Assembly (NCBI GenBank): GCA_947486785.1
Contig: CANKUU010000006.1
Span: 62,001 to 126,000 of the forward strand
DNA length: 64,000 nt
Source: an uncultured Flavobacteriaceae bacterium
GTDB lineage: Bacteria; Bacteroidota; Bacteroidia; Flavobacteriales; Flavobacteriaceae
Direction of reading: 5' to 3'
Below the pieces are notes generated by a model. That model saw only the letters and a program-made list of their open reading frames with translations, was not told the origin of the DNA and ran no database searches. Made by a program: the position numbers and the translations under genes. This document shows positions 1 through 64,000 of the stretch, piece after piece (position 1 is the first letter of the stretch; each line of letters opens with the position of its first letter).

Positions 1-3000
1 CATGGTACAGATGGGGGTGACGATATTTATGCCTCTATAGGAATAAGATTTACTGACTCAGGAGGATTAGTGGCAAGAGATTTAATTACGCTTCATCCGA
101 AACGAAAAGAGGCCGAGTTTTTTGATGAGCAACAAGGTACAACGCTTATTGCAAATACAAATAGAGTAGAAGGCGGGGCAAGTGCCTTAAGAGTGGATGC
201 AGGAGGGCATATGGCTTTCTATAATCGAAATCTCTTAAATATTAATGCGGTAAAATATCAAGTTGCGGCAACTAATGCTGGCGGTAGCATTGAAATGAGA
301 TTAGGTAGTACTACTGGTACATTAGTGGCAACTACTCCCGTGCCAGCTACAGGTGGGCCAAATTCTTGGGTAAATGTTGAAACCAATTTTACTGCCCCTA
401 GTGGTAAAAATAATTTGTTTTTTGTTTTTAAAGGATCAGGTTCTAACATATTTGACCTCAATTATATCGAGTTTAAGGGAGATGGTGTTTCTACAGACCT
501 TTCTCCTCCACTAGTAGATGATGTGCTTGCTTCTTCTGAAACTACGATTGAAGTGAAGTTTTCTGAATACGTTACTAAAGCTACAGCAGAAAACTTAAAC
601 AACTATGCTATAGACAAGGGCGTTACCATTTCTAGTGCTGTACTGCAGCCTAACAATCAAATTGTTGTTTTAACTACTTCTTCATTAAGTGCAGGTATAT
701 CGTATAATCTAACTATTCAGAATGTTCAAAATGAGGCCAACTTACCGGTTGTAACCACTACTGAAACATTTACTACGTTTAATGGACTTCGAATTAATTC
801 TGGTGGGCCTTCTGTAAATTGGTCAGGTAATTCTTTTAACGCAGATCAATTCAGTTCTGGAGGAGATGATTTTACTGCTACTATTCCTATTGAAGGAACA
901 ACAGATGATGCACTTTATCAATCAGAACGATTTGCTCCAACTAACAATAGCCTAACGTATGAAATTCCGGTAGGAGTAGATGGAGAGTATGACATAAGAT
1001 TACATTTTGCTGAAATACGCTTTGGTGTTGCAGGTCAATCGGGTGGAATAGGCTCGCGAGTATTTAACGTTTTAATAGAAGGAAATCAAGTTTTATCAAA
1101 TTTTGATATTTTTGGTGAGGTGGGGCCGGCAACTGCTCTTCAAAAAGAATTTAATAACGTTAGAGTGCGTGACGGTTTTGCAACCATAACCCTATCTAAA
1201 ATAACAGGAAATCCAAAAATTTCTGGTCTCGAGGTACTACCCCCAGATTCTTTTGATGCTGCTTTAGATGCGAGTATTACAATAACCTCTCCGTCTAATG
1301 GCTGGGATGTAAATGAGCCTTTTGACGTTGCTTTTCGGGTTGATAATTGGACTATTTTAGAAGGTGATACCCATGTTCATTATTTCATTGATGATATGAT
1401 GATAGGCCCATATTACAGTTACGAGCCAATTCGTTTTGATAATTTGGGTGCAGGTAGCCATGTTATAAAGATTGAGCTATTTCAAGCAAATCATATGGGT
1501 ACTGGTATTTTCGATGAAGTTACAGTCAACGTAACAGGTGAAATTAGTTGTAATGATACGCCATTTCCTGATGATTGGGGAGTAAAACAATTAGAGACAA
1601 CTGCCTTACCCTATAGGTCAATTTATACTTTTGCTGATTATGATTTAGATGGTGACGGTTTAAAAGATATTGTTACCGGAGGATGGTGGTACAAAAACCC
1701 TGGTTCTGTTGCTGGCGTATGGCAACGAAGTGCAATAGGTCAATTTTTTGATAACGTAGCACATGTTTACGATTTTGATGATGATGGCGATTTAGATTTA
1801 CTTGGTGTAACTAGTGATAATCAAAGTCCAGTTGATTATACGGGGTCTACACTTGTATGGGCGAGTAATGATGGGTCAGGAAATTTCACTATTTTTCAAA
1901 ATATAGCCAATAGACAAGGAGGAAACGCAGCCAATGATCGAGAACCCTTCTTAGCGGGAATCGCAGGGGGAGTTTTTACGCCAGGCGGAAAGTATCAAAT
2001 GGCGATTAATTGGAATGCGGCAGAAGATTTTAATCCTCGACCGAAAATACAGCTGTTAACCCCATCAGATAATCCTGAATCGGGAACGTGGACACTTGAG
2101 GATATGAATGGAACTATATCTTCTGGAGAGGATTTACAAGTAGGCGATATAGATCAAGATAATGATTTAGATCTTTTTCAAGGAGAGAATTGGATACGTA
2201 ACAATAACGGAACATGGTCGACTCATGACACAGGAATAGAATATGCTACGATTGTTGATAGGTCTCAATTAGCTGATTTTAATCGTGATGGTAGGTTAGA
2301 TGCTGTTGTAGGACAGTTAAGTTTACCCTCGTCAGCCACTGGTGCTACAGAATTCGCTTGGTTTAAAGCACCCGCAAATTTAGATACTAATCCTGACCAA
2401 GATTGGGAGAAAAACGTTTTAGATACTAACATTAATGGCAGCTTAAGTGTTTTTGCAACAGATATTGATTTTGATGGAGATAAGGATATTGTTGTCGGCG
2501 AATGGAGAGGCGCACATAGACTTGTTGCATTTGAAAATAACTTGTGTTCTACCGGAGAATTCACAAAACACATTTTAGATGGTGGAGGTAGCGCCACAAG
2601 TTTTGCACATCATGATGGAGCTCGGGTTACCGATATTGATAACGATGGTGATTTAGATGTTATATCAAACGGATGGTCAACCAATTTTCCTAGAATCTAC
2701 GAAAATCAAACTGCTTTAGTTGCAGATGACAGGCCTGTTGTTGATGCAGGTATAAACCAAAATATTATAGAAGGCAATGCCACTTTAACTGGTACAGCAA
2801 ATGATCCTGACGGAGGCAATATAGTTAGTTATTTATGGACAAAAGAATCTGGTGGTACAGCCACTTTATCAGGCGAAACCACACCAACGCTTACATTAAG
2901 TAACCTGGTAGCTGGGGTGTATGTATTTAGACTTACCGTTGTGGATGACGAAGGAGAATCTGGTTTTGATGAGGTTACAATAAGCGTAAGAAGTGGTGCA

Positions 3001-5028
3001 GGAGCAATTAGAATTAATGCAGGTGGGCCTAGCTTTACCTTTAATTCAATCAACTGGATAGCCGATCAATATTCAAATATGGGTGAAGTTAGTGAGAACG
3101 ATATCGCTATTGCAAACACAGCTAATGATCAGCTCTATCAAACTGAACGTTTTCATACGGGAACTCTGGTTTATGAGATACCCGTTGCTAATGGTAATCA
3201 TAATGTAAACCTACATTTCGCAGAAATATTCTTTGGTGTACCTGGGTTTGGAGAAACAGGTGGTGTTGGTTCAAGAATTTTTAATGTTGATATAGAAGAT
3301 GGCGAAGGTGCGCTTAGCAATTATGATATTGTTGCACAGGCAGGTGGTAGCGCAACAGCCGTAGTGGCAAATTTCACCAATGTTTCAGTTGATGACGGCT
3401 TTTTAACCATTACGTTTACAGGAGTTACCAATAATTCAAAAATCTCTGGTATTGAAGTAATCCCAGTTGATACAGATACAGCCCTTCAAGTATATGCAGG
3501 TGATGATGCTACAGTTAATTTACCTCTTAGTGAATATACCTTAGATGGTTCTGCAATTGATCCAGATGGGAGTGCAATAACGAGCGTTTTATGGACACAA
3601 ACAGGTGGCTCTTCAATAGTTAATTTTAGTAGTACAAGTGATTTAGATCCTACAATTAGTAATTTAGTAGAGGGTCAATATACGTTTAGATTAACAGTAA
3701 CCAATGATGATAATGAAACCGTTAGCGATGAAGTAATAATTTCTGTGTTAAGTGGTTTGTTTATAAATTCTGGTGGTCCATCATACAATGATGGAGGAAT
3801 AAACTGGTCTATGGATCAGAATTTCGACGGTGGAGATACTTTTAGAAACCCTATTCCAATCGCAAATACTACAAATGATGTTCTTTTTCAAACAGAAAGG
3901 TTTAGTGATACGGGTACTTTAACCTATGAAATTCCTGTTGAGAATGGTACTTACAGCGTAGATTTATTCTTTGCAGAAATATATTATGGGGTTCCTGTTA
4001 GGGGCACTCAAGGTGGAGTTGGCTCAAGAATTTTTAATGTGGATATTGAAAATGGTCAAGAAAACCTAAATAACTATGATATTTTTGAAGAGGCTGGTGG
4101 TAGTGCTACCGCAGTAATAGAGAGTTTTAATGAAATTGAGGTAACTGATGGAGCACTTACAATTATTCTTACTGGCGTAGTAGCTGAGCCAAAAATTTCA
4201 GGAATAGGAGTGTATGCATTAAGTCAACCTATTGTTAATGCAGGTGACGATCAAACGATTATGCTACCCGATTCGGATGCTATACTCGTGGGAACAGCTA
4301 GTGATCCTGATGGAGGAGACCTAACTTATCAGTGGACTCAACAAAGTGGACCAAATACAGCAACTCTAGAAAATGCAGCTACAGCAAATTTAACAGTAAC
4401 TGGATTAATAGCAGGTACCTACGTTTTTCGATTAACAGTAACAGATGATGAAAGTCTTGTTAGTTTTGATGAAGTTATTATTGAAGTTACTGATTCTGGT
4501 ACATCAACCGGTCCTACGGCAGTAGTAACTTGGAGTCAAGTAGAAGGAGGTACAACAGTAAATTTTGTAGGAAGCAATTCTACAGGTGTAGCTAGTTATT
4601 TGTGGAATTTTGGAGATGGTAGAACCTCTACGGAAGCAGATCCTTCACATACCTATTTAGAACCAGGTACTTATACTGTAACACTTCGAGTAACCGATGA
4701 AGGTGGGTTAACAAATACTCAAGAAATTGAGGTTGTGGTGCAAGGGGCAACGGTTTCGGAACAAATGACAATGACCTTAGAAGTTAACCCAGCTACTTCA
4801 GGTGACGCTAAAGTGTTGGTGTCAAATTTACCTGAAGGAGTTAGCGTTGTAAATATTACACTACATGATGTTGGTGGGCGTTATATTTCGGGCCATGTTC
4901 CTGCGGATGTTAAATTAGGTAATACCTATACTATTCCTGTGATTAATTTACGAGATGGTTTATATTTTATACGAGTTATTATATCGCAAGGCGATTCTAG
5001 ACTAATAAAATTATACGTCAAGAATTAG
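1..5028 (+). CDS. Giant secreted carbohydrate-binding multidomain protein, 5' end outside window, T9SS type A
   Basis: The reading frame is open from base 1; the GTG at 70 is not needed as a start, so the N-terminus is missing. Counting residues from base 70, I see a CBM6-like beta-sandwich (about 10-135), an Ig-like domain (about 140-235), a malectin domain (about 240-392, LRINSGGP), FG-GAP/VCBS-like calcium-type loops such as DYDLDGDG and DFDDDGDLD (about 520-890), a PKD/REJ domain, a second malectin domain (about 980-1132), another PKD, a third malectin domain (about 1232-1382), two PKD domains (the last with WNFGDG) and a C-terminal type IX sorting domain (about 1565-1652). The product should be exported and attached to, or released from, the cell surface, where it binds glycans. 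An enzymatic domain could lie upstream: the short stretch before CBM6 resembles linkers behind ThuA or sugar-dehydrogenase domains, but this cannot be decided here. Confidence 0.85.
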   Translation, partial: HGTDGGDDIYASIGIRFTDSGGLVARDLITLHPKRKEAEFFDEQQGTTLIANTNRVEGGASALRVDAGGHMAFYNRNLLNINAVKYQVAATNAGGSIEMRLGSTTGTLVATTPVPATGGPNSWVNVETNFTAPSGKNNLFFVFKGSGSNIFDLNYIEFKGDGVSTDLSPPLVDDVLASSETTIEVKFSEYVTKATAENLNNYAIDKGVTISSAVLQPNNQIVVLTTSSLSAGISYNLTIQNVQNEANLPVVTTTETFTTFNGLRINSGGPSVNWSGNSFNADQFSSGGDDFTATIPIEGTTDDALYQSERFAPTNNSLTYEIPVGVDGEYDIRLHFAEIRFGVAGQSGGIGSRVFNVLIEGNQVLSNFDIFGEVGPATALQKEFNNVRVRDGFATITLSKITGNPKISGLEVLPPDSFDAALDASITITSPSNGWDVNEPFDVAFRVDNWTILEGDTHVHYFIDDMMIGPYYSYEPIRFDNLGAGSHVIKIELFQANHMGTGIFDEVTVNVTGEISCNDTPFPDDWGVKQLETTALPYRSIYTFADYDLDGDGLKDIVTGGWWYKNPGSVAGVWQRSAIGQFFDNVAHVYDFDDDGDLDLLGVTSDNQSPVDYTGSTLVWASNDGSGNFTIFQNIANRQGGNAANDREPFLAGIAGGVFTPGGKYQMAINWNAAEDFNPRPKIQLLTPSDNPESGTWTLEDMNGTISSGEDLQVGDIDQDNDLDLFQGENWIRNNNGTWSTHDTGIEYATIVDRSQLADFNRDGRLDAVVGQLSLPSSATGATEFAWFKAPANLDTNPDQDWEKNVLDTNINGSLSVFATDIDFDGDKDIVVGEWRGAHRLVAFENNLCSTGEFTKHILDGGGSATSFAHHDGARVTDIDNDGDLDVISNGWSTNFPRIYENQTALVADDRPVVDAGINQNIIEGNATLTGTANDPDGGNIVSYLWTKESGGTATLSGETTPTLTLSNLVAGVYVFRLTVVDDEGESGFDEVTISVRSGAGAIRINAGGPSFTFNSINWIADQYSNMGEVSENDIAIANTANDQLYQTERFHTGTLVYEIPVANGNHNVNLHFAEIFFGVPGFGETGGVGSRIFNVDIEDGEGALSNYDIVAQAGGSATAVVANFTNVSVDDGFLTITFTGVTNNSKISGIEVIPVDTDTALQVYAGDDATVNLPLSEYTLDGSAIDPDGSAITSVLWTQTGGSSIVNFSSTSDLDPTISNLVEGQYTFRLTVTNDDNETVSDEVIISVLSGLFINSGGPSYNDGGINWSMDQNFDGGDTFRNPIPIANTTNDVLFQTERFSDTGTLTYEIPVENGTYSVDLFFAEIYYGVPVRGTQGGVGSRIFNVDIENGQENLNNYDIFEEAGGSATAVIESFNEIEVTDGALTIILTGVVAEPKISGIGVYALSQPIVNAGDDQTIMLPDSDAILVGTASDPDGGDLTYQWTQQSGPNTATLENAATANLTVTGLIAGTYVFRLTVTDDESLVSFDEVIIEVTDSGTSTGPTAVVTWSQVEGGTTVNFVGSNSTGVASYLWNFGDGRTSTEADPSHTYLEPGTYTVTLRVTDEGGLTNTQEIEVVVQGATVSEQMTMTLEVNPATSGDAKVLVSNLPEGVSVVNITLHDVGGRYISGHVPADVKLGNTYTIPVINLRDGLYFIRVIISQGDSRLIKLYVKN

Positions 5029-5052
5029 AAAAATTTAAAATCAGAAACTAAG

Positions 5053-5080
5053 AAAGCCACATTTTTAATGTGGCTTTTTT
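5053..5080 (+). terminator. Rho-independent terminator after the carbohydrate-binding protein
   Basis: A perfect 10-bp stem (5053-5062 with 5068-5077, AAAGCCACAT/ATGTGGCTTT) with a 5-nt loop is followed by a T run. It lies 25 bases after the stop codon. Confidence 0.85.
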
Positions 5081-5846
5081 AGTTTGGCACTTTCAGTAGT
5101 GGTTTAATCTATTGTTTTTTAGAGAAACAAAGCCTTTAATATGAGTTTATAACGCCAAAAACGGGGTATTGTCTAATATATGTAGGTCTTTGATACGAAG
5201 ATTCAACAACTTATAGCACAATTTTTTTTCACATCACAAACAGAAGATTTTAACCCTTTTTTTAATTGTTTTTTAGAAGGTAATTTGGGTGAAATATACG
5301 CGGCCATATCATCGAATAATTTGGTGAGCGCTTTTGGTTTGGTCAAACAGCTCAACGGCAATATCGCTAATCAGTTCTTTTGCGAAATTTATATAGGTAA
5401 TGAGCGTCTTGGTAACCATAAGATTGTCAGCTAAAAATCGGTGTTTACTTGCCCAAAAAACTAATATCGATAACTTACAGTAAGCTTTGTTCTATTTTTG
5501 GTTGCCTCCTATATGGGCAATAGGCATAGAATAGAGACAGGTGCCACCGGTTACCAAGGTGATTTCAAACCAAAGCGGAAAGCCACTCTTAGAAGATAGT
5601 TTCGGCAAGGAAAAAGAGTATTACCCTCTTAAAAAGATGCAAGCTAGAACCAAGCAAAAGGAACCGCTATGGCGGTAATTCTTCGGTATGCCTGCTGAAA
5701 TTGACCTCTAGATTGGAAGGAGAATGAATGACAAGGGTACAACAGTTGGCCTTTACGATTTAAAGTTAGTTATTCTTAAAAATTTTATTCTCTAAAACTA
5801 GTTAAAATTAAGACTAAAAAGTACGCTCAGTTTTGGCTGTAAATTT
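5081..5846. other. Gene-free stretch with decayed coding-like fragments
   Basis: No intact gene is visible. On the minus strand, stop-interrupted open stretches (about 5590 down to 5250) have protein-like composition, and on the plus strand about 45 codons are open around 5543-5672. No family was recognised. A degraded gene or insertion element is possible, but plain intergenic sequence is not excluded. Confidence 0.3.
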
Positions 5847-6584
5847 TTATCCAAACCGCTCGTTGGTATGTTCTATAATTGGCTGTAATAGGTATTTTGT
5901 TTTTTTACTTAAGGTTATTTTTTTTAGAGAATTTAATTGATTTAAGTTGTGAACATCAGAACTTATAAAATCAATCATATCTGCTTCCAATAGTTTATGA
6001 GCCATTTTTTGAACTTCTTTGCCATAAAACTCACTTAGTGATAACATATTCAGTTGAAATAATATTCCTTGCTGTTTAAAATCATTATATTTTTTGGTCT
6101 TTCCATGAATGAAGCTATATCGCTCTGGATGAGCTAGCACCGGATATAATCTGTTGTGGGCAATAGCTATAATAGATTCATCAAAATTGATTGGACGCTG
6201 TAAATAGCTCATTTCAATAAGAAGGTAATTTTTATTTAACGGCATTACTTGTTTTTCGGTCAATAGGGTTTCAAAATTACTATCAATCATATGTTCAGCC
6301 GCCGCATCTATTATCGTTGTTTTACCATTTTTTTTAAGTTCTTGAGCTACTAATGCTAATGCTTTGGTAATACTTTCAAAATTGTTATCGTAATAATTGT
6401 GCATAATATGAGGAGTAGCTATCAACTTAGCGACACCAAAACTTGCAAATCCATCAATTAGCTGAATAGATTCATTTACTGTTTTCGCGCCATCATCGAT
6501 ACCTGGTAAAATATGATTATGCATATCAACAAAACCATCGAGTAGGTCTACTAAGTATTTTTTTTTCTTAAAAAAATTGATCAT
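5847..6584 (-). CDS. CpsB/YwqE-type tyrosine-protein phosphatase (PHP fold)
   Basis: At 245 residues the protein has the usual length of CpsB/CapC/YwqE phosphatases. These metal-dependent PHP-fold enzymes dephosphorylate tyrosine kinases that control capsule or exopolysaccharide export. The N-terminal metal motif DMHNHILPGIDDG lies at about residues 20-32. Further metal-ligand regions are visible as IATPHI, LAHPERY and SSDVHN. The start ATG is followed by a Lys-rich stretch and no signal peptide, so the enzyme is cytoplasmic. It lies 89 bases downstream of the TonB receptor gene on the same strand and may be co-transcribed. No polysaccharide export or synthesis genes are nearby, so its partner kinase is not evident. 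Confidence 0.85.
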   Translation of the reverse strand: MINFFKKKKYLVDLLDGFVDMHNHILPGIDDGAKTVNESIQLIDGFASFGVAKLIATPHIMHNYYDNNFESITKALALVAQELKKNGKTTIIDAAAEHMIDSNFETLLTEKQVMPLNKNYLLIEMSYLQRPINFDESIIAIAHNRLYPVLAHPERYSFIHGKTKKYNDFKQQGILFQLNMLSLSEFYGKEVQKMAHKLLEADMIDFISSDVHNLNQLNSLKKITLSKKTKYLLQPIIEHTNERFG

Positions 6585-6673
6585 AATAAAAATGAATAAT
6601 TAAGCAATTAGAATCTTTAACTTAAACAGGTTAACGTGTGGTTCCTCTTTAAATGGTTTTATTTCATTTTTAA

Positions 6674-8905
6674 CTAGAAAGATACTATTATTTTTCCCTT
6701 TATAAAAAAAGGTGTTCCGGGTGTAAAATGAATTTCTTCAAAAGAATTTATTTCGTTTTGCAATCGACTTTCGGTAGCAAATTGGGTTTCGTTCCATTCT
6801 GAATCAAAGAGGTTTTCAATAATAAGTCCCAAGGTCCAATTTTTAACCGAGTAATTAAGATTAAGATCGCTAATAAAATAACCTTTGGCAATAATAGAGT
6901 TATCTTCATTTGCAGGTCTATCTTTTATAAAACGATAGTTTATTCCGCCAGAAAAGTTGCCTACATTTCTAAAAGATAGGCCACCAGAAGAAGTTAAATC
7001 AGGAGATAAAGGAATGTAGTCTTTTCCTTTAGGCTCTTCTGAGCTTCGTGCATGCGTATAATTCATATCTGCATTAGCATATAGCCAATCTGTCAATTGA
7101 TAACGTAATCCAAAATCAAGACCATATCGTTTTGTTTTTCCACTAGGTTCTACAATACCGGCGTCGCCAACATAAACAAATTCTTGGTCTAGATTTAAAT
7201 TCCATAATGACGCATTAACTACAAAGCGCTTTGATAATTTAAAAATACCTCCTAGGTCAAAGGAGTAAGCTGCGGGTAGAATCTCTTCTCCATTATTGGC
7301 AACAACCACTCTAGTATCATTAGAATGGTATCCGATACCTGTTTTTGCAAAAAGCTGAATTTTTGGAGAAGCAGCATAAATGATATTTAATTTAGGACCC
7401 AAAAATGCTTTAGTTTCGCTTTTGTTATCATAAGTTTCTGATAACAAATTTTCGTAATCAAATTTAAAATAGTCAATTCGCAATCCGGGGTTAATCGTCC
7501 ATTTGTTTTTAATATAATTTAAATTTATAAACCCATATCCATTTAATTCATCAACATTACCATAGGCTAACCGCTCTAAAAGTTCTTTTCTGTTTTTTGT
7601 TCTTGAAAGTTGTACATCATTAACGTCATCATAGCGAAAACCAATACCTGTCTCATATTTTAACTCAGAGCCATGATCTTTTAAATCAAAAAAGTTTTCA
7701 TATTTAGTTTCAAAACCCATTAATACTCGGTTTTCTTTTTGGCGTATTTGGTCGGCGTTAACAGGATCTTCTAAAAAGAATGTAAAATTTGAGAAAAGTT
7801 CAAAATCATATTTTGATACAAATGCTTTTGATGTTAGTTTAGATTGTTTGTTAATCTGTTTACTATGGTTTACCCAAAAGTTAGTTCGGCTTGTGTTACC
7901 CCCTTCGGTTGCATCAATAGCTCCAAAGCGACCAATAATGCCTTGATCAATAGCTCTTTGAGGAACTTGCCCTGAAGCATCCCATTTACTTTGAAAATGA
8001 GAAAGTGATAGGGTAAACTCTTGATCTTTGTGATTATTAAAGTTGTAACGACCCAAAATATTTATTCTGTTAAAATTCTGCGGAGCTATGAACGGGCCAT
8101 CAGATAAGGCTAGCTCAGAAGCAATATATGCATTATGATGATCGCTTTCTGTAAGCTTAAGTAACCCTACTGCCCTTATTGTGCCAAACATACCAGCTTC
8201 TAAGGATATTTGATTTTCTTCAATTTGTGATTTTGTTCTTAGATGAACATATCCAGCGGTATTAAAATTTCCTTTATCCGCATAGTAAGCACCTTTGCCA
8301 AAGTCTATGTTTTCTATAGTTTCAGGTATAATAAAGTGCATGTCTGCATATCCTTGTCCGTGGGCATGAGATACCATATTCACCGGTAAACCATCAACAT
8401 TTATAGCTATATCTGTTCCGTGGTCAATATCAAAACCTCGTAAAAAGATTTGCTCAGCTTTACCTCCCCCTGCATGTTGTCCAATGATTAAACCTGGTAC
8501 TTTTCGTAGTATTTCTTGAGAAGACTTTACAGGGTTTGCTTTTACATCAACATTTACAAGCTGACTTAATATGTTTAGTTTTGATACCAAAACAACCTGA
8601 TCCAAGGCTACTACATCTTCTATTAGCGTAATTTCAATTCGGCTGTTTAGTTGGTGTTCTTCAATTTCAATTTCTTTACTTTTAAACCCTAAAAAGGTGA
8701 ACATTATTTTATTGCTAACATCCACATTATTTAATTTAAAATAACCTGAAAAATTAGAATAAGTAAAACTTCCGGTTGTTTTGTTATACACGCCAACTCC
8801 TTGAATGGGTGCCCTATTTTGATCAACAATTATTCCACTAATTTCATGTGCATACATGCAAAAACTTAAAAGTGTTAAAATGTAGAATAGGAAATATTTT
8901 TTCAT
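6674..8905 (-). CDS. TonB-dependent outer-membrane receptor with carboxypeptidase-regulatory-like leader
   Basis: This 743-residue protein begins with a signal peptide (MKKYFLFYILTLLSFCMYA). A CarboxypepD-reg-like domain (about 20-100) follows, then a plug domain (about 120-230) and a long beta-barrel ending in Phe, as outer-membrane barrels do. The plug contains SHAHGQGYADMHF (His180, His182 and a third His), a histidine-bearing signature I associate with receptors found near HupE-type metal permeases; the ligand is not proven. It should import a substrate into the periplasm using TonB energy. It lies next to the NRPS locus on the same strand as the first NRPS gene, with 579 bases between them, and a HupE-like permease follows further on. 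Alternatives are a general siderophore or peptide receptor. Confidence 0.9.
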   Translation of the reverse strand: MKKYFLFYILTLLSFCMYAHEISGIIVDQNRAPIQGVGVYNKTTGSFTYSNFSGYFKLNNVDVSNKIMFTFLGFKSKEIEIEEHQLNSRIEITLIEDVVALDQVVLVSKLNILSQLVNVDVKANPVKSSQEILRKVPGLIIGQHAGGGKAEQIFLRGFDIDHGTDIAINVDGLPVNMVSHAHGQGYADMHFIIPETIENIDFGKGAYYADKGNFNTAGYVHLRTKSQIEENQISLEAGMFGTIRAVGLLKLTESDHHNAYIASELALSDGPFIAPQNFNRINILGRYNFNNHKDQEFTLSLSHFQSKWDASGQVPQRAIDQGIIGRFGAIDATEGGNTSRTNFWVNHSKQINKQSKLTSKAFVSKYDFELFSNFTFFLEDPVNADQIRQKENRVLMGFETKYENFFDLKDHGSELKYETGIGFRYDDVNDVQLSRTKNRKELLERLAYGNVDELNGYGFINLNYIKNKWTINPGLRIDYFKFDYENLLSETYDNKSETKAFLGPKLNIIYAASPKIQLFAKTGIGYHSNDTRVVVANNGEEILPAAYSFDLGGIFKLSKRFVVNASLWNLNLDQEFVYVGDAGIVEPSGKTKRYGLDFGLRYQLTDWLYANADMNYTHARSSEEPKGKDYIPLSPDLTSSGGLSFRNVGNFSGGINYRFIKDRPANEDNSIIAKGYFISDLNLNYSVKNWTLGLIIENLFDSEWNETQFATESRLQNEINSFEEIHFTPGTPFFIKGKIIVSF

Positions 8906-9484
8906 TGTATTACGTTTTTTAGTTTAGAACAATCGTACTCGGGTTTAGATCGCTTTTAAGAGAACAATTTTGTTGAATAAAATTATCTGTTTAATATGTT
9001 TAGGTTTTGCTACTTATTTTACTATTTACAGAGTTTTAATTGTATAAATTTTTTTTAGCGATTGTAACAGTGTTATGTGCGAACAAAAAAATAAAACTTT
9101 CCCATTTTTTGGTTATAAACTTTATTTCCCTAATGATTTTAAAGTTAAAATCGCATCGATATCTATTAATTTTCTTTTCTTCAGTACCTATTTGTTTTGA
9201 TTTGGTTTTTTTTAGGCCTACATAGTAAATTAATGTGGTTTGTAAAGGCAAATCTATGATTGGTTTTAATTGTATTTTGGTTTTTTAAAGCGCTTAGTTC
9301 ATTTCTGAGCACTACCTGAATATTAGCAATAAGCAAAATGTTAGCTTCAAAAACTGGTACGACCTTTACTAAATAATTACTCAATTTCACTTTAAAAACA
9401 AAATTGCATATACTAGCTAGCAAGGCTATTTGCTTAGCATTTTGTTGTTTTATTTTTAGTGAAGTTTCCAAAAGCATTTTTGCC
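8906..9484. other. Long AT-rich spacer between the NRPS gene and the TonB receptor gene
   Basis: No convincing gene is seen. Short open frames on both strands are AT-driven, and one overlaps the NRPS 3' end out of frame. The receptor promoter should lie here; TACGATTG (minus strand, near 8930) differs from TAnnTTTG by one base. No clear terminator was found. Confidence 0.5.
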
Positions 9485-12400
9485 TTATTCTTGTAATAGT
9501 GCTGTAAGTGTTTCTTCAATGTACTTGGCGTATTCTGCAATGGTTGGAAGTTCGAATATTTTATTGAGTGGAAATTTCATTTCAATCTCTTCATTAATTC
9601 TAGCAGTAACTCTAATTGCCGCAAGAGAATGGCCACCTAAACCAATAAAATTATCATGTATACCCACTTGTTTTAATCGAAGTACCTCTTTCCAAATTTC
9701 GGCCAACAGCTCTTCGATTTCACCACTAGGAGCAATAAAAGGGGTATCCATATCTAGCTGAGAGGTATTCAAAGACCTAAGTGACTCTTTGTCAACTTTA
9801 CCATTTTTAGTCAGCGGAAGTTCCTCTACGTATTTAAAATAATGAGGAATCATATACTCCGGTAATTTGTCTTTAAGGTGATTTGCAAGTTCTTTAGAAC
9901 TTAGTTTTTTATTACTAGTGTAATAACCAACCAATTTTTGTTGCTCTTGCTCACTTTCACTATTTTCTGTATAACCTATTTCTGTCATAATTCGCTTTAC
10001 CTCATTTTCATCAATTACTTCGTTAATTTCCTCTAAGGTTTCAGTTCTAGTTTTATGACTCATACGCACATCCCAACTGTATGGATAAGAATAGTTACTA
10101 TATCCTTTCTCTTTTTTATGAACGTAAATTCCCAATTGGTTAATGGTACAGTTAGTAGACCTTCCAGTATCCGTTGGTCTTATCCAATCTACTTTTTCTT
10201 TTAGGTAACGTAACATTTCTGACAAACTAACATCACTATATCGATAAAAATCAACAAATTGTACTTTATTAAAAGTATCATCATTATCAAAAGCCGTGGT
10301 GTTTAAAAATTCTTTAACTGCATCTTCTTCTTGGTGATAGAGTTTTCTTGCTTCTAGTATGGTTTTGTCAATGGTGCTTACATCTATATCTTTATCCCAA
10401 AATAACTCCTCTGTTAATCTAGTTTCAAAAAATTGCCCTCTTGAGAGCCCTGTTACAACAAACGGAATCTCCTTTTCTAATGCAATTTTAGTACTTAGGG
10501 TGTAGATAGTTTTAAAACAGCCATTACAAACGTTTTGATGACGGTGAAGGCTATCTACGAAAATTTTGTTCATATGTTCTGTAGTGCCATACATATGATC
10601 AACATTGAGTTTAGATACAATTCTATTGATATTTCCTTTTGCTTGATCAGATATATATCCATTGTCTAAAGTAAATGCAAGTACTCGGAGCCCCATATTA
10701 ACCAGTTGAGCTAAAATATAGGTACTGTCTTTTCCTCCACTAAGCAAAGAGATGCAATCGTAGGTAGGACTTTTACCTCTTTTAGACAATAAAATCTTTC
10801 GTAGTTCATCTTCAGTTTTAAAGTAGCGCTGTGCTTGATCTTTATACCCCTTAAATGCGTTGCAAACATGGCATACACCGTCTTCATCAAAATCGGTGTT
10901 TGGGTAATTTGAAGGTAAACCACATAGGGTACAATTGATCACTTCATGTTCAGGAATTGCTTTTTCATTTTCTAAAACAACAACCGCAGCGTTTTCTATC
11001 GCATTATGCTTTAATAGGTTAGACTCTATATCCTCTAATTCTATTCGGAAACCTTTTAATTTTACTTGCTCATCTTTTCTACCTAAAAATTCAAATTCAT
11101 TATTTTTATTAATCCGCGCCAAATCACCAGTATGGTATAACGTACCACTCGAAAGCTCTGGAATGCTAATAAATTTTTCTGCCGTTAATTTTGGTAAATT
11201 TAAATAACCGTCCGATAAGCCGTTACCGCTAATGTAAACTGTGCCTATTACTCCTTTGGGTACGGGATTTTTAAAATCATCTAGAATATAAGCATTCATG
11301 CCAGTTATAGGCATTCCGACTGGTACTGTTGAGTTTAGATGTAGTTCTGATTTGTACTGCGAAACGATACAGCCTACTGTTGCTTCAGTTGGTCCATACT
11401 CGTTAAAAATACGAAGCCCTAAACCAAAATTTCGTTGTATGGCTTTGGCTGTTTCTGTTTTAAAAGTTTCACCACCAACAATCATAGTTTTTATTTGTGA
11501 TGCTGAATTACTACTGTCTTTTACTAGAGCAAGATGAGAAGGAGTAAGCTTTATGCTGTTTACTTTATTCTCCTCTAAAACTTCCATCAATGAAATATCT
11601 GGCCCTGTATCACTTTCTTTGTATACAATAAGTTTACCTCCAGTAATAAGGGGTAAAAAAGTAGCGGTTATAGTTAAGTCAAAACCGATAGAAGTAAAAA
11701 GCGGAAATATAAAATCTTGATCGGTGCGATAGTAACTGGCAGCCCACGAAAGGTAATTTGCAAGCGCACCATGAGATATTAAAACACCTTTAGGCTTTCC
11801 TGTTGAGCCCGAGGTATACAGAATATAAGCAGTATCTTTAAAATTGATGATACTTCGTTTTAATTCGTTTTGTATAGTGGCTAAATGTTCTTTTAGCGCA
11901 TCAATTAAAACAACGGACCCCAAACCATTATTAAACTTTGATATTAATGCAGTTTCGGTAATTATAAGATCACATTTAGAATCTGAAAGAATATATTTTA
12001 CTCGTTCAGACGGTTGATCAGATGCGATAGGAACAAAAACAGCACCTATTTTTAAAATAGCCAAAACGCTAATGATATAGTCTGATGATCGAAATAAGTG
12101 AACGGCAACTGGTTGCCCTTTTTTGACTCCTTTTTGCTGCAAAAATTGTCCTAATTGATTTGCCTTTTTATCTATTTCACCAAAGTTGAAATGAGTTTGT
12201 TTTTGTTGTAGTGCAATTTTTGTACTGTGCTGTTGAGCACAAGCTTCAAATTTTGAAATAATTAAATCTTTTGGGCTTATTTCAGTACTATTGTTATTGA
12301 TACCAATTGGTTTTGATATCAAAGAAGGTTTTTCAATTAAAGTTGTACTATCTTCAATAAATGCATCAAATAAATTTAAAAAATGCGTAGTTATGGTATT

Positions 12401-13612
12401 GGTTAAATGCGTATCAAAAACACTATGATTCACATCAAATAAAATTTCAATTTCTCCAGTAGCATCAAAATCAATTATATGACACCTCAATTGATGTGAA
12501 ACATCAATATGACCCGGGTGTAACCAAGTAGATTTTACTTTGTATCCTGCAAAGTCTGAAAAATTAGCACTAATATAATTTAGAATTATATTGAAACTTC
12601 CACTAATTTCTGGTCTTATCATACCTGGCTGCGCATATCGCAAAAAGTTATTGCTTTCCAGTTTTATTCGTTCTAAAACACTAGCAAAAGTGTCTCCTTT
12701 TTTAAATTCAACTACAATCGGAAAAATTTCAATAAATAAGCCAACTGTTTCTTTAAAAGTTTTTGATGTACGATTATGTATGGGCGCCCCAAAGGCAAAC
12801 TTATGCTGCCCGCTTATTCTAAAAATATAACTCGCAAATAGTGCAGATAGCACATTAAATAAAGATAAATCTTTTGTTAGGCTTTTAAATTCTTCTTTTT
12901 GGGCAAATACCTTTAGCTTTTTTGAGCGAGTTGCCCCTAAGGGTAGTGATATTCTAGTGGATGATGTAGTTTTTTGGTTTGATCGAACTCCATATAAAGC
13001 TGGAGCCTGTTTTAAATCAACCAAAGTATCACTCCAATATGCTTGTATTTCCTCCTTGTCATCAAGGTTTAAATGTTCTTTTTCAAAAGCTATATACGTC
13101 TTATAAGAGGGCACATTACCAAATGAATACGTGCTTTTACCATCAAAATGCGCATATAAAGAAGAAAGATATTTAAATACTAGAGTAGCAGAAACCGCAT
13201 CAGTAATTAAATGGTGCATATTAAGATACCAAACAAATTTTGAAGCTTCTATTTTTAATAAGGCGCAATCAAATGATTTTTTTGTGAGGTCTAATTTTTT
13301 TTGCGATCGTTTTTGTAACCAGAGGTCAATATCTTCCGATGTATTAGAAAAATCAAAAAAGTCAATCTTATGTTCTAGAATTGAAAGAACAGATTGATTA
13401 GGTATGCCATTATCTTCATCGAAGACAATTCGAAACGCATCCACTTCAGCAATAAGTTTTTCAAATGCGATCGCGAAAATTTCAGGTCTTATTTGCCCGG
13501 CTATTCTAAAAGAATGTGTGGTATTATGAAGAGGTGTATTTGGATTTAATTTTTGACCAGCCCAAATTTGTAATTGACTTTGTGTTAAGGGACATTTCGT
13601 TAAACTTTTCAT
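9485..13612 (-). CDS. NRPS module C-A-PCP with a PP-loop ATPase inserted in the adenylation domain; predicted Asn-activating
   Basis: In 1375 residues I see a condensation domain (about 7-430, HHLITDA at 133-139), an adenylation domain (about 450-890 and 1223-1290; A3 TSGSTGKPKG near 600; A8 GRKDEQVKLKGFRIE near 840; A10 NGKVDK near 1266) and a carrier domain (LGGHS, pantetheine Ser1329). There is no thioesterase. My alignment by eye to PheA positions gives the specificity code D-L-T-K-I-G-E-V-G-K, the asparagine-type code. Between A8 and A9, at about 890-1222, lies a PP-loop ATPase: Cys pairs C894/C897 and C914/C917 with DFDEDGVC, the ATP loop SGGKDST at 958-964, CNGC at 1029-1032 and another Cys near 1155. 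The closest remembered family is N-acetyl-sugar amidotransferase (WbpG/PseA type). The module should add Asn, perhaps chemically altered, to an acyl or aminoacyl group. It lies 12 bases after the free carrier-protein gene. Confidence 0.93.
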   Translation of the reverse strand: MKSLTKCPLTQSQLQIWAGQKLNPNTPLHNTTHSFRIAGQIRPEIFAIAFEKLIAEVDAFRIVFDEDNGIPNQSVLSILEHKIDFFDFSNTSEDIDLWLQKRSQKKLDLTKKSFDCALLKIEASKFVWYLNMHHLITDAVSATLVFKYLSSLYAHFDGKSTYSFGNVPSYKTYIAFEKEHLNLDDKEEIQAYWSDTLVDLKQAPALYGVRSNQKTTSSTRISLPLGATRSKKLKVFAQKEEFKSLTKDLSLFNVLSALFASYIFRISGQHKFAFGAPIHNRTSKTFKETVGLFIEIFPIVVEFKKGDTFASVLERIKLESNNFLRYAQPGMIRPEISGSFNIILNYISANFSDFAGYKVKSTWLHPGHIDVSHQLRCHIIDFDATGEIEILFDVNHSVFDTHLTNTITTHFLNLFDAFIEDSTTLIEKPSLISKPIGINNNSTEISPKDLIISKFEACAQQHSTKIALQQKQTHFNFGEIDKKANQLGQFLQQKGVKKGQPVAVHLFRSSDYIISVLAILKIGAVFVPIASDQPSERVKYILSDSKCDLIITETALISKFNNGLGSVVLIDALKEHLATIQNELKRSIINFKDTAYILYTSGSTGKPKGVLISHGALANYLSWAASYYRTDQDFIFPLFTSIGFDLTITATFLPLITGGKLIVYKESDTGPDISLMEVLEENKVNSIKLTPSHLALVKDSSNSASQIKTMIVGGETFKTETAKAIQRNFGLGLRIFNEYGPTEATVGCIVSQYKSELHLNSTVPVGMPITGMNAYILDDFKNPVPKGVIGTVYISGNGLSDGYLNLPKLTAEKFISIPELSSGTLYHTGDLARINKNNEFEFLGRKDEQVKLKGFRIELEDIESNLLKHNAIENAAVVVLENEKAIPEHEVINCTLCGLPSNYPNTDFDEDGVCHVCNAFKGYKDQAQRYFKTEDELRKILLSKRGKSPTYDCISLLSGGKDSTYILAQLVNMGLRVLAFTLDNGYISDQAKGNINRIVSKLNVDHMYGTTEHMNKIFVDSLHRHQNVCNGCFKTIYTLSTKIALEKEIPFVVTGLSRGQFFETRLTEELFWDKDIDVSTIDKTILEARKLYHQEEDAVKEFLNTTAFDNDDTFNKVQFVDFYRYSDVSLSEMLRYLKEKVDWIRPTDTGRSTNCTINQLGIYVHKKEKGYSNYSYPYSWDVRMSHKTRTETLEEINEVIDENEVKRIMTEIGYTENSESEQEQQKLVGYYTSNKKLSSKELANHLKDKLPEYMIPHYFKYVEELPLTKNGKVDKESLRSLNTSQLDMDTPFIAPSGEIEELLAEIWKEVLRLKQVGIHDNFIGLGGHSLAAIRVTARINEEIEMKFPLNKIFELPTIAEYAKYIEETLTALLQE

Positions 13613-13624
13613 TATTATAGTACG

Positions 13625-13855
13625 TTACTTAGTAGAAAAATATCGAGTAATTTTTTCTACTGTTTCAAAATTGGCTATGTTTAAATCTTCTGGAGGTACG
13701 CGTTTATCATATTTTTTTTCTAAATATAGCACAAGTCTCATCATGCCAAGTGAGTCTAATACCCCGCCATCTAAGAGATTTTCACTCTCACTAAGCTTAA
13801 GATTAGAGCTTTCTAACACCATGTTTTTGATGTACGAAATTATTATTTCATTCAT
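13625..13855 (-). CDS. Free-standing acyl/peptidyl carrier protein
   Basis: This small four-helix carrier protein of 76 residues has the phosphopantetheine motif LDSLGMMRL. The Ser is modified by a 4'-phosphopantetheinyl transferase, for which a candidate is encoded at 20870. I chose the ATG at 13855; a TTG at 13870 would add five residues (the second being Asp), but it is a weaker start. The protein resembles the DltC-like free carriers that receive a substrate from a separate AMP ligase; no such ligase is encoded nearby. It lies 12 bases upstream of the NRPS gene on the same strand. The likely role is to present the starter group to the condensation domain of that module. Confidence 0.88.
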   Translation of the reverse strand: MNEIIISYIKNMVLESSNLKLSESENLLDGGVLDSLGMMRLVLYLEKKYDKRVPPEDLNIANFETVEKITRYFSTK

Positions 13856-14223
13856 TTTTTTAGGATCCAATTATTGTTAAATAGGTTGTTAGAACAAATA
13901 GAAGAATTTAAAACTAATATATTACAATGTTATCCTTAAAAAAAGCAGTTTAAATACTAACATAACAGTTTAAATTTTTTATTGTCTTTTAAAATAGGTT
14001 CTATTTAATTACAAAGAATAATTAAATATGAGATTTATTGAAGTATAAGTCTTAAAAAAAAGTTACACTTTACATTCTTTTTTAAGTTTGCCGGTTTTAC
14101 CCCAAAATAATAAAATAAAGTGCAAATTTATAATTTAGATCTTAATTGTTATATTCGACACAATTCAACCTAATAGCAATACTTTTGCTGCCTTCTATTT
14201 TTACTAAATATATTTAAGTTGCG
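13856..14223. other. Divergent control region between carrier protein/NRPS and HupE/NRPS operons
   Basis: This AT-rich region separates the two divergent halves of the NRPS locus. A plus-strand -7 box is listed separately. On the minus strand TAAATTTG (14123-14130) matches TAnnTTTG but lies about 270 bases before the carrier gene. No RNA gene or obvious operator was seen. Confidence 0.5.
14180..14187 (+). promoter_or_regulatory. Bacteroidota-type -7 box TACTTTTG for the hupE-NRPS operon
   Basis: TACTTTTG matches TAnnTTTG exactly and lies 36 bases before the start codon. No TTG -33 element is found at the usual spacing, so the site is moderate evidence. Confidence 0.45.
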
Positions 14224-15495
14224 ATGAAAAAAATTCTGTTATCTCTGCTAGTCATTTTCTTTTTATTTCCAAGTTTGACTAAAGCACATCAGCCCAACCA
14301 AAGTATTATATATATGCGTGTTTATCAAAAAGCAGGTATAGATGCTCGTTTTGAAATTAACGTAAATCAGTTAAATGATGCCCTAGGACTTAAGCTACCA
14401 AAATACCCGAAATGGAAAGATGTTTCGCCTCATATTAATCGGATAAAGGCATATTTATTAAAACAAACTAAATTTTCTTCTGAATTAGGAGCGCATGATA
14501 TCGTTTTTACCGAAGCAGATGTTAGTTCTGTTTGGACTAGCTTTGGTTATTTTATAAAAGTACCTTTTCACTTAAAGAACACTGAAAATTTACCAGAGAA
14601 TCTGAAAGTAACCTATAATGCTTTTATCGACGAAATACCCAATACCCGAAACTTGCTCACTATGGAGTATAACTGGAAAGCAGGTTTGGTTAATAATGAA
14701 ACCATGTTTGCTTTAGATTTTACGAAAGGTGAAGCAACAAAAATCTTAAATTTAAGCGAAAAATCGATTTGGAAGGGTTTTGTAGCCATGTTAAAGCAGG
14801 GTATTTGGCATATCTGGATCGGTTTAGATCATATTCTTTTTCTTTTAGCCTTAATTTTACCATCAGTAGTACGCAGAAAAGAGGTTGTAGCTTCATCTTC
14901 AGCGAACATTAATGATAAACAGCCTCATAATATTTGGAACTGGCATCCTGTAAAGAAATTTAAACCCGCCTTTTTATATATCGTTAAAATTGTAACGTTT
15001 TTTACGATTGCCCATACCATAACCTTAAGTTTGGCTGCCCTTAATATTGTTGTTTTACCATCAAGGTTTGTAGAATCTATAATTGCATTATCAATAGGCC
15101 TTGCCGCTATGCATAATATTCGACCCATCTTTAAAGGTAAAGATTGGATAATTGCTTTTGTTTTTGGACTTTTTCATGGCTTTGGTTTTGCGAGTGTAAT
15201 GGGAGAATTAGGTTTTAAAGGTGAGTTTTTAACTTTAACCTTGTTAGGGTTTAATATTGGTGTTGAAATTGGTCAATTGTGCATTATAGCCGCTATTTTT
15301 CCGATTTTATATTTTTTAAGAAACTTAAAATTTTACCCTAAGTTTTTGGTTTATCTTTCTGCATTTCTAATTGTTATTTCTATATATTGGCTTGTTGAAA
15401 GAGCTTTTGATATTGACTTACCTTTAGACGAAAAAATAATGACCACAGGTGGCGACATACTACGCTTTTTAGGGTTAAGAAGACCAATTGATTAG
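14224..15495 (+). CDS. HupE/UreJ-family membrane protein (putative metal permease)
   Basis: The 423-residue protein starts with a signal peptide (cleavage probably after SLTKA). A periplasmic N-terminal domain of about 160 residues follows, then a membrane part (about 185-405) with about six helices. Conserved His-containing stretches are visible: HIWIGLDHILFLLALI, AHTITLSLAAL, MHNIRPI and FGLFHGFGFAS. HupE/UreJ proteins are linked to nickel or other metal uptake; which metal is used here cannot be read from the sequence. The gene lies 17 bases before the second NRPS gene and probably heads its operon. This is an unusual partner for an NRPS and suggests either a metal-linked product or an older TonB-receptor/permease pair that became separated by NRPS genes. 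Confidence 0.85.
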   Translation: MKKILLSLLVIFFLFPSLTKAHQPNQSIIYMRVYQKAGIDARFEINVNQLNDALGLKLPKYPKWKDVSPHINRIKAYLLKQTKFSSELGAHDIVFTEADVSSVWTSFGYFIKVPFHLKNTENLPENLKVTYNAFIDEIPNTRNLLTMEYNWKAGLVNNETMFALDFTKGEATKILNLSEKSIWKGFVAMLKQGIWHIWIGLDHILFLLALILPSVVRRKEVVASSSANINDKQPHNIWNWHPVKKFKPAFLYIVKIVTFFTIAHTITLSLAALNIVVLPSRFVESIIALSIGLAAMHNIRPIFKGKDWIIAFVFGLFHGFGFASVMGELGFKGEFLTLTLLGFNIGVEIGQLCIIAAIFPILYFLRNLKFYPKFLVYLSAFLIVISIYWLVERAFDIDLPLDEKIMTTGGDILRFLGLRRPID

Positions 15496-15512
15496 ATTAA
15501 AAAAGGAATGTT

Positions 15513-18500
15513 TTGTTAGAGAAAGACCAAAATGAAAGTAAAGTTTCCTTACTCGCGCAATGGAAATTAAAGAAGAAAGATAAAGCGGTCCTATCAGGTA
15601 TTTCCAAAGCGCCAGAAGGAGCTGTTATTCCACTATCAAAAGGGCAGCGAAGGCTGTGGTTTTTGCAACAAATGTATGCTGATAGCTCTGTATATAACTA
15701 CTCTGAAAGCTACACTTTTAAGGGTGATTTGCATCTAGAAAACCTTTGCTCAGCCCTAAAAATGGTTTGTAATGCACATAGTATTTTGCGTGCAACTTAT
15801 CATATGGAAGATGGCCAATTGTTTATGAAGTTTGCAGAAGAATCGCAGATAGAATTTTCAAATTTCGATCTATCAAATCTGCCAACTGAAGTAGCATTAA
15901 AAAAGGCCAATGATATTATGCTTGATAAAGCAAAATACGCTTTTAACCTCAAAGTTCCTCCTCAAGTACTTGCGACCATAATAAAGATATCACCTTCAAA
16001 GCATATACTTCTTTTAACCTTACATCACATTTATACAGATAAATGGTCGATGGGCTTGTTAAGAGAAGAATGGGCAAGTTATTATAGGTCTTTAAATGAA
16101 GGAAGCACACCGCGAATAAAGCAATATGATATACAATATGGCGATTTTACCTATTGGCAGCAACAGCAAGAAGAAGATCCTAAACAACTACAATATTGGA
16201 AAGAGAAGCTCTCTGGTGAAATACCCACGTTAAATTTACCTCTCGATTTTTCAAGACCAACTGTTACAAGTTTTCATGGTGGGGCTAGTCCAACTCAATA
16301 TTTTTCTAAAGATCTCTCTCAACAAATTTTAAATGTATCAAAAGCATTAGATGTAACACCTTATGTGCTATGTTTATCGGTATACTATGTACAATTGTTT
16401 AGATATAGCGGGCAAGAAGATATTTTAATTGGTTCTCCTGTGGCTAGCAGAGATCAAAGAGCGATTGAAAGTTTAATAGGTTTTTTTAATGATACTATTG
16501 TCTTAAGAACCTCTATAATACCAGAAATGTCGTTTGCAACATTCGTAAAAAAAGTGAAGCAAACTACGCTAGAAGCTTTTTCAAACAAAGACATCGCATT
16601 TGATACTTTAGTCAACAAGTTAAAAATTGAAAGATCACGTGATATAAATCCGTTTTTTCAGACCATGTTTTTGTATCATGCTGTTCCGAAGACACCAATT
16701 TTTGCCGAAGATGTAGTTTTAGAACATTCTTTTTTTGACGGTGGTGTATCAAAGTTCGACCTTACACTTTATATATCTGAAGAAGACGGAATTCTATCAT
16801 CAACTTTTGAGTACGCAAGTGATCTATTTAAAGCAGCTACCATAGAGCGGTTTCAAGAACATTTTAAAAACTTGTTAAAAGCGGTTGTCGCTAATCAAAA
16901 TCAACAGCTTTCAAAGCTCTCTTTTTTAAGTAAAAAAGAACAGCTTTTTATGACCTCTAATTCCTTAAACAAAGCAAATGCCTTTTCTTCTTTTAATGCA
17001 ATTCATGAGGTTTTTGTTTCAGTAGCTAAGACAAAGGGCACAAAAACTGCTATAGCTTTTAAGAATGAAACAATGGATTATAAGCAGTTAAATCATCAAT
17101 CTGATGTTTTAGCTCTTGAAATTTTGAAAACCACTAAAGGAAAAAATGAAATTGTTGCTTTATGTTTTGAGAAATCTTTAGATATGATTGTGGGGCTTTT
17201 GGGCATTTTAAAAGCAGGATGCGCATATTTACCTATCGATGCTAAATACCCACAGGATAGAATCGACTTTATGCTCAAAGATGCTCAGATACAATTGGTA
17301 CTCAGTTATGCTAAATCTACTGCAGTCTTAGCGCATAAAAATCTTACGCTTTTGGTATTAGATGAAATAGATTATACTGTTACAACAAAAGAAATAAAAT
17401 TACCCTCGGTACCATCAAATGCCATGGCGTATATGATTTATACCTCTGGTAGTTCTGGTCGTCCAAAAGGAGTACCTATAACTCATAAAAATATACTTAG
17501 TTCTACGGCAGCTAGACTAGAGTTTTATAAGGATGCGCCAGAATGTTTTTTATTACTTTCATCAATATCTTTTGATAGTTCTAAAGCAGGTATTTTTTGG
17601 ACACTTACAACCGGAGGAACTTTAGTAGTTGCCGAAGATCAAATAGAACAAGATGTTACTAAAGTTGAAGCAATTATAGCAAAACATCAGATTACCCATA
17701 CCTTAATGCTACCTTCTTTATATGACTTGGTTTTGCAATATTGTAATCCGAAAAAACTTCAAAGTTTAAACACAGTTATCGTGGCCGGTGAGTCGTGTGC
17801 AACGGACTTGTGCCTAAGGCATTTTTCTACTTTAGATTCAGTGAATATGGTAAACGAATATGGGCCTACCGAAGCCACGGTGTGGTGTATTGCGCATAAT
17901 ATTAAAAAGCAAGACATTAGCCATAAGCCTGTTGCAATAGGAAAACCAATTGCTTCTGCCGAAATATACCTTTTAGACCCATATTTAAATTTGGTGCCTA
18001 TAGGGGCAGCAGGAGAAATTTATATAGGTGGCGAAGGCTTGTCAGGGGAATATTTTAATAGACCAGAGTTAACAGCAAAAGCATATATTGATAATCCTTT
18101 TGATGAAACTGCTACAACAAAACTGTATAAAACAGGTGATTTTGCACGTTATTCCGATGACGGTACTATTGAGTTTTTGGGCAGAAATGATCAGCAAGTT
18201 AAAATACGCGGATACCGCATTGAAATAGATGAAATAGAACGAGCGATTTTAGAAGAGGAGGCTATTACAAATTGTGTTGTTCTTGTAGATATATTTGGAG
18301 CAAAAAAATCTAAACGATTAGTCGCATGTTTTACTGCAAATAGTAAATTGAATAGCGCCGAACTGAAAAATAGACTAAAGTTAAAGTTGCCAGAATATAT
18401 GGTGCCTAGTCTTCTTCAGCAAATAGAACATTTTCCGAAATTACCTAACGGTAAAATAGATAAAACGCTCCTTAAAAATTTAGCAAAAAAAGGTACGGAG

Positions 18501-19520
18501 TTAACAAATGAAGTTACAAAAAGAGAACTCACAAAATTAGAGTCTAAATTAGTGCTATTATGGCAAAAAGTGCTTCAAATTGAAGGTATAAAGATTGATG
18601 ATAATTTTTTCGATTTAGGCGGCGATTCTATTTTAAGCATTCAATTTATAGCCGAGGCAAAAAAAGAAGGCTTAACCCTCTCACCTAATCAAATATTTGA
18701 TTATCAAACTATTGAAAAATTAGCAACTTTTCTAGAGCTTAAAACGGATAAGGTTGAAGATTGGAACTATTTAGTGGCCATACGTAAAGAAGGTTTTAAG
18801 AAACCAATCTTTTGTATTCATGCTGGTGGAGGGCATATTTTTTTCTATAATATCTTACGCAAATATATACCGAAAGAACGCCCTATTTATGCCTTACAAG
18901 CAGCTGGCGTGTATGGTGAAAAACAGATGCCTAAAGATATAGAACAAATGGCTACTGATTACCTCAAAGCCATTCGTTCTATTCAGCCTAAAGGCCCCTA
19001 TAACATTGTGGTGTACTGCTTTAGTGTTGCAGTTGGCCATTATATGGCCCATCTTTTAAGTTTGCAAAATGAAGCGGCAAATTTAATAGTAATAGATACC
19101 ATGGCAGACCCATGGAATTTGAATACACCAAAACGCTTAAAAATGCGAATAAAAGGCTTTGTAAAAAGGACGATGAATAATCCTTTAAAGGCAATTTCAG
19201 GTATGATTTTAGATCGATGGGTTTACAAAAAAGCAAACTTTAAAGCGGCCAATTCTCCTGAAGAACAAGCTTTAGTGAATATTACTAGAAACCTTGCGGC
19301 GATTAGTACAGCTTATAAATGGCATCCCATTCAGTCTAAAGTTTCTATTGTTTTAACCAATAAACTAGAACAAAGTATCAATGATGAGATTGTAAACTCT
19401 TGGCAAGAATTAGTAAAAACAAAAGTAGAAGTAGTAACAACTGCCGGAGAACATAAAAATATTTTTGAAGAGCCTGATGTAGCCGATGTTGCTTCAAAAA
19501 TCGAAAATTTTTCTATTTAA
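15513..19520 (+). CDS. NRPS termination module C-A-PCP-TE with Cys in the thioesterase nucleophile position
   Basis: The frame starts at TTG 15513; the nearby ATG 15508 hits a stop after two codons, and an AAAGGA motif sits just upstream. The 1335 residues hold a condensation domain (HHIYTDKWS at 171-179), an adenylation domain (A3 TSGSSGRPKG at 644-653; A10 NGKIDK near 979), a carrier domain (LGGDS, Ser1039) and a thioesterase (about 1090-1335). My reading of the specificity code is D-S-A-M-I-A-E-V-W-K. I cannot assign it; the A-E-V part is reminiscent of aromatic-type codes. In the thioesterase the usual GxSxG is replaced by V-Y-C-F-S with Cys1169 at the nucleophile position; the catalytic His is probably in GEHKNIF near the end. 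The module should add the last residue and release the product. Confidence 0.93.
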   Translation: MLEKDQNESKVSLLAQWKLKKKDKAVLSGISKAPEGAVIPLSKGQRRLWFLQQMYADSSVYNYSESYTFKGDLHLENLCSALKMVCNAHSILRATYHMEDGQLFMKFAEESQIEFSNFDLSNLPTEVALKKANDIMLDKAKYAFNLKVPPQVLATIIKISPSKHILLLTLHHIYTDKWSMGLLREEWASYYRSLNEGSTPRIKQYDIQYGDFTYWQQQQEEDPKQLQYWKEKLSGEIPTLNLPLDFSRPTVTSFHGGASPTQYFSKDLSQQILNVSKALDVTPYVLCLSVYYVQLFRYSGQEDILIGSPVASRDQRAIESLIGFFNDTIVLRTSIIPEMSFATFVKKVKQTTLEAFSNKDIAFDTLVNKLKIERSRDINPFFQTMFLYHAVPKTPIFAEDVVLEHSFFDGGVSKFDLTLYISEEDGILSSTFEYASDLFKAATIERFQEHFKNLLKAVVANQNQQLSKLSFLSKKEQLFMTSNSLNKANAFSSFNAIHEVFVSVAKTKGTKTAIAFKNETMDYKQLNHQSDVLALEILKTTKGKNEIVALCFEKSLDMIVGLLGILKAGCAYLPIDAKYPQDRIDFMLKDAQIQLVLSYAKSTAVLAHKNLTLLVLDEIDYTVTTKEIKLPSVPSNAMAYMIYTSGSSGRPKGVPITHKNILSSTAARLEFYKDAPECFLLLSSISFDSSKAGIFWTLTTGGTLVVAEDQIEQDVTKVEAIIAKHQITHTLMLPSLYDLVLQYCNPKKLQSLNTVIVAGESCATDLCLRHFSTLDSVNMVNEYGPTEATVWCIAHNIKKQDISHKPVAIGKPIASAEIYLLDPYLNLVPIGAAGEIYIGGEGLSGEYFNRPELTAKAYIDNPFDETATTKLYKTGDFARYSDDGTIEFLGRNDQQVKIRGYRIEIDEIERAILEEEAITNCVVLVDIFGAKKSKRLVACFTANSKLNSAELKNRLKLKLPEYMVPSLLQQIEHFPKLPNGKIDKTLLKNLAKKGTELTNEVTKRELTKLESKLVLLWQKVLQIEGIKIDDNFFDLGGDSILSIQFIAEAKKEGLTLSPNQIFDYQTIEKLATFLELKTDKVEDWNYLVAIRKEGFKKPIFCIHAGGGHIFFYNILRKYIPKERPIYALQAAGVYGEKQMPKDIEQMATDYLKAIRSIQPKGPYNIVVYCFSVAVGHYMAHLLSLQNEAANLIVIDTMADPWNLNTPKRLKMRIKGFVKRTMNNPLKAISGMILDRWVYKKANFKAANSPEEQALVNITRNLAAISTAYKWHPIQSKVSIVLTNKLEQSINDEIVNSWQELVKTKVEVVTTAGEHKNIFEEPDVADVASKIENFSI

Positions 19521-19547
19521 AATATCAACACTTAATCTTTACAACTA

Positions 19548-20864
19548 ATGAAAATCGTAGTAGTAGCCCCATATTTAAAAGGTAGGCTACATGCAACTTT
19601 TGCCCTTGTTTCGAAGCTTGAAAGCGAAGGACATATTGTAATATATCTTAGCTCGGCTGAAATAGGAAAAATAATTGAAACACAAGGTTTTTCTTATTAT
19701 GAAATACCTCCTATAAATTTTAGTTTTTCTACTTCAGAACTAGAAAATTTATCGACTTGGACACAGAAGGCAAGCTATTTTTTTAAAAATTTCAGGTCTC
19801 ATTATCAAAAAGGAAAAAAGATAATGCATTTAGACATTTATGAAGAAATTTTATGTAAAATAGAGCCCGATCGGGTATTAGTAGATGTAGAACTACATGA
19901 TTTTGTTTTTGCTGCTACTGCGTTAAAGATTCCGGTAGTCTTATTCCATACCTGGTTTTCCGATAAAATTAGCTTTTCATTGCCATCAATTCGAAGTACA
20001 ATAATACCTGGATATGGTTGGTCTGGAAGTGCCATTGGTATCGCCATAAATTGGATTAAAATGCGACTCATGGTATATGGTAGGTTAAGTGTAAATAAAA
20101 TAAAATTTAGTAATTATAGACGGGCGGTATTACGTAAATATGCAAAAGAAGTTGGTTTTCCTCGCTCGGGCTTACTTACGAACACTTTACCTCCTCATTT
20201 TAGCTTTACAAAACTTCCTATTTTAACTTTATGTATGTCAGAGATGGATTTTCCCCAAAAAGTTCCTGAAAACATCACATATGTAGGCCCTATGGTTTAT
20301 CAAAATAGAGAGAAGATAACAACAGCTACTAGCGATTTAGAAATAAAAAAAATATTGGATCGATTTGCGGATAAGAAAATAATTTATTGTTCGGTTAGTA
20401 GTTATTTAAAAGGAGATGTATCTTTTTTAAAAAAAGTTATTGAAGCAGTTTCAAATCAAAAGGATTGGGTTTTAATTTTGAGTGCAGGTGGTAATATTGA
20501 TTTAAATGATTTACAAACGACATCGCCCAATGTATTTTTGTTTAGCTGGGTTCCGCAGTTACTAGTGCTTTCAAAGGCAGATTGCAGTATTAATCACGGC
20601 GGTGTTAATAGCATTAACGAATGTGTACATTATGCGGTGCCAATGCTAGTATATTCAGGTAAGAATTTTGACCAAAATGGCAATGCAGCTCGTGTTACTT
20701 ATCATAAATTGGGTATCCGAGGTAATAAAGATAAGGTCACAAGTAAAGAGTTAAAACAAAATATCGAACACGTTTTGTCGAACCCCGTTTATAAGGTGAA
20801 TATGAATAAAATGAACAAAAACTACAAGAACTATTTAAAGCGGCCATTAACACCTTTACTATAA
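19548..20864 (+). CDS. GT1-family (UGT/macrolide-type) glycosyltransferase
   Basis: This protein of 438 residues has the two-Rossmann GT-B layout. The C-terminal nucleotide-sugar signature is clear: FSWVPQLLVLSKADCSINHGG, followed by NSINECVHYAVPMLVYS. The N-terminus (MKIVVVAPYLKGRLHATFALV) is the acceptor-side start typical of enzymes that glycosylate small hydrophobic molecules. There is no signal peptide. The gene lies 27 bases after the thioesterase-ending NRPS gene and 5 bases before the phosphopantetheinyl transferase gene, so it very probably belongs to the same operon. The likely role is to add a sugar to the NRPS product, for tailoring, export or self-protection. Sugar and acceptor cannot be read from the sequence. 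Confidence 0.88.
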   Translation: MKIVVVAPYLKGRLHATFALVSKLESEGHIVIYLSSAEIGKIIETQGFSYYEIPPINFSFSTSELENLSTWTQKASYFFKNFRSHYQKGKKIMHLDIYEEILCKIEPDRVLVDVELHDFVFAATALKIPVVLFHTWFSDKISFSLPSIRSTIIPGYGWSGSAIGIAINWIKMRLMVYGRLSVNKIKFSNYRRAVLRKYAKEVGFPRSGLLTNTLPPHFSFTKLPILTLCMSEMDFPQKVPENITYVGPMVYQNREKITTATSDLEIKKILDRFADKKIIYCSVSSYLKGDVSFLKKVIEAVSNQKDWVLILSAGGNIDLNDLQTTSPNVFLFSWVPQLLVLSKADCSINHGGVNSINECVHYAVPMLVYSGKNFDQNGNAARVTYHKLGIRGNKDKVTSKELKQNIEHVLSNPVYKVNMNKMNKNYKNYLKRPLTPLL

Positions 20865-20869
20865 ATAAA

Positions 20870-21586
20870 ATGAAATTTAAACATCGTCAATTAAAGAATA
20901 ATACAATTGATGCCTGGTATTGCGATTTTAATTTAAATAGCAGTAATTTGGATTATTATGTTAGTGTTCTTTCAAAAAACGAAATAGAAAGAGCAGACCG
21001 ATTTAAGTTTAAAAGTGACAGAAATTGTTATGTGATAACAAGAGCCGTTCTTAGAATATTATTAGCTAGCTATTCTAAAAAAGACCCTAAATCATTCCAA
21101 TTTAAGTATACTGATTTTGGTAAACCCTACCTTGAAACTTCAAATATTCCAAAATTTAATGTGTCTCATTCTGGTAATATGGCAGCTTTATGTTTCTACA
21201 ATAACTGCCCTTTAGGCATAGATATTGAAAAAATTAAGCATGATTTTAACGTGCAAGAATTAGCACAAAATTTTTTTTCTAAAAATGAAATTAAGGCATT
21301 AACTACTGAAAAGGTTGAAAACCAAACAAGGGCTTTTTTTCGCTGTTGGACCAGAAAGGAAGCCTTTATTAAAGCAGAAGGTAGTGGGCTTAGTTTTCCG
21401 TTAGATAAATTTACAGTATCGTTACAAGAAGATTTTAATGCAGAATTATTAGAAACTCATTGGAACTCTAAAGCGAGAGAAAATTGGAAGCTTTTTTCAT
21501 TCGTTCCATCAAAGGGTTTTATTGCTGCTGTGGCGGTAAAATGTCTTAAAGCAACTATAAATTATTACAATTGGGACGAGCTCTAA
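20870..21586 (+). CDS. Sfp-type 4'-phosphopantetheinyl transferase
   Basis: The 238-residue protein carries the Sfp-family motifs: FNVSHSGNMAALCF, the Mg-binding LGIDIE, and FFRCWTRKEAFIKAEGSGL. Enzymes of this family transfer the phosphopantetheine arm of coenzyme A to the Ser of carrier domains. Here the targets should be the free carrier protein and the two NRPS carrier domains (Ser1329 and Ser1039 of the two NRPSs). The gene is the last of the plus-strand NRPS operon, five bases after the glycosyltransferase gene. The length is normal and no motif is missing. Confidence 0.92.
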   Translation: MKFKHRQLKNNTIDAWYCDFNLNSSNLDYYVSVLSKNEIERADRFKFKSDRNCYVITRAVLRILLASYSKKDPKSFQFKYTDFGKPYLETSNIPKFNVSHSGNMAALCFYNNCPLGIDIEKIKHDFNVQELAQNFFSKNEIKALTTEKVENQTRAFFRCWTRKEAFIKAEGSGLSFPLDKFTVSLQEDFNAELLETHWNSKARENWKLFSFVPSKGFIAAVAVKCLKATINYYNWDEL

Positions 21587-21842
21587 GTTTTGTTCTTTAA
21601 TATTTTAGTTAAAAGAAAATAAGGTTAAATTTTTATAGTTGGGTGAAATTATATTTTTGAGCAGCTTTAAAAGCAACGGACTATAACAAACCACAACTGC
21701 TTAAATTTGCTTTTGGCGATCTTCTTTTTAACCATCTTCTTAATTTTATCTTAAATCCTTAACATGCTCAAAATCTTCTTTTTATAATTGTTGCTTTTGA
21801 TTATCTTGTGCAAAATACATATTTAATCAAAAAAACGAAAAC

Positions 21843-23483
21843 ATGAAAAGAAGAGATTTTATGCAAATGTCCGGTATGGGAGCTGGCGCATTATTGTTAC
21901 CCACTTCATTAATGGGAAGCAATATAGATGCTGAAGCATTGTTGGCACCTGGCATGGATATTATCGAAAAAAAGCGAATGGCTAATGTTGCTTTAAATAC
22001 AGCAAAATCATTAGGGGCAACCTATGCCGACGCAAGAATTGGTAGGTACTTAAACCAGTATGTATTTACACGAGAAGACAAAGTACAGAATGTGGTAAAT
22101 ACAGAGTCTTTTGGTATTGGTATTCGCGTTATTGTAAACGGCACTTGGGGTTTCGCTTCTACTAACGATGTTAGTGCAGATGGCGTAAAAAAAGCAACAG
22201 AACAGGCGGCTAATATTGCCAAGGCAAATTCTAAATTTCAAAAAGAACGTGTTGTCTTAGCACCCGTTGCTAGTCAAGGTGACGTTTCTTGGAAAACACC
22301 AATAAAAAAAGACTTTAAGAGTATACCCGTTTCAGAGAAGGTAGAATTATTATTAGATGCCAATTCAGCAGCCCTTAATAATGGTGCAAACTATGTAAAT
22401 TCGGCCTTATTTATGGTAAATGAGCAAAAATATTTTGCGTCTACCGATGGGTCATATATCGATCAAGATGTACATCGTATTTGGCCAACTTTTGGGGTGA
22501 CAGCAATAGACCAAGCAGGCGGAAAGTTTAAGACAAGGCAAGCAATGAGTGCTCCTATGGGTATGGGATATGAGTATTTAGACGGTCTTGAGTCAGAAAA
22601 ACTAGTTGGTGCAAATGGCTTAAAATTATATCGCAATAGCTATGATATAGTTGAGGATGCAAAAATTGCGGCAGAGCAGGCCAAAGAGATGTTGACTGCA
22701 AAATCTGTTGACCCAGGCAAATATGATCTTGTTTTAGAACCAAATCATTTAGGTTTAACTATTCACGAATCTGTGGGGCACCCAACAGAGCTTGATCGTG
22801 TTTTAGGTTATGAAGCAAACTATGCAGGTACTAGTTTTGCAACTATTGATAAATGGAAATCTAAGAACTTTAAATATGGTAGTGATATTGTAAACATTGT
22901 TGCAGATAAAACACAAGCAGGTTCACTAGGTGCGGTGGGTTATGATGACGAGGGAGTACCCTGTAAAAAATGGGATATTATTAGAAATGGAGTACTTGTA
23001 AATTACCAAGCGATTCGCGATCAAGTAAAAATATTAGATCAAAACGAATCTCATGGTTGTTGTTATGCTCAAAGTTGGAACGACGTTCAATTTCAAAGAA
23101 TGCCAAATATTTCTCTTGAAGCAGGAAAAGAAAAATATTCAGTTCAAGAAATGATAAAAGACGTGGAGAAAGGTATTTATATTGCTGGTAGGGGATCATA
23201 TTCGATTGATCAACAACGTTATAATTTTCAGTTTGGTGGAACGGTTTTTTATGAGATAAAAAATGGTGAAATTGTGGGTATGTTAAATGATGTAGCTTAT
23301 CAATCAAATACCCAAGAATTTTGGAATGCTTGTTCAAAAATATGTGACAAAGATGACTATCGATTATTCGGTTCTTTCTTTGATGGTAAAGGCCAACCTT
23401 CTCAAATAAGCGCGGTTTCTCACGGTAGTTCTACTACAAGATTTAATGGTATTAATGTAATTAATACAGGTAGAACAGTTTAA
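21843..23483 (+). CDS. tldD: TldD-family metalloprotease with Tat-type leader
   Basis: This TldD homologue of 546 residues shows the metal site HESVGHPTELD at 308-318, with HExxxH at 308-313. TldD/TldE pairs are metalloproteases that degrade unfolded or modified peptides; in known systems they mature microcin B17 and degrade the CcdA antitoxin. The N-terminus has a twin-arginine-like leader (KRRDF followed by a hydrophobic stretch), so export is likely; this is a common form in Bacteroidota, unlike the cytoplasmic enterobacterial protein. The partner gene follows 26 bases downstream. The gene starts 256 bases after the NRPS operon, and no coding frame is seen in that space. Confidence 0.9.
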   Translation: MKRRDFMQMSGMGAGALLLPTSLMGSNIDAEALLAPGMDIIEKKRMANVALNTAKSLGATYADARIGRYLNQYVFTREDKVQNVVNTESFGIGIRVIVNGTWGFASTNDVSADGVKKATEQAANIAKANSKFQKERVVLAPVASQGDVSWKTPIKKDFKSIPVSEKVELLLDANSAALNNGANYVNSALFMVNEQKYFASTDGSYIDQDVHRIWPTFGVTAIDQAGGKFKTRQAMSAPMGMGYEYLDGLESEKLVGANGLKLYRNSYDIVEDAKIAAEQAKEMLTAKSVDPGKYDLVLEPNHLGLTIHESVGHPTELDRVLGYEANYAGTSFATIDKWKSKNFKYGSDIVNIVADKTQAGSLGAVGYDDEGVPCKKWDIIRNGVLVNYQAIRDQVKILDQNESHGCCYAQSWNDVQFQRMPNISLEAGKEKYSVQEMIKDVEKGIYIAGRGSYSIDQQRYNFQFGGTVFYEIKNGEIVGMLNDVAYQSNTQEFWNACSKICDKDDYRLFGSFFDGKGQPSQISAVSHGSSTTRFNGINVINTGRTV

Positions 23484-23509
23484 TTCTAGTTTCATATAAA
23501 GAAAATACA

Positions 23510-24823
23510 ATGGCAATATATACAGAAGAACAAGCAAGAAAAATAATGGAGAAGGCTCTTAGCTTTTCCAAAGCAGATGCATGTGAAATAAATTTATCTG
23601 GTAGTGAAAGTGGTAATATTAGGTATGCACGAAATACGGTATCTACCTCGGGTCACCGATCCAATCATTCAATGGTAGTACAGTCCAATTTTGGAAAAAA
23701 AATGGGTACCGCAACTATTGATGAGTTTGATGATGAATCTTTAAAAAGAGTAGTTGCTAGGTCAGAAGAGTTGGCTAAGCTATCACCAGAAAATCCTGAA
23801 TTTATGGGGCCTTTAGGGCCACAAAAGTATGATGAGGCAATTACCTTTGTAGAAGCTACAGCGGACATTAGTCCTGATTTTAGAGCTGAGGTGGCTAACA
23901 ATAGTATCGAGCCTGCCGTAGCAAAAGATGTTACCGCAGCAGGTTTTTTAGATGATGCATCTAGTTTTAGTGCTATGATCAACTCTAAGGGTCTTTTTGC
24001 CTACAATAAAGAAACTGGACTTAAATTTACAGTTACCATGAGAACTAATGATGGTACAGGATCAGGTTGGGTTTCTAGAGATTTTAATGATGTTCGTAAA
24101 TTTGATGCAGTTGAGGCTTCTAAGGTGGCAATTGATAAAGCAATAATGTCAAAACAAGCTAAAGCAATTGAGCCAGGAAAATATACCGTTATTTTAGAAC
24201 CTTCTGCAGGATTGGGCTTGCTAAACGGTTTAGGTTACGATTTAGATGCCCGAAAAGCTGATGAGGGTCGAAGTTTTATGTCTAAAGATGGCGGTACTAA
24301 ACAAGGAGATAAAATAGTAGATGAAAGAGTAAATATTTGGTCAGACCCATTGCATCCTGAGGTTCCAACAGCTACTTGGAATGGCTCTGGTCAACCTCTT
24401 AAGAAAACTTCTTGGATAGAGAATGGAGTGGTAAAAAACCTTGCTTATGATCGTTTTTGGGCTTCTAAAAAAGGCGTGGAGCCTGTGCCATATGCCAGTA
24501 ATTTTATAATGGCTGGTGGTGACGCTTCTCTCGATGATTTAATTAAAAGCACGAAAAAAGGGATTTTAGTTACTCGACTTTGGTACATTCGCTCGGTTGA
24601 TCCGCAGACACTACTTTATACAGGTCTTACAAGAGATGGTACTTTTTATATAGAGAATGGAGTAATTAAATACCCCGTTAAAAATTTTAGATTTAATGAA
24701 AGCCCTATTATCATGTTAAATAACCTAGAAACCTTAGGCAAACAAGTAAGGGTTGATGGTAATTTAATTCCATACATGAAAATTAGAGATTTCACTTTTA
24801 CAAGTTTGTCTGATGCAGTATAA
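23510..24823 (+). CDS. pmbA: PmbA/TldE-family partner of TldD
   Basis: The protein of 437 residues is homologous to PmbA (TldE) and lacks the HExxxH metal site, as expected for the non-metal subunit of the heterodimeric TldD/TldE protease. It has no signal peptide, whereas its TldD partner has a Tat-like leader. That mismatch would be resolved if TldE were carried across with TldD or if the leader were retained in the cytoplasm; neither can be decided here. It is co-transcribed with tldD (26 bases apart), and a strong hairpin follows. Confidence 0.88.
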   Translation: MAIYTEEQARKIMEKALSFSKADACEINLSGSESGNIRYARNTVSTSGHRSNHSMVVQSNFGKKMGTATIDEFDDESLKRVVARSEELAKLSPENPEFMGPLGPQKYDEAITFVEATADISPDFRAEVANNSIEPAVAKDVTAAGFLDDASSFSAMINSKGLFAYNKETGLKFTVTMRTNDGTGSGWVSRDFNDVRKFDAVEASKVAIDKAIMSKQAKAIEPGKYTVILEPSAGLGLLNGLGYDLDARKADEGRSFMSKDGGTKQGDKIVDERVNIWSDPLHPEVPTATWNGSGQPLKKTSWIENGVVKNLAYDRFWASKKGVEPVPYASNFIMAGGDASLDDLIKSTKKGILVTRLWYIRSVDPQTLLYTGLTRDGTFYIENGVIKYPVKNFRFNESPIIMLNNLETLGKQVRVDGNLIPYMKIRDFTFTSLSDAV

Positions 24824-24839
24824 TTTATTTTAGTTTACA

Positions 24840-24877
24840 AATAATCTCCGTTACTTTTAGTATCGGAGATTATTTTT
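24840..24877 (+). terminator. Rho-independent terminator after pmbA
   Basis: An 11-bp stem (24840-24850 with 24864-24874, AATAATCTCCG/CGGAGATTATT) with a 13-nt loop runs into a T tract. It ends the tldD-pmbA unit. Confidence 0.8.
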
Positions 24878-24878
24878 G
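24871..24878 (+). promoter_or_regulatory. -7 box TATTTTTG for the DUF4159-MoxR operon
   Basis: TATTTTTG fits TAnnTTTG exactly and lies 45 bases before the first gene of the operon. It overlaps the T tract of the preceding terminator, so part of the match could be due to that tract. Confidence 0.4.
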
Positions 24879-24922
24879 TAGAGCGACAACCAAGTAGTAA
24901 TTTGTTTGCCTAAATTTCAATT

Positions 24923-25543
24923 TTGAGTAATGCCTTTTTCTTTACTAGATTACAATATGAGTCCGGCGATTGGGATGTAGACCAGCGTATGCCCTCAAAT
25001 CTGCTTAACTCATTAGTAGAATACACTACACTTAATGTAAATAAAGTAGAGAACATCATTAGTTTAGCAAGTGATGCTATTTTTAAATCGCCATTTTGTT
25101 ACCTCTCTGGTCATAAATTAGTGCAGTTTACTAAGAAAGAACGTATTAATTTTAAAAAGTATGTCAGCAATGGCGGCTTTGTTTTTGTTGATGATTGTAA
25201 TCATGATATTGACGGCTTATTTGCAAAATCTTTTGAGCGTGAAATGAAAACAATTTTTGGAGACGGAGAATTAAAGAAGATTCCGAATAATCATGAAATA
25301 TATTCCATTTTTTTTAAGTTCGAAGATGGTCCTCCTACAACATCTCAAGAGCTCAACGGATGGGGTGATGATTTAGTTCATGAATATTTAAAAGCTATTG
25401 AAATTAATGGTAGAATAGGGGTGTTGTATAGCAATAAAGATTATGGTTGTGAGTGGGATTATGATTTTAGAAACAAACGCTGGTATAAAATTGACAATAC
25501 GCGTTTTGGGGTAAATATTGTTATGTACGCGCTAACCTCGTAA
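24923..25543 (+). CDS. DUF4159 protein, first gene of a MoxR operon
   Basis: This DUF4159 protein of 206 residues has the typical start region FFFTRLQYESGDWDVD and the core GGFVFVDDCNHD. The frame is best started at TTG 24923, because no in-frame ATG precedes the conserved N-terminus. DUF4159 proteins resemble glutamine-amidotransferase-like (ThuA-like) folds, but no biochemical function is established. No signal peptide is seen, in contrast to the paralogue at 61101. It lies 10 bases before the MoxR gene, an order often seen in Bacteroidota. A role in the MoxR-dependent envelope system is therefore inferred from context only. Confidence 0.82.
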   Translation: MSNAFFFTRLQYESGDWDVDQRMPSNLLNSLVEYTTLNVNKVENIISLASDAIFKSPFCYLSGHKLVQFTKKERINFKKYVSNGGFVFVDDCNHDIDGLFAKSFEREMKTIFGDGELKKIPNNHEIYSIFFKFEDGPPTTSQELNGWGDDLVHEYLKAIEINGRIGVLYSNKDYGCEWDYDFRNKRWYKIDNTRFGVNIVMYALTS

Positions 25544-25553
25544 TACACTATAT

Positions 25554-26555
25554 ATGAACAATGATTTGTTAGAAGTAAAACAAGAATTAGATACGTTAAT
25601 TCAAAAGCTTGTAGCACTAAGAAAAGAGATGGCTAAAGTCATAATAGGTCAAGAAGAGACTATTGAGCATTTGCTTATCACTTTTTTAGCCGGTGGGCAT
25701 GCGTTGTTAGAGGGGGTACCTGGCTTGGCAAAAACTCTTATGATAAAAACATTGGCGCAAACAATCGATTTGAAATTTAATAGAGTTCAATTTACGCCCG
25801 ATTTAATGCCCTCGGATATTATTGGAACTGAAATTTTAGAAGAAGACCATACGACAGGTAAGAAGTTTTTTCAATTTAAAAAAGGGCCCATTTTTGCAAA
25901 TATTATTTTGGCAGATGAAATTAACAGAACACCGCCAAAAACACAAGCGGCACTTTTAGAAGCTATGCAAGAATTTGAGGTTACTTATTCGGGTAAGACC
26001 TATTCACTAGACAAGCCGTTTTTTATTTTAGCCACACAGAACCCTATTGAACAGTCGGGCACCTTTCCTTTGCCAGAAGCACAACAAGATCGATTTTTAT
26101 TCTATATTAAAATTGGATATCCGACAGCATCAGAAGAAAATCTTATTTTAAAAAACACTACTTCTACTAAACTAAAAACGGTAAATCAAATTTTAACAGG
26201 TAAAGATATACAGCGTCTCCAAAATTTTGTGCGTGAAGTACCCATTAGCGATAATCTTATTAATTGGGTGGGTACTTTAGTTAGAAGCACAAGACCAAAG
26301 ACTACAACACATGAGTATGTAAAAAAATGGGTAAGTTGGGGAGCAGGGCCAAGAGCAGGTCAAGCGATGATACTTACAGCAAAGGCTAGGGCACTACAGG
26401 CAGGCCGTTTAGCAGTAACTTTTGAAGATTTAAAGCATGTAGCATATCCAGTATTACGACACCGTATTATAATTAATTTTAGAGCTGAAGCAGAAGGTCT
26501 TAGCGCAGACCATGTAACAAAGCACTTAATAGAGATAATTAAAATACCTTCTTAA
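25554..26555 (+). CDS. MoxR-family AAA+ ATPase
   Basis: A 333-residue MoxR ATPase. The Walker A motif GVPGLAKT lies near residue 54, Walker B with ILADEINRTPPKTQAALLEA near 122, and sensor-1 region LATQNPIEQSGTFPLPEAQQDRF is clear. MoxR proteins act as chaperone-like ATPases together with VWA or DUF58 partners to assemble or mature envelope or enzyme complexes. The gene is placed directly before a DUF58 gene (9 bases), the classical partner. It is cytoplasmic, full length and shows no missing motif. Confidence 0.95.
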   Translation: MNNDLLEVKQELDTLIQKLVALRKEMAKVIIGQEETIEHLLITFLAGGHALLEGVPGLAKTLMIKTLAQTIDLKFNRVQFTPDLMPSDIIGTEILEEDHTTGKKFFQFKKGPIFANIILADEINRTPPKTQAALLEAMQEFEVTYSGKTYSLDKPFFILATQNPIEQSGTFPLPEAQQDRFLFYIKIGYPTASEENLILKNTTSTKLKTVNQILTGKDIQRLQNFVREVPISDNLINWVGTLVRSTRPKTTTHEYVKKWVSWGAGPRAGQAMILTAKARALQAGRLAVTFEDLKHVAYPVLRHRIIINFRAEAEGLSADHVTKHLIEIIKIPS

Positions 26556-26564
26556 GAGCGCACA

Positions 26565-27461
26565 GTGAAGCAAGATTATAAAGAATTAGTACAAGCTAAA
26601 ATAATCAATAGCCTATCTGGGCTTTCATTACTTGCTAGAGTAGTGGTAGATGGGTATTTATCAGGTCAAAACCACAGCAGACGAGTAGGTTCGGGCTTAG
26701 AGTTTAGTCAATATAGAGGATATGAGTTAGGAGACGATCTTCGATTGTTAGATTGGAAAATGTTGGCGCGATCTGGTCGATACTATATGAAGCAATCTGA
26801 GATTGATACACATATTACGGTAAAGTTTTTTTTAGATTCTAGTAAATCTATGTTGCACCAAGAAAAACAGTTGAGTAAATTACAATTCGCAAAAGTGTTA
26901 ATTGCCTCATTGGCATATTTAGCAGACAAACAAGGTGATAAAATAGGCCTGTTTGCTTTGAATGATATGCAGTTTAACAGCGTACTTCCGGTACTACATA
27001 AGCAGCAATATAAACGGTTTTTACATGAATTAATTGGTGTAGAAGGCAAGGGTAAATGGCCTAATACCGTAAATGAAATAGATAAGATTCATAATCGCGG
27101 CGGAAAAGAATTACTCTTTTTTATTACTGATTTTTACGAAAATTCTTCTGAATTAACTAATCTAATAACGCGTCTTAAAACCTCAAGAAATGAAGTTGTT
27201 CTGCTTCAAATTATGGGTGAAGATGAGCTAAATTTCAATTATAAAGGGCATGTTATTTTTGAAGATCTAGAAACAAAAAATAAAGTTAAAGTTGATGCTA
27301 AAATAGCTAAGGATAACTATTTAAAACAACTTAGCGAAGCAATGAATACGAACAAAAATAAATTGCTTTCAAATGATATAGCCTATCATTTGTTTAAAAT
27401 AAATGATCCAATTGAAAATGCTTTAAACCTTTTTTTAAAACAACGAAATCGCCTGCTTTAA
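26565..27461 (+). CDS. DUF58 protein (VWA-like fold), MoxR partner
   Basis: The 298-residue protein has the DUF58 signature GSGLEFSQYRGYELGDDLR, followed by LDWKMLARSGRYYMKQSE. A von Willebrand A-like core with DSSKSM supplies a degenerate metal-site motif. It starts with GTG. DUF58 proteins are membrane-proximal adaptors that work with MoxR ATPases; in Bacteroidota they belong to Bat-type (aerotolerance) operons. The next gene starts one base after this stop codon, so translation is probably coupled. Confidence 0.9.
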   Translation: MKQDYKELVQAKIINSLSGLSLLARVVVDGYLSGQNHSRRVGSGLEFSQYRGYELGDDLRLLDWKMLARSGRYYMKQSEIDTHITVKFFLDSSKSMLHQEKQLSKLQFAKVLIASLAYLADKQGDKIGLFALNDMQFNSVLPVLHKQQYKRFLHELIGVEGKGKWPNTVNEIDKIHNRGGKELLFFITDFYENSSELTNLITRLKTSRNEVVLLQIMGEDELNFNYKGHVIFEDLETKNKVKVDAKIAKDNYLKQLSEAMNTNKNKLLSNDIAYHLFKINDPIENALNLFLKQRNRLL

Positions 27462-28754
27462 ATGAAATTTGCCAATATTACATATTTATGGGGCGTTTTA
27501 GGTATTTTCTTGCCTATAGCTATTCATTTATGGAATAGAAGAAAAGTAAAGACCATAAAAATAGGAAGTATAAAAATATTGCAAGCCTCAGTACCTAAGC
27601 AGACGAGCAGTATAAAACTAAATGAATGGTGGCTTTTATTTTTAAGAATAGTTGCCATTTTGACCATAGTGCTATTACTCTCAGAGCCCAGTATAAAAAT
27701 GAGACAGAATAGCTTAGCAATTAACTATTTAGTTGAGCCTAGTTTGTTATCAGATAAACGAATGCATACTATCTTAGATACGTTAGATCCTAAATCGGTT
27801 CGTTTACTAGCTAAGGGTTTTCCTCTGTCGAACGAGGTAGATGTCAGTTCTAGACTGCAACAGCCGTTATACTGGCAACTGGCACAACAATTTGAAGATG
27901 TTCCCGCAGATAGTATTGTTGTATTTTCAAAAGGTTTCCTAAAAGGAATTAAGGGGAGAAGACCAAGTATAAACGCGAATACAAAATGGTTTATTTTCGA
28001 TACCGAAACCCTAACAGAATCACCTATTTCAGCAATAAAAAAACCTGAGCATGTTGTGCTATTATCTGCAATAAGCGATAGTAAATTGCTTTATGTCAAA
28101 AGAGACTCGGTATCTATTTCAAGTAATTTAATAGCATTTAATTTGTCGAAAGACAGTATACAGCTAAAGTCTAAAACACCAAAAAAATGGCTGCCCATTG
28201 AGAACCAAGAAACTATAAAGGTTGCAATTGTTGGGCATGATAGTTTAAAACAACAATATACTTATCTAAAATCTGCATATCAGGCGATTTCTAAGTTTTT
28301 AGATCAACCTATTAAAGTTGAACTTTTTAATAATTTGGATGTTTTTAAGGCTAATGAGTTTAGAACAACCATTGTTTTTAATAAAATTGATATACCAAAA
28401 CAAAAGGCTTGCTTTTTACTATTTAAACCAGATCTGTTTGCAAGAAGCCTAATAGAGAAAGCAAGTGTTCCAAAAATCTATTATTTAACACAACTTTTAA
28501 ATAGCGAAAATATAGTCAGTTGCCACTTGCCCGAAGAGCTGTTGGCACTTTTGAGAATTAACAAAAAGTTAGAAAATAGAATTTTAGCGATCGATCATCG
28601 TAGTATTACAGAAAATGAAATTCAACCTATGGTGAAGCTGACAAAAAAAGAACGACAAAATTTTAAGTTCGTTAAAATTAGTCATTGGATCTGGTTGGTC
28701 TTGATTTTTGTTTTGGTTTCAGAACGTATACTTTCTAAATACAGAAAGCAATGA
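27462..28754 (+). CDS. BatA-domain membrane protein
   Basis: The 430-residue protein starts with the BatA N-terminal double-membrane domain (residues 1-75; WGVLGIFLPIAIHLWNRRKVK and a second helix LLFLRIVAILTIVLLLSEPS). It continues with a large periplasmic part and ends in one more helix (WIWLVLIFVLVSERIL). The VWA domain of classical BatA is not evident, so this is the short BatA-like form typical of such operons. It overlaps the next gene by 4 bases. A role in the MoxR/DUF58 envelope complex is inferred from position. Confidence 0.85.
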   Translation: MKFANITYLWGVLGIFLPIAIHLWNRRKVKTIKIGSIKILQASVPKQTSSIKLNEWWLLFLRIVAILTIVLLLSEPSIKMRQNSLAINYLVEPSLLSDKRMHTILDTLDPKSVRLLAKGFPLSNEVDVSSRLQQPLYWQLAQQFEDVPADSIVVFSKGFLKGIKGRRPSINANTKWFIFDTETLTESPISAIKKPEHVVLLSAISDSKLLYVKRDSVSISSNLIAFNLSKDSIQLKSKTPKKWLPIENQETIKVAIVGHDSLKQQYTYLKSAYQAISKFLDQPIKVELFNNLDVFKANEFRTTIVFNKIDIPKQKACFLLFKPDLFARSLIEKASVPKIYYLTQLLNSENIVSCHLPEELLALLRINKKLENRILAIDHRSITENEIQPMVKLTKKERQNFKFVKISHWIWLVLIFVLVSERILSKYRKQ

Positions 28755-30964
28755 GTAAAGGTGGTAAACATATTCTTACTCAATTTCAAAGAAGGTGGCA
28801 GTTAATTTTGTTCACCAAATCTATGCTTTATGCTTTTGGTATTTCTCTCTTATTCTTTGTTCTAACAAAGAATAAGATTATTTCGATAGTCTTTTTTGTT
28901 TTAATAGTTCTTACAGTAGTTCTTTTTACAAAACCTTGGAAAATTTCACTTAAAAAGGTTGCCCAATATATAGATGAGCAGCTACCAAGTATGGAAAATA
29001 GCACAGAATTGCTACTAATGCCAAAAAAATCGCTTTCAATGATTGCCATATTGCAGCGTTATAAAGTAGCAGAAAGACTAAAAAAAGATAAAGGCCAACT
29101 ACCGGTTAGATATAGCTTAAAAAAGCCTCTATTGCTTTTTGTTCTACTAGGTGTTGCGGCTTTTTTAATCAATTATTGGGGCTATGATAAGACTAATAAT
29201 TATTTAGAAGTACAACCCTCCTCTAAAAATAATATCGTTGTTAAAGCCTTAGATTCAAGCCTCAATAAAGCTAGGCGACCTGTAGTTACAGAGCAACATC
29301 TTATGATTAAATATCCTTCATATACCATGCTGCCTAATCGCAGCAGTACTCAGATGAACATTAAGACGCTTGAAGGGTCAACGATTTATTGGACCCTAAC
29401 ACTCGACAAAAAAATAGATAGTGTGCTATTAGAAGATACTTCTGATACGCATACTATGAAATCTAACGGCAAAGTATTTTCAATAGCTATGTTCTTAAAG
29501 CAGTCAAGTTTCTATAATTTTAAATTGGTAGATTATGATGGTGCATCATATTTATCGGAGCTTTATGCGATAGAAATGACTACAGACGAGCTGCCAAAAA
29601 TTAATATACAAGGAGTAAACCGGTTTAGTACTTTTAAAACAAGCGATAAAAAACGAATTACATTCAATGCTTTTGTTTCTGATGATTTTGGACTGGCTGA
29701 TGCATACATAATAGCAACCGTTACCAAAGGAGAAGGAGAATCAGTAAAGTTTAGAGAAGAACGATTAAGTTTTGATACTAGTTTTACAAAAGGAAGTAAA
29801 AAATTAAAGCTAGCAAAAACAATTGATCTTGATTCTTTGCAAATGGAACCTGGTGATGAATTGTATTTTTATGTTGAGGTAGTTGATGTAAAACAACCCA
29901 AAGCAAATCGAACCAGAAGCGACACCTATTTTGCAGTAATACGCGATACAACAAGTAATCAGTTTGCTGTAGAAAGTACTATGGCTGCAGATCTAATGCC
30001 TGATTATTTTAGAAGTCAGCGACAACTAATAATTGATACCGAAAAATTAATAGCAGACAAAGCAACTATTTCAAAAACCGTATTCAATAAAGCAAGCAAT
30101 GCGCTTGGATATGATCAAAAAGCACTGCGTCTTAAATATGGTCAATTTATGGGTGATGAAGAAGATTCAGGAATTCAAGTAGGTCTTGAAATGGAAAACG
30201 AGCCAAATGAAAATGATCCTTTAGATAAGTATACCCATAAGCACGATAGTAATAATGAACATGATTTGGAAGCGCATGATCACAAAGAGGAAAGCACTAA
30301 TAAAGAGACAAAAAGCCCTTTAGATAATTATTTACACGATCATGACAATCCAGAATCAGCTACTCTTTTTACGCAATCATTAAAAGGAAAACTTAGGCAA
30401 GCTATGAGTGAAATGTGGAGCGCAGAATTAAAACTTCGTTTGTATGCACCTCATGAATCTTTACCCTATCAATATCGTGCTTTAAATTTGATACAAGAAA
30501 TTAAAAATAGTGCTCGAATTTATGTACATCGTATTGGTTTTGATCCACCACCAATAAAAGAAGATAAGCGACTATCTGGTGACTTATCAACGATAAATTC
30601 ATATAAGAAAACAGAAGAAATTTCACGAAATGAAGAGGTAGCACATATTCGAGAAGCGATAACCCGCCTATCTCAGTTAATAAATTCTAAAACAAAAATA
30701 AGTAATATTGATAGACGCCTATTTAAAATAGCTGGTAACGAGTTGGCTGCAATTGCAATTGATAACCCTAGTAGGTTTTTGCATACGTTACAAAGCATAA
30801 AATGGCTTTCCCAACAACAAGAGACAAGTACAGAAAACTTACTTAAAATTCAATCTCAATTAAGAGCAGTTGTACCAAAACTACCGATTAATCCAACAAA
30901 AAGCAGTTATTTAAACTCTAATATGAACGATTTGATGCTGCAAGAACTTGATAATAATGATTGA
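28751..30964 (+). CDS. Large membrane-anchored protein of the MoxR operon (DUF4175-like)
   Basis: The protein has 737 residues, with two or three transmembrane helices within the first 145 (about 15-60 and 125-145). A large soluble part follows, with beta-rich Ig-like stretches and, at about 485-540, a His/Asp/Glu-rich linker (for example KYTHKHDSNNEHD and LHDHD). The layout recalls DUF4175-type proteins of Bat-like operons, but I recognise the family only loosely. The start overlaps the BatA gene end, so the two are translationally coupled. The His/acidic linker could bind metal ions; this is inference. The function is unknown. Confidence 0.75.
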   Translation: MSKGGKHILTQFQRRWQLILFTKSMLYAFGISLLFFVLTKNKIISIVFFVLIVLTVVLFTKPWKISLKKVAQYIDEQLPSMENSTELLLMPKKSLSMIAILQRYKVAERLKKDKGQLPVRYSLKKPLLLFVLLGVAAFLINYWGYDKTNNYLEVQPSSKNNIVVKALDSSLNKARRPVVTEQHLMIKYPSYTMLPNRSSTQMNIKTLEGSTIYWTLTLDKKIDSVLLEDTSDTHTMKSNGKVFSIAMFLKQSSFYNFKLVDYDGASYLSELYAIEMTTDELPKINIQGVNRFSTFKTSDKKRITFNAFVSDDFGLADAYIIATVTKGEGESVKFREERLSFDTSFTKGSKKLKLAKTIDLDSLQMEPGDELYFYVEVVDVKQPKANRTRSDTYFAVIRDTTSNQFAVESTMAADLMPDYFRSQRQLIIDTEKLIADKATISKTVFNKASNALGYDQKALRLKYGQFMGDEEDSGIQVGLEMENEPNENDPLDKYTHKHDSNNEHDLEAHDHKEESTNKETKSPLDNYLHDHDNPESATLFTQSLKGKLRQAMSEMWSAELKLRLYAPHESLPYQYRALNLIQEIKNSARIYVHRIGFDPPPIKEDKRLSGDLSTINSYKKTEEISRNEEVAHIREAITRLSQLINSKTKISNIDRRLFKIAGNELAAIAIDNPSRFLHTLQSIKWLSQQQETSTENLLKIQSQLRAVVPKLPINPTKSSYLNSNMNDLMLQELDNND

Positions 30965-32696
30965 TCATATATTTTTTGAAAATTCATATCTTTTTTGGCC
31001 GGTGGTCATTTTAGGAGCAATTCTGTTTGGACTTTTTATTTGGAAGGAATGGATGTTAAAATTAGATATATCATTACTAATAAAAGTTTTTGTTGCTTTT
31101 ATTTTAATTTTTTCATTAGCAATGATTGCCTTAAAACCAGCTACTATGCGCACAAATAAAGAGGCAGTAGTATTACTTACAAAAGGTTTTAGCCAAAATA
31201 GACTTGATAGTTTAAAAGCAAAGCATAAAAATTTGAAACAGATTTTATATCAAGAGAATGTGCCTTTCGAAGAGACTTTAGATTTATTTGGCACAATTTT
31301 TATTTTAGGCGATGGGGTAGCTACCTATGATTTTTGGCAGTTTAATAATCGACCTGCCACTTATTTAGGTTCACCAATGCCTAAAGGTATTACAAAATTA
31401 AAGTATCCTCTAGAAAACGTTATTGGCGAAAATTTAGAAATAAATGGTAGTTATAATAATGCAACTAAAGGGCATAGCCTCGTTTTACAAGATAGTTATG
31501 GTTTAGCGATAGATTCTGTGGCGCTGCTAACTGATAGTTTACAAAACTTCAAGTTAAAAGCAGCTTTAAAAGCGACAGGTAAATTTGTATTTAAAATCGT
31601 TGAAAAAGATGAAACTGGTATTCGAGTTTCTCAGGAGTTATTACCTTTTAAAGTGGTGCCTAAAACTACCTTTAAAATATTGTTTATCAATAGCTATCCT
31701 GTTTTTGAGACGAAGTATTTAAAGAATTTTTTAAGCGAGATGGCGCACGAAGTAGTGCTAAGAACAAAACTGACCAAAAATCGCTACAAATTTGAATATT
31801 TTAACTATTCTAACGTGCCTATAATTAATTTAGATAGTATTACATTATCTAGATTCGACTTGGTGATCATTGATGATATGTCATATAAAAGTGCTTCAAA
31901 GCGGCAAAAAACGGCTATAAATAATGCCATTGAGAATGATGGTCTCGGTGTTTTTGTACAGCCTAATTATAACCTATTTAGTCAGTCTAATAAAGAGTTT
32001 GATTTTCGTTTTGAAAAGGATGGTAAGACTAAGCTTCGATTAACGGAATATGGTAAAATAGCATTCGATAAATTTCCATTTCGTTTTAAAAACAGGAATA
32101 GATTTGAAGGTATTCATAGTTCTAATGGCCATAATTATACTGCATATAAACGTTTTAAGAAGGGTAGGGTAGGTACTTCAGTAATTCATAATACGTATCA
32201 ATTGCAGCTCAAAGGAAAAACAGAAGCGTATAAGCGATTTTGGTCTGATATTGTGAATCGTTTAGCCAAGCAAAAAGAATCTGAAGTTGATTGGAAAATA
32301 AACACTAATATTTCAATAATACACCAACCTTTTAAATTTGAATTAGGCATTTCTAAAAGCAATAATAATGTAACGCTTTTTAATGATAGACAACTTGCGT
32401 TAAAGCAGCATATAAGTGGTAGTAACTTATGGTCTGGCACAAATTTTCCTTCACAGCAAGGATGGAACCAAATTCGCCATGGTAACGAGGCATTAGATTT
32501 TTATGTGTTTGATACTTTGGCTTGGCAGTCGCTACGCACCAGTAATCAACATAAAATGAATAACCTATATTTTTTAAGCTCACAACATAATGCAAAGAGG
32601 CAGCGTGTACGTAAAACGATACCCCTTTTTTGGTTTTTTGTAGTTTTTCTTTTTTGTTTTGGCTACCTATGGGTGCATCCAAAATTTTATGGCTAA
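30957..32696 (+). CDS. Membrane protein with glutamine-amidotransferase-like region, last gene of the MoxR operon
   Basis: I chose ATG 30957, which overlaps the stop of the previous gene by 8 bases; a TTG at 30948 would add three residues. Over 579 residues I see two N-terminal helices, a beta-rich periplasmic part, then at about 245-345 a ThuA/GATase-like alpha-beta stretch (ILFINSYPVFETKYL and FDLVIIDDMSY), and a C-terminal helix (IPLFWFFVVFLFCFGYLWV). No catalytic triad was recognised. BatA-type operons often end in such proteins. The function is unknown; an envelope-complex role is inferred from the operon. Confidence 0.75.
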   Translation: MIDHIFFENSYLFWPVVILGAILFGLFIWKEWMLKLDISLLIKVFVAFILIFSLAMIALKPATMRTNKEAVVLLTKGFSQNRLDSLKAKHKNLKQILYQENVPFEETLDLFGTIFILGDGVATYDFWQFNNRPATYLGSPMPKGITKLKYPLENVIGENLEINGSYNNATKGHSLVLQDSYGLAIDSVALLTDSLQNFKLKAALKATGKFVFKIVEKDETGIRVSQELLPFKVVPKTTFKILFINSYPVFETKYLKNFLSEMAHEVVLRTKLTKNRYKFEYFNYSNVPIINLDSITLSRFDLVIIDDMSYKSASKRQKTAINNAIENDGLGVFVQPNYNLFSQSNKEFDFRFEKDGKTKLRLTEYGKIAFDKFPFRFKNRNRFEGIHSSNGHNYTAYKRFKKGRVGTSVIHNTYQLQLKGKTEAYKRFWSDIVNRLAKQKESEVDWKINTNISIIHQPFKFELGISKSNNNVTLFNDRQLALKQHISGSNLWSGTNFPSQQGWNQIRHGNEALDFYVFDTLAWQSLRTSNQHKMNNLYFLSSQHNAKRQRVRKTIPLFWFFVVFLFCFGYLWVHPKFYG

Positions 32697-32801
32697 GGTA
32701 GAATCTCACGATAAATGTTCATAATTAAACTTCATATCTAGTAAGATTGTAATTTTAACGTTTTTTTCAGTTTTTTAACATTTCAAGGCTGTTTTGAAGC
32801 G

Positions 32802-32809
32802 TAGCTTTG
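32802..32809 (+). promoter_or_regulatory. -7 box TAGCTTTG before the small exporter gene
   Basis: TAGCTTTG fits TAnnTTTG exactly, 22 bases before the GTG start at 32832. Confidence 0.45.
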
Positions 32810-32831
32810 CAATTACAAAAATAAAAGGCTA

Positions 32832-33287
32832 GTGCAAGATATATTAATAGCTATGTTGTGGAGTATTTCTCCGTTTGGGGAAGCTAAAGTGGGTATACCA
32901 TATGGATTATCGCACGGTATAAACATGTATTTGGTTTTTGCAGCTTGTTTTGCAGCAAATGTGATGGTTTTTCCCTTAATGTTTTTTTTCTTAGAACATA
33001 TAAATAAGTATTTATTGCGACTAACATTTTATAAGAAGTCAGCTATCTATGTGGCAAGAAAGGCAAAAAATGGTTCGGGTGAAAAGATAAAAAAATACGG
33101 TTTTTGGGGTTTGATATTTTTTGTTATGCTTCCGGTGCCAGGTACGGGGGTTTATGCTGGTAGTATTGCTAGTTATTTGTTTAAGATTGAGCGTAAAAAA
33201 GCTTTTTTAGCAAATACTATAGGAATATTTATCTCCTCGTTAATTATTTGGTTTACAGCACTATTGACAATGAACGCAATGTCTTAA
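32832..33287 (+). CDS. Small multidrug export family membrane protein
   Basis: At 151 residues, this protein has the features of the small multidrug-export family (COG2426-like). They are the N-terminal WSISPFGEAKVGIPYGLSHG, helices AACFAANVMVFPLMFFFLEH, and the re-entrant-like PVPGTGVYAGSIASYLF. It starts with GTG. About four membrane segments are seen. The family is distantly related to DedA/SNARE-associated membrane proteins, and its substrate is not established. It is probably a single-gene unit. Confidence 0.8.
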   Translation: MQDILIAMLWSISPFGEAKVGIPYGLSHGINMYLVFAACFAANVMVFPLMFFFLEHINKYLLRLTFYKKSAIYVARKAKNGSGEKIKKYGFWGLIFFVMLPVPGTGVYAGSIASYLFKIERKKAFLANTIGIFISSLIIWFTALLTMNAMS

Positions 33288-33366
33288 ATACTTTTGTTGA
33301 TAACTCTTAAAACACTTTTTTTTTTTAAGTTAAAAGACCATCTATTTTTACACACTTTTAGTAGCA

Positions 33367-33720
33367 ATGAGAGAACTAAAAGTCGGCGATAAGTTATATA
33401 ATGTAAAGCAAAACGGCTTTGCTGACTTTGCTCGGTATTCTTTTTCTGAAGTAGTAAGCCTTACCAAAACTTTAGCTATTTTAAAGAACGGTGTTCGCCT
33501 ATACAATCAACCTAAAGTCTCTTATATCATAGAGGAAGTGGGCTATTCTGTGTCACGTCAAAAAGGGGTGCATTGGCATTTGGTTTCATTGGAGGCCATA
33601 CGAAATGCACAAATAGAAGATGAAAAAATAAAAGCGTACCAATGGTTTAAAACCAAGGATTTTAGCTTAGAAGATAAGGTATTGGTCTACAGAAAATTTG
33701 CAGCCCTAAATAAAGTGTAG
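33367..33720 (+). CDS. Conserved hypothetical cytoplasmic protein
   Basis: An ORF of 117 residues with an ATG start and no signal peptide. The beginning MRELKVGDKLYNVK looks like a small beta-barrel (SH3-like) domain, and a helical C-terminal part follows (RNAQIEDEKIKAYQWFKTKD). I recognise no named family. Codon use and composition fit a real gene. It stands alone between the exporter gene and a gene-free stretch. Confidence 0.6.
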   Translation: MRELKVGDKLYNVKQNGFADFARYSFSEVVSLTKTLAILKNGVRLYNQPKVSYIIEEVGYSVSRQKGVHWHLVSLEAIRNAQIEDEKIKAYQWFKTKDFSLEDKVLVYRKFAALNKV

Positions 33721-34096
33721 TTTCGAATTTTGATCTTTTAGATATTGAATCTTATTTTTAAGTACGCTTTTGATTTTACTTACTTTAGATCATTATTTTG
33801 GTGAGCCCTGACCTTTGCTATTTAACATGAATTAGAAGCAAAAAATTGAGTTTTTCTAAAAGATATAATTAATAAAGTGCTGAATTATAGGTAATTAATT
33901 TAAAATTTCGCTATAATTTTTTTCGCTAGTTATATCAAACTCACGTTATTTTAAAACAATGAGTATCGCATAGCTTAAAATCTCAGTTACCGTTTCTTGT
34001 TTGCGGTGCATTTACACCAGTAGAAAATAAGAACAGGTGATGGTAAAACAGACTGGTCTTTTAGCAAATTTCATTTTATCTTTTACAATTAAAATA
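33721..34096. other. Gene-free stretch before the histidine-kinase-like gene end
   Basis: No gene is seen. It holds a 13-base sequence AAACAGACTGGTC (34046-34058) that recurs as its exact reverse complement at 43019-43031. Confidence 0.4.
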
Positions 34097-35797
34097 TTAG
34101 CTCTGTTTTAGGTAAAGGGTAATCACATTTTGCCATCCACTCGCAATTGGCTCAGATTTAAAACTCCAGTCAGAATTGTAACTTTCAGTTAATCTCGACT
34201 TAATATATTTATTACCTGTGCCGTCAATTTGGTTTTTCTTTTCGTTTTTTAGTTTAGCAAAAGTTGTAAAGGTATAGACTTTTGAGTCGTCCATTATATT
34301 ATAATCTAGCTCAAAACGAATAGTGCCATCATCTAAAGGTGTGCAATGGGTAATTCCATTTTCTAAAAGTGTGTAAATTAAGGCAGGCGGTATTTTTTCG
34401 TTTTCATCAACTCGATAATCGTTCCAAACATATTTAATATTTTTTCTGAACTGCATAATGTTGATATAATTTTTACATAATTGTATTTCTTGCTTAATGG
34501 AGATTAGTTTTTTGTCTTCTATTTGATGAAATAGATGAAAATCATCTACTAATGCTTCAATAAATTTAACTCCTTTTTTAGGTGAGTCTTCAACATAATC
34601 GATGATTGAGCTTAGGGTATTTATTAGAAAATTTGGGCGTATTTTTTTCTTTAATAATTGGTGATTTAATCGAGTGCCCTGCACCAGCGAATATTCGTAA
34701 TCTTGTCGTTGCTCATGCATTCTTTTTACAAATATGTATAGCATACAACTAAGAAGCATTACAAAACTGAGAATAAGGCTATGTTCGAACTTTAGTATTA
34801 AATAATAAACGGTAGCGAACATTAGTAAGCCCATAAAAAGAACAAAAGCACCTTTTATTTTTTTTATAAAACCATAGCCAGCTATGAGTAAAGATGTAAG
34901 CCACATACAGGTAGTTTGGTATAAAATTAGTTCATCATAACTACCGTAGTTATGGTTGAAAATATGTAATCCTACCAGCAAAATTAAATATGAGCCAATT
35001 AAATAGTTGTTCTTTTTTATCGAAAATTGAATTGAAAAATAAAGTGGTATTACGAAAGAGATTAGTAGACTCAGAAGATTTTTTAACTCTAATTGTGTAT
35101 AGAAATACGAATAGTGAAATGGTACATAAAATTTTAAATAGTCTAAAAGAATAAATAAAAAGAAAAGAAAGTTAGCAATACTAAACAATAGTACTTCAAA
35201 AGATCTGTTATAAAAATAATACAAGATAAAAATGTAAATCGCTGTAATTAAAAAAGCACCAGCGAGAATACTAAGGTAGAATGAGATCTTTAATGGTCTG
35301 CGCACTAACTCAAAGTAGTCATGAATCTCGTAATCTTGAATACTGTTAAGTTTTGGATCGTATTTCTGCGACGCTCTTAACGCTAGCGTATGCTTTCCTT
35401 TTTGAGTTAAAGAATCGGGAAGTATAAAATATCTATGATATTCACCTGTTTTATTTTCTTCGTTGTTAAGTTCTCCATTTTTACCGATTAAAACGCCATC
35501 CCAGTATGTTTCATAGGCACCAAATACGGCTAAATACAATCCTAAATTATTAGCTTTTCCAAGGTCTTTGTTAAAATTGATTGTTGTTCTTACCCAAAAA
35601 ATATCGCTCTCATTTTTAGAAATGTAAGTAGACCATTCACCATCATCTAGGTCGATTTTAGCCCAGTTGCTATGATCACCAAGTTTGTATTTTACTATGG
35701 GTACCAGGCTATGTTCATCTTCGGCTTCATCACAAGAGCAAAGTAGCAAAGCAAAGGTAAATGCTAGAAATATTTTAAAAGTGACTCTATAATTCAT
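34097..35797 (-). CDS. LytS-type histidine-kinase-like lipoprotein with Asn in place of the phosphoacceptor His
   Basis: I chose ATG 35797 (TTG 35809 would add four residues). The 567-residue protein begins with a lipoprotein-type leader (cysteine in LLLCSC), then a 7TMR-DISM extracellular jelly-roll-like domain. About seven helices follow (about 180-360), then a short coiled segment and a His_kinase/HATPase-like region. In this family the phosphoacceptor motif is normally NPHFLFN; here it reads RPNFLINTL, with Asn389 at the His position. The N-box reads LLENGITHC and the G-box IDGTGNKYIKSRL. Such a protein may be a non-phosphorylating sensor or accept phosphate elsewhere. No response-regulator gene is adjacent. 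Confidence 0.8.
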   Translation of the reverse strand: MNYRVTFKIFLAFTFALLLCSCDEAEDEHSLVPIVKYKLGDHSNWAKIDLDDGEWSTYISKNESDIFWVRTTINFNKDLGKANNLGLYLAVFGAYETYWDGVLIGKNGELNNEENKTGEYHRYFILPDSLTQKGKHTLALRASQKYDPKLNSIQDYEIHDYFELVRRPLKISFYLSILAGAFLITAIYIFILYYFYNRSFEVLLFSIANFLFFLFILLDYLKFYVPFHYSYFYTQLELKNLLSLLISFVIPLYFSIQFSIKKNNYLIGSYLILLVGLHIFNHNYGSYDELILYQTTCMWLTSLLIAGYGFIKKIKGAFVLFMGLLMFATVYYLILKFEHSLILSFVMLLSCMLYIFVKRMHEQRQDYEYSLVQGTRLNHQLLKKKIRPNFLINTLSSIIDYVEDSPKKGVKFIEALVDDFHLFHQIEDKKLISIKQEIQLCKNYINIMQFRKNIKYVWNDYRVDENEKIPPALIYTLLENGITHCTPLDDGTIRFELDYNIMDDSKVYTFTTFAKLKNEKKNQIDGTGNKYIKSRLTESYNSDWSFKSEPIASGWQNVITLYLKQS

Positions 35798-35809
35798 TAG
35801 CTCGGGCAA

Positions 35810-36573
35810 TTTTACCGAATATTTGCGATCTGGGTGTACAGTATCATTCGAATAGGCATATTTCAGTTTTCTAAATCAACTTTTTTAGTGTAATTGTTAT
35901 TCTTAAAGTCATTTAAAAGTGTTAATTCAGCGAATAATTAGTTTTTCAAACCAATCAAAAGAACAAATGAAACAAACATCTATTTAGCCTAATTTTTAAG
36001 CAGATTTAATGGGTAAACCTATAACGCTTTAGTAACGGAAATATTTGGTGTCTTTATGCAGAATACAGAGATTTACCTTTTGTATGACCTTATAGCACGA
36101 TACTTTTAAAACTGGAGTTGCAACCTTTACTAGAACATAAAATTTAACACTTTTTGTTAAAACACAAATACCTAGGGAATGTAAAAAGTTTATTACGGTC
36201 CTAAATTAAAGAAGTAAGCAGTTTGATGAAGTTAACAACGAGCGAATAGGAGCAGCTTTTATAAATGCTAGGCGGCCAGTTTATTAAAACGGGCACTAAA
36301 GCATAGCCTGTTTACTGATTTGAAAAAAAAGAATTTGACCTTGGCAAATAATAGTAGGGCGCTACAAGTATAACGGAGAAACTAAAAGCGTAAAAAAAGT
36401 AATTAAGCCATTTTTTGTACCTCGATAATTCAAAGGTACAAATAAGGTACAAATTTGTACCTAATTAACCCATAACACTTATTAACAAGTATTAAGTAAT
36501 AATAACAAAAAGCCGATTTTTAAAGGGCTTTATAGTGTTTTGTTATGTTTTGGTTATCGGTTAAATAATGGGG
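35810..36573. other. Gene-free stretch downstream of mnmE
   Basis: About 760 bases without a recognisable gene in either strand. It contains the GGTACAAA repeats listed separately and a weak GC hairpin (AAAGCC/GGCTTT) near 36508-36531, which could end mnmE transcription. Confidence 0.4.
36413..36462. repeat. Cluster of four AGGTACAAA half-sites in inverted orientation
   Basis: A perfect 18-bp palindrome AGGTACAAATTTGTACCT (36445-36462) is preceded by AGGTACAAAT (36434-36443), which in turn is preceded by TTTTGTACCT (36413-36422). Four copies of the half-site thus alternate in orientation within 50 bases. It could be an operator or recombination site; no gene adjacent to it explains it. Confidence 0.7.
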
Positions 36574-37971
36574 TTACTTTCCGATGCAAAAGTTAGCAAA
36601 TATATTTCCCAGCAATTCATCTGAGGAAATCTCACCTGTTATTTCACCAAAATAATCAAGAGCTTCGCGAATATCGATGGCGAGTAAATCACCCGAAACA
36701 CCATCATTTATTGCGAGGTTAACTCGCTCAACAGCTTCTAAAGCCTTTATAAGAGAATCATAGTGTCTTGTATTAGTAACGATAGTTTCATTATTTCTTA
36801 ATGCGCCGGTATTTACAAATTTTAATAATTGATTTTTTAATTCATCTACTCCTTTACCCGTTTTTGCAGATAGTAGTAAAGCAAGATCTAGCTCTTTTTT
36901 TAAAGCTACTACGTCTTCTGAAGTAAGAGTGTCTTTCTTATTAATTACAACTAATAATTGTTTTAAAGGAAATTGATTTTTAACCTTTTCGAGCTCAATT
37001 TTTAACGTATTGAGTTGACTTTTAGTTGCTGATAATGCCGCACCATCTACTAAATAAAGAACTACTTTAGCCTGTTCAATTTTTTCAAAAGTTTTTCTAA
37101 TTCCTATACCTTCAATAAGATCATCTGTTTCACGTATTCCGGCGGTATCGATAAACCGAAATCCTAATCCACCTATGGTAATTTCATCTTCAATAGTATC
37201 TCGGGTGGTTCCGGCAATTTCAGAGACAATAGCTCGCTCTTCGTTTAACAGGGCATTTAATAAGGTCGACTTGCCTACATTTGGTTCGCCGACAATTGCT
37301 ACTGGAATTCCATGTTTTATAACATTTCCAACAGCAAAGGAATTAATCAATCTCTTTAAAACATTTTGTATTCTTTTTAATAGTTCTTTAAACTGATTAC
37401 GATTTGCAAATTCTACATCTTCTTCAGCAAAATCGAGTTCCAATTCTATAAGCGAGGCAAAATTGAGCAATTCATCACGTAATAGTTTAATTTCATTACT
37501 AAAACCACCGCGCATCTGCTGAATGGCTATTTGGTGACTAGCTTCATTATCTGAGGCTATTAAATCGGCTACAGCTTCGGCCTGACTTAAATCTAGCTTT
37601 CCATTTAAAAAAGCACGTAAAGTAAATTCACCAGCATCAGCCATTCGGCAACCATTACGTAAAAATAATTGAATTATTTGTTGCTGAATATAAGAGGAGC
37701 CATGACATGAAATTTCTATTACATCTTCACCTGTATATGAATGTGGGTTTTTAAAGACAGATACCAATACCTGATCATAGATTTTAGCTCCTTCTATGAT
37801 ATGACCTAGTAGAATGGTATGACTTTTTTGCTTTTCAAGATTTTTGCCGTGAATAGATTTGAATAGGTTGTTAGATAATGAAATGGCTCGTTCTCCAGAG
37901 ATTCTGAGCACTGCCAGCGCTCCTGCTCCTGATGGCGTAGCTAAAGCAATTATGGTGTCTTTCAGGTGCAT
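36574..37971 (-). CDS. mnmE: tRNA modification GTPase MnmE
   Basis: The protein of 465 residues is a full-length MnmE (TrmE), which with MnmG makes the cmnm5/nm5 side chain of wobble uridine 34 in tRNA. N-terminal: the THF-binding domain (MHLKDTIIALATPSGAGALAVLRISG). Middle: helical domain with inserted G domain; G1 GEPNVGKST near 226, DTAGIRET, and NKKD. The C-terminus ends in FCIGK, with the essential Cys. The 3' end of mnmE is known elsewhere as an integration site of SGI1-type elements; here no such element is evident downstream. Confidence 0.97.
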   Translation of the reverse strand: MHLKDTIIALATPSGAGALAVLRISGERAISLSNNLFKSIHGKNLEKQKSHTILLGHIIEGAKIYDQVLVSVFKNPHSYTGEDVIEISCHGSSYIQQQIIQLFLRNGCRMADAGEFTLRAFLNGKLDLSQAEAVADLIASDNEASHQIAIQQMRGGFSNEIKLLRDELLNFASLIELELDFAEEDVEFANRNQFKELLKRIQNVLKRLINSFAVGNVIKHGIPVAIVGEPNVGKSTLLNALLNEERAIVSEIAGTTRDTIEDEITIGGLGFRFIDTAGIRETDDLIEGIGIRKTFEKIEQAKVVLYLVDGAALSATKSQLNTLKIELEKVKNQFPLKQLLVVINKKDTLTSEDVVALKKELDLALLLSAKTGKGVDELKNQLLKFVNTGALRNNETIVTNTRHYDSLIKALEAVERVNLAINDGVSGDLLAIDIREALDYFGEITGEISSDELLGNIFANFCIGK

Positions 37972-38074
37972 AGTTGAATTTTGCAGTAAAAATAGCTAAA
38001 AAACCACAAGTGTTTTGTCTAATGGTATGCTTGTTGTATTTAAAGTTACTTCTGCAATGCAGATCGATATTTTA

Positions 38075-38082
38075 TATCTTTG
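38075..38082 (+). promoter_or_regulatory. -7 box TATCTTTG for the Lys-rich secreted protein
   Basis: TATCTTTG fits TAnnTTTG exactly, 28 bases before the ATG at 38110. Confidence 0.5.
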
Positions 38083-38109
38083 ATATACATTAACCATTAA
38101 ATAATAATT

Positions 38110-38661
38110 ATGAAAAATTTATTAGTAACACTAGTTCTATGTATTACTGCTGTCGCAAGCGGTTTTGCTCAAGAAGAGAGCGAACAAGAGTTTGATGTTA
38201 AAACTACAACGCCGAAGGTTGAAATGCAGAATGAAGACATGCAAAAGACCAAACTTGATGCATCAAAAAAAGAACAACAAGATGAGCTGGCGATGTTAAA
38301 TAAAGAGGAAAAAAAAGCGGCTAAGGAGTTGAAAGACGCAAAAAAGGCAGAAAAAATTAAGAAAAAAGAAGCTAAAAGAAAAGAGAAGGATAAAAAAAAG
38401 AAAGAAAAAGCGAAGAAGGCTGCAGAGAAGGAAGTAAAGAGAAAAGAGAAGTTAGCAAAAAACATATCAAAAAGAAAGGGTTCCATTGCTAAAAACGAAA
38501 CCAAGCTTCGTAAACTTAAAAGTAAACTTGATATCGACAAGAGTAAGGGTAAATTATCACCTATTGATGAGCTAAAAATAAATCAAAAAATAAGTAAACT
38601 AGACTTGAGTATTGCAAAGGAAAAGGCCAAAGTAGTAAAGCTTGAAAATATGAATGATTGA
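38110..38661 (+). CDS. Secreted, extremely Lys/Glu-rich coiled-coil protein
   Basis: The 183-residue protein starts with a signal peptide (MKNLLVTLVLCITAVASGFAQ). The mature part is dominated by Lys, Glu and Ala, with an almost unbroken run of charged residues at about 65-120, probably a single long charged helix or coiled coil. No enzymatic motif was seen. It is probably periplasmic. The strongly biased composition makes the family assignment by eye impossible. A TAnnTTTG -7 box lies upstream. It follows mnmE divergently and precedes a DUF4870 gene by 75 bases. Confidence 0.7.
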   Translation: MKNLLVTLVLCITAVASGFAQEESEQEFDVKTTTPKVEMQNEDMQKTKLDASKKEQQDELAMLNKEEKKAAKELKDAKKAEKIKKKEAKRKEKDKKKKEKAKKAAEKEVKRKEKLAKNISKRKGSIAKNETKLRKLKSKLDIDKSKGKLSPIDELKINQKISKLDLSIAKEKAKVVKLENMND

Positions 38662-38736
38662 AGAACTTTATCGAAGAGCTGTAACAAATGAGGTACTAAT
38701 TCGTCTTGTAGTTATAAGCACTTAAATTTATACATT

Positions 38737-39099
38737 ATGGAAATCATCAATCAAAAATCAGTATTTCGTACAGATAATCAACTACTAGCTATTACGCATC
38801 TTTCACAGTTACTTACTTATTTAACTGGTATAGGGGGGTTAATAGTACCTTTAGTAATATGGTTAACAACAAAAGATAGCGTTCAAGGAATGGATGAACA
38901 CGGTAGGTCGATTATAAATTTTCAACTTACATTGTTAGTAGTTTTTGCATTAAGTATACCTGCAATTTTGTTGTTAGGGCTTGGGTTTTTAATGATTTTA
39001 TTTGTTTTCATGATATCATTTATTCTTCCAATTGTAAATACAATTAAAGCTTCAAAAGGAGAATCGCCCAGTTCATTTGCTACAATCAAATTTATATAA
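38737..39099 (+). CDS. DUF4870 membrane protein
   Basis: The 120-residue protein has the DUF4870 layout: an N-terminal segment LLAITHLSQLLTYLTGIGG, then three hydrophobic helices with the conserved DEHGRSIINFQ. It is a small cytoplasmic-membrane protein without known function. It lies downstream of the Lys-rich secreted protein; a bidirectional hairpin follows and separates it from the converging dnaN gene. Confidence 0.85.
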   Translation: MEIINQKSVFRTDNQLLAITHLSQLLTYLTGIGGLIVPLVIWLTTKDSVQGMDEHGRSIINFQLTLLVVFALSIPAILLLGLGFLMILFVFMISFILPIVNTIKASKGESPSSFATIKFI

Positions 39100-39135
39100 T
39101 ACCCTTTTAAACGATCAAATAGTTAAGGAAATAAT

Positions 39136-39169
39136 AAAACCCTGAAGAATCTAAATTTTTCAGGGTTTT
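39136..39169. terminator. Bidirectional terminator between DUF4870 and dnaN
   Basis: A perfect 11-bp stem (39136-39146 with 39159-39169, AAAACCCTGAA/TTCAGGGTTTT) with a 12-nt loop lies between two convergent genes and is followed by T-rich sequence. Confidence 0.85.
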
Positions 39170-39191
39170 CCTTTTTTTTACCTTAAGTATT

Positions 39192-40310
39192 TTAGTTATT
39201 TAACATAACTGGCATTACTAACATGGTTACATTTTCACCTTCGTCAAGCCCGTCTGCAGGAGTTAATATTCCTGCTCTATTGGGCAGACTCATTTCTAAA
39301 GTAACATCATCAGAAGTAAGGTTATTTAACATCTCCGTTAAAAAGCGTGAGTTAAAACCTATTTGCATATCGTCACCTTGATAGTCGCAGGTTAAGCGTT
39401 CTTCTGCTTTATTACTGTAATCAAGATCTTCTGCAGAAATATTTAATTCAGCTCCAGCAACTTTAAGACGTATTTGATGTGTTGTTTTATTAGAGAAAAT
39501 GGATACTCTACGAACTGAACTCAAAAATTGAGTTCTAGAAATTGTTAGTTTATTTGGGTTCTCTTTAGGAATTACGGCTTCATAATTCGGATATTTACCA
39601 TCAATTAATCTGCAAATCAGCTCCGTATCTTCAAAGCTAAATTTAGCATTATTGTCATTATATTCAATCACCACTTCAGATTCACTACCCGCTAAAATTC
39701 CCTTCAAAAGATTTAGAGGTTTTTTAGGCATAATAAACTCTGTTACTTGTGAAGCAACAACATCTTCGCGTTTGTATTTTACCAATTTATGCGCATCTGT
39801 AGCAACAAAAGTTAAATTTTCTGGTGAAAATTGAAAAAATACCCCACTCATTACAGGCCTTAAATCATCATTTCCAGCGGCGAAAATAGTTTTCTGAATT
39901 GCTGTTGAAAGTATGTCTCCTAGTATTGTTGTAGATATAGGGTTAGCAAGTTCTACCGCTTTCGGAAATTCAGCGCCATCGGCATATGCTAAAGCATATT
40001 TTCCATGATTTGAACTAATTTCTACCGTGTTGTTGTCATCAACCACAAAAGTTAGAGGCTGACTAGGAAAAGTTTTTAAAGTTTCTAGTAATAACCTTGC
40101 AGGTACTGCAATTACTCCTTCATTATCCGAATCCACATTTAATACAGAACTCATGGTTGTTTCTAAATCAGAAGCAGAAACGGTGAGTTTAGTTTGTTTT
40201 AAATCGAACAAGAAATTATCCAAAATAGGTAAAGTGTTACTGTTGTTTATTACACCCCCCAAAATCTGCAAATGTTTCAACAGATAGGTACTGGATACTA
40301 TAAATTTCAT
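39192..40310 (-). CDS. dnaN: DNA polymerase III beta subunit (sliding clamp)
   Basis: The protein of 372 residues is a full-length DnaN, three repeats of the clamp fold (about 1-120, 125-245, 248-372). Recognisable pieces are the start MKFIVSSTYLLKHLQILGGVINNSN, the middle-domain AIQKTIFAAGNDDLRPVMSG and the C-terminal ADGLDEGENVTMLVMPVML. It is the processivity factor of chromosomal replication. It is not next to dnaA or dnaK here, and no origin-like features (DnaA boxes) were evident, as is common in Bacteroidota. A matching -7 box lies 71 bases upstream. Confidence 0.97.
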   Translation of the reverse strand: MKFIVSSTYLLKHLQILGGVINNSNTLPILDNFLFDLKQTKLTVSASDLETTMSSVLNVDSDNEGVIAVPARLLLETLKTFPSQPLTFVVDDNNTVEISSNHGKYALAYADGAEFPKAVELANPISTTILGDILSTAIQKTIFAAGNDDLRPVMSGVFFQFSPENLTFVATDAHKLVKYKREDVVASQVTEFIMPKKPLNLLKGILAGSESEVVIEYNDNNAKFSFEDTELICRLIDGKYPNYEAVIPKENPNKLTISRTQFLSSVRRVSIFSNKTTHQIRLKVAGAELNISAEDLDYSNKAEERLTCDYQGDDMQIGFNSRFLTEMLNNLTSDDVTLEMSLPNRAGILTPADGLDEGENVTMLVMPVMLNN

Positions 40311-40888
40311 GTGGCTTAATTTTAAAATTTCAATCGAATTTAAGATAAATTGAGGTAAACTACCCTATATATAATTGAAACAAAGATATTTTAAATCGTC
40401 TTTTTACCGAAACAAACTTATTAACACAAAAAGCTTAGCAAAATATGGGCTAAAAGAAATGTTTCAGTTTTGAATAAGTTGCACAATTACCTAGTATTTA
40501 ATAGCATAACTGGAAATTATGGTAAAGTGGTATTTTTAATTAGTGGTATAATAATTTTTACAACGAAAGTAATAATGTTTATAACTGTTGTTGTGCTAGC
40601 TTGTAAATCGATCTTTTTTTTAAATCGCTAACCATAAAATAGCCCGTTCTTTAAACTTTGTTTAAGCTACAGGCTGTAAGATTTTTCAGGTCATAACTCA
40701 TTAAATAGCCTCGAATTTCTGTACTGTTCTAAAACGGTTTCATTTTGCGTTTTACTGTAGGTAAATAAAATACACGCGTCTTGTTTATTTTGAGAGCGCT
40801 ATAAAAATTTACAACCTTAAAAATTTTAATTGCATGTTCGTTTTTTTTAAAATTTCATTTAAAAAATTCGTATTACCATTTATTCGAA
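40311..40888. other. Spacer upstream of dnaN
   Basis: No gene is seen. The minus-strand -7 box for dnaN lies at 40381-40388. The rest is AT-rich and unremarkable by eye. Confidence 0.5.
40381..40388 (-). promoter_or_regulatory. -7 box TATCTTTG of dnaN
   Basis: CAAAGATA on the plus strand is TATCTTTG on the minus strand, an exact TAnnTTTG match 71 bases before the dnaN start. A TTG lies 24 bases further upstream, a little far for a -33 element. Confidence 0.5.
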
Positions 40889-41719
40889 TTATTCGAAATT
40901 TATGGTGATGGTATCTCTATAATCCAAACCTAAAAGAGAAGACGCGGCACCGACTGTATTTAGGTCACTTTTGTAAATGGCTAGTTCTAAATATTCTGAT
41001 GAGTTAAATATCGCTAATTTGTCTCCCGGACCTTTTCGTTGCGATTTTTCTAGATCAAAATTGATAATATCACTATACGTATTATGAATTTGCTTAATTT
41101 GGGTGGTTCTAGCAGTAAGGGTGTAGGCTCTACCTTTTCTGTAGGCATTAAAAAACTTCTTTCGAATGTTAGTTACTACGTTTCCATAATTATCTATATA
41201 AATAACATTTCCGATAATTTTATTGCCGTTTTCGGTAACACTCGGTAAAAAGTCGGTAAGGTTTTTCAATTGATCAAAAGGTTTTCCAACAACTTCTAAA
41301 GTGCCTCCACGAGCAATATGACAAGCAACTTGAACAAAAACATTCATTACAGGAAAAGAACTATGTAGTGGGTTTGGTATATGTATTTCTATTGCCTTTT
41401 CTGGTTTTAGATCGGTAGTAATCAATCCTATTACGCCATTATTGGCGCTAATAAAATAATGTCCGTCTAATAAAACCGCTATGTGTTGGTTTTCTCTAGT
41501 GGGTTCAGCATCAACGCCTATAATGTGTATCGTTCCTTCTGGGAAGCACTTGTAAGAATTTTCAATAATATAAGCACATTCTTGTATGTTAAATGGACTC
41601 ACATTATGAGAAATATCAACAATCCGAGCTTCATCTAACTCTTTATAAATACTACCCTTTAAAGCACCTACAAAGTGATCTTTTAGTCCAAAATCGGTAG
41701 TTAGTGTTATAATTGCCAT
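40889..41719 (-). CDS. S-adenosyl-l-methionine hydroxide adenosyltransferase (SAM hydrolase) family protein
   Basis: At 276 residues this is a full-length member of the DUF62/SAM hydrolase family. Family enzymes convert SAM and water to adenosine and methionine and are related to the fluorinase of Streptomyces cattleya. The conserved start MAIITLTTDFGLKDHFVGALKG (motif TTDFG), the VDISHNV segment and the C-terminal domain start NVIYIDNYGNVVTNI are visible. Enzymes of this family are cytoplasmic. The chemical role in these bacteria is not established. It is divergent from phoH; a promoter-like inverted repeat separates them. Confidence 0.9.
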   Translation of the reverse strand: MAIITLTTDFGLKDHFVGALKGSIYKELDEARIVDISHNVSPFNIQECAYIIENSYKCFPEGTIHIIGVDAEPTRENQHIAVLLDGHYFISANNGVIGLITTDLKPEKAIEIHIPNPLHSSFPVMNVFVQVACHIARGGTLEVVGKPFDQLKNLTDFLPSVTENGNKIIGNVIYIDNYGNVVTNIRKKFFNAYRKGRAYTLTARTTQIKQIHNTYSDIINFDLEKSQRKGPGDKLAIFNSSEYLELAIYKSDLNTVGAASSLLGLDYRDTITINFE

Positions 41720-41757
41720 ACAGCAATGTTGATATGTTTTTGGTTAAGAAAACTGAA

Positions 41758-41792
41758 TTTTACCTAAATTCGTTAAACAAAATTAGGTAAAA
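41758..41792. promoter_or_regulatory. Inverted repeat in the divergent SAM-hydrolase/phoH control region
   Basis: TTTTACCTAA (41758-41767) and TTAGGTAAAA (41783-41792) are perfect 10-base inverted arms around a 15-base spacer. The right arm overlaps TAATTTTG (minus strand, 41785-41778), an exact TAnnTTTG -7 box 59 bases before the SAM-hydrolase start. It may be an operator over this promoter. Confidence 0.5.
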
Positions 41793-41842
41793 AATAGCTA
41801 AGTGAAATTATATTTCATGGCTTCACCGAAAACTACACTTTT

Positions 41843-42796
41843 TTGAACGAACTTATACTAGAACTAACAGACATTAGCCCCAGAGATTTTTTTGGTCAGG
41901 GTAATCAGAATATTAATTTATTAAAGAAATACTTTCCTAAGGTAAAGATAGTTGCACGTGGAAATAAAATTAAAGCTTACGGCGAAGAAGAACTTTTAGA
42001 AGAGTTTGAAAAACGTTTTGATATGCTTACGAAGCATTACATAAAGTATAATAAAATTGATGAGGTAAGTATTGAGCGCTTGATTACAAGCGATGGTAGA
42101 GAAGATTCTGAGACCACAGGTGCAAGTAACGATATTCTAGTGCATGGGGTAAGTGGTAGGTTAATTAAAGCAATGACTCCCAATCAACGTTTGTTGGTTG
42201 ATGCAGCTAAGAAGAATGATATGGTTTTCGCAATAGGGCCGGCAGGCACAGGAAAAACTTATACTGGTGTAGCTTTAGCGGTGAAGGCATTAAAAGAGAA
42301 GCAGGTAAAGAGAATCATACTTACACGACCAGCCGTAGAAGCAGGTGAAAATTTAGGCTTTTTACCAGGTGATTTAAAAGAGAAATTAGACCCCTATATG
42401 CAGCCCTTGTATGATGCTTTGCGCGATATGATTTCACCAGAAAAGTTAACGCATTACATAGAAAATGGTACTATACAAATAGCACCGATGGCTTTCATGA
42501 GAGGCCGAACATTAGATCATGCCTTTGTTATCTTAGACGAAGCTCAAAATACTACCCATGCGCAAATGAAAATGTTTTTAACGCGTATGGGTAAAAATGC
42601 TAAGTTTTTAATTACTGGAGATCCTGGGCAGATAGATTTACCAAGGCGTGTAACTTCGGGTTTAAAAGAAGCGATTTTAGTACTTCAAAATCTTGAAGGA
42701 ATTAAGGTGATTTATTTAGATGACAAAGATGTAATTAGACACAAATTAGTTAAAAAAGTAATTGCAGCATACAAAAGCATAGAGCATCAAAATTAG
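41843..42796 (+). CDS. phoH: PhoH-family ATPase
   Basis: The 317-residue protein starts with TTG 41843 (N-terminus LNELILELTDISPRDFFG, aligned to the usual PhoH start). The ATPase core has Walker A GPAGTGKT at 132-139, the following GVALAVKALKEKQVKRIILTR, and Walker B VILDEAQNTT. PhoH proteins are cytoplasmic RNA-binding-type helicase-like ATPases linked to RNA metabolism or ribosome biogenesis. It is usually followed by ybeY in many genomes, but not here. The start is uncertain by a few residues. Confidence 0.92.
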   Translation: MNELILELTDISPRDFFGQGNQNINLLKKYFPKVKIVARGNKIKAYGEEELLEEFEKRFDMLTKHYIKYNKIDEVSIERLITSDGREDSETTGASNDILVHGVSGRLIKAMTPNQRLLVDAAKKNDMVFAIGPAGTGKTYTGVALAVKALKEKQVKRIILTRPAVEAGENLGFLPGDLKEKLDPYMQPLYDALRDMISPEKLTHYIENGTIQIAPMAFMRGRTLDHAFVILDEAQNTTHAQMKMFLTRMGKNAKFLITGDPGQIDLPRRVTSGLKEAILVLQNLEGIKVIYLDDKDVIRHKLVKKVIAAYKSIEHQN

Positions 42797-43412
42797 AATA
42801 AAATAGATTTTTTTAAATAGAGGCCTTTAAAATTAATTATAACTATCTATTAATCATTTAAAAAAATGATGATCTAATTGATTCGAAAATCGTATATTTT
42901 ATTGAATATCAATTATTTAAAATATATAAAAACACGGTTTAAAAATTGCAAATGAATCGATGACAGCGCTTTCATAAGTGCCGATTGTAAGGTCGATTTG
43001 TTTACCCATTCAAATATCGACCAGTCTGTTTCAATTCGAAAAAATCAACATAGTTAGGTATCTTTTTCAAAGATAAAAGGGAAGATAAGAAAGAGAATTA
43101 CAACTAATTTCTCTCACTTATAGGAACAGTTCTTATGAACAACCCATAATGCAAAATTTTTCTTAGGTTTAGCTACAAGATTCCGATCTAAAATATGGCT
43201 CTTATAGTGATTTACTACTTAAATTTCTTCGTATTAAATAAACCGATAAATACAATTAAAACTTACTTAGTTTAAACGAATAATAAGTGTAAGTTGTTGT
43301 TTTTGTGTTGTTTATGTTAAATTGGGAAATCGCTAAAAATTGAAATTTTTTATTTTAACTCAAAAAAAAGGTCTATTCTGTTATTAAAATAGACCTTTTT
43401 CTCTAAAAATTC
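42797..43412. other. Gene-free stretch between phoH and nagB
   Basis: No gene is seen. Near its end is the nagB terminator. It also holds GACCAGTCTGTTT (43019-43031), the reverse complement of the 13-base sequence near 34046. Confidence 0.45.
43365..43400 (-). terminator. Rho-independent terminator of nagB
   Basis: A perfect 13-bp stem (43365-43377 with 43388-43400, AAAAAGGTCTATT/AATAGACCTTTTT), 10-nt loop, immediately downstream of the minus-strand nagB stop and followed on that strand by T residues. Confidence 0.85.
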
Positions 43413-45341
43413 TTAATTAAATTTGTGACGAACAAATGCTTCCATAGCCGCATAATCTGACAAGCCTAGAGCACTATATCTTTTTGCAGTATCTCTATTT
43501 CGTTCTTCGGCACGCATCCAAAATTCTCTAGAGTCGTCTCCTTGAAACATTACGCCGTCTTTTTGCGATTGATGACAAAAAATAGCATGTCTTTTCTTTA
43601 AAACTTGACCAGGGCTCATGGGAACAGCCATTTCAATTTCGTTAATATCCCATTCATGCCATGCCCCGCGATATAGCCACAACCAACAATCTTTCATAAA
43701 TGGTTCGGATTGCATTCGCTGCATGGCCTCAAAAACTGCATCTAAACACACTTTGTGTGTACCATGTGGATCGGCTAAATCACCAGCTGCATAAATTTGA
43801 TGTGGTTGAATAGTTTTAATGATATTCATCATAATATCAATATCAGCATCAGATAAATTATTCTTTTTTATTGTGCCAGTTTCGTAAAAAGGTAAATCTA
43901 AAAAGTGAACATTTGAATCTTCTAGGCCCATATATCTGGTGGCTGCGTAAGATTCTCCTCTTCTAATATTACCTTTTAGTTTTCTAACCTCAGGTGCATC
44001 AGATGAACTTTCCTTTTTATTTTTAATTGCATCAATTATTTTTTGTGCTTCTTCAGAAGGACTTATTCTTTTGGATATTTCAGCATATTTTCTTGCATCC
44101 ATATCAGATACGGCGATGTTACCTGACGTTTGATAAACTATATGAACATCATGGCCTTGCTCAACTAACCGATCAAAGGTGCCTCCCATAGATATAACAT
44201 CATCATCAGGGTGGGGGCTAAATATAATTACTTTCTTTTTCGCAGGCAGCGCGCGCTCGGGTCTGCTAGTATCATCCGCATTTGGTTTTCCACCAGGCCA
44301 ACCTGTAATGGTATGCTGTAATCTATTAAACATTTTAATATTAAGATCATATGAATCTTGTAGGGTTAGCAAATCTGCCATACCATTATCATTATAATCT
44401 TTATCTGTTAAACTTAAGATGGTTTTGTTAGTTTTACTGCAAAGCCAAACAATTGCTTTTGCAGTTAGTTCTTCAGTCCAATCACATGGCCCAACCAACC
44501 ATGGTGTTTTATTTCTGGTTAATTGGCTCCCCGCACTTGTATCTAGTATAAAAGTACAATTGTTATGGTTTTGTAAATAAGTGGCAGGAACATGAGAAGA
44601 AATTTCACCTTCAATAGTTTTTTTTATGATTTCTGCTTTATTCTGGCCCCATCCGAGCAACACAATTCTTTTAGCACTTCGTACTGTTGCAATGCCCATG
44701 GTAATTGCTTTCCTTGGTACATTATCAATACCTAAAAAAGAAGAGGCGGCATCAACCCGAGTAATATGGTCTAAGGTAATTACTCTAGTTCCAGAATTAT
44801 AATGAGAACCAGGTTCATTAAATCCAATATGACCTGTTCTACCAATACCTAAAAGTTGAAAATCTAGACCGCCAAATTTTTGTATTTTGTTTTCATAAGC
44901 TAAGCAGTATGCAACTGCCGAATCATAGTCAATTCTACCATCAGGAATATGAATATTTTCTGCCACAATATCTACATGATTAAAAAGATGCTCATGCATA
45001 AAGTGAAAATAGCTATGTCTGCTATCTGGCTCCATAGGTAAATACTCGTCAAGATTAAAAGTAACTACGTTAGCAAAACTCAAACCATCTTCTTTATGCA
45101 TACGAACCAATTCTTCATAGACACGAATGGGTGAAGATCCGGTAGCTAGGCCTAAAACACATGGCTTATTTTTAGCTTGTTTTTCTTTAATAAGACTAGC
45201 TATTTCTTCTGCAACTCGAATAGATGCAACATCTGAATTTGAAAAAATTACATTGTGTATTTTTTCATACCGTGTTTCTTCAAATTTTCCAGCTGGTTTG
45301 TGACTGATGTCTACATTTGATTTTTTAAGTAATGTTTCCAT
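43413..45341 (-). CDS. nagB: Glucosamine-6-phosphate deaminase fused to a PIG-L-type deacetylase domain
   Basis: The 642-residue protein combines two enzymes. Residues about 15-310 are NagB, which converts glucosamine 6-phosphate to fructose 6-phosphate and ammonia: ATGSSPIRVYEELV, FNLDEYLP and GIGRTGHIGFNEPGS. Residues about 368-642 are a PIG-L/LmbE-fold domain with the zinc motif FSPHPDDDVISMGG near 376-389 and DPHGTHKV. This two-domain form is common in Bacteroidota; what the second domain deacetylates there is not settled. Together they would take up N-acetylglucosamine-type sugars into glycolysis. It is divergent from deoR-murQ and has palindromes upstream. Confidence 0.93.
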   Translation of the reverse strand: METLLKKSNVDISHKPAGKFEETRYEKIHNVIFSNSDVASIRVAEEIASLIKEKQAKNKPCVLGLATGSSPIRVYEELVRMHKEDGLSFANVVTFNLDEYLPMEPDSRHSYFHFMHEHLFNHVDIVAENIHIPDGRIDYDSAVAYCLAYENKIQKFGGLDFQLLGIGRTGHIGFNEPGSHYNSGTRVITLDHITRVDAASSFLGIDNVPRKAITMGIATVRSAKRIVLLGWGQNKAEIIKKTIEGEISSHVPATYLQNHNNCTFILDTSAGSQLTRNKTPWLVGPCDWTEELTAKAIVWLCSKTNKTILSLTDKDYNDNGMADLLTLQDSYDLNIKMFNRLQHTITGWPGGKPNADDTSRPERALPAKKKVIIFSPHPDDDVISMGGTFDRLVEQGHDVHIVYQTSGNIAVSDMDARKYAEISKRISPSEEAQKIIDAIKNKKESSSDAPEVRKLKGNIRRGESYAATRYMGLEDSNVHFLDLPFYETGTIKKNNLSDADIDIMMNIIKTIQPHQIYAAGDLADPHGTHKVCLDAVFEAMQRMQSEPFMKDCWLWLYRGAWHEWDINEIEMAVPMSPGQVLKKRHAIFCHQSQKDGVMFQGDDSREFWMRAEERNRDTAKRYSALGLSDYAAMEAFVRHKFN

Positions 45342-45369
45342 AAAGTAAGACTATATCTTTTAATGAGTG

Positions 45370-45383
45370 TGTGCTCGAGCACA
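45370..45383. promoter_or_regulatory. Perfect 14-bp palindrome before nagB
   Basis: TGTGCTCGAGCACA is a perfect palindrome 29 bases upstream of the nagB ATG. A near-match to the -7 box (TACTTTCG, minus strand, 45401-45394) is next to it. It is probably an operator for a regulator acting on nagB. Confidence 0.55.
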
Positions 45384-45420
45384 TTATTAGCTGCGAAAGT
45401 AATAAAAAATAAGATTACTT

Positions 45421-45505
45421 GCTGTTTTTTGCAATATTATTTGCAATTATTTGCGTTTTTAAAGTTTTTGTGGGTGTTTATATTTTTAAAACAGCAAAAA
45501 ACAGC
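45421..45505. promoter_or_regulatory. Pair of 12-base inverted repeats in the nagB/deoR control region
   Basis: GCTGTTTTTTGC (45421-45432) and GCAAAAAACAGC (45494-45505) are perfect reverse complements, 61 bases apart. Extra TTGC-type repeats lie between 45431 and 45454. DeoR-family repressors bind repeated operators of this kind, and a deoR gene starts 43 bases further on. Confidence 0.6.
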
Positions 45506-45521
45506 ATATAATTTAATTTGT

Positions 45522-45529
45522 TACCTTTG
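45522..45529 (+). promoter_or_regulatory. -7 box TACCTTTG of deoR-murQ
   Basis: TACCTTTG fits TAnnTTTG exactly. It lies inside the longer reading frame beginning TTG 45518 and so argues for the start at ATG 45548. Confidence 0.55.
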
Positions 45530-45547
45530 TCAACTAAGGTGAAATTT

Positions 45548-46297
45548 ATGCTAAAAGAAGAACGTCAGCAGGCGATATTAAATGAGGTTGATCTTCACAA
45601 TCGAATTCTATTAACAGATATTGCAGAATCACTTGATGTTTCTATAGATACCGTTCGTAGAGATGTTAAAGAATTAGATACAGATCACAAGCTTAGAAAA
45701 GTGCACGGTGGTGCAATTTCTTTAGGGTTTACTTCAAACAGTACTAGAAATACTAATATTTATGCTTTAGAACAGAAAATTGAAATTGCATCTAAGGCAA
45801 TTGCTTTGTTAAAAGATGGAGCTGTTATTTTTGTAGATGGTGGCACAACCTGCTTAGAGCTTTCAAGATTAATTCCTACTACTATCGAGCTAACTTGTTT
45901 CACTTTAAGCTTAGCAGTAGCTATGGAGCTTTCTTCAAAACCGAATGTGACCGTAATTTTTATAGGAGGTAGAATTTCTAAAGATGCTCAAATAGCAATT
46001 GGCGCAAATGCGATACATAATCTTTCTGAGATTACTGTAGATTATAGTTTTATTGGTACCGGCTATGTAGATGCTCAATATGGGTTAACAGAATTTGATT
46101 GGGATATTGTACAATTGAAAAAATCGGTTATTAAAGCTGCAAAGAAAACAGTACTTTTATGTATATCAGAGAAGTTAAATTCAAAGCACCGATATAAAAC
46201 CTGTGATATTAATGCGATTAATACCATGATTACAGAGCTTAAACCCGAAGATGAATTATTACATCTTTTTAAAAATAACGACATTAGACTATTATAA
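45548..46297 (+). CDS. DeoR-family transcriptional regulator
   Basis: I chose ATG 45548 (MLKEERQQAILNEVD), because the -7 box lies upstream of it. The 249-residue protein has an N-terminal winged helix-turn-helix (LLTDIAESLDVSIDTVRRDVKELD, DeoR signature) and a C-terminal DeoRC sugar-phosphate-sensing domain with VDGGTTCLELSRLI and FIGGRISKD. DeoR regulators usually bind a sugar phosphate as inducer; here glucosamine 6-phosphate or N-acetylmuramic-acid 6-phosphate would fit. It shares one base with murQ, so they are co-transcribed. The likely operators are the repeats upstream. Confidence 0.92.
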   Translation: MLKEERQQAILNEVDLHNRILLTDIAESLDVSIDTVRRDVKELDTDHKLRKVHGGAISLGFTSNSTRNTNIYALEQKIEIASKAIALLKDGAVIFVDGGTTCLELSRLIPTTIELTCFTLSLAVAMELSSKPNVTVIFIGGRISKDAQIAIGANAIHNLSEITVDYSFIGTGYVDAQYGLTEFDWDIVQLKKSVIKAAKKTVLLCISEKLNSKHRYKTCDINAINTMITELKPEDELLHLFKNNDIRLL

Positions 46298-47106
46298 TGA
46301 AATATAAAAAAATAACCGAGGCACCATCTCATCATGATAACTTAGAACAACTTGATACCTTATCATTGTTACAAAAAATGAATGAAGAGGACAGAAAAGT
46401 ACCAGATGCAGTAGCCTTAGTAATACCTCAAATCACAAGGCTAGTAGATGCCTTAGCCGAGCGTTTTGAGCGCGGAGGGCGACTTTTTTATATTGGAGCG
46501 GGCACAAGTGGTCGATTGGGTATTTTAGATGCTTCAGAAATTCCTCCTACATTTGGTTTACCACATGAGAGGGTAGTAGGCATTATCGCTGGCGGTGATA
46601 CAGCAATAAGAAAATCAGTTGAAAATGCAGAAGATAATAGTGAACAAGCTTGGAAAGATTTGCAGTTACATGATATTTCTGAAAATGATGTTGTTGTTGG
46701 TATTGCAGCTTCTGGTACCACCCCGTATGTAATTGGCGGCGTAAATCAGGCAAAAGCTAGAGGAGTATTAACAGCGGGTATCACAAACAACCCAGGTTCA
46801 CCTCTTTCTTTAGCAGCTGATATCGCAATAGCTGTAGATGTTGGGCCTGAATTTTTGACAGGTAGTACACGAATGAAGAGTGGTACATCTCAAAAACTAG
46901 TATTAAATATGATTTCTACTGCTCTAATGATTAAAATCGGAAGAGTAAAGGGAAATAAAATGGTTCATATGCAATTAAGCAATGATAAGCTTGTAGACCG
47001 CGGTGTGCGCTATGTGGTTGAAGGCTTGGGTATTAGTTATTCAAGAGCAGAACAATTACTGAAAGCGCATGGATCGGTAAAGGCGGCATTAGATGCGGGG
47101 AAATAA
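46297..47106 (+). CDS. murQ: N-acetylmuramic acid 6-phosphate etherase MurQ
   Basis: The 269-residue protein has the MurQ signature YIGAGTSGRLGILDASEIPP and a SIS (sugar isomerase) domain. It cleaves the lactyl ether of MurNAc 6-phosphate to give GlcNAc 6-phosphate plus lactate. It is somewhat shorter than the E. coli enzyme at the C-terminus. Its start codon overlaps the deoR stop. With nagB-PIG-L it forms a cell-wall sugar recycling locus: MurQ makes GlcNAc 6-phosphate, which would be deacetylated and deaminated. A separate nagA was not seen, so the PIG-L domain may fill that step; this is inference. It converges with the cytochrome gene, one base apart. Confidence 0.95.
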   Translation: MKYKKITEAPSHHDNLEQLDTLSLLQKMNEEDRKVPDAVALVIPQITRLVDALAERFERGGRLFYIGAGTSGRLGILDASEIPPTFGLPHERVVGIIAGGDTAIRKSVENAEDNSEQAWKDLQLHDISENDVVVGIAASGTTPYVIGGVNQAKARGVLTAGITNNPGSPLSLAADIAIAVDVGPEFLTGSTRMKSGTSQKLVLNMISTALMIKIGRVKGNKMVHMQLSNDKLVDRGVRYVVEGLGISYSRAEQLLKAHGSVKAALDAGK

Positions 47107-47107
47107 T

Positions 47108-47518
47108 TTATTTACTATTTTTCTGAATTGCTTTAACTTCTTCTTTAGTTACTATCTTGTCTGCAGAATTACCCCATGAGTTAGAGATGAAATTCATGAC
47201 ATCTGCAATCTCTTCATCTTCCAGCCCCATTGGGCTCATTGTACTGTTATAAACTTTTCCGTTTACGATTATTTCACCCGTTTGCCCATATTTTATTCCG
47301 CGAATACTTGCGGCACGATTTTTCATTAGATAGTCCGATTTTGCAAGTGGGGGGAAAGCCATTTCTACACCTTCACCTTGTTTCATATGACAGTTCACAC
47401 AAAAATCTGCATAAATTTCGCTACCTCGCTTCATACTCTCTTTAAGTTCAGAATCTTGAAAGAGTAGCATCGAAGTAAATGAAGTAATTATAATATAACA
47501 GCACACCAAAAATTTCAT
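47108..47518 (-). CDS. Secreted monohaem cytochrome c
   Basis: The 136-residue protein has an N-terminal signal-like hydrophobic segment (MKFLVCCYIIITSFTSMLLFQ) and one haem-binding motif CVNCH (with Met ligand in MSPMG). It is a small periplasmic class-I cytochrome. It begins one base after the stop of the sugar dehydrogenase gene on the same strand and is probably its electron acceptor. It converges with murQ. Confidence 0.85.
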   Translation of the reverse strand: MKFLVCCYIIITSFTSMLLFQDSELKESMKRGSEIYADFCVNCHMKQGEGVEMAFPPLAKSDYLMKNRAASIRGIKYGQTGEIIVNGKVYNSTMSPMGLEDEEIADVMNFISNSWGNSADKIVTKEEVKAIQKNSK

Positions 47519-47519
47519 C

Positions 47520-48644
47520 TTATCTTTTAGGATTTAATTTGTAAATTCCTTTACCTTCAACTGATACATATATTATACCTTCAGGGCCTTCTTCTACATC
47601 TCTAATTCTGCCTAAATCAGCTAATATTTTTTCACGTTTAATAACTTTGTTTTCATTTAATTTTAGACGCTCGAGGTATTGAAATTTTAAAGAACCAACA
47701 AGTAGGCTTCCATTCCAATCAGAGCCATAGCGGTCTGTTGTAATAAAAGTCATACCGCTAGGGGCAATCGATGGTAACCAATAATGTATGGGTTGCTCCA
47801 TGCCTTTCATCTCAGTTTTATCGGTTATGCTTGTTCCGCTATAATTAACACCGTAGGTAATTAAAGGCCAACCATAGTTTTTGCCTGATTTAATGATATT
47901 AATCTCATCACCTCCTTTTGGCCCGTGCTCATGATTCCATATTTCACCAGTTTTTGGGTTTTTAACCAAGCCCTGAGGATTTCGGTGACCATAACTAAAA
48001 ATGGCGGCTTTCGCACTTGTAGTTTCGAAAAACGGATTATCTTTTGGTATACTCCCATCTGCATTAAAACGGTATATTTTTCCACCATCTCGCGAAATAT
48101 CTTGAGGGTTTACATCTCTTTCGCCTCTTTCTCCAATTGATAAGTATAGATATCCATCGTTATCAAAAGCAATACGAGAACCAAAATGTTGCCCTTTTGT
48201 TGTATTTGGTCCTGCTTTGTAAAGCAATTCGTTTTCAACCAATACATTACCTTTTAATTTAGCTCTCATGAGTGCTGTATGCCCTCCTTTACCTTCTCCT
48301 TCAGACGAAGCATAAGATAGGTATAACCAACCATTGGATGTATAGTTTGGGTGTAATTCAATATCTAACAAACCGCCTTGTCCTCGGCTATAAACTTTTG
48401 GTAAATTTTTGATTGCTGTTACCTGTCCATCTTTAAAATGAACTAACTCACCCGATTTTTTAGTCGCTAAAAGTGCACCATCAGGTAGAAACGTCATACC
48501 CCAAAATATGCTCGATTCATCGATTAATAGTTCTGGGGAAAAAGGAATATCGGAAGGGATATCTACTTGATTTTCTTGACCTTGCGCGCAAGATAGGTTG
48601 ATAATAGCTATAAATATTGTTAAAAGCAATACACTGTTTTTCAT
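47520..48644 (-). CDS. PQQ-dependent sugar dehydrogenase (soluble aldose dehydrogenase family) lipoprotein
   Basis: The 374-residue protein starts with a lipoprotein-type leader (Cys in INLSCAQ). The six-bladed propeller of the GSDH/YliI family is visible through its conserved parts: GGLLDIELHPNY, SIGERGERDVNPQD, HRNPQGLVKNP, and HEHGPKGGDEIN. It oxidises aldose sugars using PQQ in the periplasm. The cytochrome c gene follows after one base, so electrons probably go to it. It is divergent from the giant surface protein. A matching -7 box lies 30 bases upstream. Confidence 0.9.
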   Translation of the reverse strand: MKNSVLLLTIFIAIINLSCAQGQENQVDIPSDIPFSPELLIDESSIFWGMTFLPDGALLATKKSGELVHFKDGQVTAIKNLPKVYSRGQGGLLDIELHPNYTSNGWLYLSYASSEGEGKGGHTALMRAKLKGNVLVENELLYKAGPNTTKGQHFGSRIAFDNDGYLYLSIGERGERDVNPQDISRDGGKIYRFNADGSIPKDNPFFETTSAKAAIFSYGHRNPQGLVKNPKTGEIWNHEHGPKGGDEINIIKSGKNYGWPLITYGVNYSGTSITDKTEMKGMEQPIHYWLPSIAPSGMTFITTDRYGSDWNGSLLVGSLKFQYLERLKLNENKVIKREKILADLGRIRDVEEGPEGIIYVSVEGKGIYKLNPKR

Positions 48645-48673
48645 ATATAGGCGTTAAAGATGTATTAGAATTA

Positions 48674-48681
48674 CAAACGTA
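48674..48681 (-). promoter_or_regulatory. -7 box TACGTTTG of the sugar dehydrogenase
   Basis: CAAACGTA on the plus strand is TACGTTTG on the minus strand, an exact match to TAnnTTTG, 30 bases before the start. Confidence 0.5.
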
Positions 48682-48784
48682 TGAGTGTTAAATATAAAAA
48701 AGAATTAAATAAGAACAGATAATTACTATACAAAGATTACATGATTTCCCAAACCTTGTATTCTTTCTCAAAATAAACTAACCT

Positions 48785-51700
48785 ATGCTTTCCAAAAAAT
48801 CAAGGCATCTACTTAATGTCATACTGATATTGGTTTTTTCCGCCTTAGCTACCTCGGCTATAGCCAATACCGTAATATATGATTTTATAGCTGAAATTGT
48901 AATTAATAAAGAACCTTCCGAAACTTTTTTAAAGGAAAATTTTAGTCCCAATCCTAAAAAACAAAATACAAATTCATTTGTAAACATAAAAGAGACTTCC
49001 TCTATGCCCATGTTTACCACCATAATTCAAGGGGCAGATGAACAAGTAACGTGTGCCGATGATGGTAGTACTATCGCTAAATTTAGTTTGTGTGGTAATA
49101 GTGATAATCGTATTATTTCACTCTCTGGTGGTACCTTTAGTAGTGTTCAATGGGAGCAGGTAACTGGCGGATGTACACCAGATTTAGACTCGCCATGCCC
49201 CGATAACAGTTGTAGCTATACTGCAATTTCCTCAGCGCAAACTTTAACATTAGATGCATCTAGTATACCCGCCGGAACCGGGGCAGAATTTAGAGTTCGA
49301 GTGAATGGTACAGCACCATGGTATTACTTTGAAGTTCAAAAGAGTACGATTAACCAGAATTACGTAAAAACTGATTTCATTTGTGGTCAAGATGGTAGAA
49401 TACAAATTACAGGCTTATCGAGTGCCTTTGAGTATAGTTTAGATGCAGGTAGCGGTTTTGGGTCATGGCAAGGGCCTATTTTTGAAAACTTAACGCCAGG
49501 CACTTACAATGTAAAAGCTCGTTTAAAAGATACACCAGGTGCTTGTGAATATCCTTACGAACCTATAGAAATTGAACGCAAAGATATTGAGATTCAGGCA
49601 ACACTAGTAGATGCCTTATGTTTTGGTGAAACGGGTAGTATCTCTGTAGATGTTAATAATTCGGTACCCGGACCTTATAAATACACTTTGGTTGATTCAA
49701 GTGGTGTAGCACAAGAATTTACCACTTTTATTGCAGATGATAGTTATACATTTGAATCGGTAGGTTTTGGTACATATACAGTACAAGTAGAAACCCAAGC
49801 TTGTAGAGGCGATCAATTAAACGGAATTGATCCTCCTCAGCAAGATATGGATATTAACGGCAACCCTTTAGTTATTGGTAATGGCTTAAGAGCTTTAGAT
49901 TCATCAACAGAGGTGAATAGTAGTTTCGGGTGCTCAACAATTAACAGTGTAGATATTATTTTAAATGTCTCTGGTGGTGCTGCACCATACACATATACCG
50001 TTAATTCAGGGCCAGTACAGCCCTCATTTAATGGTTCTACCTCTTACTCAGTAACTAGTGCGGGTACTTATGACTTTGAAATTACAGATTCTAACGGATG
50101 TACCTCTACAGCTTCTTCTCATGTAGAGGAGCTAACTCCACCAGATGTAAATGCAACTGGTGTTGACGGAACGTGTTCTAATGGCGGTGCTAGAATAAAT
50201 TTCAACGTAGTTGATTCAAACGGATATAATTTATCTTATCGAGTTAATTCAGGCGATGCTTGGGATGTAAATCCATCAATTTCTGTAGCAGCAGGCACTT
50301 ATGATAATATAGAAGTACGGTACCAACAAGACGATTTTGAATGTACCATAACCTTACCGAGTGTACAGGTTTCAACCGTAGGTGTAATTTCGGGTTCTGC
50401 AACTAAGATAGCCGATCGCACATGCGACGGGTCTGGCGGTTCTATCGGTGGTCAAATCGATTTTGGAGCAACAAGCGGCGGATCAGGGAGTGGCTATACG
50501 TACAGTTTAAACGGATCAAATTTTACAACTACTACATCCTATACCAATTTGGTAGCTGGTACATACACCCCTATGATTCAAGATGGTGGCGGTTGTCGTT
50601 TAGAACTTACCGCAATAGTTATAGAAGATATTGACCCACCCACAGATATTGATTTTGTTTCGAGTGATAGTAATTGTTCTGCAAATACAGTAGATATTGA
50701 GCTTGTGGCGACTAGCAATAGTCCAATTACTAATTATTCTATTATTAGCCCAGTAACAATCGATAACGGTTCTTTAGCTACTTTTGACGACCTTGATGCA
50801 AGTCAGTCTTATATTTTTCAAATTACTGATGCTAATAATTGTACCTATACTGAGGGCTATTCTCCAACTGTAGTAAATTCAATTAGGGTTAGAGTTAGGG
50901 CTGGAAATGACACACAAGTATGTACCGGATCTTCAGATGGCTCAGGTGTTTTCTTAATTGATGGTTTTGAAAACTCATACACCTATAGTATTAATGGGCA
51001 AGCAGTAAGCGGACCTCAAACTAATAACGAGGTTTCTATTAGCGATTTAGCAGCTGGTACATATACCATAACTATTACTGATACAGAAACAGGATGTACA
51101 GATTCTGTTGGCTTTACTGTTGCCGAACCAGCTACCGCTTTATCTTTAACCGGTAATGTTACCCCTATGAGCTGTTCAAATGGTAATTTGGGTAGAGTTG
51201 TAGCACAGCCTACTGGAGGTTGGGGCAATAATAGATATTCTTTAACATACCCTAACGGAAACATAGTTGGACCCAAATCAGGTCCTGTTTTTGGTAGTCT
51301 TTCCGCTGCGGGTTCATATACCTTAACGGTTGTTGATGCAGAGGGTTGTTCAGACACCTTTACTTTTAGTTTGTCAAAAATTATAGCACCAGATATTTCG
51401 CTTGATAGGGCTGCTTCCGATTTTTGTTATTCCCCATCATCTGGCGCTACTTTAGTGGTGAATTCTAATGCAGGTACGGCTGACATTGGCACCCATAACT
51501 ATCGAATTAACGGAGGAGCATTACAATCAACAAATACTTTTACGAACCTTAGCCCAGGTAACTATACTATTGAGGTAGTAGATGGTAATAATTGTAGCGA
51601 TGAAATTACGTTTAGGATAAATCCACCATTACGTGTTAATATTAGTGTTTCAAGCGAAATACCTTGTGGAGGTTTGGACGGACAAATAACAGTAAATGCT

Positions 51701-54700
51701 AGGCAAGGTTATTTGAGTTCTGCTACACCAAAATCGTATCAGGTAAGTAGTGATAACGGTGCCAATTTTGGTCCTGTAACTCCTTTTACAACCAATACTT
51801 TTACTTATGATACCAATACACCTGGAGATTATATTTTTAAAATCTCGGATAATGAAGGTTGTGTTGCAACCTCTAACGTTATTACCTTAAATCCACCGCA
51901 ACAAATAGATCCGGCTACTGTTGAGGTAAGTGCTGCAAGTTGTGGTCGAAATGATAATGGTATTGTTACCATAAGACCTGATGCAACAAGTGGAGAGCCA
52001 GGCTTTGAAATTAATTTTAATAATTTAGGATGGGGTACTCAGCAAACATTTTCAGACCTAGTGGCAGGCGCAACATACAGTTATGTAGTTCGTGATTCAA
52101 GAGGTTGTGAAACTGCTGTTGCTTCTGTTACAATTCCATTAGATTCTACGCCAAGTCCAGATGCTCAAGTAGTTGCGAATATGGCTACGTGTACTACAGG
52201 TACACTTGAAGGATCTATTGATGTTACTGCCGTTTCTGGTGGTAGTGCTGATTATTCTTATGTACTACATAATGAATTTGGGGTAGAGATTGCAAGAGTT
52301 GGTCCTACCTCAAGTACAACTACAAATTTCCCTAATCTCGAACCAGGTACTTATACGGTAGTTACTGTTGATGCTTTAGGCTGTAGAGATACTGATACAG
52401 TAACAATTACTCAGAGCGTTTTAGATGTAGTTCCTCAAAACCCAACGTCACTAGTATGTTCTGATACTGGCTTTAGTTATACGGTAGAAATTGTCGGAGG
52501 TATAGGACCATTCTTGATACGATTAGCAAATGATCCGGCAGCCCCTGTAACTCCAAACTCACCACCTAGACAGCATACTTTTTCAGGTTTGCAATTCGGA
52601 GTGATTTATACGGTAGAAGTTACTGACACAGCTACTGGTTGCGTTTATTTTGAAGAAATAGATCCTGTATCCGGACCAACAACTTTAGCGGTAACTGGTA
52701 ACGCAACACCTGGTTTTTGTGATGCAAACCGTTTTGGTCAAATTTCTTATGAAATTTCAGGTTTTGCTGCAAATACTAATTTAAGGGTTGAAGTATTGAA
52801 TTCTGATGATGGATCACGAGTTACCGTAGAATCGCCGACTAATGTATCACCAATACATACTGGCAGCTATGAAACATTACCAGGAAATTATCAAGTAATT
52901 GTTACTGATCTTTCAAATGATTGTACAGCGGCAACATCGGTTACAATAGCACAAAACTTGCCGGGCATTGATGTGCTGCGAACAGATCCAGCTAATTGTA
53001 CCTCTGATGGTTCTATTACAGTTCAAGGCAATGGCGGTAGCGGTGCTCCTTATACTTTTGCCTATATGGCTTCGGGTAGTACTCCAGTTTCATCAAATTT
53101 TTCTGCAAATACTACATTTTTTGGCCCAGCAGGTAGCTATGATGTATATGTAAAAGATGCAAATGGCTGTACTTCATTCGCAATCGCAGAAATTATTCCT
53201 GTAGACCAACCTTTACCAGTACCAACCTTTGCGGTTGATAACCAGTGTGCCGTATCCGCACAAGACTTTGATATTATAGTAAGTGTACCATCATCTGTTG
53301 ATACACCAAGATTTATTTTAAACGGAAATTCTGAATTTCCAACAGATAATGGAACAGTCTGGGAGTATACATTTAAAGTAGACACACCAGGTAGCTATGT
53401 ATTCGATGTAATCGATGCGAATGGTTGTACTAGTCAAGGAACTGCGGAGGTATTTGAATTTATTACCGCTTCAGCTGAATTTACTACAATGCCTACTTGT
53501 AATAACTCAGATGGAACTATTACAGTAATGTCAAATGGGGGTAGCGGTAATTTTGATTATCAACTAAATGGCACCGATTATTCTGGATCAAACGTTGGCC
53601 CAATCAATCAAACAGATGATAATGAATTTACGGGTATTGCTCCAGGTTCGTATTCAATTTTAGTAACCGATAGAGATGTAACCAATGGTGCTTCTCAGTG
53701 TACATTTTTGGTTGATAATATAAATTTAGAGCGTGCAGTTCCTCCTGTAATTAGTCAATCTATACTTGGCCATATTACCTGTTTTGGTGATGATGATGGT
53801 AGTATTGATATTATCCTGCAAGCGGGGACTAATGTTGATAGCCCCATAAATTATCGATTACTTAATTTTAGTACCAGAGCATTAATAGCAAATAATAGCT
53901 CAGGTTCTTTTACTGATCTTGAACCAGGTCGTTACGAAGTTGAAGTTGTTTCCTCTAGAAATTGTACTGTTTTATCGGGCGAGCTAGTAATTTCTGAGCC
54001 ACCAGTATTTTCAATTTCAGCTACGGCTACACCCTTTACCTGCGAACCAGGATCAAATAGATATAGTTCTTCAATAGTTACGGTAAATGTAGATGATATA
54101 GGTACCCCTACAAATTATAGATACAGTATTTCAGGTTTTGAAAACTATCAAAATTCAAATACATTTGAGATTATTGATGATGGTACTACTCAGAATATTA
54201 CTGTTTATGCAATTGATCAGAACGGTTGCCAATCAACTACTAATGTAACAATTAGTCCACCATCAGATGTTGTAGCAACAATTATAGAAAATGATCTATT
54301 AAATTGTAAAGATCCTGAGCGCGTACGAATCCAAGTTAGTGGTACATCAAATTTTACAGTTACAACCACTTCAGTTGTTCCTGTAGCCCCTGTAACTAAT
54401 ACACCTGGGAATAACTATGTTGATCTGTTTTTGCCAGATGTAGGTGATTATCTTTTTGAAATTCAAGATAATACTCCTAATGGCTGTGCTTATCCACTGC
54501 CTTTTCATACTGTTTCTAATCCAACGCCGCCAAAAGTTCTTATTTCTGAATTAAAATCAGTTCAATGTTTTGGAAGTGCTAACGGTGAGTTTTCGATTGA
54601 AGTTACTGATTATACTGGGCCTTACAACTATACAGTATATAGTGGCAGCGATACTAGCAAAACAACGCCTTTAGCTACAGGAAGCTTTAATACGGCTAAT

Positions 54701-57250
54701 AACCCCGAAAATATCACAGGTTTAGCTGCGGGCAGCTATTTTGTTGAGGTAACTTCATTAGACACTCCTTTCTGCAGCGCCGACAGTAATGTTATTACTA
54801 TTAGAACGCCAAACGGTAGCTTAGAAGTAACTGCAGAGCCTATTGGTAATGTTGGTTGTAATGATAATTTAGGTATGATAGTGGCTGAGGGTACTGGTGG
54901 TTGGACTACCGCACCCTATGAATATCGATTACTTTATGATAGTGGATCTGGATACACAGAAATTGTTCCTTTTTCAACTAATAATGAGTTTGAAAACTTA
55001 CAAAGTGGAGATTATCGCGTAGAGATTCGAGATGAAAGAGCTTGTCTCAAAGATTTTGATATTAATTTGCCAAGTGTACCACAGATTGAAGCAGGAATTA
55101 GAGAGTCTTTTTCTTTGCAATGTCCGAGTAGTAATAATGCTGTTTTAGAGGCCTTTGATCCAACTACTTCAGCACCGGGTGCAACTGGAGGTTATCCGGG
55201 CGCTGGTTATAATTATAGATTATTAAAATTAGGTAGTAATAATAATACCGATATTATTTCTGAAAGTGGTTTACAAAACACGCCTACTTTTGTGGGTGCA
55301 AGCGGCGGATATATTAGCTCTGGCTGGTATGCTATTCGAGTAACATCAAATTATGATTGTGAATATGTAACAGATCCTTACTTTGTACAATCACCACCAC
55401 CAATAAGACCTAAATTAGTAATGGTAAGGGTGCCTGGTTGCGGCGGGCAAGGAGAAATGCGTTTATTTGTTGAAGAACCAGATCCAGCCTTTACTTACGA
55501 ATATAGAGCCTATGAGAACGGAACTTTGGTTGGTACTTATGCAGATATGCCTTCAAGCGCCTCTATATTAATTTCAGGAAATTCAGGGATAAGTTATGAA
55601 TATGATATTCGTAAGAAAAATGCATTAAATACTTGCGAACCAGTACGGTCTAACGGTATTAGAATGACAGATGTTACGGGTATTGAAATAGCTGCAAATG
55701 CACCAGATGATATTTCATGTTCTGCTGACTTAGATGGTAGAATAGAGTCTTTTGTATCTGGTGGTGTTGGCAATCAAATGTTTACCTTATATGCAGGAGA
55801 TCCAGAAGACGCCTTTAACCCAGTTTCTTCAGCCATGGTAATAAGAGGTCCTCAACCTGATGGAACATTTGAAGGACTTTCTGATAGAAGCGATTATTAC
55901 ATCGCTGTTACAAGTGGTACAACCTGTAGTGATATTAAAGGACCGTTTGCGATAGTTAGACCAGATCCTATTGTATTTCGGATAACACCAACTCCGGTTA
56001 CTTGTAAGGGCGAAACAGACGGAGCAGTTGCAATAGAGGTTATAAGTGGTGGCGTTGGCTTAATAAAATTTGCTATGGCACCCGATTTTAACGATTTTTC
56101 AAATGATCCAGATACCCCGGGTAGATATATTTTTGATGAATTACCTGCAGGCGATTATGAATTTTTAATTCAAGATGAGAATGGTTGTGGCGAAAGAGCT
56201 GTAGCATCCGTTATTGAGCCAGATGTAATAACTGCAAGTTTAGTTGATGTAACACCTGAAACGTGTCTTGGTTATGCCGACGGTACGGCAACAATATCAA
56301 TTACTGGAGGTACTCCCTTTGTAGACCCTGTAACTTTTGAAACGTATTATAAAACAAAGCTAATTGGACCCAATTCTGATGGTACAGAGCAATTCGTAAG
56401 AAATGATGATTTAGAGTTTTCTAACTTAGCAGGTGGTCAATATATAGTTTTAGTACAAGATGCTAGTTTATGTCAAGGTGATACGGTTATACCGATAGAA
56501 TTAGGCGTAAATCTAGCGGCAGAAATAGAGGTTTTATATGGTTGCGAAGGTATTTTTCCGTATAGTACGGCATCAGTAAAATTACAAGAAACGGCTGCTT
56601 TACCTGAGCTATTATTTGCATTAGATCCTATTGATCCGTCCGATGCTAACACCTCAAATGCTGATATTATTCATTCTTGGGGTGATTTACCCGAAGGTGA
56701 TCACGTGGTATATATTTATCATGAAAACGGCTGTTCAAATGCAATTGAGTTTACTATTGAAGCATTTGAACCATTGACTCTGACAGCTACAAAAACAGGA
56801 CCTAATGAGGTTACTGCAATTGCAGAAGGTGGATTTGGAAACTATGAATATTTTTTCCAAGGTGAATCATCGGGATCAAATGGCGTATTTGTAACCAACG
56901 AAACTACAGAGGTCGCTATTGAAGTTAGAGATGAAGGGGGCTGCGTAGCAATGATTACAATACCTTTTGAATTTACAGGAACCGTAGAAATTCCGAAGTT
57001 TTTTACGCCCGACGGAGATAGTGAAAATGATGTTTGGGCACCAAAAAACAGACACTTTTTTCCGAATATAGAAGTGAAAATTTATGATCGATATGGCCGA
57101 GTTGTGAAAATTCTAGATCAAGTTAAAACCTGGGATGGTAACTATGCAGATACGGGTAACCCTTTACCAACAGGTGATTATTGGTATGTGATAAATGCAA
57201 ATGATAGAAACAAGCTTAGGTATGTAGGTCATTTTACCCTTTATCGTTAG
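48785..57250 (+). CDS. Giant SprB-repeat surface protein with T9SS type B (CHU_C) C-terminal domain
   Basis: The 2821-residue protein begins with a signal peptide (MLSKKSRHLLNVILILVFSALATSAIA). It consists mainly of tandem SprB-like beta-sandwich repeats of about 80-95 residues. About 26 units can be counted from the recurring end motif V-x-D-x-x-G-C (for example VTDSNGC, VVDAEGC, VKDANGC). The last 90 residues (from about 2733, EIPKFFTPDGDSENDVWAPKN) are the gliding-motility-associated CHU_C domain used as a type B sorting signal. SprB is the mobile adhesin of gliding Flavobacterium; this homologue is likely a cell-surface adhesin or surface-layer protein. It stands alone, with a terminator behind it. 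Confidence 0.9.
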   Translation: MLSKKSRHLLNVILILVFSALATSAIANTVIYDFIAEIVINKEPSETFLKENFSPNPKKQNTNSFVNIKETSSMPMFTTIIQGADEQVTCADDGSTIAKFSLCGNSDNRIISLSGGTFSSVQWEQVTGGCTPDLDSPCPDNSCSYTAISSAQTLTLDASSIPAGTGAEFRVRVNGTAPWYYFEVQKSTINQNYVKTDFICGQDGRIQITGLSSAFEYSLDAGSGFGSWQGPIFENLTPGTYNVKARLKDTPGACEYPYEPIEIERKDIEIQATLVDALCFGETGSISVDVNNSVPGPYKYTLVDSSGVAQEFTTFIADDSYTFESVGFGTYTVQVETQACRGDQLNGIDPPQQDMDINGNPLVIGNGLRALDSSTEVNSSFGCSTINSVDIILNVSGGAAPYTYTVNSGPVQPSFNGSTSYSVTSAGTYDFEITDSNGCTSTASSHVEELTPPDVNATGVDGTCSNGGARINFNVVDSNGYNLSYRVNSGDAWDVNPSISVAAGTYDNIEVRYQQDDFECTITLPSVQVSTVGVISGSATKIADRTCDGSGGSIGGQIDFGATSGGSGSGYTYSLNGSNFTTTTSYTNLVAGTYTPMIQDGGGCRLELTAIVIEDIDPPTDIDFVSSDSNCSANTVDIELVATSNSPITNYSIISPVTIDNGSLATFDDLDASQSYIFQITDANNCTYTEGYSPTVVNSIRVRVRAGNDTQVCTGSSDGSGVFLIDGFENSYTYSINGQAVSGPQTNNEVSISDLAAGTYTITITDTETGCTDSVGFTVAEPATALSLTGNVTPMSCSNGNLGRVVAQPTGGWGNNRYSLTYPNGNIVGPKSGPVFGSLSAAGSYTLTVVDAEGCSDTFTFSLSKIIAPDISLDRAASDFCYSPSSGATLVVNSNAGTADIGTHNYRINGGALQSTNTFTNLSPGNYTIEVVDGNNCSDEITFRINPPLRVNISVSSEIPCGGLDGQITVNARQGYLSSATPKSYQVSSDNGANFGPVTPFTTNTFTYDTNTPGDYIFKISDNEGCVATSNVITLNPPQQIDPATVEVSAASCGRNDNGIVTIRPDATSGEPGFEINFNNLGWGTQQTFSDLVAGATYSYVVRDSRGCETAVASVTIPLDSTPSPDAQVVANMATCTTGTLEGSIDVTAVSGGSADYSYVLHNEFGVEIARVGPTSSTTTNFPNLEPGTYTVVTVDALGCRDTDTVTITQSVLDVVPQNPTSLVCSDTGFSYTVEIVGGIGPFLIRLANDPAAPVTPNSPPRQHTFSGLQFGVIYTVEVTDTATGCVYFEEIDPVSGPTTLAVTGNATPGFCDANRFGQISYEISGFAANTNLRVEVLNSDDGSRVTVESPTNVSPIHTGSYETLPGNYQVIVTDLSNDCTAATSVTIAQNLPGIDVLRTDPANCTSDGSITVQGNGGSGAPYTFAYMASGSTPVSSNFSANTTFFGPAGSYDVYVKDANGCTSFAIAEIIPVDQPLPVPTFAVDNQCAVSAQDFDIIVSVPSSVDTPRFILNGNSEFPTDNGTVWEYTFKVDTPGSYVFDVIDANGCTSQGTAEVFEFITASAEFTTMPTCNNSDGTITVMSNGGSGNFDYQLNGTDYSGSNVGPINQTDDNEFTGIAPGSYSILVTDRDVTNGASQCTFLVDNINLERAVPPVISQSILGHITCFGDDDGSIDIILQAGTNVDSPINYRLLNFSTRALIANNSSGSFTDLEPGRYEVEVVSSRNCTVLSGELVISEPPVFSISATATPFTCEPGSNRYSSSIVTVNVDDIGTPTNYRYSISGFENYQNSNTFEIIDDGTTQNITVYAIDQNGCQSTTNVTISPPSDVVATIIENDLLNCKDPERVRIQVSGTSNFTVTTTSVVPVAPVTNTPGNNYVDLFLPDVGDYLFEIQDNTPNGCAYPLPFHTVSNPTPPKVLISELKSVQCFGSANGEFSIEVTDYTGPYNYTVYSGSDTSKTTPLATGSFNTANNPENITGLAAGSYFVEVTSLDTPFCSADSNVITIRTPNGSLEVTAEPIGNVGCNDNLGMIVAEGTGGWTTAPYEYRLLYDSGSGYTEIVPFSTNNEFENLQSGDYRVEIRDERACLKDFDINLPSVPQIEAGIRESFSLQCPSSNNAVLEAFDPTTSAPGATGGYPGAGYNYRLLKLGSNNNTDIISESGLQNTPTFVGASGGYISSGWYAIRVTSNYDCEYVTDPYFVQSPPPIRPKLVMVRVPGCGGQGEMRLFVEEPDPAFTYEYRAYENGTLVGTYADMPSSASILISGNSGISYEYDIRKKNALNTCEPVRSNGIRMTDVTGIEIAANAPDDISCSADLDGRIESFVSGGVGNQMFTLYAGDPEDAFNPVSSAMVIRGPQPDGTFEGLSDRSDYYIAVTSGTTCSDIKGPFAIVRPDPIVFRITPTPVTCKGETDGAVAIEVISGGVGLIKFAMAPDFNDFSNDPDTPGRYIFDELPAGDYEFLIQDENGCGERAVASVIEPDVITASLVDVTPETCLGYADGTATISITGGTPFVDPVTFETYYKTKLIGPNSDGTEQFVRNDDLEFSNLAGGQYIVLVQDASLCQGDTVIPIELGVNLAAEIEVLYGCEGIFPYSTASVKLQETAALPELLFALDPIDPSDANTSNADIIHSWGDLPEGDHVVYIYHENGCSNAIEFTIEAFEPLTLTATKTGPNEVTAIAEGGFGNYEYFFQGESSGSNGVFVTNETTEVAIEVRDEGGCVAMITIPFEFTGTVEIPKFFTPDGDSENDVWAPKNRHFFPNIEVKIYDRYGRVVKILDQVKTWDGNYADTGNPLPTGDYWYVINANDRNKLRYVGHFTLYR

Positions 57251-57343
57251 TTAGGCGTTAACTAAAATTTATTCAATTACCATTTTTTTACATATTTGAT
57301 ATAGTTTATTAGTTTCAAATTTATAAATCAAGTAATAAGTTTT

Positions 57344-57371
57344 AAAAGACATTCAAAAGAATGTCTTTTTT
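57344..57371 (+). terminator. Rho-independent terminator after the giant protein
   Basis: An 11-bp perfect stem (57344-57354 with 57359-57369, AAAAGACATTC/GAATGTCTTTT), 4-nt loop, followed by T. It overlaps the leader region of the next gene. Confidence 0.8.
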
Positions 57372-57381
57372 GTACCTTTAA

Positions 57382-58131
57382 ATGAAGAAATTTCATTTAG
57401 TGGATATGATAAAATGTATACTATATTTAATTGCTTTGTTACTTTTTCAAAGTTGCGTAGCGCAATCAAAGCCAAATTTGATAGATGCAGAGATGCAGAC
57501 CGTAATTTCAGAAAAGCTGAGCTATTATTTATATTACCCTGATGATTATGAAAGTGATCAAAAAAAAATGTTTCCTATTCTTTTATTTCTGCATGGTGGA
57601 GGTGAGTCTGGCGACAGTCTAGTTGCATTAAAGCGTAATGGTCCACCAAAAATGATCGTTGATGGTAAAAAATTTCCTTTTTTAATTTTAGCACCTCAGA
57701 ATCCCCACCAAAAACAATGGTGGAATACGAGAGCTATAAATCAATTACTCGATACCATTGTTGCTAATAATAGAGTAGATAAAAATCGAATATATTTAAC
57801 GGGTTTAAGCAGGGGTGGAGGAGCTGCTTGGGAAATGGCTGTTCAATATCCTACAAAATTTGCTGCAATGGCTGTGGTTTGTGGTATGTCTCCCGTGCCA
57901 TATGCGTCTTGGATTGATAAAAAAATGCCTATTTGGGTTTTTCATGGAGAAGAAGACAAATCTATTGCTATATCTGAATCTGAAAATATGGTAAATCGTT
58001 TAAAGAGTATGGGGTATTCTGTCAAGTTCACAAAATACCCTGGTGTAGGACATAACTCGTGGATAAGAGCCTATAAAACAGAAGCACTTTACGATTGGTT
58101 TATGCAACAAGATCGCGGTCTCAAGAATTAA
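57382..58131 (+). CDS. Alpha/beta-hydrolase lipoprotein (esterase/phospholipase-like)
   Basis: The 249-residue protein starts with a lipoprotein leader (Cys in LLLFQSC). It has the oxyanion-type FLHGGGESGDSL and the nucleophile elbow GLSRGGGAAW, with Ser in GxSxG. Late Asp/His motifs are FHGEEDKSI and GVGHNSW. This is the layout of a small carboxylesterase or peptidase-like hydrolase of the dienelactone/phospholipase type. The substrate is unknown. It should be anchored in the outer or inner membrane facing the periplasm. It lies 131 bases after the giant protein gene and has its own possible -7 box (TACCTTTA). Confidence 0.88.
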   Translation: MKKFHLVDMIKCILYLIALLLFQSCVAQSKPNLIDAEMQTVISEKLSYYLYYPDDYESDQKKMFPILLFLHGGGESGDSLVALKRNGPPKMIVDGKKFPFLILAPQNPHQKQWWNTRAINQLLDTIVANNRVDKNRIYLTGLSRGGGAAWEMAVQYPTKFAAMAVVCGMSPVPYASWIDKKMPIWVFHGEEDKSIAISESENMVNRLKSMGYSVKFTKYPGVGHNSWIRAYKTEALYDWFMQQDRGLKN

Positions 58132-58137
58132 AACCCA

Positions 58138-58434
58138 ATGCTATACTTAGGCGGTAAAGGTGCTATCAAACATTCTATAGATAAACTTAGTAAGGACGGC
58201 AAAGCCTCGACCTTAGCGTATCGACATTATGGCATAGGAGAAGAACATCAACTATCCCACGGATACCATGCTACACCAAAAAATCATCGACAAATGTGCA
58301 AAGATTGCTACGGGGCTAGACATCGTTCTCCGATGAAGCGAGAAACACATGCCTATCAAAAACGAAAAAAAAAAGAAAACACATCAAAAGAAGGAGGTCA
58401 TCGGGTATCTAAAATCGAACCACCGAGCGGCTAG
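58138..58434 (+). pseudogene. Probable relic of an IS1182-like transposase C-terminus
   Basis: A 98-codon open frame has a late part resembling the C-terminal region of IS1182-type transposases of Bacteroidota: a CxxC (CKDC) followed by HAYQKRKKKENTSKEGGHRV and IEPPSG, which fits the usual pattern of Ala-Tyr..Lys-Glu-Asn-x-Thr-Ser-x-Glu-Gly..His-Arg..Ile-Glu-Pro. The rest of the transposase and the terminal repeats are not present. I judge this by eye only; a true small gene is the alternative. It starts 6 bases after the hydrolase stop. Confidence 0.4.
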
Positions 58435-58764
58435 AAGCTTCCTCAAGTTACAAATGGGCTTATAATGTCAGCAACAGTGTTCAAGTTTAAAAATTGATGA
58501 TAGAACTAAAGGAAACGGTTCTTTGGCTATATTCGTAACTTAAGAATATGTTCAATCCAAATATATTCGGGAATCAAAAAGTATTTTGGTAAAACAAATT
58601 TACCCTAACTTCCCTTTTTAAGGGTCGATTAACTAGCAGTATTTTTCTCTTTGTGATTCATGGTATTCTCTTAAAGTTTTTTTTTTAAAAGTTTCAAGGT
58701 CTCTTTTAACTTAAACTAGTGCCTTATTTTTTTTAAAAATTTAGCTAGAAATGAAAACTTAGTG
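58435..58764. other. Gene-free stretch behind the transposase relic
   Basis: No gene is seen. A frame with NGLIMSATVFKFKN (about 58454-58495) could be the frameshifted end of the same relic. The rest is AT-rich. Confidence 0.35.
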
Positions 58765-59946
58765 CTAAATTTTTGAACAAATTAAAATTTGGTGTTGATT
58801 GTCTATATTTTTGTAGAAAAATAAAAAGAGTGACCCGCCATCAGCAATCTTAAATTTTTGTCTTAATTGAGCTACACTAAGCGGAAAATTTCTTGTTGTT
58901 ACATTTGCTTTTGTGATCTGTAATTCTTTTACGTTCTTTTTAGAGTATTTTGTAATTTGTTCAATCTTGAAGCTTCTTCCCGGAAAATCTATTAGTTCGT
59001 CATTCGAATATAAATGAGTGTGTTGGCTAATTTTTGTAAGACCTAACTTTTCGCCAATAATTTTAAATCCACCAGATTTTAAAATTGCAGCATTGGGTTC
59101 AAATAAAAAATTTTGAGGGGGGGCAAATTTTGAAGTCACATTTTTTTCGTCACTTATTTTAAAATTAAATACTTCTTTTTTATTCGCTTTGCCATAATTA
59201 ATGGTTTTAATAACAGCTGTCGCCTTAAAACCTTTTTCTAAAACCCAAAGCAATTCTTTAACTTCATTATTTATAGCGACAATGTGAATTTCTTTTACGA
59301 AGGTTAAACTTTTAAGTCCTAAGGTAATATCTAATAGAGGAGAGGTTTTTAATAAAACATAATTAGTTCTATTAAAAATAAGTTCTAAATTTTGAGTAAT
59401 ATCTGGCTGGCAATCTTCTAATCGAAAAACTTTATTTTTTTTATAATCTCGGCGCGAGGGGTCAAGATAAATCCAATCAAAATATTGATTGTTTTTTTGC
59501 AAAAAAGTAATTGCATCATTATTGAACGTAGTGTAGTTTTTTACACCTAAAACCTTCAAGTTGTGATCAGTTATGGTAGCAAGTTCTTTATCAACTTCAT
59601 TATAGGTAATATGATCTACTTTTTTGCTAAAAAAATAGCTGTCGATTCCGAACCCTCCAGTTAGGTCTAAAAGTGATTTTCCATGTATAATTTTTGATTT
59701 ATATTTTGCCGTAGTTTCAGATGAACTTTGTTCAAAGTTTAACCTGGAAGGGTAGTAAATATTTGGAGTTTTATACCACAGCGGAAGTTTATTTTTACAT
59801 TTTTTTTTGGTCTCAATTTGTTGAGCGAGTTCTTGAGCTGAGATTTCAGAGAAAGGAGGCTTTTTAAGAATTACTGACATGATGTCGGTATCTATATTTT
59901 TGAGTATAAAATCTTGTACACCAGTATTTAGTATATTTTTATTCAA
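58765..59946 (-). CDS. Class I SAM-dependent methyltransferase with THUMP-like domain
   Basis: The 393-residue protein has an N-terminal region rich in helices, a Rossmann core (about 90-260) with SAM motif LLDLTGGFGIDSYFF, YNEVDKEL and catalytic-type DPSRRD, and a C-terminal THUMP-like part. This is the family sometimes annotated as THUMP-like-domain methyltransferase (PG_1098-type) in Bacteroidota. The target is probably RNA, but this is not established. It starts 6 bases after the AI-2E transporter gene on the same strand and is probably co-transcribed with it. Confidence 0.85.
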   Translation of the reverse strand: MNKNILNTGVQDFILKNIDTDIMSVILKKPPFSEISAQELAQQIETKKKCKNKLPLWYKTPNIYYPSRLNFEQSSSETTAKYKSKIIHGKSLLDLTGGFGIDSYFFSKKVDHITYNEVDKELATITDHNLKVLGVKNYTTFNNDAITFLQKNNQYFDWIYLDPSRRDYKKNKVFRLEDCQPDITQNLELIFNRTNYVLLKTSPLLDITLGLKSLTFVKEIHIVAINNEVKELLWVLEKGFKATAVIKTINYGKANKKEVFNFKISDEKNVTSKFAPPQNFLFEPNAAILKSGGFKIIGEKLGLTKISQHTHLYSNDELIDFPGRSFKIEQITKYSKKNVKELQITKANVTTRNFPLSVAQLRQKFKIADGGSLFLFFYKNIDNQHQILICSKI

Positions 59947-59952
59947 AGTATG

Positions 59953-61041
59953 CTATAGGTTTTGTGTTAAAGATTTTACAATCTTATTTTCAGATAAAAA
60001 CTCTTTTAAAATAACCTTAATTGCGGTGTAGGAGGGTACGGCAACTATCATTCCTGTAATACCAAAAAGTAATCCGCCAATAATTATAACTAAGAAAATT
60101 TCTAGTGGGTGCGATTTAACGCTTTGCGAAAAAATTCGAGGTTGCGATATAAAATTATCAATCAACTGACCAATAAAAAAACCAGTCATTACCTTAAGTG
60201 TTTTTGGTAGAATTACCTCGCTAAAATCGGCCCCAATATTGCTGCTCATGGTTAAGGTAAGCATAAGTACTCCGCCTATAATGGGTCCAACGTAAGGTAT
60301 CAAATTTAATAAGGCACAAAGAAAGGCTATAACAATGGCATTTTCAACCCTGAAAATAAGCAGTATTATGGTGTAAAAAATGAATAGAATTAAAATTTGA
60401 AACACCAAGCCAACAAAGTATCTTGATAGTAAGTCTTTAATGATTTTAATCGATTTTTTTAATCGACTTTCTTTATTATCCGGCACAAAAACCATAAGGC
60501 CTTCTTCAAACAATCGACTGTCTTTTAAAAAGAAAAAAGCAATAAATAAAACAGAGAATAAGCCAATACTTAAACTACCTAGAATACTTACAAATGAATT
60601 TAGAAAATTGGGTACAAAGCCAAAGTCAAAATTAGCTAAGACTTTAGAATCTTTTAAACGCTCTTGAATTTCGGATGAACTAATATTTAAATAGTCTGTA
60701 ATTTGAAGATATAATTGTTGCATGTTTGCCTGTAGCGCATCTATATTTAAGAGCGATAGATTATGCCCCTGCTGCACTATTAAAGGAACGAATAGGGCGA
60801 TAATACCTACCAAAACACCGATAAGAAGTAACATTGTTATAATTACTGCTAATGTTTCATTGAACTTCAGCCTCTTTCTAAAAAAGAAAACAATAGGTCT
60901 GCCAATAAGAGAAATAATTCCTGCAATTGCGATGTAAGCGATTACCGAACTAATTTGATATAAAAAGTATAATAAAAGGGCAATACCAGCGAGTATTGCT
61001 ACGGCTCTTAAAATACCTTCTGATAGGGTTTTTGAGGTCAT
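59953..61041 (-). CDS. AI-2E-family (PF01594) permease-like membrane protein
   Basis: The protein of 362 residues has about seven or eight membrane helices in the AI-2E/YdiK pattern. They include AVAILAGIALLLYFLYQI, a long middle cytoplasmic or periplasmic loop (about 90-150), and the conserved C-terminal core ALLNLIPYVGPIIGG with GLLFGITGMIVAVP. Family members are linked to autoinducer-2 export or Na+/H+ antiport; the substrate here is unknown. The gene lies 59 bases downstream of the DUF4159 gene and 6 bases before the methyltransferase gene on the same strand. Confidence 0.88.
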   Translation of the reverse strand: MTSKTLSEGILRAVAILAGIALLLYFLYQISSVIAYIAIAGIISLIGRPIVFFFRKRLKFNETLAVIITMLLLIGVLVGIIALFVPLIVQQGHNLSLLNIDALQANMQQLYLQITDYLNISSSEIQERLKDSKVLANFDFGFVPNFLNSFVSILGSLSIGLFSVLFIAFFFLKDSRLFEEGLMVFVPDNKESRLKKSIKIIKDLLSRYFVGLVFQILILFIFYTIILLIFRVENAIVIAFLCALLNLIPYVGPIIGGVLMLTLTMSSNIGADFSEVILPKTLKVMTGFFIGQLIDNFISQPRIFSQSVKSHPLEIFLVIIIGGLLFGITGMIVAVPSYTAIKVILKEFLSENKIVKSLTQNL

Positions 61042-61100
61042 GTGGTGGTGTTTAAAAGTTTCTTGAATTGTGTTGTTTTATAAATTTTAAATTCAAAAAT

Positions 61101-61751
61101 TTAATTTTCAAAGGCATATGCAATAATATTTGCCCCCATTTGTAGGGCTTTTGTTCTAATCTCGTTTGGGTCGTTATGAACTTCTTGATTTTCCCATCCA
61201 TCCCCTAAATCAGATTCGAATGTAAATAAGAGTACCAAGCGGTTTTCATAAAAAATACCTAAAGCTTGAGGTCTTTTACCGTCATGCTCGTGAATTTTGG
61301 GTAATCCCTGCGGAAATTTATAAACTTTGTTGAAAATAGAGTGATTACTATCGATTTCTACTAATTCTTGATTTGGAAATACTTTCACAAGTTCTTTACG
61401 TAAAAAAGGTTCCATGCCATAGTTGTCATCAATGTGTAAGAAACCACCCGAGCTAAGGTAAGTTCTTAAATTTTCAGCTTCTTCTTGAGAAAAAACAACA
61501 TTGCCGTGCCCTGTCATATGAATAAAGGGATACCGAAAAAGTGCAGTACTATTCACCTCTACTGTTTGTGGTTTTTCTTTGATTTTGGTGTTGATGTTTT
61601 CGTTACAAAAGCGAATTAAATTTGGAAGAGCGGTTGGGTTTGAATACCAATCGCCCCCTCCGTTGTATTTTAAAATTGCTATCTCTTGCCCAAAACTAAT
61701 AGAATGTGTTAAAAAGATATAAAAGATAATTAGTTGTGTAAGTTGTTTCAT
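61101..61751 (-). CDS. Secreted DUF4159 protein
   Basis: I chose ATG 61751 (MKQLTQLIIFYIFLTHSISFGQ, a signal peptide); a TTG 15 bases earlier would add five residues. The mature part carries the DUF4159 features ILKYNGGGDWYSNPTALPNL, PFIHMTGHGNVVFS, GGFLHIDDNYG and DSNHSIF. It is a periplasmic paralogue of the DUF4159 protein at 24923. Their function is unknown; the fold resembles ThuA/glutamine amidotransferases without a clear catalytic set. It is divergent from the DUF1223 gene with 45 bases between starts. Confidence 0.85.
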   Translation of the reverse strand: MKQLTQLIIFYIFLTHSISFGQEIAILKYNGGGDWYSNPTALPNLIRFCNENINTKIKEKPQTVEVNSTALFRYPFIHMTGHGNVVFSQEEAENLRTYLSSGGFLHIDDNYGMEPFLRKELVKVFPNQELVEIDSNHSIFNKVYKFPQGLPKIHEHDGKRPQALGIFYENRLVLLFTFESDLGDGWENQEVHNDPNEIRTKALQMGANIIAYAFEN

Positions 61752-61796
61752 AAATCTTCGTACCAAACATTGAATTTTTCAAATTTAAGCAATATC

Positions 61797-62576
61797 ATGA
61801 GTAAATATATTCATATCACCTTAATTGTTTTGGTCGGCATAATTCTAATGAATTTTAATAATAGGACAATAAATAAGGCTAAAAATCCATTGCCTGTTAC
61901 CGATGAGATGTTCGAACCAATAGTGGTGCTTGAACTTTTTACTTCACAAGGCTGCTCTAGTTGTCCTTCTGCAGATGTATTGCTGCAAAAGGTGAAAAAA
62001 GAATTTCATAAAGAGGTGTTCGCATTGTCTTATCATGTTGATTATTGGAATTATATAGGATGGAAAGATCCATTTAGTAAGTCCTCATATGCTAAAAAGC
62101 AAGGTATTTATAATATTAAATTTAGAAATAAAAGTAATTATACGCCCCAATTGGTGGTAAACGGAAAAGAGCATTTTGTTGGCTCTAACACCATAAAAAT
62201 GTATGATTATATTGATACGTTTAAAAACCAAAGGTCTTTAAATCAAGTGCGTCTTAGTAAGGTTGAGGTATCTGCCACAAATATTTCTTTTAATTATAAA
62301 TTACAGGGTGCACTAAAAGATAAAAAAATACGGGCTGTTTTGGCACTTGATGAACGTAGCACCGATGTAAAACGTGGAGAAAATAGAAGCAGAACTCTAA
62401 TCAACAGCAATATTGTGGTAGGGGAGTTAGTTATCGATATTGATCAAGACAGCGGTACGGTAGATATGGTGATTCCTAAAATTGTTAAATTAAATGAACA
62501 CCTAAACCTAATAGTACTGATTGAAAATGATAATTATGACATTACAGCTGCGGCTAAACACAGTATTAAACTATAG
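61797..62576 (+). CDS. DUF1223 protein with thioredoxin-like Cys motif
   Basis: I chose ATG 61797 (MSKYIHITLIVLVGIILMNF, a signal anchor). The 259-residue protein has the DUF1223 core VVLELFTSQGCSSCPSADVLL (a CxxC active-site-like pair: C-S-S-C) and ALSYHVDYWNYIGWKDP. DUF1223 is a thioredoxin-fold family, probably periplasmic; the redox role is inferred from the CxxC. The gene is divergent from the DUF4159 gene and is followed by a long hairpin. Confidence 0.85.
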   Translation: MSKYIHITLIVLVGIILMNFNNRTINKAKNPLPVTDEMFEPIVVLELFTSQGCSSCPSADVLLQKVKKEFHKEVFALSYHVDYWNYIGWKDPFSKSSYAKKQGIYNIKFRNKSNYTPQLVVNGKEHFVGSNTIKMYDYIDTFKNQRSLNQVRLSKVEVSATNISFNYKLQGALKDKKIRAVLALDERSTDVKRGENRSRTLINSNIVVGELVIDIDQDSGTVDMVIPKIVKLNEHLNLIVLIENDNYDITAAAKHSIKL

Positions 62577-62601
62577 CTCTTAAAATGTAGTAATTTTATA
62601 A

Positions 62602-62641
62602 TAAACTCCACTTTCTAATATTTAGTAGAATGTGGAGTTTA
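62602..62641. terminator. Bidirectional terminator between DUF1223 and rsmE
   Basis: A stem of 10 bp (62602-62611 with 62632-62641, TAAACTCCAC/GTGGAGTTTA) extended by an inner 5-bp stem (TTCTA/TAGAA) lies between convergent genes. The flanks are A/T-rich. Confidence 0.75.
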
Positions 62642-62700
62642 AATTTTTAAGCTATTTGCTAAACCTAACTTAAATGAGAGAAGTTACATTAGGTAATTTT

Positions 62701-63408
62701 TCAGCCATTATTAATCATAGTTATGGTAGCGCATGTTACAATAGCAGCTGTTTCCGTCCGTAACCTATTTTCACCTAATGATACGGGTAAAAAACCAGCC
62801 TCGTAAGCCTGTTTTATTTCATTTTTTGAAAAATCTCCTTCAGGGCCGATGAGCACCGTAACATCTTTATCTGGGGCTACGCGTCTTTTTAAGTCTAACT
62901 TTTCTTCGTCTTCACAATGAGCGATAAATAATAGTCCTTTCTGGTTTTTAGCGATGAATTCTTTATAAGAAATAGGATCATTTAACAGCGGTAGATAGGT
63001 CTGCAGAGACTGCTTCATGGCAGCTAAAATTACTTTCTGCATACGTTTAATTTTTATAATTTTACGCTCCGAATTATCGCAAATTATAGGCGTTATCTCG
63101 TTAACACCAATCTCCGTAGCTTTTTCTAGAAGCCATTCAAAACGATCATTCATTTTTGTGGGCGCAACCACCAAATGAAACCAAAACATTTTCTGATGTT
63201 TTTTATCGGTGTCAATAATTTCAGCTTTACATTTTTTTGCATCTGCATTAATAATTTTAGCTTCAAATAAATAACCTCGTCCATTGGTAATATGCACTAA
63301 TTCTCCTTCTTTCTTTCGAAGAACTTTTATAAGGTGCTTACTTTCTTCTTCGCTAAAAGTAAATTGTGTAGTACTTTGATCTAATTGATCATTGTAGAAT
63401 AATTGCAT
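62701..63408 (-). CDS. rsmE: 16S rRNA (uracil1498-N3)-methyltransferase RsmE
   Basis: The 235-residue protein is a full-length RsmE (SPOUT-class): an N-terminal PUA-like domain and a trefoil-knot C-terminal domain. Visible are HLVVAPTKMNDRFEWLLEKATEIGV and the SAM-knot LIGPEGDFSKNEI, with the end SLGENRLRTETAAI. It methylates U1498 of 16S rRNA. The tsaD gene lies 31 bases upstream on the same strand, so the two are probably co-transcribed. Confidence 0.95.
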   Translation of the reverse strand: MQLFYNDQLDQSTTQFTFSEEESKHLIKVLRKKEGELVHITNGRGYLFEAKIINADAKKCKAEIIDTDKKHQKMFWFHLVVAPTKMNDRFEWLLEKATEIGVNEITPIICDNSERKIIKIKRMQKVILAAMKQSLQTYLPLLNDPISYKEFIAKNQKGLLFIAHCEDEEKLDLKRRVAPDKDVTVLIGPEGDFSKNEIKQAYEAGFLPVSLGENRLRTETAAIVTCATITMINNG

Positions 63409-63439
63409 GTTGTTTAGTTAATATTTTATGTATTTATTT

Positions 63440-64000
63440 TTACCCTTTTGTGCCAATCACATACCGTGCTTTTGCGGAGATGTGTTGTTTTGAAAAATCA
63501 TTTCTCATATATTTAAAATACCCAACAATTCCTATCATTGCAGCATTGTCAGTACAATATTGAAAATCAGGTATATACGTTGTCCATCCATATTTTTTTG
63601 ATGCTATTTTCAATTCTTTTCGAATACCTGAGTTTGCAGAGACGCCTCCACCAATAGCAATTTGTTTAACACCCGTTTGTAAGGTTGCTTTTTTGATTTT
63701 CTCCATCAGAATTTGAATTATAGTGTATTGTATTGAAGCGCAAATATCATTCAAGTTTTCAGAGATGAAATTCGAATTTTTCTTTGATTCTCTTTGAATG
63801 AAATACAAAATACCAGTTTTTAAACCACTAAAGCTAAAATTTAATCCATCAACTTTTGGCTTTGTAAATGTAAATTTTTTGGGGTTACCAAGCTGGGCAT
63901 ATTTATCTATTAAAGGGCCTCCTGGATAGGGTAATCCTAGAATTTTTGCGCTTTTGTCAAAGGCTTCTCCAACAGCATCATCTAAAGATTCACCTAATAT
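63440..64000 (-). CDS. tsaD: tRNA threonylcarbamoyladenosine synthase subunit TsaD, 5' end outside window
   Basis: The frame continues to the end of the window without a start, so only the C-terminal 186 residues are present. The piece carries DDAVGEAFDKSAKILGLPYPGG, LNFSFSGLKTG and GGGVSANSGIRKEL, typical for TsaD (Gcp/Kae1), the ATPase-fold enzyme that with TsaB and TsaE transfers threonylcarbamoyl to A37 of ANN-decoding tRNAs. The remaining N-terminus lies beyond base 64000. It precedes rsmE. Confidence 0.96.
   Translation of the reverse strand: MLGESLDDAVGEAFDKSAKILGLPYPGGPLIDKYAQLGNPKKFTFTKPKVDGLNFSFSGLKTGILYFIQRESKKNSNFISENLNDICASIQYTIIQILMEKIKKATLQTGVKQIAIGGGVSANSGIRKELKIASKKYGWTTYIPDFQYCTDNAAMIGIVGYFKYMRNDFSKQHISAKARYVIGTKG

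Follow-up and report, generated by a model that had tools for sequence, protein, structure and literature searches.

What a PP-loop domain may be doing inside the adenylation (A) domain of a non-ribosomal peptide synthetase (NRPS), and what kind of compound such a synthetase may be making, are the questions raised by a 64,000-nucleotide stretch of DNA from an uncultured Flavobacteriaceae bacterium, which we refer to as the window. The synthetase concerned, NRPS1, is composed of the following parts.

9485..13612, minus strand: NRPS1, C-A(insert)-PCP, 1375 aa (Pfam, NCBIfam)
12314..13597, minus strand: condensation domain, NRPS1 residues 6-433 (Pfam PF00668)
10961..12250, minus strand: N-terminal core of the A domain, reaching beyond A8 (residues 455-884), code DLTKIGEVG (Pfam, code reading)
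about 9953..10960, minus strand: inserted PP-loop domain of about 335 residues (about 885-1220), a probable AMDH domain (profile, alignment)
10862..10933, minus strand: four-cysteine motif C894/C897...C914/C917, which in 8WEX, a WbuX structure, is a zinc site
10721..10741, minus strand: PP-loop SGGKDST, residues 958-964 (motif)
10517..10528, minus strand: CNGC (C1029, C1032), cysteines 1 and 2 of the CXXC-C triad
10148..10150, minus strand: C1155 (NC-x-IN), cysteine 3 of the CXXC-C triad
9797..9949, minus strand: C-terminal piece of the A domain with A9/A10, residues 1222-1272 (Pfam PF13193)
9518..9709, minus strand: PCP of NRPS1, residues 1302-1365 (Pfam PF00550)

An earlier note on this DNA had described an A domain interrupted between A8 and A9 by a PP-loop domain with SGGKDST, two CxxC pairs, a CNGC and a further cysteine, and all of this is found, C1155 being the further cysteine. 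Pfam and NCBIfam leave a gap in NRPS1 between the A core, which ends at residue 884 after A8, and the A9/A10 piece, which starts at residue 1222; the A8/A9 loop is described as the usual insertion point in A domains (PMC8949500). An AlphaFold2 model of the A-insert-A-PCP portion reached a mean pLDDT of 84.0 and a pTM of 0.59. The parts flanking the insert matched A-domain structures, among them the methyltransferase-interrupted domain of TioS; A-domain folds fill the match list, which does not cover the insert. A plus-strand reading of the insert coordinates was rejected, the frame being full of stops and the insert lying on the minus strand.

We also considered an assembly artefact or a one-off fusion and rejected it, since the fusion recurs in relatives of several phyla. 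With the own genome included, it occurs in 13 of 59 relatives (open frames of 1374-1417 aa; any match in 16) and in 27 of 396 genomes of the family (frames of 1373-1426 aa). A phylum-wide draw gave the fusion in 2 of 395 genomes and any match (E 1e-8) in 58, the others lying in frames of 342-680 aa. In the phylum to which G805 belongs, 4 of 247 genomes have the fusion and 18 have any match; in that of G806 the figures are 3 and 9 out of 296, one of the three fusion frames (967 aa) reaching near a contig end. From 98 confirmed relatives, obtained by a scan of species genomes with two peptide patterns of close relatives, 80 loci were kept, and in all 80 the insert is in frame with the A5 motif, A10 or the PCP, some frames being cut by contig ends. 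The recurrence in 13/59 relatives, 27/396 family genomes and 80/80 named loci thus speaks against an artefact. The tetracysteine, the PP-loop and the CXXC with its third cysteine are likewise present in 80 of 80 loci, so that no loss of the ATP-loop residues, which the earlier note had named as a possible refutation, is seen in the homologues. The PP-loop insertion in the NRPS1 A domain is confirmed as real, conserved and intact in its motifs.

According to record titles, the carriers belong to Flavobacteriaceae, Saprospiraceae, Chitinophagales, Rhodohalobacter, Acidobacteria and Acidimicrobiia, with one Gemmatimonadetes MAG and Rhodobacterales as well. Relatives of the insert are also encoded on plasmids, namely of Roseovarius and Pseudohalocynthiibacter (50-52% identity) and of one Streptomyces (37%); in the remaining 13 of 16 plasmid records the match is weaker or incomplete, and the usual annotation is N-acetyl sugar amidotransferase. 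On the plasmid of Streptomyces sp. NBC_01216 (L213, 13062-17112) the 37% identical insert begins close to where an annotated gene starts, and that gene comes after another NRPS gene and asnB. The PP-loop and CXXC-C are kept there, and the insert may be the point at which the A domain is split. The Rhodobacterales plasmids (L212, 6780-20469, and L214) carry a cluster of A domain, methyltransferase, acyl-CoA dehydrogenase, carrier, HupE and NRPS genes, which adjoins polysaccharide genes; there is no TonB receptor among the rows listed and, for L214, no NRPS among the listed rows at the match.

The code of the interrupted A domain is as constant as the fusion itself. DLTKIGEVG, which we take to be an Asn code, agrees with the Asn-type code read in the earlier note, and all 78 readable loci of the 80 are of the same type (DLTKIGEVG in 69, DLSKIGEVG in 5, DLTKIGEIG in 4; an insert-marked row was lacking for L090 and L125). 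The survey of homologues proposed earlier consequently has a clear outcome, the fusion being conserved together with the Asn-type code in 78/78. Five more distant fusions were tried, and gave DLTKVGEVG in L249 and L253 and DLTKIGEVA in L248, L212 and L252 not being read.

A profile search of the isolated insert places it in a PP-loop family: it matches TIGR03573 (WbuX) over nearly the full length, with E 9.6e-37 and 127.2 bits against a cut-off of 203.2, and there are weak matches to QueC and LarE as well. The best sequence match in the PDB is 8cnz (E 7.1e-9), whose Cys-x-x-Cys aligns with the CNGC. In the tree all 19 sampled inserts form one group with 100/100 support, and nearest to this clade stand two long-branched standalone proteins, the placement of which is unsure. 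One of these two nearest standalone relatives with CXXC-C (L250, 9454-10530; locus L225) adjoins an asparagine-synthase-like amidotransferase gene and O-antigen ligase-like genes. Our first alignment of standalone proteins comprised 17 of 24 loci, 13 above and 4 below the WbuX cut-off, 7 having been skipped by pattern. The tetracysteine is common to 16 of these 17, and the CXXC-C triad is found in none of the 13 above the cut-off, one of which has two of the three cysteines; among the four below it, L176 has the full triad and L175 the third cysteine with a CxxC nearby. Altogether the triad is present in 19/19 inserts versus a loose pattern in 8/49 standalone relatives, in some of which the third cysteine is probably not equivalent; alignment A2 used 48 of 75 candidate references.

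The assignment to WbpG/PseA-type ATPases made in the earlier note therefore holds only in part. The kinship stands, given the near-full TIGR03573 match, the tetracysteine and the PP-loop; membership does not, because the score is below the cut-off, the inserts form their own clade (100/100) and the triad is in 0 of 13 WbuX proteins, and judged by these features the insert is not a true or standard WbpG/PseA amidotransferase. Were it nonetheless a genuine WbpG/WbuX-type enzyme, it would join the Asn side chain with ammonia to give an amidine. The TIGR03573 match recurs in 36 of 36 inserts scanned, which with the shared tetracysteine and PP-loop favours such a reading, but we hold it very improbable in view of the window score of 127.2 bits against a cut-off of 203.2, the separate clade and the extra CXXC-C; moreover, the recurring gene families that were identified, which are a part of all recurring families, include no glutaminase. 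A catalytically dead insert with a structural or regulatory role is the least probable of all the readings considered, as 80/80 loci retain the PP-loop, the two CxxC pairs and the triad, and the same motif residues are invariant in 23 sequences, namely the window and another 22 inserts that are 38-82% identical to it.

The earlier note knew of no characterised NRPS of this build, and here the literature corrects it. CysH of the cystobactamid pathway has a 38-kDa domain within a stand-alone Asn-specific A-T module; with this domain, T-bound Asn loses 18 Da, which was read as formation of beta-cyano-L-alanine, and upon its deletion the isoasparagine and cyanoalanine products were abolished (PMC7966384). 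A counterpart domain in AlbIV of the albicidin pathway is 69% identical to that of CysH (PMC7966384; PMC8949500); dehydration was proposed for AlbIV, and an SGGKD motif and a relation to alpha-ANH were described for the Alb04 domain (PMC8949500). A BLAST search reported with CysH found numerous AMDH homologues, all within Asn-specific A domains and none tied in that account to a known metabolite (PMC7966384). An NRPS of this build is thus already known, and the NRPS1 insert is most simply, and probably, another AMDH domain. It shares with AMDH the position within an A domain, the T domain next to it, the Asn code, the size and the SGGKD; this architecture, code, size and motif, together with the published homologue survey, are the grounds for the assignment, and 80/80 inserts in A-domain context with 78/78 Asn-type codes fit that survey well. 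Relying on the published descriptions of CysH and AlbIV, we lean, with some confidence, towards a domain of the AMDH kind (amide dehydratase/aminomutase) that would make cyanoalanine or isoasparagine. The side-chain amide chemistry suggested in the earlier note, which had a nitrile among its options, gains support from the same analogy.

In the proposed scheme, the A domain, to judge from its code, would activate L-Asn and load it on the module's own PCP, and the carrier arm would bring it to the insert. The PP-loop, as may be expected from the superfamily, would bind ATP and activate the side-chain amide oxygen; loss of the activated oxygen would give beta-cyano-L-alanine, or a rearrangement L-isoasparagine, both by analogy with CysH. 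A [4Fe-4S] cluster would sit on the CXXC-C triad near the ATP site. The modified residue would then be condensed by NRPS1 and a second synthetase, NRPS2, whose TE would release the product, and the cluster as a whole would most likely make and re-import a metal-binding peptide.

It is the triad that gives the main competing explanation its weight. The spacing from the D of the PP-loop to CXXC is 67 in 71 of 80 loci and that from CXXC to C is 123 in 68 of 80, while in 9 loci both spacings are shifted by three, since the first CxxC match there comes three residues before the usual place. CtaC and LarE have a similar [4Fe-4S] site, and from this likeness we infer that the insert holds a predicted [4Fe-4S] cluster on its triad. 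CtaC, an Fe-S PP-loop enzyme, acted only when its substrate was bound to a carrier; D77/S78 belong to its ATP site, and its cluster cysteines are C154, C157 and C284 (PMC6772006). Its spacings, 77 and 127 (D77 being taken as the D of SGGxDS), are close to the 67 and 123 of the insert (PMC6772006), and a CXXC-C cluster site is also described for LarE of Thermotoga maritima, LarE-Tm and TtuA both inserting sulfur with such a site (PMC9283937). On account of this likeness thioamide formation stays a live rival: the insert would be a CtaC-like thioamide synthetase embedded in cis, whose PP-loop activates an amide, either that of the Asn side chain or one of the upstream peptide on the carrier, and sulfide on the three-cysteine [4Fe-4S] cluster replaces the oxygen, giving a soft metal ligand, which would suit a chelator.

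Set against the AMDH assignment, besides the fact that CXXC-C is best known in sulfur-inserting enzymes, are the place of NRPS1 as an elongation module, CysH being stand-alone and its product shuttled, and the nitrile or isoasparagine, which is no obvious metal ligand. Against a thioamide synthetase it can be said that many of the hosts here are marine Flavobacteriaceae, whose lifestyle is aerobic. CtaC, in contrast, is active only in the absence of oxygen, and most of its homologues are from anaerobes (PMC6772006). Furthermore, CysH, the sole characterised A(Asn)-insert-T protein that we found, is described as dehydrating or isomerising Asn, and dehydration is what has been put forward for AlbIV. 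Purified CysH was dark brown, yet a CxxCxxxC motif was not found and the mechanism was given as unknown (PMC7966384); the CXXC-C triad would explain the colour, if CysH has it too. We regard a thioamide synthetase as unlikely on balance, and still more doubtful is the fuller proposal, in which a [4Fe-4S] thioamide synthetase acting in cis would make thio-asparagine as the soft ligand in a so far undescribed peptide metallophore for copper or nickel, one that would be widespread in marine Bacteroidota and in further phyla. An AMDH-type domain thus stays our preferred reading.

The genes around NRPS1 bear on what the product may be used for, and include the following.

6674..8905, minus strand: TonB-dependent receptor (Pfam), with a relative in 63/80 loci
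13625..13855, minus strand: stand-alone carrier protein, 76 aa, LDSLG, just upstream of NRPS1 (PF00550, E 3e-7)
14224..15495, plus strand: HupE/UreJ_2-type metal permease (PF13795, E 6.8e-45), with a relative in 60/80 loci
15513..19520, plus strand: NRPS2, C-A-PCP-TE (Pfam, NCBIfam)
19548..20864, plus strand: UDP-glycosyltransferase-like protein (macrolide GT family), accessory, with a relative in 13/80 loci
20870..21586, plus strand: 4'-phosphopantetheinyl transferase (profile match)

The divergent HupE-type permease and NRPS2 are recurrent around NRPS1, as is the TonB receptor downstream. The receptor (63/80) and HupE (60/80) occur together in 54 loci, as they do in the window, and at least one of the two in 69. 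A small protein of about 150 aa, often His-rich and by eye with a membrane segment, is encoded between NRPS1 and the receptor in 45/80 loci; in the window no reading frame for it was seen at 8906-9484. Other recurrent genes are ornithine cyclodeaminase-like (26/80) and acyl-CoA dehydrogenase (33/80), and many loci have a stand-alone A domain. Stand-alone carrier genes of at least 80 aa are present in 27/80 loci, a lower bound, as genes below 80 aa were missed by the gene caller. We take the combination of cyclodeaminase-like protein, acyl-CoA dehydrogenase, stand-alone A domain and carrier to be reminiscent of prolyl-to-pyrrolyl starter enzymes. A dedicated starter A domain that would load the 76-aa carrier was not found in the own genome, where NRPS2 and NRPS1 are the best matches; the third-best is a partial A-domain-like stretch in a 1893-aa frame (C38, 5437-5985; locus L269), a sign that a further NRPS or related synthetase is probably encoded in this genome. 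A gene of about 265 aa without a Pfam match, by eye like a SAM-dependent methyltransferase, stands beside the cluster in 7/80 loci (for example L150, 11600-12397), and in L120 and L123 a sulfotransferase-family gene (Pfam on the L123 copy only) directly precedes the starter A domain, which suggests a putative sulfated variant of the product. A simple scan of 50 intergenic stretches between HupE and NRPS1 gave no inverted repeat common to them. Among the papers listed by our literature search none dealt with this very cluster, though this does not prove that none exists.

The regular company of a TonB receptor and/or a HupE-type permease (69/80 loci) suggests that the product of the cluster is a metal-binding peptide, a putative metallophore. 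The 11 loci with neither gene speak against a metal role; 7 of them lie on stretches shorter than 12 kb and 4 (L137, L138, L148, L149) on 17-19 kb. Nickel genes (nikR, HoxN or hydrogenase) stand by plasmid relatives of the receptor in 5 of 7 neighbourhoods inspected, hand-picked from 49 matching records; near the relative in C. necator, a HoxN gene is about 4.4 kb away. These five nickel-neighboured relatives are 30-33% identical; for the two closest receptor relatives, which are from Bacteroidota and 44-48% identical, the listed neighbours include no nickel gene. A search of the own genome gave no urease and no NiFe hydrogenase; among 34 carrier genomes urease was clear in 1 and marginal in 1, with NiFe hydrogenase in 4, and among 28 non-carrier genomes urease was again clear in 1 and marginal in 1, with hydrogenase in 2. 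In HupE, the residues H22, H196, D202, H203, H264 and H318 are kept in 58/58 aligned proteins and H297 in 57/58 (sequences of 380-450 aa, others being left out). Copper, like nickel no more than a candidate metal, was considered on the basis only of the conserved His just past the HupE signal peptide, placed by eye, and of general thioamide chemistry. In most of the loci the insert marks a conserved cluster with metal-uptake genes (69/80).

Compared with known systems, NRPS1 resembles TioS (5wmm) in the place of its insertion, which in both lies between A8 and A9 (PMC8949500), but TioS has received a SAM methyltransferase and NRPS1 a PP-loop domain. The N-acetyl sugar amidotransferases (WbpG/WbuX/PseA) have, like the insert, a tetracysteine and an SGGXDS PP-loop, the tetracysteine zinc site and the PP-loop being described in the paper on the WbuX-type structure 8WEX (LpNASAT); their substrates are sugars, and the insert differs from them by its sub-cut-off score and its CXXC-C triad. 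With CtaC of closthioamide biosynthesis, which combines a PP-loop and a CXXC-C [4Fe-4S] site and acts on carrier-bound substrate, the insert shares the PP-loop and the three-cysteine motif, whereas CtaC is stand-alone and works in trans on backbone amides, outside any A domain; CtaC homologues are reported near NRPS genes, and an A-domain insertion goes unmentioned in the main text (PMC6772006). The likening of the triad to the [4Fe-4S] site of CtaC, LarE and TtuA seems to be new here, and it offers a concrete hypothesis open to mutation; new as well is the occurrence of a TonB receptor and/or a HupE-type permease in 69/80 loci. The closest parallel is the CysH/AlbIV domain, of about 38 kDa or 342 aa, with SGGKD, inside an Asn A domain and followed by a carrier, as against about 335 residues and SGGKDST in the window (PMC7966384; PMC8949500). 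In CysH the A-T module stands alone and CysB shuttles its product (PMC7966384), whereas NRPS1 is an in-line C-A-PCP elongation module; the CysH and AlbIV pathways lead to topoisomerase inhibitors, while the cluster of the window carries genes for metal uptake.
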